Shown here: piece by piece, positions 1-35,740 of the stretch
Position numbering within the stretch: the first letter of the stretch is position 1
Layout of the letters: each line of letters starts with the position of its first letter
Source of the DNA: Actinomycetota bacterium
GTDB taxonomy: Bacteria > Actinomycetota > Acidimicrobiia > IMCC26256 > PALSA-555
Length of the DNA: 35,740 bases
Direction of reading: 5' to 3'
Assembly: GCA_016870595.1 (NCBI GenBank)
Contig: VGBI01000017.1
Span: forward strand, 1-35,740
Notes under the pieces: model-generated
The model's input: the letters and a program-made list of their open reading frames with translations, nothing else
Told to the model about the DNA's origin: nothing
The model's database searches: none
Made by a program: the position numbers and the translations under genes

Positions 1-687
1 ACCGATGGGCACGCCCTCGGTGGCGAGGGTGGTGTAGTAGTCCTCGACCCAGGCCCGGGCCTCCTCGGGATCGAAGAAGGCGAAGCTGAGGGCACCGATC
101 CCGCGCTGTGCGGCCATGTGGATCGTTTCGCGGCGCGTGCAGGCGACCCACACCGGGGGATGGGGACGCTGCAGCGGCTTGGGCACGACGTTGCGGGGCG
201 GCATCGAGACGTGCTCGCCCGCGAACCCGGTGAACGGGGTCTCGGTGAGGCAGCGCAGGGTGACCCGCAGACTCTCGTCCCACTGGGCCCGCTTGTCCTC
301 GGGGTCGATGCCGAACGCGTCGAGTTCGACGGCCGCCGAGCCCTCGCCGGTGCCGAACTCCACCCGACCGCCCGAGACGATGTCGAGGGTGGCGATGCGC
401 TCGGCCTGGCGGGCGGGGTGGTTGATCGCTGCGGGCGCGTGCATGATCCCGTGCCCGAGCCGGAGGCGCTCGGTGCGCTGCGACACCGCAGCGAGGAAGA
501 CCTCGGGTGCGGAGGAGTGGCTGTACTCCTCCAGGAAGTGGTGCTCGACCAGCCAGAACGAGTCGAAGCCGTGGCGGTCGCAGAACTCGGCCTGCTCCAG
601 CGCCTCGGCGAAGACGCGGGCCTCGTCACGACCGTCGTCGCCCCAGGGCCGGGGGACCTGGTGCTCGTAGAACACTCCGAAGCGCAT
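1..687 (-). CDS. LLM-class flavin-dependent oxidoreductase (3' part outside window)
   Basis: Luciferase-like monooxygenase family protein that uses reduced flavin or F420; its substrate cannot be told from sequence. The visible 229 codons start MRFGVFYEHQVPRPWG and contain the family segments FDSFWLVEHHFLEEYSHSSAPEV, cut here as FDSFWLVEHHFLEE, then RLRLGHGIMHAPAAINHP and RIATLDIVSGGRVEFGTGEGS. These are typical TIM-barrel strands of the bacterial luciferase fold. The C-terminal part lies left of base 1, so about a third of the protein is missing. Start ATG at 687 is preceded by TAGGCT 5 nt upstream, matching the leaderless promoter pattern seen across this window. It is divergent from the amidohydrolase at 764. 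Family call is firm; choice between FMN and F420 is open. Confidence 0.88.
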   Translation of the reverse strand, partial: MRFGVFYEHQVPRPWGDDGRDEARVFAEALEQAEFCDRHGFDSFWLVEHHFLEEYSHSSAPEVFLAAVSQRTERLRLGHGIMHAPAAINHPARQAERIATLDIVSGGRVEFGTGEGSAAVELDAFGIDPEDKRAQWDESLRVTLRCLTETPFTGFAGEHVSMPPRNVVPKPLQRPHPPVWVACTRRETIHMAAQRGIGALSFAFFDPEEARAWVEDYYTTLATEGVPIG

Positions 688-763
688 GCCCGAGCCTATT
701 CGGATCCACGGGGTGCCCGGCGCGTCCCCCGGACGGACGGTCCGCCTGTGCCAGCATGGCGCC
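688..763. promoter_or_regulatory. Divergent leaderless-type promoter pair, LLM gene / amidohydrolase
   Basis: This 76-bp gap holds TAGGCT on the minus strand (698-693), 5 nt before the ATG at 687, and CAGCAT on the plus strand (752-757), 6 nt before the GTG at 764. Both fit a -10 hexamer placed so that transcription would begin at the start codon. No Shine-Dalgarno sequence is seen on either side. No clear -35 was found. Confidence 0.5.
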
Positions 764-1972
764 GTGGCGCTGCCCCGCATCATCTCGGTCGACGACCACG
801 TGGTCGAGCCGCCCGACCTGTGGTCGAGTCGACTCCCGGCCGGGCTCCGGGACCGGGGGCCCCGGGTCGTCCGGGAGAAGGCGGCGTTCGGGTTCGCCGG
901 AGGGGTGTTCTCGTTCGAGCGCGACGCACCCGACGGCGACTGGTGCGACATCTGGCTGTACGACGACCTCGTCTACCCGTTCCCGAAGCTGTCGGCGGCC
1001 GTGGGCTTCCCCGACCTCGACAACACGCCGGTGACCTTCGACGAGATCCGGCCCGGGTGCTGGCAGCAGACGGCCCGCCTCGCCGACATGGACGCGAACT
1101 GGACCGACGCCTCCCTGTGCTTCCCGAACGTGCTGCCCCGCTTCGCGGGCCAGGCGTTCCTCGAGCGGCCCGACAAGGAGCTCGCGCTCGCCTGCGTGCG
1201 GGCCTACAACGACTGGATGATCGACGAGTGGTGCGCGGGCGCCGGACGGGGGCGGCTGATCCCGCTGACGATCGTGCCGCTCTGGGATGCGCACCTCGCC
1301 GCGGCCGAGATCCGGCGCTGCGCCGACAAGGGGAGTCACGCGGTCGCCTTCACCGAGAACCCTCAGCCGCTCGGGCTCCCGTCGATCCACGACCGGGACC
1401 GGTTCTGGGACCCGTTCTTCACGGCCTGCGCCGAGACCGACACCGTGGTCAACATGCACATCGGGTCGTCGTCGAAGATGCCCGCGACCTCACCCGACGC
1501 CCCGTTCATCGTGTCGTCGACGCTCACGTTCTCGAACGCGATGGGCTCGTTCTGCGACTTCATCTTCTCGGGCACCCTCGAGCGCTTCCCCGACCTGCGC
1601 ATCGCGTACTCCGAGGGCCAGGTCGGGTGGGCGCCCTACGTGATCGAGCGGGCCGACAAGCTCTGGGCCGAGCGTGGGGCCACCGGGTTCGGCTCCGCGC
1701 TCCCGCACCCGCCGAGCAGCTACGTCGCCGACCGGATCCACTTCTGCCTCTTCGACGACGAGGTCGGGCTCGCCAACCGCGACCGCGTGGGCATGGGCCA
1801 GCTCATGTTCGAGGTCGATTACCCCCACGCCGACAGCACGTTCCCCCACAGTTGCGAGACGGCGGAGCGGATCTGCGACGCGGCCGGACTCGACGAGCGG
1901 GAGCGCTACCTGCTGCTGCGCGGGAACGCGATCCGGGCGTACCGGCTCGACCGCTACGGCATCGACGCCTGA
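764..1972 (+). CDS. Amidohydrolase family metal-dependent hydrolase (amidohydrolase 2 type)
   Basis: A 402-aa TIM-barrel hydrolase or decarboxylase of the amidohydrolase-2 family (Pfam PF04909 type). Visible metal-ligand candidates are the N-terminal SVDDHVVEPPDLW (D10, D11, H12), VNMHIGSSSKMP in the middle, and EVDYPHADSTFPHS near the C-terminus. Relatives act on aromatic acids, cyclic amides and similar carbon sources; the substrate here is unknown. GTG at 764 is chosen over the ATG at 686 because the extra 26 residues look non-coding and CAGCAT sits 6 nt before the GTG. The 3' end overlaps the convergent selenoprotein gene by 19 bp. Confidence 0.85.
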   Translation: MALPRIISVDDHVVEPPDLWSSRLPAGLRDRGPRVVREKAAFGFAGGVFSFERDAPDGDWCDIWLYDDLVYPFPKLSAAVGFPDLDNTPVTFDEIRPGCWQQTARLADMDANWTDASLCFPNVLPRFAGQAFLERPDKELALACVRAYNDWMIDEWCAGAGRGRLIPLTIVPLWDAHLAAAEIRRCADKGSHAVAFTENPQPLGLPSIHDRDRFWDPFFTACAETDTVVNMHIGSSSKMPATSPDAPFIVSSTLTFSNAMGSFCDFIFSGTLERFPDLRIAYSEGQVGWAPYVIERADKLWAERGATGFGSALPHPPSSYVADRIHFCLFDDEVGLANRDRVGMGQLMFEVDYPHADSTFPHSCETAERICDAAGLDERERYLLLRGNAIRAYRLDRYGIDA

Positions 1973-2514
1973 TCGGCGCCGAGCAGACGGTCGCGCACCA
2001 CCGGGGCCAGCGCACCGGCGAGCTCGGCGATCTCGGCCTCGGACCAGGTGGCGGTGGGGATCCAGGGGTAGTCGACGGTGATCATCGGGTAGTCGGGGTG
2101 CCCGCTGATCCGGGCGATCGCCCCGGCCGATTCCCGCAGCTCGTGGTGCACGATGCACACCGTCGGGATCCCCGCCCACTCGAGCTCCACGGCGTCCCGC
2201 AAACTGCGGGCACTGCAGCTCCCTCAGCCGCCGAAGCCGGTGATGGCGACGGTGGCTCCCTCGGTCAACCGGGACCAGTCCCCGGGATCCGGTGGCACCG
2301 AGACCCCGGCCTTCACCACCTTCACCACGCCGGCCAGGTCCACCAGCGTGGCGAGTTCGGCGGCCAGTGCGTCGAGGAAGCGCTCGCTGTGGCCGAGGCC
2401 GTTCACCACGAGGCCGAGGCGGGCCCCGGCGAGCGACGCGGGCCGCTCGGCCAGGCGTCGGGCCCGCGGTGCGGACGGCGGGCCGCCGGTGGGGTCGAGG
2501 GCGACGATGCTCAC
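1954..2514 (-). CDS. UGSC family selenoprotein (in-frame UGA = Sec97)
   Basis: A 186-aa protein if the in-frame TGA at 2226-2224 is read as selenocysteine. The upstream part (GARLGLVVNGLGHSERF, then ATVAITGFGG) and downstream part (GSCSARSLRDAVELEWAG, then IPTVCIVHHE) join in one frame around the TGA, giving the redox motif U-G-S-C at 97-100. A motif of this kind is known from a bacterial selenoprotein family named for it. Coding character is equally strong on both sides of the TGA, and a SECIS-like hairpin follows it, so a pseudogene is unlikely. GTG at 2514 overlaps the upstream partner gene's stop by 4 bp (GTGA), implying translational coupling. The pattern UGxC followed by a helix and AGIPTV also recalls the Sec site of glycine-reductase protein B (inference). 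Conventional gene callers would break this gene in two. Confidence 0.85.
2196..2210 (-). promoter_or_regulatory. SECIS-like hairpin after the UGSC UGA
   Basis: On the minus strand CCCGC (2210-2206) pairs perfectly with GCGGG (2200-2196) around the loop AGTTT (2205-2201). The loop lies 19-23 nt after the UGA, inside the usual window for bacterial SECIS elements, and has a G at its second position. A bulged G followed by GT/AC pairs could lengthen the stem. In bacteria this element lies within the coding sequence and binds SelB. Confidence 0.6.
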
Positions 2515-3557
2515 GGCGTGAGCGTAACCCGCTCCACCGGCCGGGTCACGGCCCACGCGAGGTGGGGGAAGAGAATCCAGGTCTCGGCCATGCCGGCGCC
2601 GCCGGCCCCGACGATCAGGATGTTGGCGGGGGCGCCGAGGTTGACCCAGCGGTCGCGCGGCGCGGCCGTGGGGGCGGTGAGCCGGGGCCAGAGGTACTCC
2701 TGCATCCGCTCCTTCGACCACCCGGCGTCGACGAAGAAGCGCTGGTGCTCCTTGCCCACCACGTACACGACGTTGATGCCGTCGCCGAGGAACGCGTCGC
2801 CCGACATCCCGTGGACACGGGTCTCGGCGACCAGCGAGTCGCACACCCCTTCGGGGGTCCGGCTGGTGGAGTCCCACGCCGAGATCATCCGCATCACCGA
2901 GTGCACGGTGACCGCGCTCTCGTCGGGCGCAAAGCCCCGCTGCACGTGGAGCGGCCGCCAGCCCGGCACGGTCTCGTCCTCGCCGAAGCAGAACGAGTAG
3001 CGCAGCGGCCACGAGAAGGTCGCCCGGTCCAGCCCCCCGGGCACGGCGCGGCAGGCGTTGCGGATCACGAGGCGCAGGGCGCGGCCGATGGACGCGTTGG
3101 CCCGGAAGCCCGGACCCAGGCACCCGGCGCCGGACGCGATGCCGAGCTCCCCGCACACGGGACCGTTGACGATGACCGCGTGGGCGGCGCCCGAGAGGGT
3201 CCCGGTGGTCGAGTGGCAGTTGCCGTGCTCGTCGAGGTGGGCCCGGACCGCCGCGACCACCACCGGGAAGTGCTCGGGGCGGCACCCGGCCATGACCGCG
3301 TTCACCGCCGCGAGCTCGGCGGTCACGGTCACCTCCCGGGTCGGCACGGCGCCGAGGACGGCGTCGGGGGCCAGGCCGACGGTGGCCAGACAGGCGGCCA
3401 CCCGCTCCGGCGTGGCCGGGACCACGGGGAGGCCGTCGGTCCAACCCTGGTCGTGGGCGGCCTCGCGGAACGCCTCCTCGTCGGGCCAGGCGGAGCGGGG
3501 GGTGCCGGACGGCCCGCCGGATGCGGGGGCCGCCGGGGTGGGCGCGGGCGGGACCAT
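2511..3557 (-). CDS. Unrecognised Cys-rich partner protein of the UGSC selenoprotein
   Basis: A 348-aa protein without a domain I can name. It begins with a Pro/Ala-rich stretch, then GWTDGLPVVPATPERV, NAVMAGCRPEHFPVVV, HGNCHSTTGTLSG, GPVCGELGIASGAGCLGPGF, RYSFCFGEDETVPGW, GVCDSLVAETRVHG and a glycine-rich NILIVGAGGAGMAE near the C-terminus. Seven or more cysteines lie in conserved-looking glycine contexts, suggesting thiol chemistry or metal binding. It is the first gene of a two-gene operon with the selenoprotein (GTGA overlap), so the two proteins probably work together. ATG at 3557 is preferred over the ATG at 3593 because TACCGT lies exactly 6 nt upstream. No signal peptide is seen, so it is probably cytoplasmic. 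Function unknown. Confidence 0.8.
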   Translation of the reverse strand: MVPPAPTPAAPASGGPSGTPRSAWPDEEAFREAAHDQGWTDGLPVVPATPERVAACLATVGLAPDAVLGAVPTREVTVTAELAAVNAVMAGCRPEHFPVVVAAVRAHLDEHGNCHSTTGTLSGAAHAVIVNGPVCGELGIASGAGCLGPGFRANASIGRALRLVIRNACRAVPGGLDRATFSWPLRYSFCFGEDETVPGWRPLHVQRGFAPDESAVTVHSVMRMISAWDSTSRTPEGVCDSLVAETRVHGMSGDAFLGDGINVVYVVGKEHQRFFVDAGWSKERMQEYLWPRLTAPTAAPRDRWVNLGAPANILIVGAGGAGMAETWILFPHLAWAVTRPVERVTLTP

Positions 3558-3694
3558 CGCCGGACGGTATCCCACGCGATCGGCCCCCGGCACCCGGCAC
3601 GCGGCACGCGGATGACACCCGATCGGCGCCGCGGCCTGCCAACCTGGGGACCCCGGAGGACGGGGCTGCTCCCGCTGGCGTCGACGAGGATCCG
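3558..3694. promoter_or_regulatory. Divergent promoter region, UGSC operon / beta-propeller lipoprotein
   Basis: On the minus strand TACCGT (3569-3564) sits 6 nt before the ATG at 3557 and is the likely -10 of the selenoprotein operon. On the plus strand a possible -10, CAACCT (3640-3645), precedes a leader of about 40 nt that ends with GAGGA before the GTG at 3695. Around 3588-3611 there are short imperfect repeats of the form CGGCACC/G. A 28-codon ORF at about 3612-3698 is not supported as a gene. Confidence 0.4.
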
Positions 3695-4936
3695 GTGACG
3701 AACCTACGAGTGTTCCGATGGGCGGTCGTGGCCCTGATCGTGTTCGGCGTGGTGGTGGTGGCCTGTGGCGGCACCGACGACCCGACCAGCCGCTCGGTGT
3801 CGAACCCTCTCGTGCGCGGTAACGGCGCCACCCCGGCCACGACGCCGCCGGTGGTGATCAAGACGGTCCCGGGCATGCCGCCGGTCGTCGACCCGACCAA
3901 CCTCTACAGCGAGACCACTGCGACCAAGGTGCTCGACTTCGTCCGCGACGACCTTCCGCGGGTGTACGTGCCCAACCGGGCCGAGAACACCGTCTCGGTC
4001 ATCGATCCCAACACCATGCAGGTCATCGACAAGTTCCCGGTCGGGATCAACCCGCAGCACATCGTGCCCTCGTGGGACATGAAGACGCTGTGGGTCACCA
4101 ACACCGCCGAAGGGCGCACCGACGGCAGCCTCACGCCGATCGACCCCCAGACCGGCAAGCGGTCCGGGCCCGACGTCCCCGTCGACGACCCCTACAACAT
4201 GTACTTCTCGCCCGACGGGAAGTCGGCCATCGTGGTCGCCGAGGCGTACAAGCGCCTCGACTTCCGCGACCCGAAGACCATGGCGCTGCAGAAGTCGGTC
4301 GAGACGCCGAACTGCGGTGGCGTGAATCACGGCGAGTTCGCCATCGACGGCACCTGGGCGATCTTCACCTGCGAGTTCGCCGGGGCGCTGGTCAAGATCG
4401 ACATGACCACCGGGCAGGTCGTCTCGTACCTCCAGCTCACCGGGGGCGGGATGCCCCAGGACATCCGTCTGTCGCCCGACGGGACGATGCTCTACGTCGC
4501 CGAGATGGTGCGCAGCGGCGTGTACCTCGTCGACCCGGTGACCTTCACCGAGAAGGGGTTCATCCCGACCGGCACCGGGGCCCACGGGCTGTACCCGAGC
4601 CGTGACGCCTCGGTGCTCTACGTCGCCAACCGCGGGTCGACCCGCATCGGCGGCCCCCCCAACGGGCAGGGGAGCGTCTCGGTGCTCGACTGGCGCAACG
4701 GCAACAAGATCGTGGCCACCTGGCCCACTCCCGGGGGCGGGAGCCCCGACATGGGCGGGGTCAGCGCCGACGGCACCAAGCTCTGGCTCGCCGGGCGCTA
4801 CGACAACGAGGTCTACGCCATCGACACCCGGACGGGGGAGTACGCCGTGATCCCCGTGGGTCGCGAGCCCCACGGCCTCGCCGTGTGGCCCCAGCCCGGG
4901 CGGTACTCCCTCGGGCACACCGCGAACATGCGGTGA
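3695..4936 (+). CDS. YVTN-type beta-propeller lipoprotein
   Basis: A 413-aa secreted repeat protein. The N-terminus (TNLRVFRWAVVALIVFG, then VVVVACGG) is a signal peptide with a lipobox-like VVAC, so it is probably a lipoprotein. The rest is a run of YVTN/NHL-like blades: PRVYVPNRAENTVSVIDP, TLWVTNTAEG, MYFSPDGKSAIVV, DIRLSPDGTMLYVAEMV, VLYVANRGSTR, GVSADGTKLWLAGRYDNEVY. Such propellers serve as binding scaffolds or as enzymes with small active sites; no active site is evident here. GTG at 3695 is chosen because it begins the signal peptide and follows GAGGATCCG. The zinc-ribbon gene starts 3 nt after the stop. Confidence 0.85.
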   Translation: MTNLRVFRWAVVALIVFGVVVVACGGTDDPTSRSVSNPLVRGNGATPATTPPVVIKTVPGMPPVVDPTNLYSETTATKVLDFVRDDLPRVYVPNRAENTVSVIDPNTMQVIDKFPVGINPQHIVPSWDMKTLWVTNTAEGRTDGSLTPIDPQTGKRSGPDVPVDDPYNMYFSPDGKSAIVVAEAYKRLDFRDPKTMALQKSVETPNCGGVNHGEFAIDGTWAIFTCEFAGALVKIDMTTGQVVSYLQLTGGGMPQDIRLSPDGTMLYVAEMVRSGVYLVDPVTFTEKGFIPTGTGAHGLYPSRDASVLYVANRGSTRIGGPPNGQGSVSVLDWRNGNKIVATWPTPGGGSPDMGGVSADGTKLWLAGRYDNEVYAIDTRTGEYAVIPVGREPHGLAVWPQPGRYSLGHTANMR

Positions 4937-4939
4937 TCC

Positions 4940-5155
4940 ATGGCCCCCGTGACCGACGCCGACGACCTCGCCCCCCGGGACTGGGACTGCCTCCGGTGCG
5001 GGCGGATCGAGCCCATGGTGTTCCGGGGCCTGTGCGGTGGGTGCCGTGACGCGGTCCGGACCGGGGCCCGGCGTGAGCGCCGGGACGTGGCCGTGGCCGA
5101 CTACGAGCCCAAGATGAACGTGACCCCGAACGCGGTGGCACTCAAGGACGACTGA
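4940..5155 (+). CDS. Small zinc-ribbon-like protein
   Basis: A 71-aa protein with two CxxC pairs, C17/C20 and C32/C35, in the arrangement CLRCG-x10-LCGGC, as in a small treble-clef or rubredoxin-like zinc ribbon. The following region is Arg-rich, which could allow nucleic-acid or protein contact. It starts 3 nt after the beta-propeller gene and is probably co-transcribed, though the products would sit in different compartments. Function unknown. Its stop codon lies at the edge of an inverted repeat that may be a terminator. Confidence 0.6.
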   Translation: MAPVTDADDLAPRDWDCLRCGRIEPMVFRGLCGGCRDAVRTGARRERRDVAVADYEPKMNVTPNAVALKDD

Positions 5156-5169
5156 CCCCGGTCGGGGTC
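5154..5169 (+). terminator. Possible hairpin terminator without a U-tract
   Basis: GACCCCG-GT-CGGGGTC forms a perfect 7-bp inverted repeat that starts in the stop codon of the zinc-ribbon gene. There is no run of T after it, so intrinsic termination is only a suggestion. It separates this operon from the WS/DGAT promoter. Confidence 0.35.
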
Positions 5170-5253
5170 GCGGGTCCGGTCGCCGAGGGCTTGGGCCCCG
5201 TCGGCGGGGAAGCGGGAGGCGCACGGCCCTGTCGGTGGGCCGGCGGCCTGTCG

Positions 5254-5259
5254 TAGCAT
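5254..5259 (+). promoter_or_regulatory. Leaderless -10 for WS/DGAT gene
   Basis: TAGCAT lies 6 nt (CCGCGG) before the GTG at 5266. There is no Shine-Dalgarno sequence in the gap, consistent with an mRNA that begins at the start codon. Confidence 0.5.
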
Positions 5260-5265
5260 CCGCGG

Positions 5266-6702
5266 GTGGCCGCGCCGCCCAAACCGCCGGACCCGGGCCT
5301 GCGCCCGGTCGTGGGGATCGACGCCGCCTTCCTGCGCACCGAGACCGCGAGCACGCTGTGGCACGTGGTCGGCATCATCGTCCTGGACGACCGCACGGCC
5401 TCGGCCCCGTTCGACGCCGAGATGCTCCGCCGGGTGCTGGCGCCCCGCCTCGGCGCGGTGGAGGTGCTGCGCCGGCGGCTGGTGGACGGTCCGGTGGGGG
5501 TGGCGGGGGCCCAGTGGCAGCTCGGCGACGTGGACCTCGACCTCCACGTCCGGGGGGTACGGCTGCCGGACGGCGCCGACCTCGCCGAGGTCGCCGCGTT
5601 GGCGGGCGAGATCGCGGGTCGCCCCCTGCCTCGTGACCGGCCCCTCTGGGAGTTCACCGTGGTCGACGGCCTCGCCGACGGTCGCAAGGCGCTGGTCGCG
5701 AAGGTCCACCACTCCCTCGTCGACGGGGTCGCAGCGGTGGGCGTCCTCGGCGCGCTGTTCGGCGCCGCCCCCGAGGCGCCGCCGCTACGCACCCCGACCC
5801 CGGCGACCCCGCCTGCGACCGTGGATCCTCGGATCCACCTGGGCGCGGTGGCCCGCACCGCGCTCGACCAGCCGGCGGTGGTCGCCCGGGCGGTGACCCG
5901 CCTGGCCCGCTCGGGGTGGCGGCTGTTGCGCGCCGCACCCGGTCGGGCCCCGGTGCCGGCACTGCCCTTCACGGCGCCGCGCACCTGCCTGTCCCGCTCG
6001 ATCACCCCGGACCGTGCGGCAGCCTTCGCGGAGTTCGACCTCGTTGCGCTCGACGAGGTGCGCGCCGCCTTCGACGTGACCTTCAACGACGTCGCCCTCG
6101 CGCTCACCGCCGGGGTGCTGCGTACCTGGCTGGCCGAGGCGGGCGACGTCCCCGACCGCCCACTCGTGAGTGCGGTGCCGACCTCGGTGCGCCGGGGCGC
6201 CGACGCCCGGGGCGGCAACGAGGTCTCGGTGCTCTTCGGGGCCCTCCCGGTCCATCTCCCCGACGCCGGGGACCGCCTCGCCTTCGTGGCCGAGCAGATG
6301 CCGCGGGCCAAGGCGCTCTACGAGCAGGTCGGGCCCCGGACCCTGCCCGCTCTGGCGCTGGTGGCACCGTGGAACGTCGCCGCCGCGGTGTTCCGGGCCT
6401 ACTCCGACCTCGGCCTGGCCGACCGGCTGCCCCCGGCGGTGAACCTCGTCTGCACCAGCGTTCCCGGACCCGGGCTGCCGCTCTACTGCGGTGAGGCCCG
6501 CATGGACGCGATGTTCCCCCTCGGTCCGATCTTCGACGGCGCCGCGCTGAACGCAACCGTCATCACATACAACGACCGGGTGTGCGCCGGGTTCCTCACC
6601 TGTCCCGACGTCGCGCCTCCGGTGCAGCACCTCGCCGATGCCGTGAGTGACGAAATGGCCGCGCTCGTGGCCGCGGCCCGGACCCACGATGCCCGGAGGT
6701 GA
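5266..6702 (+). CDS. Wax ester synthase / diacylglycerol acyltransferase (WS/DGAT)
   Basis: A 478-aa bifunctional acyltransferase of the WS/DGAT family, which joins acyl-CoA to diacylglycerol or fatty alcohol to make storage triacylglycerol or wax ester. The active-site motif HHxxxDG is intact as HHSLVDG at residues 148-154. The C-terminal family features are visible as GNEVSVLFGALPVHL, NLVCTSVPGPGLPLY and the late FNATVITY-like segment (LNATVITYNDRV). Length is normal for the family. It associates with the inner face of the membrane or with lipid bodies. The start is GTG with TAGCAT 6 nt upstream. The stop overlaps the SD region of the next gene, so 5266-7800 is probably one operon. Confidence 0.9.
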   Translation: MAAPPKPPDPGLRPVVGIDAAFLRTETASTLWHVVGIIVLDDRTASAPFDAEMLRRVLAPRLGAVEVLRRRLVDGPVGVAGAQWQLGDVDLDLHVRGVRLPDGADLAEVAALAGEIAGRPLPRDRPLWEFTVVDGLADGRKALVAKVHHSLVDGVAAVGVLGALFGAAPEAPPLRTPTPATPPATVDPRIHLGAVARTALDQPAVVARAVTRLARSGWRLLRAAPGRAPVPALPFTAPRTCLSRSITPDRAAAFAEFDLVALDEVRAAFDVTFNDVALALTAGVLRTWLAEAGDVPDRPLVSAVPTSVRRGADARGGNEVSVLFGALPVHLPDAGDRLAFVAEQMPRAKALYEQVGPRTLPALALVAPWNVAAAVFRAYSDLGLADRLPPAVNLVCTSVPGPGLPLYCGEARMDAMFPLGPIFDGAALNATVITYNDRVCAGFLTCPDVAPPVQHLADAVSDEMAALVAAARTHDARR

Positions 6703-6704
6703 CC

Positions 6705-6950
6705 ATGGGTGACGACGACCGCTCCACCGACGAGCCCGCCCGCGCCCGGCGGGCCCGGGCCGAGCACCCCCGCTTCGGGCATCAGATCGACGCCCTGGTC
6801 GAGGCGCTCGCGGGCGCCCGCGACCTCGGCGCCGTGGAGCGGGTCCGCGACCAGGCGCTCGATCTGCTCCGGGCGCTGCTGCAGCACCGCCACCGGGGAG
6901 CCGAGCTGCTCTACGACGCCTTCCAGATCGACGTCGAGGCCGGTGATTGA
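6705..6950 (+). CDS. Small helical protein of unknown function
   Basis: An 81-aa charged protein, mostly predicted helix (HQIDALVEALAGARDLG, then VERVRDQALDLLRALLQHRH). No family is recognised. ATG at 6705 is chosen because GGAGG (6695-6699) gives an ideal 5-nt spacing; a GTG at 6699 in the same frame is the alternative. It lies between WS/DGAT and the dioxygenase gene and overlaps the latter's GTG by 8 bp, so it is embedded in the operon and probably real. Confidence 0.6.
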   Translation: MGDDDRSTDEPARARRARAEHPRFGHQIDALVEALAGARDLGAVERVRDQALDLLRALLQHRHRGAELLYDAFQIDVEAGD

Positions 6951-7800
6951 CGCGCCCCGACCCGGCGGGTTGGCGCCGGGCGTCCGAGCCCGTACGGTCG
7001 ACGTCGCCAACCGGCTCGGGGAGCGGGTGCTGCGGGGGCTCGACGGCTACTTCGGGCGGCGGTCGCTCGTCGGCGACGCCGCCTTCTTCGATCCCGACCG
7101 GTTCCCGTGGATCCGGGAGGTCGAGGCCCTCGCCCCGGCCATCGCGCGCGAGGCCGACGCGGTCCTGCGCGGGGTCGCCGACCTCCCGAGCTTCCAGGAG
7201 ATCTCCACCGACCAGTACCGCATCACCCGCGACGACCGCTGGAAGACCTACTTCCTGCTCGGGTACGGCTTCCGGGTCGAGGACCACCTGGCCCGGTGCC
7301 CCGAGACCGCCCGGGCGCTCGCCCGGATCCCCGGGGTGACCACGGCGATGTTCTCGATCCTCGCCCCGGGCAAGCGCATCCCGCCCCACGGCGGACCGTA
7401 CAAGGGGGTGCTGCGCTACCACCTCGGCCTGCGGGTGCCCGAGCCCGCCGGCGCGTGCGGGATCCGGGTCCGGGGCGAGACCCGCCACTGGGTCGAGGGT
7501 GAGAGCCTGGTGTTCGACGACGTCTGGGAGCACTCGGCCTGGAACGAGTCCGACGGGTGGCGGGTGGTGCTGTTCGTCGACTTCGCCCGCCCGCTCCCGG
7601 CCCCGGCCCGGTGGTGCAACGCGGCCTTTCTCCGGGCGATCGCCTGGTCGCCCTTCGTCCAGGACGGCAAGGCCCGGCACAGAGCGTGGGAGGCCCGCCT
7701 GGAAGCCGTCCGCCGGACCCGTGCCACCGGGGAGGCGGCGACCCCGACCGACCCGACCGACCCGATCGGCCGGATCGACGGGGCGGCGTCGGCGGGCTAG
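6943..7800 (+). CDS. Aspartyl/asparaginyl beta-hydroxylase family dioxygenase
   Basis: A 285-aa Fe(II)/2-oxoglutarate dioxygenase of the AspH/LpxO type. The core is visible: IPPHGGPYKGVLRYHLGL, with the first iron-ligand histidine at H149, and FDDVWEHSAWNESDGWRVVLF, with the second at H197. This family lacks the usual acidic ligand. Bacterial members hydroxylate protein residues or fatty acyl chains; the neighbours (WS/DGAT, alpha-oxoamine synthase) make a lipid substrate plausible, but that is inference. The C-terminus carries a short TPTDPTDP repeat encoded by 9-nt DNA repeats at 7743-7769. Start GTG at 6943 overlaps the upstream stop. The stop overlaps the convergent synthase gene by 4 bp. 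Confidence 0.8.
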   Translation: MIDAPRPGGLAPGVRARTVDVANRLGERVLRGLDGYFGRRSLVGDAAFFDPDRFPWIREVEALAPAIAREADAVLRGVADLPSFQEISTDQYRITRDDRWKTYFLLGYGFRVEDHLARCPETARALARIPGVTTAMFSILAPGKRIPPHGGPYKGVLRYHLGLRVPEPAGACGIRVRGETRHWVEGESLVFDDVWEHSAWNESDGWRVVLFVDFARPLPAPARWCNAAFLRAIAWSPFVQDGKARHRAWEARLEAVRRTRATGEAATPTDPTDPIGRIDGAASAG

Positions 7801-9011
7801 TCCCGGTCGACCAGCTGGTCGCCGTCGGTGAGGACCTTGCGGATGATGTCGGCGGCGTCGTCGAGCAGGTCCTCGTCGTGGTCGGCCATCACGCTCAGCC
7901 GCAGCAGCCCGGAGTTGCCCGCGCTCGCCGGCGGGATGACCGGGTTGCAGAACACGCCGAGCTCGAACAGGTCCCGGAAGGTGAAGACGGTGGAGAGGTC
8001 GTCGTGGTGCTTCAGGGGGATCGTGACGATGGCGCTCTCGGCCGGATTGGCCGAGACCCCGCGCTCCGTCAGCGCCCCCAGGAGGTGCTCCACGTTGGCC
8101 CGCAGCCGCGCCGGCCGCTCGGGCTCGGCCCGCAGGATGCGCAGGGCCTCGAGCGCCGCGGCCATCGACGCAGGCACGTTCGATGCCGTGAAGATGAACG
8201 GTTCCGAGGTGATGGTGAGGAGCTCGATCGCCTCGGCGCAGCCGAGGACCGCGCCACCACACGAGCCGAGGGTCTTGGAGAACGTGAGGGTGGTGATGTC
8301 GATGTCGTCGAGCAGCCCGAAGTGCTCGGCCGCGCCGCGGCCCTGGGCGCCGAGCACCCCGAGGCCGTGGGCCTCGTCGTCGAACGTGAAGGCGTTGGGG
8401 GTGCGGGCTACGAGGTCGACGATCTTCGGCAGCGGGGCGGTGTCGCCCCGCATGGAGTAGACGCCGTCGACAATGACGCCCTTGGCCGCCTCGGCGGGCA
8501 GGTCGGCGAGGATCGCGGCGAGGTGGGCGTCGTCGTTGTGGCGGAACCGCTTCATCCGGGCCCCCGACAGCCGGATCGCGGTCACGAGGGAGTTGTGGGC
8601 CTCCTTGTCGACGACGGCGTAGTCGGACCGTCCGAGGAAGCCCGCGATGGCGCAGAGGTTGGCGACGTAGCCGGTGCTGAAGACCAGGGCGGCCTCGACC
8701 CCGAAGAAGTCGGCCAGCTCGGCCTCGAGGTCGAGGTGCAGTGGCAACGTGCCGTTCAGCAGGCGGGACCCCGTGACCCCGGTGCCGTAGCGGTCGGTGG
8801 CGGCGTTGGCCGCGGCGATCACCCGCGGGTCGTACGACAGCGACAGGTAGTTGTTGGAGCCGAAGTTGATCACCGACCGGCCCTCGATGGTGAACACCGG
8901 GGTGGCCGCGCTCTCGACCCGCTTGTAGTACGGCCAGAGCTGCTCGGCCCGGGCGTACCGGTACGGCTCGATGCGCGGAAACGCTTCCAACCGCTCTCGG
9001 AACACGCTCAT
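7797..9011 (-). CDS. Alpha-oxoamine synthase (AONS/KBL/serine palmitoyltransferase-like)
   Basis: A 404-aa PLP enzyme that condenses an acyl-CoA or acyl-ACP with an amino acid and releases CO2. Family motifs are clear: INFGSNNYLSLSYDPRV, YGTGVTGSRLLNGTLPLH, VDKEAHNSL, FDDEAHGLGVLG and the PLP-lysine segment TFSKTLGSCGG, with the lysine at K246. The sequence cannot distinguish 8-amino-7-oxononanoate synthase, 2-amino-3-ketobutyrate ligase and serine palmitoyltransferase. No biotin or threonine-degradation gene is nearby; instead an E2-like acyltransferase is coupled upstream (ATGA overlap at 9008-9011). A lipid role such as a sphingoid-type base is therefore possible but unproven. Confidence 0.85.
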   Translation of the reverse strand: MSVFRERLEAFPRIEPYRYARAEQLWPYYKRVESAATPVFTIEGRSVINFGSNNYLSLSYDPRVIAAANAATDRYGTGVTGSRLLNGTLPLHLDLEAELADFFGVEAALVFSTGYVANLCAIAGFLGRSDYAVVDKEAHNSLVTAIRLSGARMKRFRHNDDAHLAAILADLPAEAAKGVIVDGVYSMRGDTAPLPKIVDLVARTPNAFTFDDEAHGLGVLGAQGRGAAEHFGLLDDIDITTLTFSKTLGSCGGAVLGCAEAIELLTITSEPFIFTASNVPASMAAALEALRILRAEPERPARLRANVEHLLGALTERGVSANPAESAIVTIPLKHHDDLSTVFTFRDLFELGVFCNPVIPPASAGNSGLLRLSVMADHDEDLLDDAADIIRKVLTDGDQLVDRD

Positions 9012-9955
9012 TCGGCCCCCATCGGGCGCAGTCCCTCTCCGTCGTGGACGGACGTGCCGTCGAAGGCTATCCCGCCCGGCCCGCCGGGCGACATTCCACC
9101 ACCCGCGGACCCCTCGGTGTCGGATTCCAGTTCGGCGGAGGCCGGATCCTCCACGATCCGCTTGAAGTACTGGATGGAGCGCCAGGCCGTGAACCCGTCC
9201 TCGGTCCGCTCGTCGAAGGAGTAGGTCATCCGCATGACCCGGCGGCGGTCGGGGCCGCTGGTGGGGGATCCGGGGACCGCGGTCGGCCGGCCGACCACGC
9301 AGAACACCCCGGTGGTGCCGTACTCGTAGAGGTGGTGGTAGCCCGCGGGCATCCCGAAGCTGGCCATGTGGGCGACGAACGCGGAGGCGAACATCGGATC
9401 GCCGTCGATGAACCAGCGGGGGAGCAGGCCGAGCCGGTCGGCCAGCTTCACGGCGCCGACCGCGATCCGGCGGCCGAACCCGGGCAGGCGCATGAGCCAC
9501 GCCAATTCACGGTCGATGCCCTGGGGGCCACCGAAGCGGTCCTGGAACGACTGGGCCTGGACCCCCCGCACCAGGTCGGCGAACGACTCGTCGGCGGGGA
9601 AGGTGCGCTTCACGACAGCCATGGGCGCGCCGTCCCGGAGCCGCCGCTTCACCGCGAACGCCATCGAGATTTCCCGGCGCTGGTAGACGCGACCGCCGGC
9701 GACGAAGCGGTTCATGGTCGGGTACTTGACCATCGACTCCCGCACGCCCCACAGGACGAGGTGGAAGACGTCGGCGGAGAGATCGGGGTGGGCGGTGTTG
9801 AAGGCCCGCAGCCAGGCGTCGGTCCGGTGCAGGGCGAGATCGATGTCGAAGTAGTAGACGGACTCGTTGCGGCCCGGCATCAGGTACGGCATCACCCGGC
9901 GGTTCAGGGGGAGATCGCGTACCAAGTCGCCGTCGGCGCGGCGCCACCAGGACAT
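9008..9955 (-). CDS. E2-type (CAT-fold) acyltransferase homologue with altered catalytic histidine
   Basis: A 315-aa protein resembling only the catalytic domain of 2-oxoacid dehydrogenase E2 (chloramphenicol acetyltransferase fold). There is no lipoyl or peripheral-subunit-binding domain. Recognisable parts are NTAHPDLSADVFHLVLWGV, YPTMNRFVAGGRVYQR, ISMAFAVKRRL and MRMTYSFDERTEDG. The usual E2 active-site motif DHRxxDG appears as DERTEDG at 248-254, so the catalytic histidine position is E249. The protein may transfer acyl groups by another mechanism or act as a binding partner. The C-terminal 40 residues are Gly/Ser-rich. ATG at 9955 has TAGGCT 7 nt upstream. It is the first gene of an operon with the alpha-oxoamine synthase. 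Confidence 0.7.
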   Translation of the reverse strand: MSWWRRADGDLVRDLPLNRRVMPYLMPGRNESVYYFDIDLALHRTDAWLRAFNTAHPDLSADVFHLVLWGVRESMVKYPTMNRFVAGGRVYQRREISMAFAVKRRLRDGAPMAVVKRTFPADESFADLVRGVQAQSFQDRFGGPQGIDRELAWLMRLPGFGRRIAVGAVKLADRLGLLPRWFIDGDPMFASAFVAHMASFGMPAGYHHLYEYGTTGVFCVVGRPTAVPGSPTSGPDRRRVMRMTYSFDERTEDGFTAWRSIQYFKRIVEDPASAELESDTEGSAGGGMSPGGPGGIAFDGTSVHDGEGLRPMGAE

Positions 9956-10033
9956 CGGCGGGAGCCTAGGGCGGGGGATGACCCGGGGTCGCGATGGCGT
10001 CGGGGCGGACCCTGCCAGGGCTAGGGTCGTACG
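9956..10033. promoter_or_regulatory. Divergent leaderless-type promoters, E2-like gene / PGA hydrolase-like gene
   Basis: Minus strand TAGGCT (9968-9963) is 7 nt before the ATG at 9955. Plus strand TAGGGT (10022-10027) is exactly 6 nt before the GTG at 10034. No ribosome-binding site is visible on either side. Confidence 0.5.
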
Positions 10034-10621
10034 GTGTTCGACCGCCTGGTGGCCTGCGCCGACGTCGAGGAGCACGTGGTGCTCGGCTCGTCGGTCGGGT
10101 TCCTCGCCCTCCACGGCGGGATCGAGCCCGGGACCGAGGGCATCGCCCGCACCGCCGCGGCGCGCACCGGCGGATCGGCTTACGTCGTGACCCAGCCCCG
10201 GTCGCGGGGGTGGCACGTGCCGTCGCACCGCATCGACACGGCGGCGGTCCCGGGGCTCGCCGCGTTCCTCGCCCACGTCGACGTCGTCGTCTCGGTCCAC
10301 GGCTACTACCTGCCCGACCAGCCCGACGCGATCCTCGTCGGCGGCGGACGGCGCGACCTCGCCGCCGATCTGGCCGCCCGGCTGCGGGACTGCGTCGACG
10401 AGATGCCGGTCGTCGACGAGCTCGACCGGATCCCCCGGGCGATGCGGGGCGTGGACCCTCGCAACCCGGTCAACCGCTCGCGTGCCGGTGGGGTCCAGCT
10501 CGAGCTGCCGCACCGGGCCCGCCTCGGGGCGGCCGCGGCCCCGGTCCCGACCGTCCCCGACCGGATCACCACCGCCCTGATCGGGTTCGCCGAGGGGCTC
10601 GCCGGCACCGGCGCGGCCTGA
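10034..10621 (+). CDS. Poly-gamma-glutamate hydrolase family protein
   Basis: A 195-aa protein of the zinc-dependent gamma-PGA hydrolase family (phage PghP-like, Pfam PF05908 type). The motif HGGIEPGTEGIA carries the expected His and Glu ligands, and VSVHGYY further on supplies another candidate histidine. Family members cleave gamma-glutamyl bonds or related amides. No signal peptide is visible, so extracellular action is not supported. Start GTG has TAGGGT 6 nt upstream. Only one base separates it from the phosphorylase gene, so the three genes 10034-12601 look like an operon. Confidence 0.75.
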   Translation: MFDRLVACADVEEHVVLGSSVGFLALHGGIEPGTEGIARTAAARTGGSAYVVTQPRSRGWHVPSHRIDTAAVPGLAAFLAHVDVVVSVHGYYLPDQPDAILVGGGRRDLAADLAARLRDCVDEMPVVDELDRIPRAMRGVDPRNPVNRSRAGGVQLELPHRARLGAAAAPVPTVPDRITTALIGFAEGLAGTGAA

Positions 10622-10622
10622 C

Positions 10623-11345
10623 GTGGGCCGGCTCGGCGTCGTCGGCGGGCACGGGGTGCTCGACGTCGCCGTCGATGCGTTCGGCGCCGCGGCGGTGCGG
10701 GAGCGCCGGGTCCCGGTGCCCGGGGGGCCCGTGGTGGTGTTCGACACCGACGCCTTCGTGTTCCTGCAACGCCACCGCCAACCCGACCACCGGCCGGCGC
10801 CGTACCTCCACCATCACGCCCACGCCGCCGCGCTGGCCGCGGTCGGGTGCGACCGGGTGCTCGCGCTCGGGTCGTGCGGCGGCCTGCGCGCCGAGGTCGG
10901 TCCCGGCACCACCCTCGTCCTCGACGACGTCGTCGCCCTCGCCGCCCAGCCCGACAGTCGCTTCCGCGACGAACGGGCGCTGCGGGTCCCCGGCTTCGAT
11001 CCCACGTGGCGGTCCCGGGTCCTCGACGCCTGGAACGGGCATGCCGTCCCACCCGCCCGGGACGGCGGGGTGTACTTCCAGACCGTCGGACCCCGCTTCG
11101 AGACGCCGGCGGAGATCCGCCTCCTCGCCGCCTTCGCCGACGTGGTCGGCATGACCCTCGGGAGCGAGCTCGTGGCCTGCACCGAACGCGACCTCCACTA
11201 CGCGGCGGTCGTCACCGTCGACAACCTCGCCAACGGGGTGGGGGAGCGTCCCCTGACCGTGGCGGAGTTCGAGGCCGGTCGCCGGGCCAACGAGGCCATG
11301 CTCACGGTGGCCCTGCGCGCCGTCCTGCCGGTGCTGGCCCGATGA
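10623..11345 (+). CDS. Purine nucleoside / methylthioadenosine (or methylthioinosine) phosphorylase family
   Basis: A 240-aa member of the MTAP/PNP family, trimeric type, which splits a nucleoside with phosphate into base and pentose-1-phosphate. Visible motifs are LGVVGGHG (N-terminal GxGG type), HHHAHAAALAAVGC, ALGSCGGLRAEVGPG, FQTVGPRFETPAEI and VGMTLGSELVACTE, the last being the usual VGMT-x2-E ribose-binding segment. The base-binding segment reads TVDNLANG rather than the MTAP TDYD. It overlaps the MTA/SAH deaminase gene by ATGA, so methylthioinosine is a reasonable substrate (inference). Start GTG, 1 nt after the upstream stop. Confidence 0.82.
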   Translation: MGRLGVVGGHGVLDVAVDAFGAAAVRERRVPVPGGPVVVFDTDAFVFLQRHRQPDHRPAPYLHHHAHAAALAAVGCDRVLALGSCGGLRAEVGPGTTLVLDDVVALAAQPDSRFRDERALRVPGFDPTWRSRVLDAWNGHAVPPARDGGVYFQTVGPRFETPAEIRLLAAFADVVGMTLGSELVACTERDLHYAAVVTVDNLANGVGERPLTVAEFEAGRRANEAMLTVALRAVLPVLAR

Positions 11346-12601
11346 CCCGGGCCCTCACCGTCACCGGCGCCCGCCTCGACGGCGTCGTGGGGGCGGTGCG
11401 CACCGTCGACGGCCGCATCGCGGCCACGGGTCCCCAGGTCGGCCCCGAGCCGGGCGACGAGGTGCTCGACGCCGGGGGCGGCCACGTCCTGCCCGGTCTG
11501 GTCAACGGCCACACCCATGCGGCCATGACCCTGTTTCGCGGCTGCGGCGACGACCTGCCGCTGATGCGCTGGCTCCAGGAGGTGATCTGGCCCGCCGAGC
11601 GCCGCCTCACTGCCGACGACGTCTATTGGGGCACCCGGCTCGCCGCGATCGAGATGCTGCGCACCGGAACGGTGCGGTTCTGGGACATGTACTGGCACGG
11701 CGAGGCGGTGGCGCGGGCCGCGCGCGACGCGGGCATCCGGGCTGCGGTGAGCAGCGTGGTCATCGACGGGGGGGACGCCGCAGCCGGGCGGAGCCAACGC
11801 GCCGCCATCCTCGCGGACCTCGACCGGATCGCCGAGGCGGGTGCGCTCGTCACCCCGACGCTCGGTCCCCACGCGGTCTACACCGTGTCGCCCGAGACCC
11901 TCACCTGGCTCGGTGAGGTCGCAGCCGACCGTGACCTGCCGGTCCACATCCACCTGGCCGAGACCGAGGACGAAGTGGCCGACTGCCGGGCGGTGCACGG
12001 GGTGACGCCCACCGGCTTGCTCGACCGCTGCGGGCTCCTCAGCCCACGCACCGTCCTCGCGCACTGCGTGTGGTGCGACGCGGCGGACCTCGAGCTGATC
12101 GCGGCGCGGGGCGCGACGATCGTGACGAACCCGGTCTCGAACCTGAAGCTCGCCGTGGGCGACGTGTTCGCCTACGACGCGGCGCGCGCCCACGGGATCC
12201 CGGTGGGTCTCGGGACCGACGGCGCGGCCTCGAACAACTCGCTCGACCTCCTCGCCGACGCGAAGTTCCTGTCGCTGCTGCAGAAGCACCGGGCCAACGA
12301 CCCGGCGGCCATGCCCGCGACCGAGACCTGGGCCGTGGCCACCGGCGCCCGGGCGCCCGGCCTCGGGCAGTCGGGGGCCCTCGTCCCCGGCGCCCCGGCC
12401 GACTTCGTGGTCGTCCCGAGCGACCGCCCCGAGCTCGGGCCCGGGGCGCTGGTGCACAACCTCGTCTACGCCGCATCCGGGAGCGTGGTCGACACCGTGG
12501 TCGTCGACGGCCGGGTGGTCGTACGCGGGGGCGCCGTGGCCGACGAGGCCGAGATCCGGGCCGAGGCCTACGCCGCAGCGGCGCGGCTCGGGGTGACCTA
12601 G
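11342..12601 (+). CDS. mtaD: 5'-methylthioadenosine / S-adenosylhomocysteine deaminase (amidohydrolase)
   Basis: A 419-aa amidohydrolase of the MtaD/SsnA/ATZ-TRZ group. It converts MTA to methylthioinosine or SAH to S-inosylhomocysteine in the cytoplasm. Metal and substrate motifs are complete: VNGHTHAAMTLFRG (H57, H59), HIHLAETEDEV, LAHCVWCD, NPVSNLKLAVG and GLGTDGAASNNSLDL. Length is typical. The start ATG overlaps the phosphorylase stop (ATGA), which ties the two enzymes together as a salvage pair. The stop overlaps the convergent HD gene by 4 bp. Related deaminases act on other purines or triazines, but the motifs fit MtaD best. Confidence 0.85.
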   Translation: MTRALTVTGARLDGVVGAVRTVDGRIAATGPQVGPEPGDEVLDAGGGHVLPGLVNGHTHAAMTLFRGCGDDLPLMRWLQEVIWPAERRLTADDVYWGTRLAAIEMLRTGTVRFWDMYWHGEAVARAARDAGIRAAVSSVVIDGGDAAAGRSQRAAILADLDRIAEAGALVTPTLGPHAVYTVSPETLTWLGEVAADRDLPVHIHLAETEDEVADCRAVHGVTPTGLLDRCGLLSPRTVLAHCVWCDAADLELIAARGATIVTNPVSNLKLAVGDVFAYDAARAHGIPVGLGTDGAASNNSLDLLADAKFLSLLQKHRANDPAAMPATETWAVATGARAPGLGQSGALVPGAPADFVVVPSDRPELGPGALVHNLVYAASGSVVDTVVVDGRVVVRGGAVADEAEIRAEAYAAAARLGVT

Positions 12602-13155
12602 ACGAAGTGCGTCGGCGTCGCGAACACCGACCGGACCCGGGCCTCGAAGTACCCGAGGGGCTCGGTGTCGTGGTCGGGGTCGAACGCGATCTGGTCCCAT
12701 TCGTCGGCGAACCGGGCGGCGAGGTCGAACCACGGCTCGTCGCGGTAGCGCTCGCGCGCGTCGGGGTCGCCTCCGAAGTGCCCGTAGTAGTGGCGCCCCT
12801 GGAAGTCCTGGTGCACACGGATCGTGTGGTACACCTCGTCGCGCACGTACGGACGCAGGATCTCGGCGGCAATGCCGGGGTGGTTGGCCACGCTGACCGT
12901 CTTGCCCACGTCGTGGCACAGGGCGGCGACCACGAGCTCGTCGTCGGCCCCGGCCCGGTCCGCGAGCGTCGCGGTCTGGAGGCAGTGGGTCAGTTGGTCG
13001 ACCGCGAACCCCATGACCATCCCCTCGAGGTGGCCGAGCAGCGCGAGCACGTGGTCGGCGACGAGTGGCTGCGCCGCCATGGTCTCGCGGCCGATCACCG
13101 ACCACTGCGCGGCGGTGGATCGGTCCATCCGGGTGAAGACGGCGGGATCGGCCAT
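12598..13155 (-). CDS. HD-domain protein, PhnZ-like / COG4341-like
   Basis: A 185-aa HD-fold protein. The metal-binding pattern is present as THCLQTATLADRAGADDELV and LCHDVGKT (H57; H81-D82), followed by NHPGIAAEIL and TIRVHQDFQGRHYYGHFG with further histidines. The arrangement resembles the predicted HD phosphohydrolases that include PhnZ, a mixed-valence di-iron oxygenase, rather than a nucleotide cyclic-di-GMP hydrolase. The substrate is unknown and no phosphonate genes are nearby. ATG at 13155 has GAGAAT 6 nt upstream. It is convergent with mtaD and divergent from the acylase. Confidence 0.75.
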   Translation of the reverse strand: MADPAVFTRMDRSTAAQWSVIGRETMAAQPLVADHVLALLGHLEGMVMGFAVDQLTHCLQTATLADRAGADDELVVAALCHDVGKTVSVANHPGIAAEILRPYVRDEVYHTIRVHQDFQGRHYYGHFGGDPDARERYRDEPWFDLAARFADEWDQIAFDPDHDTEPLGYFEARVRSVFATPTHFV

Positions 13156-13248
13156 GACCTCATTCTCGCGCGGTGCACCGGCCCGGTCGTCCGATCGACC
13201 GGAGGCCCGGTCCGCCGGGGGGCCGGGAGGCGTCGGTAGCCTGCGCCC
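13156..13248. promoter_or_regulatory. Divergent leaderless-type promoters, HD gene / acylase gene
   Basis: Plus strand TAGCCT (13237-13242) lies exactly 6 nt before the GTG at 13249. Minus strand GAGAAT (13167-13162) lies 6 nt before the ATG at 13155. No Shine-Dalgarno sequence is visible on either side. Confidence 0.5.
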
Positions 13249-15564
13249 GTGGCAGCGGAGGCGACGGCGGTCCCCGGCCCCGACGGCACCGTGGAGGTCT
13301 TCCGCGACGAGTGGGGCATCCCCCACGTCCGGGCCGGGAGCGCCCACGACGCGTTCTTCGGCCAGGGCTTCGTGCACGCTCAGGACCGTCTCGGCCAGCT
13401 CGAGTACGACCGGCGCCGGGCGGCGGGGCGGTGGGCCGAGGTGGCCGGAGGCAGCGCCGTGCCCGCCGACGTCTTCGCCCGGCGGCTCGACCTCGTCGGA
13501 GCGGCCCGGCGCGAGTACGCGGCGCTGTCCGAGGCGGCCCGGGCGGTCCTCGACGCCTACGCCGCCGGGATCAATGCCGCTCTGGGGCTCGCCCGGCCGC
13601 TCCCCACCGATCTCGCCCGGGCCGGGGTGACCCCGGCGCCGTGGGAGCCGTGGGAGGCCAACGCGGTCTTCCTGATGCGCCACGTGGTGTTCGCGAACTG
13701 GCAGAAGAAGCTCTGGCGGTCCCGGGTGGCCGAGCGCCTCGGGGCCGAGGCCGCGGTCACGCTCGAGACCGACGACCGCAGCGTGCCGCTGATCGTGCCC
13801 CCGGGTGTGACCGCCCCGCCCTTCGCGCTGGACCCGGCCTGGTTCGGGCCGGTGCGTTGGGCCACGGCCATGCTGCGCGGGTCCGATCCCGACTTCCTCG
13901 GCGCGCTCGCGCCCAGGGCCGAAGCCGCCGGCACCGACGGGACCGAGGGAGGCGGGTCGAACTCGTGGGTGCTCGCCGGTGCACGTACCGCGAGCGGACG
14001 CCCGCTGCTGGCGGGGGACCCGCATCGCCAGCTCGAGGTCCCGGGCGTGTACGTCCAGAACCACCTGGCCTGCCCGGAGTTCGATGCGATCGGCTTCGCC
14101 TTCGTCGGGGTCCCCGGGTTCCCGCACTTCGGGCACAATGCCGAGGTCGCGTGGTGCGTCACCAACGCGTACGGCGACTACCAGGATCTCTACGTCGAGC
14201 GCTTTGCCCGCGACGCGACCCCCGATCGGACCGAGGTCGTCGTGGTCCGCGACGGAGAGTCACTGACCGTGCCGTGCTGGACCTCCCCGAACGGTCCCGT
14301 CGTCTTCGGTGACCCCCGGTCCGGCGTGGCGATCGCGATGCAGTCGACCGCACTGCGCGACGCGAGCCGTGGGTTCGAGGTGCTCGCGCCCATGCTGGCG
14401 ACGAACTCCGTCGACGCGCTGCGGGAGGTCATGCGCGACTGGGTCGACCCGGTGAACAACCTGCTGTGCGCCGATCGGGCCGGGAGCATCTGCTACCAGA
14501 CCGTCGGCGTGCTGCCCGTGCGCACTCCCGAGAACGCGTGTGGTCCGGTTCCGGGATGGACCGGGGCCCACGCCTGGGGCGATCCCGTCCCGTACGACGA
14601 CCTGCCGTCGGTGCGCGATCCCGTTTCCGGGGTCATCGTCACCGCCAACCAGCGCATCGTCGGCGTGGGCTACCCCCACCACCTGAGCGACGGCTACTCC
14701 CGCCCGGACCGGGCGGAGCGGATCCTCGCCCGCCTCGCCGAGCTCCGCGACGCGACGGCCGCCGACATGGCCGCCGTGCACCGGGACCTCCAGACCCTCC
14801 GGGTCGAGCCCTGGCGGCGCACCCTGCGGGCGCTGACGCCGCGCGACGACACGGAGCGGGCGGCGGTCGCTGCGGTCGTCGGTTGGGACGGGATCGTGTC
14901 GGTCGACTCGGCCGGCGCGGCGGTCTTCATGGCGGTCCGTGACGCGCTGAGCCGTCGGGTCGCCGCAGGGGCCGTGCTCACCGGCCTGCGGGCGCCGCTG
15001 CGCGACGAGCCGCCCGCCGCGTTCGTCCCTCCGGCCCTGCGGATCTGGCCGGTGCTGTCGGTGTTGCTGGCGGCCGACGACCCGACCCTCCTCGCCCCGG
15101 GCGAGACCTGGCCCGACCTCGTGGCCGGCGCGCTCACCGAAGCGGTGGACCTTCTGCGCGAGCGGCTCGGGCCCGATCCGGGCACCTGGCGTTGGGGCGC
15201 GCTGCACCGGGCGGCGCCCCGCCACCCCCTCTCCCGGGTCCACCCCGAATGGGACGGGGTGCTCGACCCGCCCGCGGTCGAGGTGCCGGGGGAGTGGGAC
15301 ACCGTCTGGGCCACCGCCCACGCGCCCGGCCTCGGCTTCGACGTCACCGGGGCCTCGGTGGCCCGTTACGTGTTCGACCTCGGGGACTGGGACGCCAGCG
15401 GGTGGATCGTGCCCCTCGGCGCGAGCGGCGAGTGCACCGATCCGCACTTCGTCGACCAGCAGGCGGCGTGGGCCGCCGGCGATCTCGTGCCCATGCGCTA
15501 CGCGTGGCCGGGGATCGAGGCCGCGGCGACGGCCCGCGAGACCCTGGTGCCGCTCACCCGTTGA
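13249..15564 (+). CDS. Penicillin acylase family protein (Ntn hydrolase)
   Basis: A 771-aa S45-family amidase precursor, expected to cut itself into small and large subunits at an N-terminal nucleophile serine. The small-subunit part has DEWGIPHVRAGSAHDAFFGQG and VHAQDRLGQLEYDRR. The cleavage site is GGGSNSW with the nucleophile at S237, followed by ASGRPLLAGDPHRQLEVPG and FPHFGHNAEVAWCVTN of the large subunit. Family members hydrolyse amides such as beta-lactam side chains, acyl-homoserine lactones or acyl peptides. There is no signal peptide at the chosen GTG (TAGCCT 6 nt upstream), so it appears cytoplasmic, unlike most family members. The 3' end overlaps the convergent hydrolase by 11 bp. 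Confidence 0.87.
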   Translation: MAAEATAVPGPDGTVEVFRDEWGIPHVRAGSAHDAFFGQGFVHAQDRLGQLEYDRRRAAGRWAEVAGGSAVPADVFARRLDLVGAARREYAALSEAARAVLDAYAAGINAALGLARPLPTDLARAGVTPAPWEPWEANAVFLMRHVVFANWQKKLWRSRVAERLGAEAAVTLETDDRSVPLIVPPGVTAPPFALDPAWFGPVRWATAMLRGSDPDFLGALAPRAEAAGTDGTEGGGSNSWVLAGARTASGRPLLAGDPHRQLEVPGVYVQNHLACPEFDAIGFAFVGVPGFPHFGHNAEVAWCVTNAYGDYQDLYVERFARDATPDRTEVVVVRDGESLTVPCWTSPNGPVVFGDPRSGVAIAMQSTALRDASRGFEVLAPMLATNSVDALREVMRDWVDPVNNLLCADRAGSICYQTVGVLPVRTPENACGPVPGWTGAHAWGDPVPYDDLPSVRDPVSGVIVTANQRIVGVGYPHHLSDGYSRPDRAERILARLAELRDATAADMAAVHRDLQTLRVEPWRRTLRALTPRDDTERAAVAAVVGWDGIVSVDSAGAAVFMAVRDALSRRVAAGAVLTGLRAPLRDEPPAAFVPPALRIWPVLSVLLAADDPTLLAPGETWPDLVAGALTEAVDLLRERLGPDPGTWRWGALHRAAPRHPLSRVHPEWDGVLDPPAVEVPGEWDTVWATAHAPGLGFDVTGASVARYVFDLGDWDASGWIVPLGASGECTDPHFVDQQAAWAAGDLVPMRYAWPGIEAAATARETLVPLTR

Positions 15565-16504
15565 GGAATTCCTCGAGCAGCGCGGTGAGCTCGAGCGGCG
15601 CGTCGCCCTGCAGGCTGTGTCCCGCTCCCGGCACCGCGACCACCGTGCCCGCGGGCTGGCGGCGGCGGAACTCGGCGACGTGGTCGTCGGTCACGACGCT
15701 GCCCCCGGTGGTGCCGTGTGCGAGCAGGACCGGGACCCGCACGCCGCCGAGGTCGTCCCACAGGGAGGTGAAGTCGGGCACGACCGGGTCGTCGGCTCGC
15801 GGCGCCTCAGCGTCGGGACGGAGCGCGAGCTCCATCATCCGGGGGCGCTGGTACCGCCACACCCAGCGACCGTCGGGACGGGGCACGGCGTTGTGGAGCA
15901 CGCCGCGCCGCAGCGACTGCACCGAGCGCGTGGGGTTGAAGGCGACGGTGCGCTCGAGGATCTCGTCGAAGTCGGCGAAGCTCTCGGGCCCCGAGACGAA
16001 CTGGGCGATCGGCGCGGCCCGCTCCTTGTCCACGCCGGGGGTGACGTCGACGAGGACGAGGCGGCGCACGACGTCGGGTGCACGCCCCGCAAGGGCGATC
16101 GCGGTCAGGCCCCCGAGGGACATCCCCACGACCATCCCCGCCTCGGGGGCGAGGGCCCGGATCGCGACCTCGACGTCGGCGGCGTTCTCCCGCGGGCCGA
16201 AGGGCCCGTCTTTGCGGTGGTCGGAGTGCCCGTGGCCGGGGAGGTCGACGGCGAGCAGCGGGCGGCCGAGGGCGAGGGCGACGGTGTCCCAGGTGTGGGC
16301 GTTCTGGGCGCCGCCGTGGATCAGCACGATCTCGGGCGGGGCCGTGCCCCAGACCAGGGCGCTCAGGCGGCGGCCGGTGGATGCGTCCACCACGACGGAG
16401 GTCCGCCGGACCGCCGGGGGGCGGTCGTAGGGGATCCCGAACTCCTCGGCGTTCTCGTGGAACAGGCCGAACTCGTCGTAGTGGAGAGGTTCGTCCGCCG
16501 TCAC
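15554..16504 (-). CDS. Alpha/beta hydrolase
   Basis: A 316-aa alpha/beta-hydrolase fold enzyme. The oxyanion segment VLIHGGAQNAHTWD, the strand LLAVDLPGHGHSD, the nucleophile elbow GMSLGG and the late histidine in VPGAGHSLQGDAP are all in order, with an acid candidate after VPVLLAHGTTGG. The first 50 residues before the core are an extra charged segment. Substrate is unknown (ester, lactone or epoxide are all possible). GTG at 16504 is chosen because TACCGT lies 7 nt upstream; the neighbour ctaA reads away from the same 42-bp gap. Confidence 0.85.
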   Translation of the reverse strand: MTADEPLHYDEFGLFHENAEEFGIPYDRPPAVRRTSVVVDASTGRRLSALVWGTAPPEIVLIHGGAQNAHTWDTVALALGRPLLAVDLPGHGHSDHRKDGPFGPRENAADVEVAIRALAPEAGMVVGMSLGGLTAIALAGRAPDVVRRLVLVDVTPGVDKERAAPIAQFVSGPESFADFDEILERTVAFNPTRSVQSLRRGVLHNAVPRPDGRWVWRYQRPRMMELALRPDAEAPRADDPVVPDFTSLWDDLGGVRVPVLLAHGTTGGSVVTDDHVAEFRRRQPAGTVVAVPGAGHSLQGDAPLELTALLEEFLNG

Positions 16505-16546
16505 GTCGGTGACGGTAACCCACCTGGGGCCGCGTACGCTCGGTCC
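16505..16546. promoter_or_regulatory. Compact 42-bp divergent promoter, hydrolase / ctaA
   Basis: Minus strand TACCGT (16517-16512) sits 7 nt before the GTG at 16504. Plus strand TACGCT (16535-16540) sits 6 nt before the GTG at 16547. The two -10-like hexamers are only 17 bp apart, so RNA polymerases would compete and the -35 regions overlap. There is no room for a conventional leader on either side. Confidence 0.55.
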
Positions 16547-17491
16547 GTGCGCCGCCTCCGTCTCCAGCCTGCGACGTACCGGAAGGTGGCGTTGGCCGCG
16601 GTGGTGCTCCTCGCCGGGATCATCGTCACCGGTGCCGCCGTGCGCCTGACCGGCTCGGGCCTTGGTTGCCCCGAGTGGCCGAGCTGCGAGCGGACCCAGT
16701 TCCACCCCGACTCGGGCGACCTCCACGCCATGATCGAGTTCGTCAACCGGATGGTGACCGGGCTCGTCTCGGTGGTCGTGATCGCGTGTGTGCTCGGATC
16801 CCTGTGGCGCGAGCCCCGGCGCCGTGATCTGATCGGCTGGTCGCTCGGGCTCGTGGCCGGGGTCTTCGCCCAGGCCGTGCTCGGCGGCTTCGTGGTGATC
16901 TTCCACCTCCAGCCCCCGTTCGTCATGGGGCACTTCATCCTGTCGCTCGTGCTCCTGTGGAACGCGCTGGTGCTCTACAAGCGGGCGGGTACCCCGCCCG
17001 GACCGGCCCGGCTCGCGGTCGACCCTCGGGTGCGCACGGTGAGCCGGGCCCTGCTCGTCACCGTGTCGGTCGTGGTCGTCACCGGCACGGTGGTCACGGC
17101 CACCGGGCCGCACGGTGGCGACGAGGAGGCCCGCCGGTTCGGGTTCGAGATCAGCAGCGTCGCCCGGATCCACGGCATCAGCGTGATGGCGTTCCTGGCC
17201 CTCACGCTGCTCACCTTGTGGATGGTCCAGCGGCTCGCGGCCGACGACGGCGTGCGCAACCGGATCGGCGCCGTGCTGTTCATCGCCCTGGCCCAAGCCG
17301 CGATCGGCTACATCCAGTACCTCAACGACATCCCGGCGCTGCTCGTCGGGATGCACGTCGCCGGGGCCACGGCGCTGTGGGCCGCGGTCGTGTGGTTCCA
17401 CCTCGGGCTCTTCGTGCGGGGTCCCGCCCCGACCGAGGACGGCACCGAGGCGCCCGACCGCCCGGACCGCGACCGGCTCCAGCCCGCCTGA
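16547..17491 (+). CDS. ctaA: Haem A synthase, COX15/CtaA family
   Basis: A 314-aa membrane protein with about eight transmembrane helices that oxidises the C8 methyl of haem O to give haem A for aa3-type cytochrome oxidase. The first loop has the paired cysteines of GCPEWPSC after TGSGLGCP, and the second helix carries IEFVNRMVTG. There the usual histidine of the E-x2-H motif is replaced by Asn, a change also known from actinobacterial CtaA. Later haem-ligand histidines are visible in FVMGHFILS, RIHGISVMAF and GMHVAGA. The start GTG has TACGCT 6 nt upstream. The haem O synthase gene of the same pathway lies separately at 30377-31297. Confidence 0.9.
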   Translation: MRRLRLQPATYRKVALAAVVLLAGIIVTGAAVRLTGSGLGCPEWPSCERTQFHPDSGDLHAMIEFVNRMVTGLVSVVVIACVLGSLWREPRRRDLIGWSLGLVAGVFAQAVLGGFVVIFHLQPPFVMGHFILSLVLLWNALVLYKRAGTPPGPARLAVDPRVRTVSRALLVTVSVVVVTGTVVTATGPHGGDEEARRFGFEISSVARIHGISVMAFLALTLLTLWMVQRLAADDGVRNRIGAVLFIALAQAAIGYIQYLNDIPALLVGMHVAGATALWAAVVWFHLGLFVRGPAPTEDGTEAPDRPDRDRLQPA

Positions 17492-17505
17492 ACCGAGCGG
17501 GGTCG

Positions 17506-17520
17506 GCGCCGGGCCGGCGC
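17506..17520 (+). terminator. Possible hairpin after ctaA
   Basis: GCGCC-GGGCC-GGCGC forms a 5-bp stem with a 5-nt loop 14 nt after the ctaA stop. It could open to a 7-bp repeat with a 1-nt centre. No T-run follows, so this is a weak terminator candidate. Confidence 0.3.
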
Positions 17521-17576
17521 TGAGGGGCTCTCAGTCGGCGGCCGCGGGAGCGACGCGCCGGGGCCACCATGGCGGC

Positions 17577-17952
17577 ATGACCACTCATGGGACCGGACCG
17601 TCGGGCGCCGCGCCGAACTCGCCCACCTCGCCCACCGCGCCGGACTTCCCGCCGGTCGCCGGTTCGCCGTCGGCGCCCAGCCGCCGCCGGATCCTCGGCC
17701 TCCTCGGCGGCGTCGGCGGCCGGCGGCCCGAAGCTGTTGACCTCGCAACTGGCGTTCCCGGAGGAGGCGTGCGCTGCCGTGTATTCCCAGCTCGGGTACG
17801 AGGTGAGTCAGCGCAACTTCCCCCAGACCCCGGTCAGCCGCGACAACGTCTTCCGCGACGGGGTGGGCCAGCAGATGGCGACGGTCACGGGCACGGCGCC
17901 CGGAGGCCTCACTGCCACGCTGACCCTCGCGGTCCGGGCCGGGGCGGTCTGA
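17577..17952 (+). pseudogene. Small exported-type gene with apparent frameshift
   Basis: Two coding-like pieces lie in adjacent frames. From ATG 17577 (CACCAT 6 nt upstream) the frame gives a Pro/Ser/Ala-rich N-terminus and SRRRILGLLGGVGG, which looks like the start of a twin-arginine or lipoprotein signal. After about 17720 the coding character moves by +1 to the frame ending at 17952, which reads LLTSQLAFPEEACAAVYSQL, then GYEVSQRNFPQTPVSRDNVF and a tail of MATVTGTAPGGLTATLTLAV. The N-terminal translation of this second frame is Arg/Pro-rich and non-coding in look. The break is inside a GGC/GCG-rich low-complexity run, so a base error in assembly is as likely as a true mutation or programmed shift. 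No family recognised. Confidence 0.5.
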
Positions 17953-18005
17953 GGAACGGCCCCGGGGGAGTCCGCTGCCGTGCGATCCCGGTCGGGCGAA
18001 CGGGC

Positions 18006-18884
18006 TCAGGCGACCCCGGGCACGGCGACGACGGCGACCTCGACCGCGCCCTCGGCGGCGGCCCGGCGGTGGGCCGGCGTCGGGTCGGGCGCGGTCATTA
18101 CGAAGAGGTGCCGCAGGTCGGGGCCACCGAGGGCACAGGCGAAGGCGGGCTGGCTCGTGCGGACGGTGTCGAGCACCACGCCACCCTCGGCGACGCGGAC
18201 GCACTCGGGGCCCAAGGCGTTCGCAACCCACACCGCACCCTCGGCGTCGAGGCACATGCCGTCCGGAGCCACCGGGTGCGCCGAGAGATCGGCCCACACC
18301 CGACGGTCGGACAGGCAGCCGTCGGCCGCGACCGTGAACGCCGTGAGCCGGAACGCGAGCGTCTCGGCGACGACGAGGGTGCGCCCGTCGGGAGTGACCA
18401 CGGCGCCGTTGGGGAACACCATCTCGTCGGCGGCGACCGTGACGGTGCCGTCGGGGTCGATCCGGCACAGCACCGTGGTCGGAGGACCCGGGTCGCCGAG
18501 GATCCCGGCCAGGCCGTGCTCCTCGAGGAAGGCGTCGAGGTCGAAGCCGAAGTTCCCCACGTAGGCCCGGCCGTGGCGGTCGACCACGAGGTCGTTCACC
18601 CACCACCCGGCGAGGTCGCGCAGGTCGGCGTGCTCGACCAGGTGGGTGCCGTCGTGTCGGAGGACCCGCCGATCGGTCATGGACGACACCACCAGGCTGC
18701 CGTCGGGGAGCCAGCCCAGGCCGGACGGCTGCCCGGGGACCTCGACCTGGCGCTCGTCGTGCCCGTCGAGGGTGAGCGTGTGCACCGCGTGGTCGTAGAA
18801 GTCGGAGTACCAGAGCCGCCCGTCGCGCCAACGGGGCGCCTCGCCGAACCGGAGCCCGGCCCGCAGCACGGTGGTGGTCGTCAC
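18006..18884 (-). CDS. SMP-30/gluconolactonase/LRE family lactonase
   Basis: A 292-aa six-bladed beta-propeller lactonase that opens sugar or related lactones using a divalent metal. The family start FGEAPRWRDGRLWYSDFYDH supplies the first Glu ligand. WVNDLVVDRHGRAYVGNFGF gives the Asn/Asp pair, and APDGMCLDAEGAVWVAN the catalytic Asp segment. The true substrate is unknown. The start GTG (18884) overlaps the stop of the tiny upstream membrane-protein gene by 4 bp (GTGA), so it depends on that gene for transcription. Confidence 0.87.
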   Translation of the reverse strand: MTTTTVLRAGLRFGEAPRWRDGRLWYSDFYDHAVHTLTLDGHDERQVEVPGQPSGLGWLPDGSLVVSSMTDRRVLRHDGTHLVEHADLRDLAGWWVNDLVVDRHGRAYVGNFGFDLDAFLEEHGLAGILGDPGPPTTVLCRIDPDGTVTVAADEMVFPNGAVVTPDGRTLVVAETLAFRLTAFTVAADGCLSDRRVWADLSAHPVAPDGMCLDAEGAVWVANALGPECVRVAEGGVVLDTVRTSQPAFACALGGPDLRHLFVMTAPDPTPAHRRAAAEGAVEVAVVAVPGVA

Positions 18885-19054
18885 GACGACCGTTCCGGGG
18901 CCGCGCCCGCCGTCGTCGATCCCGCGGCCGGGTCGAGGTCGCCCCCGAGGTCGTGGAGGGCCCGCAGGATCTCCGCGCGGCTGCGCAGGAGCCCGGCCAC
19001 GAGGACCACGACGAGACCGGGGACCACCGCCAGGAGCGTGACCAGGACCGCCAT
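18881..19054 (-). CDS. 57-aa single-pass membrane protein
   Basis: Begins MAVLVTLLAVVPGLVVVLVA, an almost uninterrupted hydrophobic segment that should span the membrane. A charged amphipathic stretch (SRAEILRALHDLGGDLDP) and a short tail follow. No family recognised. It is coupled to the lactonase gene by a GTGA overlap. A hexamer TAGCGT (19070-19065) ends 10 nt before the ATG, giving a leader of only a few bases. The length and coupling argue for a real gene. Confidence 0.55.
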   Translation of the reverse strand: MAVLVTLLAVVPGLVVVLVAGLLRSRAEILRALHDLGGDLDPAAGSTTAGAAPERSS

Positions 19055-19297
19055 TCCGGCCAAGACGCTACCGCTCGCCGCGCGGGCCTCCGGCCCCCGT
19101 CGCGCGCCGGGGACGGGGTCACACCGAGCCGGTCGCCCCGGGCCGACACCGGGCCCCGCCCGTGGCCGAGGTGCAGAGCGCGACCGCACCGGTCGCGGAT
19201 CGGAGCACGCCGGAGGTGGCGGTGGGGGCGAGGGTCCACGGGCCGGTCCCGGCTCCCGACCCGGAGGGGTGACGGGTCGGTGTGGGAGGCTCGTGCC
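19055..19297. other. 243-bp intergenic region, no supported gene
   Basis: The region carries the minus-strand promoter TAGCGT (19070-19065) and, at its right end, GAGGCT (19286-19291) exactly 6 nt before the exonuclease ATG. The minus strand from about 19265 to 19119 has coding-like third-position GC but no usable start codon. I see no RNA gene or repeat in it. Confidence 0.4.
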
Positions 19298-20170
19298 ATG
19301 GAGGTCCACCTCGTCGACGGCACCTACGAGCTGTTCCGCCACTACTTCGCCCGACCCGAGCACCTCGACTCCGAGGGCGTCGACGTCGGGGCGGTGCGGG
19401 GCGTGGTCTCGTCGGTGCTCGACCTGCTCGAGGGGGGCGCCACCCACCTCGGGGTCGCCACCGACCACACGGTGGAGTCGTTCCGCAACGATCTCTGGGA
19501 CGGCTACAAGACCGGGGAGGGCATCGACCCGGTGCTGTTCGCCCAGTTCCCCCTCCTCGAGGACGCGCTGCGCTCCCTCGGGGTCGCAGTGTGGGCGATG
19601 GTCGACCACGAGGCCGACGACGGCCTGGCGTCGGCCTGTGCGGTCGCGGTCGCCGACGAACGGGTGCGCCGGGTCCTGATCTGCACACCCGACAAGGACC
19701 TCGCGCAGTGCGTCCGGGACCCGCGCGTCGTGCAGTGGGACCGCCGGGCCGACGTCCGCTACGACGAGGCGGCGGTCGTGGCGAAGTTCGGGGTGCCCCC
19801 GGCGGCGATCCCCGACTACCTCGCCCTGGTCGGCGACAGCGCCGACGGGTTCCCCGGCCTGCGGGGCTGGGGCGCGAAGTCGGCGGCGACCCTCCTCGCC
19901 CGCTACGGCTCGCTCGACGAGATCCCCGATCCGCCGTGGGACGTCACCGTGCGGGGTGCGGCGGCGCTCGCGGCGACCCTGACCGCCGAGCGCGACACGG
20001 CCCGACTGTTCCGCACGCTGGCGACGCTGCGGACCGACGCCGACGTGGGCGACGTCGACGACTGGCGCTGGACCGGTCCGACCGACGCCTTCGCCGCCTG
20101 GACCGCCCGGATGGGTGCGCCCCGGCTGCTCGAGCGGGCGACCCGGCTCAATACGACCAGAGGGGCGTAG
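19298..20170 (+). CDS. Stand-alone 5'-3' exonuclease (FEN / PolI N-domain type)
   Basis: A 290-aa nuclease equal to the N-terminal domain of DNA polymerase I, acting on 5' flaps and RNA primers. It starts MEVHLVDGTYELFRHYF with the first metal aspartate. The acidic cluster continues in VDHEADDGLASACAVA and LICTPDKDLAQCV, and the helix-hairpin-helix reads YLALVGDSADGFPGLRGWG. The polymerase part is absent and the frame ends normally, so this is a free-standing copy. The ATG has GAGGCT 6 nt upstream. The 3' end overlaps the convergent nitroreductase gene by 23 bp. Confidence 0.87.
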   Translation: MEVHLVDGTYELFRHYFARPEHLDSEGVDVGAVRGVVSSVLDLLEGGATHLGVATDHTVESFRNDLWDGYKTGEGIDPVLFAQFPLLEDALRSLGVAVWAMVDHEADDGLASACAVAVADERVRRVLICTPDKDLAQCVRDPRVVQWDRRADVRYDEAAVVAKFGVPPAAIPDYLALVGDSADGFPGLRGWGAKSAATLLARYGSLDEIPDPPWDVTVRGAAALAATLTAERDTARLFRTLATLRTDADVGDVDDWRWTGPTDAFAAWTARMGAPRLLERATRLNTTRGA

Positions 20171-20804
20171 GGATCTCGAACCCCACCGGGGTGCCCCAGT
20201 GGTTGCGGTACGACACCTCGTGCACCGGGATCCGAGGGGCGACCCCCCAGCGGCCCGTGGGGTACCCGAAGGTGACGCACGAGCCGAACTGCCAGTTCTC
20301 CTCGGGCGGCACGCCCAGGATCCCGAGGACCGCCGCGAGCTCGAACACGAACGCCACGGTCCACGCCGAGCCCACGCCCTCGGCGCGCGCCGCCAGCATC
20401 GCCGACCACGTCGACGGATGGATGGAGCCGCCGGTCGGGTCACCCTGGGCGAAGCTGAACAGCATGAGGGGGTAGTCCTCGAAGTGGTCGGCGAGGTGCT
20501 GGGCCGACCGCTGGACCCGCAGCATCTGCGCGTGCTCGGGGTCGTCGGGGGCCGCCGCGGCCGCGGCGATCCGGTCCTTGTAGACGAGGTTCCACACCTG
20601 CTCGAGGCAGCGGCGGTAGATCGGGCCGAGCTGCGCGAGCACCGCCTTGTCGTCGAGGAGGAGGAACCGCCACGTCTGGCTGTTCCCGCCGCTCGGGGCC
20701 CGGATCGCGGCGTCGAGGATCTTGCGCTGCACCTCCTCGGAGATCGGGTCGGGGCGGACCCGGCGCATCGCCCGGGTGGTGTAGAGGGCTTCGTAGACGT
20801 CCAC
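20148..20804 (-). CDS. Nitroreductase family flavoprotein
   Basis: A 218-aa FMN-dependent oxidoreductase. The N-terminal FMN phosphate-binding segment YTTRAMRRVRPDPISEE and AAIRAPSGGNSQTWRFLLLD are diagnostic. The C-terminal half has EGVGSAWTVAFVF and LGILGVPPEENWQFGSCVTF, where family members recontact FMN. The reaction is NAD(P)H- or F420-driven reduction of nitro, quinone or enone groups; the substrate is unknown. GTG at 20804 is chosen at the start of the conserved domain, with CAGGCT 7 nt upstream. Confidence 0.87.
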   Translation of the reverse strand: MDVYEALYTTRAMRRVRPDPISEEVQRKILDAAIRAPSGGNSQTWRFLLLDDKAVLAQLGPIYRRCLEQVWNLVYKDRIAAAAAAPDDPEHAQMLRVQRSAQHLADHFEDYPLMLFSFAQGDPTGGSIHPSTWSAMLAARAEGVGSAWTVAFVFELAAVLGILGVPPEENWQFGSCVTFGYPTGRWGVAPRIPVHEVSYRNHWGTPVGFEIPTPLWSY

Positions 20805-20875
20805 GACCGCCAGCCTGGCACACCCCGGCCCAGGTGACAGACTCCCGGGTGCCCGCGCACCGGCGGGTCGGACGC

Positions 20876-20917
20876 CGGAGGCGACGGGATGCACGACGGA
20901 GGCGACGGGATGCACGA
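20876..20917 (+). repeat. Perfect 21-bp tandem duplication covering RBS and start codon
   Basis: Units 20876-20896 and 20897-20917 are identical. Each contains GGAGG, a 7-nt spacer and an ATG (20889 and 20910). Because 21 is a multiple of three, both ATGs are in the SDR frame, so the gene has two equal ribosome-binding sites and two possible N-termini differing by seven residues. Confidence 0.9.
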
Positions 20918-21668
20918 ACCGCGCGTGGCGCTGGTGACCGGGGGCGGGCGGGGGATCGGGGCGGCGATCACCCTGGCCCTGGCCGCATCGGGCTTCGACG
21001 TGGCCATCAACTACCGCCGTGACGAGAACGCCGCCCGACACACCGCCGACCTCGTCCGGGCCCAGGGGCGCCGGGCCGAGATCTATGCGGCATCGGTCGA
21101 CGACGCCGCCGCCTGCGTGACGATGACCGACGCCGTGCTCGCCGACTTCGGCTACGTCGACACCTTCGTGCACAACGCAGGCATCGCCAGCCGGGGCAAC
21201 GCGGTGGTCGACACCGAGCCGGCCGAGATCGAGCGCCTGTGGCGCACCCACGCCTTCGCGGCGTTCACGATCGCCCAGCAGGTGCTCCCCGGGATGCGCA
21301 CCCGACCCCGGGGCGACGTCGTCATGATCTCCAGCGTGGCCGCCAGCGCGATGGCGGGCTGGTCGGCCCCCTACAACATGGCCAAGGCTGCGCTCGAGGC
21401 GCTGGCCCGCACCCTGGCCAAGGAGGAGCGCCGCCACGGCATCCACGTCAACGTCGTGGCGCCCGGACTCGTCGACACCGACATGGGCCGCCGTCTGGCC
21501 AAGGCGGTGATGGGTGCGGGCGACGACATCCACTCGCTCGACGAGCGCATGGCGTTCGGGCACGTGTGCAGCCCGGAGGAGGTGGCCGAGGTCGTGGCCT
21601 GGCTGGTGTCGGACGCCGCCCGCTACGTCAACGACCAGCGGATCCAGGTCGACGGCGGCACGTTCTGA
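20889..21668 (+). CDS. SDR family oxidoreductase (FabG-like)
   Basis: A 259-aa NAD(P)-dependent short-chain dehydrogenase (252 aa from the second ATG at 20910). The Rossmann glycine motif is VALVTGGGRGIGAAI, followed by VHNAGIASRG, the catalytic serine in MISSVAASAMAG and Y-x3-K as APYNMAKAALEAL. The C-terminus QRIQVDGGTF is typical. Its second residue block after the Rossmann strand, NYRRDENAA, suggests NADPH preference. Substrate unknown. It ends 9 bp before the convergent end of the formate dehydrogenase operon. Confidence 0.87.
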   Translation: MHDGGDGMHEPRVALVTGGGRGIGAAITLALAASGFDVAINYRRDENAARHTADLVRAQGRRAEIYAASVDDAAACVTMTDAVLADFGYVDTFVHNAGIASRGNAVVDTEPAEIERLWRTHAFAAFTIAQQVLPGMRTRPRGDVVMISSVAASAMAGWSAPYNMAKAALEALARTLAKEERRHGIHVNVVAPGLVDTDMGRRLAKAVMGAGDDIHSLDERMAFGHVCSPEEVAEVVAWLVSDAARYVNDQRIQVDGGTF

Positions 21669-21677
21669 GCGACACGC

Positions 21678-22532
21678 TCACGGGTGCACGTGGCCGGCGC
21701 CGAACCGGCCCTTGATGCACAGGTTGCCGGCGGTCACGCTGCTCGAATGGGGTGACGTGACCTTCACGATCCGGTCGCCGTCGTCGTCGCCCACCCCGTG
21801 CTGCACGTGGAGGGTGAGCGTGCAGCCCACGCCGCAGAACGCGCAGATCGTGTCGGTGCGGGTCTGACGCTCGGACGCCCAGGTGCCCATCGTTCGGAGG
21901 TCGAACTCGGTGCGGAACATCAGGGCGTCGGTGGGGCAGACCTCGATGCAGTTCCCGCAGTAGACGCAGGCGGAGTCGGGGAGGCCGACCCCGTGCTCGG
22001 TCGACACGGTGGCGTCGAAGCCCCGGCCGGCGATGGCGATGGCGAAGGTGTGCTGCCACTGCTCGCCGCAGGCGTCGGTGCACTGGTAGCACAGGATGCA
22101 GCGCGAGTAGTCGCGCACGAAGCAGTCGTTGTCGACCTTCACCGGTTGGGCCACGGTCGCGGCGTCGGGGCCGAAGCGGTCGGGGTCGGCGCCGTAGCGC
22201 GCGTTCCACTCCTCGACGTGATCGGTGAGCGAGAGGTCGACGCTGCTGCCGAGCAGCTCGAGCACCATGCGCCGGGCGTGGCGGACCCGGGGGGTGTCGG
22301 TGGCGATCTCCATGCCGGGCTCGGCCGGTCGGGAGCACGACGGCACCAGGGCCCGGCTCCCCGCGACGTCGACCACGCAGATCCGACAGACGTTCCGGGC
22401 GGCGACGGTGTCGCCGAAGCACAGCGTCGGGGTGTCGATCCCGGCTGCGGTGCACGCGTCGAGCACGGTGGCGCCCTCGGGCACCACGACGGGCCGACCG
22501 TCGACGGTCACCGCCACCTCGTGACCGCTCAC
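21678..22532 (-). CDS. Formate dehydrogenase iron-sulfur subunit carrying the split-off N-terminal [4Fe-4S] part of the catalytic chain
   Basis: A 284-aa electron-transfer protein, last gene of the operon. Residues 1-80 are a NuoG/HoxU-like [2Fe-2S] ferredoxin domain with C38, C49, C52 and C66. The middle has two [4Fe-4S] motifs (CILCYQCTDAC and CVYCGNCIEVCP). The C-terminal 60 residues, CAFCGVGCTLTLHVQHG and then LCIKGRFGAGHVHP, are the N-terminal cluster-binding subdomain normally found in the molybdopterin catalytic subunit. That subdomain includes the lysine that links cluster and cofactor. The chain stops exactly where the catalytic protein continues (DRTHARLTTPLV) in the first gene. GTG at 22532 overlaps the previous stop (GTGA). 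Confidence 0.85.
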   Translation of the reverse strand: MSGHEVAVTVDGRPVVVPEGATVLDACTAAGIDTPTLCFGDTVAARNVCRICVVDVAGSRALVPSCSRPAEPGMEIATDTPRVRHARRMVLELLGSSVDLSLTDHVEEWNARYGADPDRFGPDAATVAQPVKVDNDCFVRDYSRCILCYQCTDACGEQWQHTFAIAIAGRGFDATVSTEHGVGLPDSACVYCGNCIEVCPTDALMFRTEFDLRTMGTWASERQTRTDTICAFCGVGCTLTLHVQHGVGDDDGDRIVKVTSPHSSSVTAGNLCIKGRFGAGHVHP

Positions 22533-24151
22533 GTGGATGCCCCGAACACGCCGAACCGGTCGACGGCGCCCTCGATCGCGTTCCAGGCGAACTGGCCGAG
22601 CCCGCAGATCGACGCGTCGCGCATGGCGGCGCCGACGTCGCGCAGGCGCTGGACCTCCTCGGCCACCGACCCGAGGGGGCGACCGTGCACGAGTCGGTGG
22701 AGGACCTCCTCCTGGCGCACCGTGCCGACCCGGCAGGGCACGCACTGCCCGCACGACTCCTCGCGGAAGAACGTGGCGATCCCGAGCACGACGGTGGCGA
22801 GGTCGGTGGTGTCGTCGATCACGAACACCGCCCCCGAGCCCACGGTGGCGCCGATCGCCCGGGTGGCCTCGACCGTCAGGGGGACCCCGATCTCCTCGGG
22901 GTGCAGGAAGGTCCCGGCCGCACCGCCGAGCAGTACGGCCTGGAGCGTGCGTCCGGCGGGCACGCCCCCGGCGAGGTCGAGCACCTCGGCCAGCGTGGTC
23001 CCCATCGGCACCTCGTAGAGGCCGGGGCGGGTCACCGCACCGGACACCGAGAAGAGCTTGGTCTCGGGCCGGGGACCGGACGGGTCGAGGATCGTGAGCA
23101 CGTTGGCCAGCGTCTCCACGTTGTGGACCAGCGTGGGCCGCCCGAACAGACCGGCGTCCACGGGGAACGGCGGCTTGGTGCGGGGCTCGCCCCGGTAGCC
23201 CTCGATCGACGCGAACAGCGCGGTCTCCTCGCCGCACACGTAGGCACCGGCCCCGCGGCGCACCTCGATGCGGAAGGGCACGCCCAGGCCGCCGGCGTCG
23301 TCGCCCAGCAGCCCGGCGGCCCCGGCCGCGTCGATCGCGTGCTCGAGTCGGGCGATGGCCTCGGGGTACTCGTCGCGCACGTAGACGTACCCGGTCGTCG
23401 CGCCGACGGCGAACCCGGCGATGACCATGGCCTCGACCACGGCGAACGGATCGTGCTCGAGGACCACCCGGTCCTTGAACGTGCCCGGCTCCGACTCGTC
23501 GGCGTTCGCGACGACGTACTTCGGCCCGCCCGCCGCGGCGGCGACCGCCTCCCACTTGCGCCCCGCCGGGAACGCGGCGCCGCCACGACCGGTGAGACCG
23601 GAGGCGGTGACGGCGGCCCGGACCGCAGCCGGGCCCAGGGTCCGGGCGTGGCCGAGCGCCGCGGTGCCACCGTGGGCCCGGTAGTCGTCGAGCGACGACG
23701 GGTCGACCACGCCGACCCTTCGGAGGAGGGACCGCTCGGTGGGCGGCTGGGGCACGGGCGCCGGCGCGACCGGAGCCACGGCGCGCCCGCCGTCGGTGTC
23801 GAGCACCGCCGGGGCCTGCTCGCAGCGGCCCAGGCACGGCGACGCGACGACGCCGGGGGCGTCGGCACCGGGAGCCTCGGCACCCGCGACCACGCACATG
23901 ACGCCGGTGCACACGCGCCGCAGCCGCCGGGGTCGGGGCGTGAACGCGAACGACGCGTACGACGACGCCACGCCGAACACCTCGGCCCGTCCGAGCCTGA
24001 GCCGGTCGGCGATGGCGTCGAGCGCCTCGGGGGCGAGCCACCCGGCGGCGTCGTGCGCCTCGTGCAGCGCCGGCAGCAGCGCGTCGCGCCGCGGCCGGGT
24101 GACCGGCGGGCCCACCGGGAGCGCGACCGGGACCGGCCGGGGGTCGGTCAC
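22529..24151 (-). CDS. NAD-linked formate dehydrogenase flavoprotein subunit (NuoE-NuoF fusion)
   Basis: A 540-aa diaphorase subunit that passes electrons from the Fe-S chain to NAD+. Residues 1-130 are a short NuoE-like [2Fe-2S] domain with cysteines in CTGVMC and CLGRC. The NuoF-like part follows: GLTGRGGAAFPAGRKWEA and NADESEPGTFKDRVVLEHDP bind FMN and NADH, GAYVCGEETALFASIEG is conserved, and EESCGQCVPCRVGT plus DASICGLGQFA hold a [4Fe-4S] cluster. NuoE/NuoF fusions are known in soluble NAD-dependent formate dehydrogenases. The GTG at 24151 overlaps the catalytic gene's stop (GTGA), and the stop overlaps the next start, so the operon is tightly coupled. Confidence 0.88.
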   Translation of the reverse strand: MTDPRPVPVALPVGPPVTRPRRDALLPALHEAHDAAGWLAPEALDAIADRLRLGRAEVFGVASSYASFAFTPRPRRLRRVCTGVMCVVAGAEAPGADAPGVVASPCLGRCEQAPAVLDTDGGRAVAPVAPAPVPQPPTERSLLRRVGVVDPSSLDDYRAHGGTAALGHARTLGPAAVRAAVTASGLTGRGGAAFPAGRKWEAVAAAAGGPKYVVANADESEPGTFKDRVVLEHDPFAVVEAMVIAGFAVGATTGYVYVRDEYPEAIARLEHAIDAAGAAGLLGDDAGGLGVPFRIEVRRGAGAYVCGEETALFASIEGYRGEPRTKPPFPVDAGLFGRPTLVHNVETLANVLTILDPSGPRPETKLFSVSGAVTRPGLYEVPMGTTLAEVLDLAGGVPAGRTLQAVLLGGAAGTFLHPEEIGVPLTVEATRAIGATVGSGAVFVIDDTTDLATVVLGIATFFREESCGQCVPCRVGTVRQEEVLHRLVHGRPLGSVAEEVQRLRDVGAAMRDASICGLGQFAWNAIEGAVDRFGVFGAST

Positions 24152-26085
24152 GGTGCGGGCGTCCCGCCGCGTGCGCCGACCGGGGCGGCGATCCGCTCGA
24201 TCCGCACGGCGGTCGCCTTGAACTCGGCGGTACCCGACTTCGGGTCGACCGCCTCGACCGTGAGGCGGTTGGTGTCGACGTCGTCGCCGAAGTGGAGGGT
24301 CATGAACGCGAGACCCGCCCGCAGCCCGGGGTCGATGCGCACCGGGGCCTCCACGCTGCCGCGCCGGGACACGACCCGGACGGTCTCGCCCGGCGCGACC
24401 CCGAGGTCGGCGGCGTCGGCCGGGGAGAGGTCGACGGTCTCGCCGAACCGCAGCGGCGACGAGAAGCGCCGGGTCTGGACCCCGGTGTTGTAGGAGTCGA
24501 GCCGGCGCCCCGTCGTCAGGCGGATGGGGTAGTCGGGGGCGAGGGGATCGGCGGGTGGGACCCACTCCACCACCGAGAACGGTGCGGGGCGACCCCGGTC
24601 GGCGGGGTCGTCGGCCCAGAGGCGCCCGTGCAGGAACGAGGGCTCGAGGTCGGTCTCCGACGGGCACGGCCACTGGATGCCCCCGAGCGCCTCGATCCGG
24701 GCCCAGCCCATGCCGGTGTGGAGCGGCGAGACCCGCCGCAGCTCGTCCCACATCGTCTCGGGGTCGGCCGGGCCGAGGTCGGCGCCGAGGCGGTCGGCGA
24801 CCGCGACGAGGATCGCGAGGTCGTCGCGGGCCCCCTCGGGTGCGCGGACCGCGGCCCGCACCCGCTGCACGCGCCGCTCGGAGTTGGTGACCGTGCCGTT
24901 CGACTCGCACCACGCCGCGGTCGCCGGGAGCACGACGTCGGCCAGCTCGGCCGTGCGGGTGAGGTAGAGGTCCTGGACCACGAGGTGGTCGAGCCCGGCG
25001 AGGAGCCGTCGGGCCCGGGTGGCGTCGGCCTCCGACTGCGCCGGGTTCTCGCCGAGCACGTAGAGCGCCCGCAGGTCGCCGGTCTCCATGGCCGCGAACA
25101 TCTCGGTCAGGTTGCGGCCGTCCTCGGGCGGCACCGGCGCGCCCCAGACGGCCTCCACGCGGGCCCGGGCGTCCGGGTCGGTCACGGCCTGGAAGCCGGG
25201 CAGGCGGTTGGGCAGGGCGCCCATGTCGCCGCCGCCCTGGACGTTGTTCTGGCCCCGCAGCGGGCTCAGGCCCGAGCCCCACCGGCCGACGTGTCCGCAG
25301 AGCAGGGCCAGGTTGCACAGGGCGAGCACGTTGTCGACGCCGCTGCGGTGCTCGGTGATGCCGAGGGTCCAGCACAGCTGCGCCTTCGGCGCGGTCGCGT
25401 AGGCCCGCGCCGCGGCCCGCACCAGGTCGGCGGGCACGCCCGTGCGCGCCTCCGCCCGCTCGGGGGTCCAGTCGGCGACCTGGGCGGCGAACTCGGCGTA
25501 CCCGGTGGTGGCCCGGGCGACGAACTCCTCGTGCACGAGGCCCGCGGCGATGATCTCGTGCGCGATCGCGTGGGCGAGGGGGATGTCGGCGCCGACGTCG
25601 ATCGGCAGCCAGAGGTCGGCGAACTCGGCGGTCGCGGTGCGCCGGGGGTCCACCACGATCAGGCGGGCCCCGGCCCGGACCGCCCGCAGGACGCGGTGGA
25701 AGAAGATCGGGTGGGTCTCACGCGCGTTGGAGCCCCAGAGGACGACGACGTCGGCCTCCTCGACCTCCCGATAGCTGCTGGTGCCGCCCCCGGCCCCGAA
25801 GACCGTCGCCAGACCGACGACGCTGGGTGCGTGTCAGGTGCGGTTGCAGGAATCGATGTTGTTGGTGCCCACCGCCAGGCGCATGAACTTCTGGGCGGTG
25901 TAGTTCACCTCGTTGGTCGCCTTGGAGCACGAGAACATGCCCACCGAGTCGGCGCCGTGGTGGTCGCGGGCCGCCCCGAACCCGGCCGCGGCGCGGTCGA
26001 GGGCGACGTCCCACGACGCCGGCACCAGCCGGTCGGCGTCGCGGACCAGTGGCGTGGTCAGTCGGGCGTGGGTCCGGTCGGACAC
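24148..26085 (-). CDS. Formate dehydrogenase catalytic subunit, selenocysteine-containing (Sec84)
   Basis: A 645-aa Mo/W-bis-MGD subunit that oxidises formate to CO2. The active site reads NNIDSCNRT-U-HAPSVVGLA, where U is the in-frame TGA at 25836-25834. The neighbouring histidine is also conserved. Cofactor segments follow: VVLWGSNARETHPIFFHRV, LIVVDPRRTATAEFADLWL, MGALPNRLPG and LYVLGENPAQSEADATR. The C-terminal domain (RLTTGRRLDSYNTGVQTRRF, cut here as TTGRRLDSYNTGVQT) is complete. The usual N-terminal [4Fe-4S] subdomain is missing and occurs at the end of the third gene. GTG at 26085 is chosen because GGAGG lies 5 nt upstream; GTG 26091 is an alternative (Sec86). It would be split by standard gene callers. 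Confidence 0.9.
25804..25819 (-). promoter_or_regulatory. SECIS element in the formate dehydrogenase gene
   Basis: On the minus strand CGTCG (25819-25815) pairs with CGACG (25808-25804) around the loop GTCTGG. The string GGTCT falls 19-23 nt after the UGA. From memory, the E. coli fdhF SECIS has GGUCU at this same distance. A SelB-binding hairpin is therefore well supported. Confidence 0.75.
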
Positions 26086-26104
26086 GGGCACCTCCAGGGG
26101 TCGT

Positions 26105-26125
26105 CCGGTACCCCGACGGTACCGG
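26105..26125. promoter_or_regulatory. Perfect 8-bp inverted repeat upstream of the formate dehydrogenase operon
   Basis: CCGGTACC, a 5-bp spacer, then GGTACCGG. The right arm contains the minus-strand hexamer TACCGT (26121-26116), a possible -10 for the operon. The repeat lies 20 bp before the GTG at 26085. It could be an operator for a dimeric regulator or a leader hairpin. Confidence 0.45.
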
Positions 26126-26162
26126 CACGCGGGCCCGGGGCCGGGCGGGCCCGGCGCTGGGT

Positions 26163-26168
26163 TACGGT
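26163..26168 (+). promoter_or_regulatory. Leaderless -10 for the small anchored protein
   Basis: TACGGT lies 6 nt (CCGGAC) before the GTG at 26175. It decides the start among several in-frame GTG codons upstream. Confidence 0.5.
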
Positions 26169-26174
26169 CCGGAC

Positions 26175-26483
26175 GTGGCCCGCCGATCCGACCGTCGCCG
26201 GGTCCGACGGACCCGGCGCATCGTCGTCGGATCGGTCGCGGCCGCGGTGGTCGTCCTCGGCGCAGGGACGGCGGTGATCGTGCGCCGCTCCGACGGGGAC
26301 GGGCGGGCCACGGCGAGCGGTGCCGCTCCGGTGCCGGTCGCGACCGTTCCCCCCGCGACCACGGTGCCCACGACCACCACCACGACCTACCCCGGCTGCA
26401 TCGAGTCGACCCCGGCGGTGTGGAAGGGCCGCATCTACGTCGGGACCCGTGGCGGGTACATGTACGCGCTGAGCGACCCCTGA
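26175..26483 (+). CDS. Small membrane-anchored protein with a single PQQ-like blade
   Basis: A 102-aa protein. An Arg-rich start (VARRSDRRRVRRTRR) precedes one transmembrane helix (IVVGSVAAAVVVLGAGTAVI), so the rest should be outside the cytoplasm. A low-complexity Pro/Thr linker (VPPATTVPTTTTTTY) leads to STPAVWKGRIYVGTRGGYMY, which matches one blade of a PQQ/quinoprotein beta-propeller. A single blade cannot form a propeller alone, so it may pair with another protein or be a remnant. It is divergent from the formate dehydrogenase operon. Confidence 0.6.
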   Translation: MARRSDRRRVRRTRRIVVGSVAAAVVVLGAGTAVIVRRSDGDGRATASGAAPVPVATVPPATTVPTTTTTTYPGCIESTPAVWKGRIYVGTRGGYMYALSDP

Positions 26484-26532
26484 GATCGGCTCCGTCTGGG
26501 CGGCGCGCGTCGCGCGGTGTCGGGGCCGCCGG

Positions 26533-26538
26533 TACCCT
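26533..26538 (+). promoter_or_regulatory. Leaderless -10 for fxsA
   Basis: TACCCT lies 6 nt (CGATCC) before the GTG at 26545. No Shine-Dalgarno sequence is present. Confidence 0.5.
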
Positions 26539-26544
26539 CGATCC

Positions 26545-27012
26545 GTGGTCGTGGTGGCGCTCCTGGTCCTGGTGCCGATCCTCGAGTTGGCCGTGTTCGT
26601 GCAGGTCGCGCAGTGGATCGGGGTCCTCGAGGCGGCGCTCCTGCTCGCCACGCTGTCGCTGCTCGGCTGCTGGCTCGTGAAGAGCCAGGGCACGGCCGTG
26701 TGGCGGGAGGGCCGGGCCACCGTGGCCGCCGGGCGCATCCCGGGACGGGCCGTGGTCGACGGTCTGCTCGTGACGGCGGCCGGCGTGCTCGTCCTCGTCC
26801 CCGGCTTCGTCACCGCCCTCTGCGGGCTCGCCCTGCTGGTCCCGGCTGGTCGTGACCTCGTGCGCAGGCCCCTGCTCCGGCGCTGGACCGCCACCGCCCG
26901 GTCCCGGCCTGCCGGGGCCGGCGCGCTGCCGGTCACGTCACGTGAGCGCTCACAGTCGCTGCAGCTCGGGGGCGGTGGGGCAGTCGAGCCGCCGGGGGAA
27001 CCGCTCGGGTGA
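26545..27012 (+). CDS. fxsA: FxsA family membrane protein
   Basis: A 155-aa inner-membrane protein of the FxsA family. In E. coli FxsA overexpression relieves exclusion of phage T7 by the F plasmid; its normal role is unclear. The conserved start VPILELAVFVQVAQWIG, the central GCWLVKSQGTAVWREGR and the second hydrophobic region GLLVTAAGVLVLVPGFVT are present. The C-terminal 40 residues are variable. Its last 63 bp overlap the convergent gene ending at 26950. Confidence 0.85.
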   Translation: MVVVALLVLVPILELAVFVQVAQWIGVLEAALLLATLSLLGCWLVKSQGTAVWREGRATVAAGRIPGRAVVDGLLVTAAGVLVLVPGFVTALCGLALLVPAGRDLVRRPLLRRWTATARSRPAGAGALPVTSRERSQSLQLGGGGAVEPPGEPLG

Positions 27013-27744
27013 GTCGAGGCCCCCGGGTCCGGCGATCCGCGCCACCCCGGCCAGGGCCAACGACTCCACCCCGGACTCCGGTCCCTCGACCGGAGCGGTC
27101 ACCGCGCCCAGCATCGTGGCGAGCAGCCGCTCGGGCAGGATGCGGTCGACCGGCGCCACCAGCCAGCACTCGGCGTCGGGGAGGTCGGCGCGCAGGTCCG
27201 CGACCCCGGCCGGGACCAGGGCGGTGGTCGGACTGGCGGCGAGGACCTCGACCAGCAGGTGCGTGGCCCCACCGGCCATCGCCTCGGTCGCCGACACCAG
27301 GCGCACCGCACGGTCGGCGGCGCCGAGCCGCGCCCGCAGCCCGACGTCGGGCCGCTCGGGGCGCACGACCACCACGTCGAGGTCGGGCCGCGCGTCGAGC
27401 GCGGCCCCGGTCGCCTCGGGCCAGCCCAGCACCGCGATCGGCTCGTCGTGGGGGAAGGGGAGCACGGCGACGAGGCGCTCCACCGTCCGGTCGCGCGCGA
27501 CCGTGCGCTCGGCCGCCCGCACCGCAGCCGCAGGATCGCCCGCGCCCACCACGTGCGCACAGAGCCACCACAGCGGCCCGTTGGTCGGATGGTGGGCGAG
27601 CAGACGCCGACAGACCAGGACCAGCTGCACCGGGTCGGCGTCGAAGCGGGCCAGGCACTCGGCCACCTCCTCGACCAGACCCCGGTCGTCACCGGCGTAC
27701 CGGGCCAGGGCCCGCAGGCGCTCGAACGGCAGCACCGGACTCAC
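26950..27744 (-). CDS. Unrecognised protein, weakly eIF-2B/isomerase-like
   Basis: A 264-aa soluble protein without clear family motifs. The N-terminal half is helical (LRALARYAGDDRGLVEEVAE, HHPTNGPLWWLCAHVVGAGD). The second half has alternating strands and helices such as AVLGWPEATGAAL, DVVVVRPERPDVG and MAGGATHLLVEVLAASPTTA, then LVPAGVADLRADLPDAE. That order vaguely recalls the Rossmann-like domain of eIF-2B/MtnA proteins, but I see no catalytic residues to confirm it. It is coupled to the SCP2 gene by a GTGA overlap (27741-27744). The 3' end overlaps fxsA by 63 bp. Confidence 0.65.
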   Translation of the reverse strand: MSPVLPFERLRALARYAGDDRGLVEEVAECLARFDADPVQLVLVCRRLLAHHPTNGPLWWLCAHVVGAGDPAAAVRAAERTVARDRTVERLVAVLPFPHDEPIAVLGWPEATGAALDARPDLDVVVVRPERPDVGLRARLGAADRAVRLVSATEAMAGGATHLLVEVLAASPTTALVPAGVADLRADLPDAECWLVAPVDRILPERLLATMLGAVTAPVEGPESGVESLALAGVARIAGPGGLDSPERFPRRLDCPTAPELQRL

Positions 27745-28127
27745 CCCGACCCGGGCGGGCGGAGCAGGGCGCCGACCCGGGCGAGGGCCGCGGCCCGGCG
27801 GGTCAGCACGTCGGGGTTGCCCCGGAGCCGGAGGGTGCCGTCGGCCAGGCACTGCTGGGCGTTGGCGTCACCGGCGTGGAGCTGCCGGGCGGCCTCGGCC
27901 GTGGCGATCATGGTGAGGTCGGCGGCGGCGGCCCGACCGGCGCGGACCCGGGCCGGTCCCGGCCCGAGGACCAGGTGGTAGGCGACCTCGCCGTCGTGGG
28001 TCACCACCCGCTGCTCGATCACGACCGGGGGGTCGGCGGCGTCGGCGAGGTCGGTGGCCTCCCGCACGGCGGCGTCGAGCGCGCCCACCCAGTCGGGGCC
28101 GAGGAACTCGGGGGCGGCGGGAGGCAC
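27741..28127 (-). CDS. SCP2 sterol-binding domain protein
   Basis: A 128-aa stand-alone SCP2-like protein, a fold with a hydrophobic tunnel for lipids or CoA esters. The pattern VVIEQRVVTHDGEVAYHLVL, then ADLTMIATAEAARQLHAGDA and the C-terminal GTLRLRGNPDVLTRRAA matches the SCP2 strand-helix order. It is common in actinobacteria that metabolise lipids and steroids. The GTG at 28127 has TACGAT 6 nt upstream. It leads the operon with the 264-aa unknown and is divergent from the ABC exporter. Confidence 0.78.
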   Translation of the reverse strand: MPPAAPEFLGPDWVGALDAAVREATDLADAADPPVVIEQRVVTHDGEVAYHLVLGPGPARVRAGRAAAADLTMIATAEAARQLHAGDANAQQCLADGTLRLRGNPDVLTRRAAALARVGALLRPPGSG

Positions 28128-28171
28128 CGTCGGATCGTACCGACCCGCCCGCCCGGTAACCTCCGCCGCGG
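28128..28171. promoter_or_regulatory. Compact 44-bp divergent promoter, SCP2 / ABC exporter
   Basis: Minus strand TACGAT (28139-28134) is 6 nt before the GTG at 28127. Plus strand TAACCT (28157-28162) is 9 nt before the ATG at 28172. The hexamers are 17 bp apart, the same arrangement as at 16505-16546. Confidence 0.5.
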
Positions 28172-29119
28172 ATGTCCGCGACCCCTGCCATCGCCGTCGC
28201 GGACGTGGTGAAGCAGTACGGCGAGCGGCGCGCGCTCGACGGGCTCTCGCTGTCGGTGGCTCCCGGCGAGGTGTTCGGCCTCCTCGGCCCGAACGGCGCG
28301 GGCAAGACCACCACGGTCGAGATCCTGGAGGGGTACCGGGAGCCCGACGCCGGCGTCGTGCGGGTGCTCGGGCTCGACCCCGTGCGCGACGGTGCCCGCC
28401 TGCGGCCCCGGATCGGGGTGATGCTCCAGGAGGGCGGGCTCTACCCCGGGCTCACCGCCCGTGAGGTGCTGCGGCTCTTCGCCGCCTACTACGCCGAGCC
28501 CGACGACCCCATGGCCCTGCTCGCCCGGGTCGGGCTCGAGGACGCGGCCCGGACCATGGTCCGGCGGCTCTCCGGCGGTCAGCGCCAGCGACTCTCCCTC
28601 GCCACTGCGCTGATCGGGCGACCCCAGGTGGTCTTCCTCGACGAGCCCACCGCCGGGATGGACCCGCACGCCCGGGCCACGACGTGGACCCTCGTGCGCG
28701 AGCTCGCCGAGCGCGAGGTCACCGTGATGCTCACCACCCACGCGATGGACGAGGCCGAGCACCTCTGCGACCGCGTCGCCATCGTCGACCACGGCCGGGT
28801 GGTCGCGTCGGGTCGGCCCACCGAGCTGACCCGGTCGCTCGCGCGCGACGAGGTCGAGCTCGTGAGCGAGCCCGGCATCGACGTCGCCGCCCTCGCCGGC
28901 GCGCTCGGCCTCGGGAGCGACCGGGTCCGCGAGCGTCGTCCCGGCGAGTACGTCCTGGCCGCGCCCGGCACCCCCGACCTCGTCGCCGACCTGGCCGCAT
29001 GGATGCGGGACCGGGGGCACCGCATCGACGTGCTGCACACCGGGCGGCGCTCCCTGGAGGAGGTCTTCCTCCGCCTCACCGGCGACGACGCCGCCCCCAC
29101 CGCGGTGCCGGGCCCGTGA
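28172..29119 (+). CDS. ABC transporter ATP-binding protein (ABC-2 type exporter)
   Basis: A 315-aa ATPase that powers the permease encoded next. Walker A is LGPNGAGKTTT, the signature is RLSGGQRQRLSLA, Walker B is VVFLDEPTAGMDPH, and the H-loop is MLTTHAMDEAEHLCDR. The C-terminal 90 residues form the extension common in DrrA-type drug or lipid exporters. It is coupled to the permease by a GTGA overlap at 29116-29119. The exported substrate is unknown. Confidence 0.9.
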   Translation: MSATPAIAVADVVKQYGERRALDGLSLSVAPGEVFGLLGPNGAGKTTTVEILEGYREPDAGVVRVLGLDPVRDGARLRPRIGVMLQEGGLYPGLTAREVLRLFAAYYAEPDDPMALLARVGLEDAARTMVRRLSGGQRQRLSLATALIGRPQVVFLDEPTAGMDPHARATTWTLVRELAEREVTVMLTTHAMDEAEHLCDRVAIVDHGRVVASGRPTELTRSLARDEVELVSEPGIDVAALAGALGLGSDRVRERRPGEYVLAAPGTPDLVADLAAWMRDRGHRIDVLHTGRRSLEEVFLRLTGDDAAPTAVPGP

Positions 29120-29841
29120 GGGCCGTCCTGGCCCAGTCACGCGCCGAGCTGGCGCTCACGCTCCGGCGGGGCGAGAGCCTGCTGGTGTCGTTCGCGATCC
29201 CCATCGGGATCCTGGTGTTCTTCGCCGAGGTCGCGCCGGTGAGCACCGACCTCGACGATCCGGTCGCGTTCCTCGTCCCCGGGGTGCTGGCGCTCGCGGT
29301 GATGTCGACGGCCATGGTCAGCCTCGCGATCGCCACCGGCTACGAGCGCCGCTACGGCGTGCTCAAGCGGCTGGGCTCGACCCCGTTGTCGCGCGGCGGC
29401 CTCCTCGCGGCCAAGACGGTGAACGTGCTCGCGATCGAGGTGCTCCAGGCCGTGGTCGTGGTGGTCACCGGGGTCCTCCTCGGTTGGGAGGCCACCGGCG
29501 GGCTGGTGCTGGCGGTGGTGTTCCTCCTGCTCGGCACGGTGGCGTTCGCCGGCATCGGGTTGCTGATGGCGGGCAGGCTGCGGGCCGAGGCGACCCTGGC
29601 GCTGGCCAACGGCTGCTTCCTCGTGCTGCTGTTCCTCGGCGGGATGGCCTATCCGCTCGAGGACCTGCCCCGGATCCTGCGCGACGTCGCCCAGGTGCTG
29701 CCCGCCGCCGCGCTCTCGGAGAGCGTGCGGGCGGCGTGCACCCCGGGCGTGGCCGTGCCGACCTGGAGCGTCGTCGTGCTCGGGCTGTGGGCCGTGGGCG
29801 CACCGGTCCTCGCGGCCCGGGCCTTCCGCTGGGAGGAGTGA
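29116..29841 (+). CDS. ABC-2 type transporter permease
   Basis: A 241-aa inner-membrane permease with six predicted helices, for example LVSFAIPIGILVFFAEVAP, FLVPGVLALAVMSTAMVSL and VLQAVVVVVTGVLLGW. ABC-2 family features include the cytoplasmic ERRYGVLKRLGSTPLSRGGL and the late MAYPLEDLPRILRDVAQVLP. It pairs with the ATPase upstream to form a dimeric exporter. The stop codon is directly adjacent to the convergent thioredoxin gene. Confidence 0.88.
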   Translation: MRAVLAQSRAELALTLRRGESLLVSFAIPIGILVFFAEVAPVSTDLDDPVAFLVPGVLALAVMSTAMVSLAIATGYERRYGVLKRLGSTPLSRGGLLAAKTVNVLAIEVLQAVVVVVTGVLLGWEATGGLVLAVVFLLLGTVAFAGIGLLMAGRLRAEATLALANGCFLVLLFLGGMAYPLEDLPRILRDVAQVLPAAALSESVRAACTPGVAVPTWSVVVLGLWAVGAPVLAARAFRWEE

Positions 29842-30369
29842 TCAGGTGCCGCGGGTTACGATCTTGGCCACCTCGGCCCGGAGGTCGGCCCACGTCGTGA
29901 TCCCGAACGCCCGCGACACCAGCGTGCCGTCGGCGGCCACGAAGAACGTCTGCGGAACGCCGCGCACGCCGTAGGCCGCGGCGAGGCGACCGTCGGGGTC
30001 CCGGGCGAAGCGCCAGTCGGCGTCACGCTCGGCCACGTAGCGGCGGCCGTCGCCGGCGATGTCGCGGTACGACACCCCGATCACCTCGAGGCCGGCGTCG
30101 GCGTAGCGTCGCTGGGCCCGGGCGAGCAACGGGAACTCCTTGCGGCACGGGTTGCACCACGACGCCCAGAAGTTCACGACCGCCGGGCGCCCCGCCGGCA
30201 GGGCCACCGTCCCGGACCGCAGGCCGGGGAGCCGGAACGCCGGTGCCGGGGCGCCGACCTCGGCGGGCCCGGGGTCCACGGCCGGGGCGGCGCCGGCGGC
30301 CGGGAGGCCGAGCAGCCCCGGAGCGACCACGGCGAGCACGACCGCGACGCGGCGTCCCCCCCGACGCAC
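29842..30369 (-). CDS. TlpA/ResA-like membrane-anchored thioredoxin
   Basis: A 175-aa extracytoplasmic thiol-disulfide protein. An N-terminal signal or anchor (RRVAVVLAVVAPGLLGL) precedes GAPAPAFRLPGLRSG and the active site VNFWASWCNPCRKEFPLL. The rest is a normal thioredoxin fold with the cis-proline in GVRGVPQTFFVAADG. Relatives reduce apocytochrome c or CuA-site thiols during cytochrome oxidase assembly. The gene follows ctaB by only 7 nt, which supports an oxidase-assembly role. GTG at 30369 follows GAGGTCACG. Confidence 0.85.
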   Translation of the reverse strand: MRRGGRRVAVVLAVVAPGLLGLPAAGAAPAVDPGPAEVGAPAPAFRLPGLRSGTVALPAGRPAVVNFWASWCNPCRKEFPLLARAQRRYADAGLEVIGVSYRDIAGDGRRYVAERDADWRFARDPDGRLAAAYGVRGVPQTFFVAADGTLVSRAFGITTWADLRAEVAKIVTRGT

Positions 30370-30376
30370 CGTGACC

Positions 30377-31297
30377 TCAGGCGTTGCGGGCGAGCGTGTC
30401 GACGGCGACGGCGACGAACAGTGCGGCCAGGTACACGTTCGAGTAGCCGAAGTACCGGATCGCCCGGGCCGGATCGGGGGAGCGCGGCAGCTGGGCGGCG
30501 CCGGCGATGAACGCGACTCCGAGCACGGCCGCCGCCACCAGGTACACGGGCCCGACGGTCGTGGTGAGACCGAGGGTGAAGCTGACCAGCACCACCACCC
30601 ACGAGTAGGCGAAGATCTGGCGGGCGGTCGCCACCTCGCCCTTGACGACGGGCAGCATCGGGATGCCCGCAGCCGCGTAGTCGTCGCGGTAGCGCAGGGC
30701 CAGGGCCCAGAAGTGCGGGGGGGTCCAGACGAAGACGAGGGCGAAGAGCACCCCGGCCGGGGCGGCCAGCGTCCCGGTGACCGCGGCCCATCCGACCAGT
30801 ACGGGCACCGCGCCCGCCGCACCGCCGATCACGATGTTCTGGGGACTGCGGGGCTTCAGCCAGATCGTGTACACGAACACGTAGAAGAGCGTGGCGCCGA
30901 GCGTGAGCGCAGCGGCGAGGAGGTTGGCCGACGCCCACAGCACCGCGAAGGCGACCACATTGAGGAGGCTCCCGAACGCGAGGGCACGCCCCGGAGCGAT
31001 GGTGCCCGTGGCCAGCGGCCGGTTGCGGGTCCGGCGCATCAGCTGGTCGCGGTCGCGCTCCACCCAGCAGTTGATGGTGTTGGCGCCCCCCGCGGCCAGG
31101 GCCCCACCGAGGAGCACGGCGACGATCAGCCCGAGGTCGGGCAGGCCCTCCTCGGCCAGGATCATGGCCGGGACCGTGGTGACGAGCAGCAGCTCGACCA
31201 CCCGGGGCTTCGTGAGCGCCACGTAGGCCCGGACGACGTCGCGGATCCGGGGGCGAGGCTCCGGCGCGGTGTGCGAGCGGGGGAGGACCTCGGACAC
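30377..31297 (-). CDS. ctaB: Protohaem IX farnesyltransferase (haem O synthase)
   Basis: A 306-aa UbiA-family membrane enzyme that adds a farnesyl group to haem B to make haem O, the substrate of CtaA. The family start YVALTKPRVVELLLVTTVPA, the prenyl-diphosphate motif NCWVERDRDQLMRRT with RNRPLATG, and FVWTPPHFWALALRYRDDY with MLPVVKGE are all intact. GTG at 31297 is chosen because GGAG lies 4 nt upstream and the conserved part follows. A TACCCT hexamer (31336-31331) implies a leader of about 27 nt. Longer upstream frames are not coding-like. Confidence 0.92.
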   Translation of the reverse strand: MSEVLPRSHTAPEPRPRIRDVVRAYVALTKPRVVELLLVTTVPAMILAEEGLPDLGLIVAVLLGGALAAGGANTINCWVERDRDQLMRRTRNRPLATGTIAPGRALAFGSLLNVVAFAVLWASANLLAAALTLGATLFYVFVYTIWLKPRSPQNIVIGGAAGAVPVLVGWAAVTGTLAAPAGVLFALVFVWTPPHFWALALRYRDDYAAAGIPMLPVVKGEVATARQIFAYSWVVVLVSFTLGLTTTVGPVYLVAAAVLGVAFIAGAAQLPRSPDPARAIRYFGYSNVYLAALFVAVAVDTLARNA

Positions 31298-31424
31298 GGC
31301 GCTCCAGGTCGCGGACGGTGGGACGCGGTGAGGGTAGCCGTCGCCTCCCGGGGCCCGGGAAGCGGCGGGGGAGCGGCGGAGCGCGGCGGGGGACGCCGCA
31401 GGGAAGCGCCGGGGAGGACCGGGG

Positions 31425-31430
31425 TAACCT
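31425..31430 (+). promoter_or_regulatory. Leaderless -10 for the GroES-like gene
   Basis: TAACCT lies 6 nt (CCCGAC) before the GTG at 31437. Confidence 0.5.
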
Positions 31431-31436
31431 CCCGAC

Positions 31437-31766
31437 GTGGCCGCCGATCCCGACGTCAAGCAGTCGATCCGGATGACCGCCGACCGGATCCTCGTGCGCC
31501 CGTCGAGCGAGGCGGGCGAGCGGAAGTCCCGGGCCGGCATCCTCATCCCGGCCACCGCCAACGTGAACCGGCGCCTGGTCTGGGCCGAGGTCGTGTCGGC
31601 GGGGCCGACCGTGCGCAACGTCGAGGAGGCCGACCAGGTCCTGTTCGCCCCCGACGCCGGCTTCGAGGTCGAGATCCGGGGCGAGGAGTACCTCATCCTG
31701 CGCGAGCGCGACGTCCACGCGGTGGCCTCGACCCGCACCGACGGGCACTCGGGCCTCTACCTCTGA
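31437..31766 (+). CDS. GroES-like chaperonin-10 family protein
   Basis: A 109-aa Cpn10-fold protein. The strand MTADRILVRPSSEAGERKSR leads to RAGILIPATANVNRRLVWAE, a mobile-loop region with the hydrophobic Ile-Leu-Ile tripeptide, then VVSAGPTVRNVEEADQVLF and GEEYLILRERDVHAVAS. The segment between AGP and VLF is shorter than in standard GroES, and there is no GroEL gene beside it. It may be an accessory co-chaperonin or have another partner. An SDR gene follows after 32 nt, perhaps in the same transcript. Confidence 0.78.
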   Translation: MAADPDVKQSIRMTADRILVRPSSEAGERKSRAGILIPATANVNRRLVWAEVVSAGPTVRNVEEADQVLFAPDAGFEVEIRGEEYLILRERDVHAVASTRTDGHSGLYL

Positions 31767-31798
31767 CGCCGGTCCGGGCGCAGGGGACCGCACCGACC

Positions 31799-32596
31799 GT
31801 GACCGAGCGACCCACTCCCGATCCGACGGAGCGCGCGGCGCCCGGTCCGCCGGACCGCCTCGACGGACGCGTCGCGCTCGTCACCGGGGGCACCCGGGGG
31901 ATCGGGCGGGCGATCGCCGAGACCTACGCCCGGGCCGGGGCCGCGGTGGCGGTCGTCGCCCGCAAGGCCGACGAGCTCGCCGAGACCGAGGCCGCCCTCG
32001 TGGCCCTCGGGACCCCCGTGATCACCGTGGCCGGCTCGGTCGACGATCCCGACGTCGTCACCACGGCGGTCGCCCGGACCGTGGGCGAGCTCGGGCGCCT
32101 CGACGTCCTGGTCAACAACGCCGCGACCAACCCTGCGTTCGGGCCGACGATCGAGGTCGAGGCCCGGGCCGTGCGCAAGATCCTGGCGGTGAACCTCGAG
32201 GGCCCCCTCGCCCTCGCCCAGGCGGCGTGGAGCGCGTGGATGCGCGACCACGGCGGCGTCATCCTGAACATCGCCTCGGTCGGCGGCCTCGACCCGGCGC
32301 CGTTCATCGGCACCTACAACGTGTCGAAGGCCGCGTTGATCCACCTCACCCGCCAGCTCGCGCTCGAGCTCGCCCCGGGGGTCCGGGTCAACGCGATCGC
32401 CCCGGGCCTGGTCCGGACCGAGTTCGCCCGGGCGCTCTGGGAGCCCGACGAGGCGGGCATCGACCGGCGGCATCCGCTCGGGCGCATGGGCCGACCCGAC
32501 GACGTCGCCGCCCTGGCCCGGTTCCTCGCGTCCGACGCGGCGGCGTGGATCACCGGCGAGGTCTACCGGCTCGACGGCGGCCTCTCGCTGGTCTGA
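31799..32596 (+). CDS. SDR family oxidoreductase
   Basis: A 265-aa short-chain dehydrogenase of the classical FabG-like type. ALVTGGTRGIGRAIAETYA is the NAD(P)-binding motif, NNAATNPAFGP follows, and the catalytic residues are in NIASVGGL and TYNVSKAALIHL. VNAIAPGLVRTEFARALWEP and the end VYRLDGGLSLV are typical. The first 20 residues are a Pro/Glu-rich extension. GTG at 31799 is the first usable start after the GroES-like stop. Substrate unknown; acyl or secondary alcohols are common for the family. Confidence 0.85.
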   Translation: MTERPTPDPTERAAPGPPDRLDGRVALVTGGTRGIGRAIAETYARAGAAVAVVARKADELAETEAALVALGTPVITVAGSVDDPDVVTTAVARTVGELGRLDVLVNNAATNPAFGPTIEVEARAVRKILAVNLEGPLALAQAAWSAWMRDHGGVILNIASVGGLDPAPFIGTYNVSKAALIHLTRQLALELAPGVRVNAIAPGLVRTEFARALWEPDEAGIDRRHPLGRMGRPDDVAALARFLASDAAAWITGEVYRLDGGLSLV

Positions 32597-32650
32597 ATCG
32601 CATCCCGCGGCGGCACCGCCGGGCGGGTCCGCACGGCGACCGCCGTCGGG

Positions 32651-33430
32651 TCAGCGGCGCGCGCCCCGGGCGGGACGCTTCGCGAGCAGCCGCACCTCCG
32701 CCGGGTGCACGACCGGAGCCGGGCCTGCCGCGACCCGCTCGTCGAGGTACCGGGCGACCCGGCGGTACAGCCGGTCCCCGAGCATGATCCGCAGCTCGGA
32801 CTCGAGCGACCGGTACACGGGACGGGCGTTCACGAACGCCTCGGGCGCCTCGGTGCACCACCAGGCGAAGTCGTCGCCGCCCTCGCCCCAGCCCTCTCGA
32901 CCGAACTCCGTGAGCCGGGAGACGACGGTGCCGTCCTCCTGCTCCTCGTCGATGCGGCGCAGCGGCAGCTGCCAGCAGACCTCGGGCTTCAGCACGCTGT
33001 GGTGGGTGCCGGTGCGCATCCCCCACTGGTGGAGCGCACAGCCCGGGCCGCTCGCCCAGCCCGGTCGGTTCAGGAAGATGCAGGCGTCGTCAACGAGACG
33101 GGTGCGCCACTCCGGTGCACCGTCGTCGCTGCCCACCTTGGCCGTGACGCCCTTCTTGCGGCCGATCTTGGCGAACTGCCAGAGGTCGTCGGGGAGGTCC
33201 CGGGCCAGGCGCACGACCCGGTCGCGGTCGGCCTTGTCGGAGAAGTGCGCCCCGTAGGAGCAGCAGCCCTGCACCCGCTCGGGCGCAGGGGCGGTGAAGA
33301 CACCCTGGCAGCCCGCCCCGAAGATGCAGTCCCACGACGAGCACAGGAAGGTGACGTCGATCTGCCACACCCGCCCCTCCTCCTCGGGGTCGTCGAACGT
33401 CACCCACTCCCGGGTGGGACCCTTGGCCAC
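32651..33430 (-). CDS. Cys-rich conserved-type protein of unknown function
   Basis: A 259-aa protein I cannot assign. Near the N-terminus a cluster of five cysteines (FLCSSWDCIFGAGCQGVFT, then VQGCCSYGAHF) looks like a metal or Fe-S site, vaguely similar to YkgJ-type Cys clusters. Further cysteines occur in DDACIFLNR, GPGCALHQWGM, EVCWQLPLRR and WWCTEAPEAF. There is no signal peptide or membrane segment. GTG at 33430 follows GAGGAG with good spacing, and a TACGCT hexamer (33478-33473) lies farther upstream. So this gene has a leader, unlike many neighbours. It is divergent from glcD. Confidence 0.7.
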   Translation of the reverse strand: MAKGPTREWVTFDDPEEEGRVWQIDVTFLCSSWDCIFGAGCQGVFTAPAPERVQGCCSYGAHFSDKADRDRVVRLARDLPDDLWQFAKIGRKKGVTAKVGSDDGAPEWRTRLVDDACIFLNRPGWASGPGCALHQWGMRTGTHHSVLKPEVCWQLPLRRIDEEQEDGTVVSRLTEFGREGWGEGGDDFAWWCTEAPEAFVNARPVYRSLESELRIMLGDRLYRRVARYLDERVAAGPAPVVHPAEVRLLAKRPARGARR

Positions 33431-33491
33431 CGGTGCTCCTCGTGTGTCGGCGCGCGAGCGCGCGGTGCCGGGAGCGTAGCGAGGCCGTCGG

Positions 33492-33497
33492 TAGTCT
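33492..33497 (+). promoter_or_regulatory. Leaderless -10 that places the glcD start at an ATC codon
   Basis: TAGTCT is followed by 6 nt (TCGGGT) and then ATC at 33504. The TAG of the hexamer is itself an in-frame stop, so translation cannot start farther upstream. Confidence 0.5.
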
Positions 33498-33503
33498 TCG
33501 GGT

Positions 33504-34928
33504 ATCGCACCCGACGCGCTCCTCGCCGATCTCCGCGCCGCGCTCGGCGCCGACCGCGCCCGCGCCGAAGCGCTGGAGCTCGCGCTGTACGCGCGCGACG
33601 CGGGGGTCGAGCAGGGCCGGGCCGCCGCCGTGTGCTTCCCGCGCTCGACCGAGGAGGTGGCCGCCGCCGTCCGCGTCGCGGCCGATCACGGCGTGCCGTT
33701 CGTGGCGCGGGGGAGCGGCACCGGCCTGGCCGGCGGGGCCACCCCGCTCGACGATGCGGTCGTCGTGGTGACCACGCAGATGAACCGGGTCCTCGAGGTC
33801 GACCCGGTGGAGCGGATCGCCTGGGTCGAGCCCGGCGTGCTCAACCTCGACCTCAGCCGGGCCGTCCAGCACCTCGGGCTGCACTACGCACCCGACCCCT
33901 CGTCGCAGCAGGCCTGCACCATCGGGGGCAACGTCGGGACCAACGCCGGAGGTCCCCACTGCCTGGCGTCGGGCGTCACCTCGGCGCACGTGCTCGCGGT
34001 CGACGCCGTGCTCGCCGACGGCGAGGTGGCCCGCCTGGGCGGCACCGGGCCCGACGTCCCCGGCTACGACCTGCGGGGCTGCTTCGTCGGGAGCGAGGGC
34101 ACGATGGGCATCGCGGCCCGGATCGCGGTCCGCCTGCTGCCCGACCCCCCGGTGGTCCGGACGCTCCTCTGCGACTTCGGCGCGCTCGACGACGCCGCCG
34201 CGACCGTGAGCGGCATCATCGCCGCCGGGATCGTTCCTGCGGCGCTCGAGATGATGGACGCCGAGATCACGCGCGCGGTCGAGGACTTCGTGGGCGCGGG
34301 CTACCCGCGCGACGCCGCCGCGGTCCTCCTGGTCGAGGTCGACGGCCTGCCCGACGGGGTCGCCGCCCAGGTTGCCGCCATCGACGCCGTCGCCCGGTCC
34401 CACGGGGCCCGCTCGGTCCGGGTCGCCGCCGACGAGGCCGAGCGGGCGCTGCTGTGGAAGGGCCGCAAGTCGGCCTTCGGGGCGATCGCCCGCATCGCGC
34501 CCGACTACTACCTCCACGACGCGGTGGTGCCGCGGACGAAGCTGGTCGACGTGCTCCGGCGCGTCTACGAGATCGCGGCCGAGCAGCGTCTGACCATGAT
34601 GAACGTCTTCCACGCCGGGGACGGCAACCTCCACCCGCTGATCGTGTTCGACGCCCGTGAGCCGGGGGTCTGGTCGCGGGTGCACGATGCCGGCGACGAG
34701 ATCCTCCGGACCTGCGTCGCCGCCGGCGGCGTGCTCTCGGGCGAGCACGGGATCGGGATGGAGAAGCGCGACGCCATGCCGATGATCTTCACCCCCGACG
34801 ACCTCGACCTGCAGGCCCGGCTGCGCGACGCGTTCGACCCGCAGGGCCTGGCCAACCCCGACAAGGTCCTGCCCCGGGGCAGCCGCTGCGGTGAGGTCCG
34901 GCGGGCCCCGGAGGGGACGTGGGTGTGA
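33504..34928 (+). CDS. glcD: FAD-linked oxidase, glycolate/D-lactate oxidase subunit GlcD, probable AUC start
   Basis: A 474-aa flavoenzyme of the PCMH/FAD-oxidase C family that oxidises glycolate or D-lactate. The FAD-binding core FVARGSGTGLAGGATPLDDA and CTIGGNVGTNAGGPHCL is complete, as are GYDLRGCFVGSEGTMGI and the C-terminal MNVFHAGDGNLHPLI with SGEHGIGMEKRDAM. The family N-terminus ALYARDAGVEQGRAAAVCFP lies upstream of any ATG or GTG. The frame is closed by a TAG at 33492, and the only codon fitting the promoter pattern is ATC at 33504. A later GTG at 33630 would remove about 42 residues of the conserved domain. It overlaps glcE by GTGA. Confidence 0.87.
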   Translation: MAPDALLADLRAALGADRARAEALELALYARDAGVEQGRAAAVCFPRSTEEVAAAVRVAADHGVPFVARGSGTGLAGGATPLDDAVVVVTTQMNRVLEVDPVERIAWVEPGVLNLDLSRAVQHLGLHYAPDPSSQQACTIGGNVGTNAGGPHCLASGVTSAHVLAVDAVLADGEVARLGGTGPDVPGYDLRGCFVGSEGTMGIAARIAVRLLPDPPVVRTLLCDFGALDDAAATVSGIIAAGIVPAALEMMDAEITRAVEDFVGAGYPRDAAAVLLVEVDGLPDGVAAQVAAIDAVARSHGARSVRVAADEAERALLWKGRKSAFGAIARIAPDYYLHDAVVPRTKLVDVLRRVYEIAAEQRLTMMNVFHAGDGNLHPLIVFDAREPGVWSRVHDAGDEILRTCVAAGGVLSGEHGIGMEKRDAMPMIFTPDDLDLQARLRDAFDPQGLANPDKVLPRGSRCGEVRRAPEGTWV

Positions 34929-35740
34929 GCGCGGGCACCGTGGCCCCGGCCGTCGCCGATGCGGTCGCGGCGCTGGCCGCGACCGTGGCCACCGCCCCGA
35001 CGGTGGTGCCGGTCGGGTCCCGCACGCACTGGGAGGTGGGAGGACCGGCGCCCGCGGGCGTCGAGGTGCGGGCGCCGTCCGGGGTGCTCGAGTACGACCC
35101 CGCCGAGCTGACCGTCACCGTGGCTGCGGGGACGACCGTCGGAGAGCTCGACGCCGTCCTGGGTGCCGCGGGCCAGCAGTGCCCGCTCGACTCGCACGAC
35201 CCGGCCGCCACCGTGGGCGGGGTGCTCGCCACCGGGCTGAGCGGCCCCCGCCGGCTGCGGTACGGCCCGCTGCGCAACCGGCTCCTCGAGGTCCACCTCG
35301 TGCTCGCCGACGGACGCACGGTCAAGGGCGGTGGGCGCACCGTGAAGAACGTGAGCGGGTACGACGTCGCCCGCCTCATGGTCGGATCGCTCGGGACCCT
35401 CGGCGTGCTCGTGCAGGTCACGCTGCGCTGCGAGCCCCGCCCGGCCGCGTCCGAGTGGCGCCGCCTCGGCGTCCCGGCGGCCGAGGTGCTCCGGCGCGCC
35501 TTCCGGCCCGCCGCCGTGCTCACCGACCCGACCGGCACCACCGTGCTGCTCGAGGGGTTCGCCGAGGACGTCGCCGCCGAGCGCGACCGCCTCGGCGCCT
35601 CGACCGTCGCCACAGCGCCGGCCTGGCCCACCGGCCCCCACCGTGGGCGCATCTCGGTGCGCCCCGCGCACGTCGACCGCCTGGTGGCCGACCTCGCCGG
35701 GCTCGGCCTCGCGGTGCTGGGGGAAGGTGGCGTCGGCACC
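34925..35740 (+). CDS. glcE: Glycolate oxidase FAD-binding subunit GlcE (3' part outside window)
   Basis: The visible 272 codons encode a second, shorter FAD-binding subunit that pairs with GlcD. VVPVGSRTHWEVGGPAP is the start of the PCMH domain. TVTVAAGTTVGELDAVLG, DPAATVGGVLATGLSGPRRL and RTVKNVSGYDVARLMVGSLG with TLGVLVQVTLR are diagnostic of GlcE. GTG at 34925 overlaps the glcD stop (GTGA). The protein continues past the end of the window. The iron-sulfur subunit GlcF would be expected next. Confidence 0.88.
   Translation, partial: MSAGTVAPAVADAVAALAATVATAPTVVPVGSRTHWEVGGPAPAGVEVRAPSGVLEYDPAELTVTVAAGTTVGELDAVLGAAGQQCPLDSHDPAATVGGVLATGLSGPRRLRYGPLRNRLLEVHLVLADGRTVKGGGRTVKNVSGYDVARLMVGSLGTLGVLVQVTLRCEPRPAASEWRRLGVPAAEVLRRAFRPAAVLTDPTGTTVLLEGFAEDVAAERDRLGASTVATAPAWPTGPHRGRISVRPAHVDRLVADLAGLGLAVLGEGGVGT

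Follow-up and report, generated by a model that had tools for sequence, protein, structure and literature searches.

Glycine reductase and D-proline reductase cleave bonds in their substrates reductively, and this chemistry is the model for what we propose here for the UGSC proteins. GrdB and PrdB (PF07355) are the selenocysteine (Sec) subunits of the glycine, sarcosine, betaine and D-proline reductases, which are two-subunit enzymes. Another group of selenoproteins, the 'UGSC-containing proteins' (PF24696/NF041046), was described by Zhang and Gladyshev in 2008 (PMC2398784). That survey ranks UGSC first in frequency among the families in non-marine samples and notes its fusion to an unnamed domain, 'Unknown_1'.

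A UGSC-family gene and its coupled partner

The window, by which we mean the whole 35,740-nucleotide stretch of DNA analysed here, carries on its minus strand a UGSC-family selenoprotein gene (1954..2514) that runs from a GTG start at 2514 to a TAG stop at 1956-1954 and encodes 186 amino acids, provided that a single in-frame TGA (2224..2226, minus strand; Sec97), directly followed by codons for G-S-C, is read through. The sequence-only reading of this DNA had proposed this frame and its membership in the UGSC family. Both hold, as the joined 186-residue product scores 139.7 bits against Pfam PF24696, for which the gathering score is 25 bits, with a match that covers both sides of the TGA. The Cys of the UGSC motif (Cys100; 2215..2217, minus strand), which we propose as a resolving thiol, is invariant in 37 homologues. 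Since the product reaches 80 bits on the NCBIfam equivalog NF041046, where the curated cut-off is 125, we regard it as a divergent member or subfamily; a UGSC paralogue in the same genome (G000:C14) passes this model with 154.6 bits. Compared with the family as the 2008 survey presents it, the window protein is alike in sequence family, UGSC motif, exchange of Sec and Cys, and occurrence in aquatic bacteria, and differs in being part of a divergent subfamily that falls short of the NF041046 cut-off. Sec-containing orthologues at 61-85% identity were found at four loci (L020-L023).

The gene is translationally coupled, through an exact GTGA overlap of the kind the earlier reading had described, to a 348-residue open reading frame of an unnamed family (2511..3557, minus strand). 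That reading had also called this partner Cys-rich, which is true of the window copy, with eight Cys (positions 56, 92, 114, 135, 146, 169, 190 and 239), but does not extend to the family: only Cys92 (motif AGCRPE; 3282..3284, minus strand; kept in 34/35 homologues) and Cys190 (SFCFxE; 2988..2990, minus strand; 35/35) are conserved family-wide, so that Cys-richness is mostly a trait of the window's clade.

The pair is flanked by a convergent amidohydrolase gene (1-1972), the 3′ end of which shares 19 nt with the UGSC gene, and by a divergent segment (3710-5155) encoding a YNCE-like beta-propeller and a small protein. The same flanking genes occur elsewhere in the window's clade (L020, L021, L080, L091), an LLM monooxygenase lies beyond them, and all flankers except the monooxygenase are on the strand opposite the pair. 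When neighbourhoods were clustered, LLM monooxygenase, SDR, amidohydrolase and acyl-CoA ligase genes recurred. We draw no substrate from these neighbours because most of them are encoded on the opposite strand and their recurrence is a raw count, and none of the genes near the pair names a substrate.

The Sec codon and its SECIS hairpin

We collected 76 UGSC genes and typed the codon at the Sec site in 75 of them, leaving outside the typing one gene with a UGAC motif that also has UGA (L085). Among the 75, the codon is UGA in 61 and Cys in 14 (10 TGC, 4 TGT), with nothing else. Neither other sense codons nor decay past the site, which the sequence-only reading had considered as contrary outcomes, was found, and the C-terminal half of the protein is conserved. 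UGA at the same site recurs in independent assemblies and across phyla (L020-L023; 61 genes).

A hairpin with its loop 19-23 nt past the UGA had been noted from the sequence alone. It is present as CCCGCA-GUU-UGCGGG (apical part at 2196..2210, minus strand), with the loop G 20 nt past the UGA, and homologues carry it in the same register. Folding 54 nt of the window sequence by itself gave z = -1.34, which is not significant, and we therefore turned to covariation across species. With the U of UGA as position 1, the stem comprises pairs 17-31 to 22-26. This 6-bp stem is fully paired in the same register in 54/61 UGA genes versus 1/14 Cys genes, and AGT serves as the Ser codon of the loop in 54/61 versus 0/14 (p = 2e-10), counts that take in related sequences and are not independent events. 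The UGA genes show compensatory changes at three stem pairs, and 53 of them have GUG or GUU as the loop. Only 2.9% of the window's Ser codons are AGT, and the window's clade also uses TTG, likewise rare at 1.7% of Leu codons. A SECIS element is defined by a hairpin shortly downstream of the UGA whose apical loop contains a G, and the window gene has both features. Since the hairpin, its compensatory changes and the rare AGT codon all go with the UGA genes, the element is under selection, and the comparison of sequences shows that the UGA is recoded as Sec through it.

The host genome (2.7 Mb, 93% complete) contains the corresponding machinery, with every component above its cut-off: selA (C1:30546-31844, 459 bits), which adjoins selB (C1:29484-30512, 281 bits), a tRNA-Sec gene (C1:55860-55951, 73.6 bits) and selD (C115, 403 bits). 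The selB and selC functions, whose absence would have spoken against Sec in the earlier reading, are thus both represented. There are three UGSC genes in this genome, each with exactly one in-frame TGA. Across the first 119 genomes of the class, taking the UGSC genes listed for them, selB is above the cut-off in 34/35 genomes with a UGA-type UGSC gene (the exception being G056) and in 1/5 of those with Cys-type genes only.

The window holds a second selenoprotein gene, for a formate dehydrogenase alpha subunit (24148-26100, minus strand), whose open reading frame is cut in two by a TGA (25836-25834) within the canonical Sec motif NRTUHAPSV; a gene for a NuoF-like subunit (22529-24151) adjoins it. 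If the TGA of the UGSC gene were instead a true stop or a sequencing error, the downstream part would be a decaying remnant. We consider this vanishingly improbable given the identical-site UGA across phyla, the compensatory stem changes, the conserved C-terminal half and the canonical Sec formate dehydrogenase in the same window.

A partner inherited with UGSC

The partner has no relative in Pfam, NCBIfam or the PDB, whether searched singly or as a 34-row profile. In 247 genomes of the same class, compared as lists, UGSC and the partner were each found in 88, and 85 genomes have both. The two copy numbers agree genome by genome (e.g. 3/3, 5/5, 7/7 and 8/8), and a genome can have as many as eight paralogous pairs. 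The partner adjoins UGSC in 74/76 loci, upstream or downstream depending on the clade; of the other two loci, one lies at the end of a contig, and in the second the partner is 3.7 kb away. Distances in the two families correlate at r = 0.95 in a mirror-tree comparison, a value to which shared phylogeny contributes. Co-occurrence of the two genes, which the earlier reading had offered as a check, is therefore almost without exception, and these comparisons establish, at the level of sequence, that UGSC and its partner are inherited as a unit.

Single-chain fusions of UGSC and partner occur at two loci (L083, L085). Three further candidates in which the two share a frame (L069, L092, L093) were rejected as fusions because the partner's own TGA stop separates the two, and four others (L027, L036, L073, L078) were also left out of the count. 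Partner-type genes without an adjacent UGSC gene of their own were seen at L045, L095 and L111. Scans of IMG/VR with the UGSC and partner profiles gave no matches. An AF2 model of the partner, built from a 5-row alignment, had a pLDDT of 40.6 and was unusable, so that its role is deduced from linkage only. The domain called 'Unknown_1' in PMC2398784 may be this partner.

In 34 partners, all from the largest clade, an N-terminal domain of ∼120 residues carries CxTC and VPT followed by RPGCGS. CxTC (with CPAC as a rare variant) and RPGCGS are invariant in these proteins. The profile of this domain matches PDB thioredoxins with E = 2.5e-6 and the CxxC motifs aligned, and most partners of this main clade share with thioredoxin a CxxC and a cis-Pro motif. 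The window partner, unlike them, has no such domain, and neither does the partner of the main clade that the same genome encodes (L066). In four genomes of one family the Cys of RPGCGS is encoded by TGA, giving PGUGS (L075:5616-7052; L106:3908-5341; also L107 and L108). A hairpin with the loop CGGGC at +20 follows in 4/4 of these genes and is absent from the Cys homologues tested. Because an otherwise invariant Cys is here encoded by UGA with a hairpin of its own, the partner in that one family is a candidate selenoprotein too, and no NCBIfam model describes it. The sequence-only reading had taken the two coupled proteins for a redox pair, a suggestion that gains support from the fusion of the thioredoxin-like domain, the UGSC-partner fusions and the putative second Sec.

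Relationship to GrdB and PrdB

A 74-row UGSC profile aligned with a profile of 12 GrdB/PrdB proteins from the same class at E = 3.1e-7 and 93% probability (score 54), placing Sec on Sec with the UxxC site aligned. By comparison, none of 60 column shuffles scored above 15, and the scores of the thioredoxin domain and the partner were 19 and 13, respectively. On the side of NCBIfam, the only other models matched by the paralogue at L066 were GrdB and the sarcosine-type GrdF, both weakly. By these profile comparisons, UGSC is a remote homologue of the Sec-bearing domain of GrdB/PrdB, with which it shares the Sec position. The two differ in other respects: PF07355 did not match the window UGSC or the related UGSC members searched, the host genome has no homologue of the GrdE/PrdA pyruvoyl proprotein (PF09338), and the partner profile showed no relationship to the GrdE and GrdB profiles. 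The last result led us to reject a PrdA-like pyruvoyl protein as the identity of the partner. For these reasons UGSC is not a member of the GrdB/PrdB family, although by analogy it probably works like one.

GrdB-like genes (UGTxTRxG) and short PrdB-like genes (UPxC) with an in-frame TGA also occur in the class (L054, L055, L056, L057-L065), and the host genome has a short PrdB-like match of its own (G000:C6:55304-55729).

An AF2 model of UGSC (pLDDT 79, the single confident model out of five) predicts a parallel alpha/beta, Rossmann-like fold in which a helix begins at Sec97. Foldseek returned flavodoxin-, azoreductase-, CheY- and TIR-like folds with a query-normalised TM below 0.5, and since these are generic alpha/beta folds at low TM we draw no function from them. 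The predicted Rossmann/flavodoxin-like picture does argue against the Trx-like fold suggested in 2008.

Discussion

We give slightly better than an even chance to the explanation that the coupled genes each supply one half of a single Sec-dependent reductase, which would receive its electrons from thioredoxin and act on a small organic substrate. The partner would bind this substrate and supply the rest of the active site, and the selenolate of Sec97 would attack it, leading to reductive cleavage of a C-N or other C-heteroatom bond. Cys100 could then resolve the intermediate as an Se-S bond, which a thioredoxin-like dithiol would reduce again. Where thioredoxin is fused to the partner, as in the largest clade, electrons may pass through the thiol or selenol of the conserved PGC(U)GS motif; the window's clade, whose partner has no fused domain, would need a thioredoxin that acts in trans. 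This explanation draws support from the UGSC match, the Sec machinery, the SECIS covariation, the linkage to the partner, the thioredoxin-like domain and PGUGS variant of some partners and the profile match to GrdB/PrdB, and it is weakened by the remoteness of that last link, by a partner unlike GrdE or GrdB, by the lack of a GrdE/PrdA homologue in the host genome, by neighbours that do not name a substrate and by a window partner that has no thioredoxin domain.

An alternative is a generic thiol/selenol oxidoreductase pair that would serve in peroxide, disulfide or methionine-sulfoxide defence and have no dedicated organic substrate. The UxxC motif is a classic of redox proteins, many species have a partner with a fused thioredoxin-like domain, and PMC2398784 places UGSC among Trx-fold proteins ('likely Trx-like fold'). 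We nevertheless think such a role unlikely, since the fold predicted for UGSC resembles azoreductase, CheY-like and TIR proteins and not thioredoxin, since the profile comparison gives UGSC a higher score with GrdB/PrdB than with the thioredoxin domain (54 versus 19), and since up to eight pairs in a genome suggest different substrates and not one defence role. A different division of labour seems distinctly improbable. Here catalysis would belong to the partner, which might be a hydrolase or bind a cofactor, and UGSC would only serve it as a dedicated reductant or as a donor of selenium or sulfur, for instance in Fe-S or persulfide handling. This arrangement would fit the glycine-rich conserved motifs and conserved Cys of the partner, as well as a NifU-like protein of ∼90 residues (e.g. 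L102:7885-8160) that is encoded at 10 of the neighbourhood loci, in many cases adjoining the pair, but no such gene lies beside the pair of the window or those of most UGA-containing clades, and the Sec domain of UGSC resembles that of the catalytic GrdB/PrdB.

The two-protein reductase can be taken further, to a new class of Sec-dependent substrate reductases in which a GrdB/PrdB-like Sec domain works with a new catalytic subunit in place of GrdE/PrdA, with its own fused thioredoxin, in up to eight pairs per genome, and in which the PGUGS partner would be a new selenoprotein family in one lineage. We put this forward tentatively, and as a whole it is somewhat doubtful. A search of the literature, including the accessible portions of the 2008 survey, found no mention of the obligate partner, of its thioredoxin and PGUGS variants or of a relationship to GrdB/PrdB, and the latter also goes beyond the sequence-only reading of this locus. 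For annotation, the partner is a new protein family. UGSC has been without an assigned function since 2008, and the obligate partner, its thioredoxin and Sec variants and the link to GrdB/PrdB together turn this orphan into a testable enzyme hypothesis.
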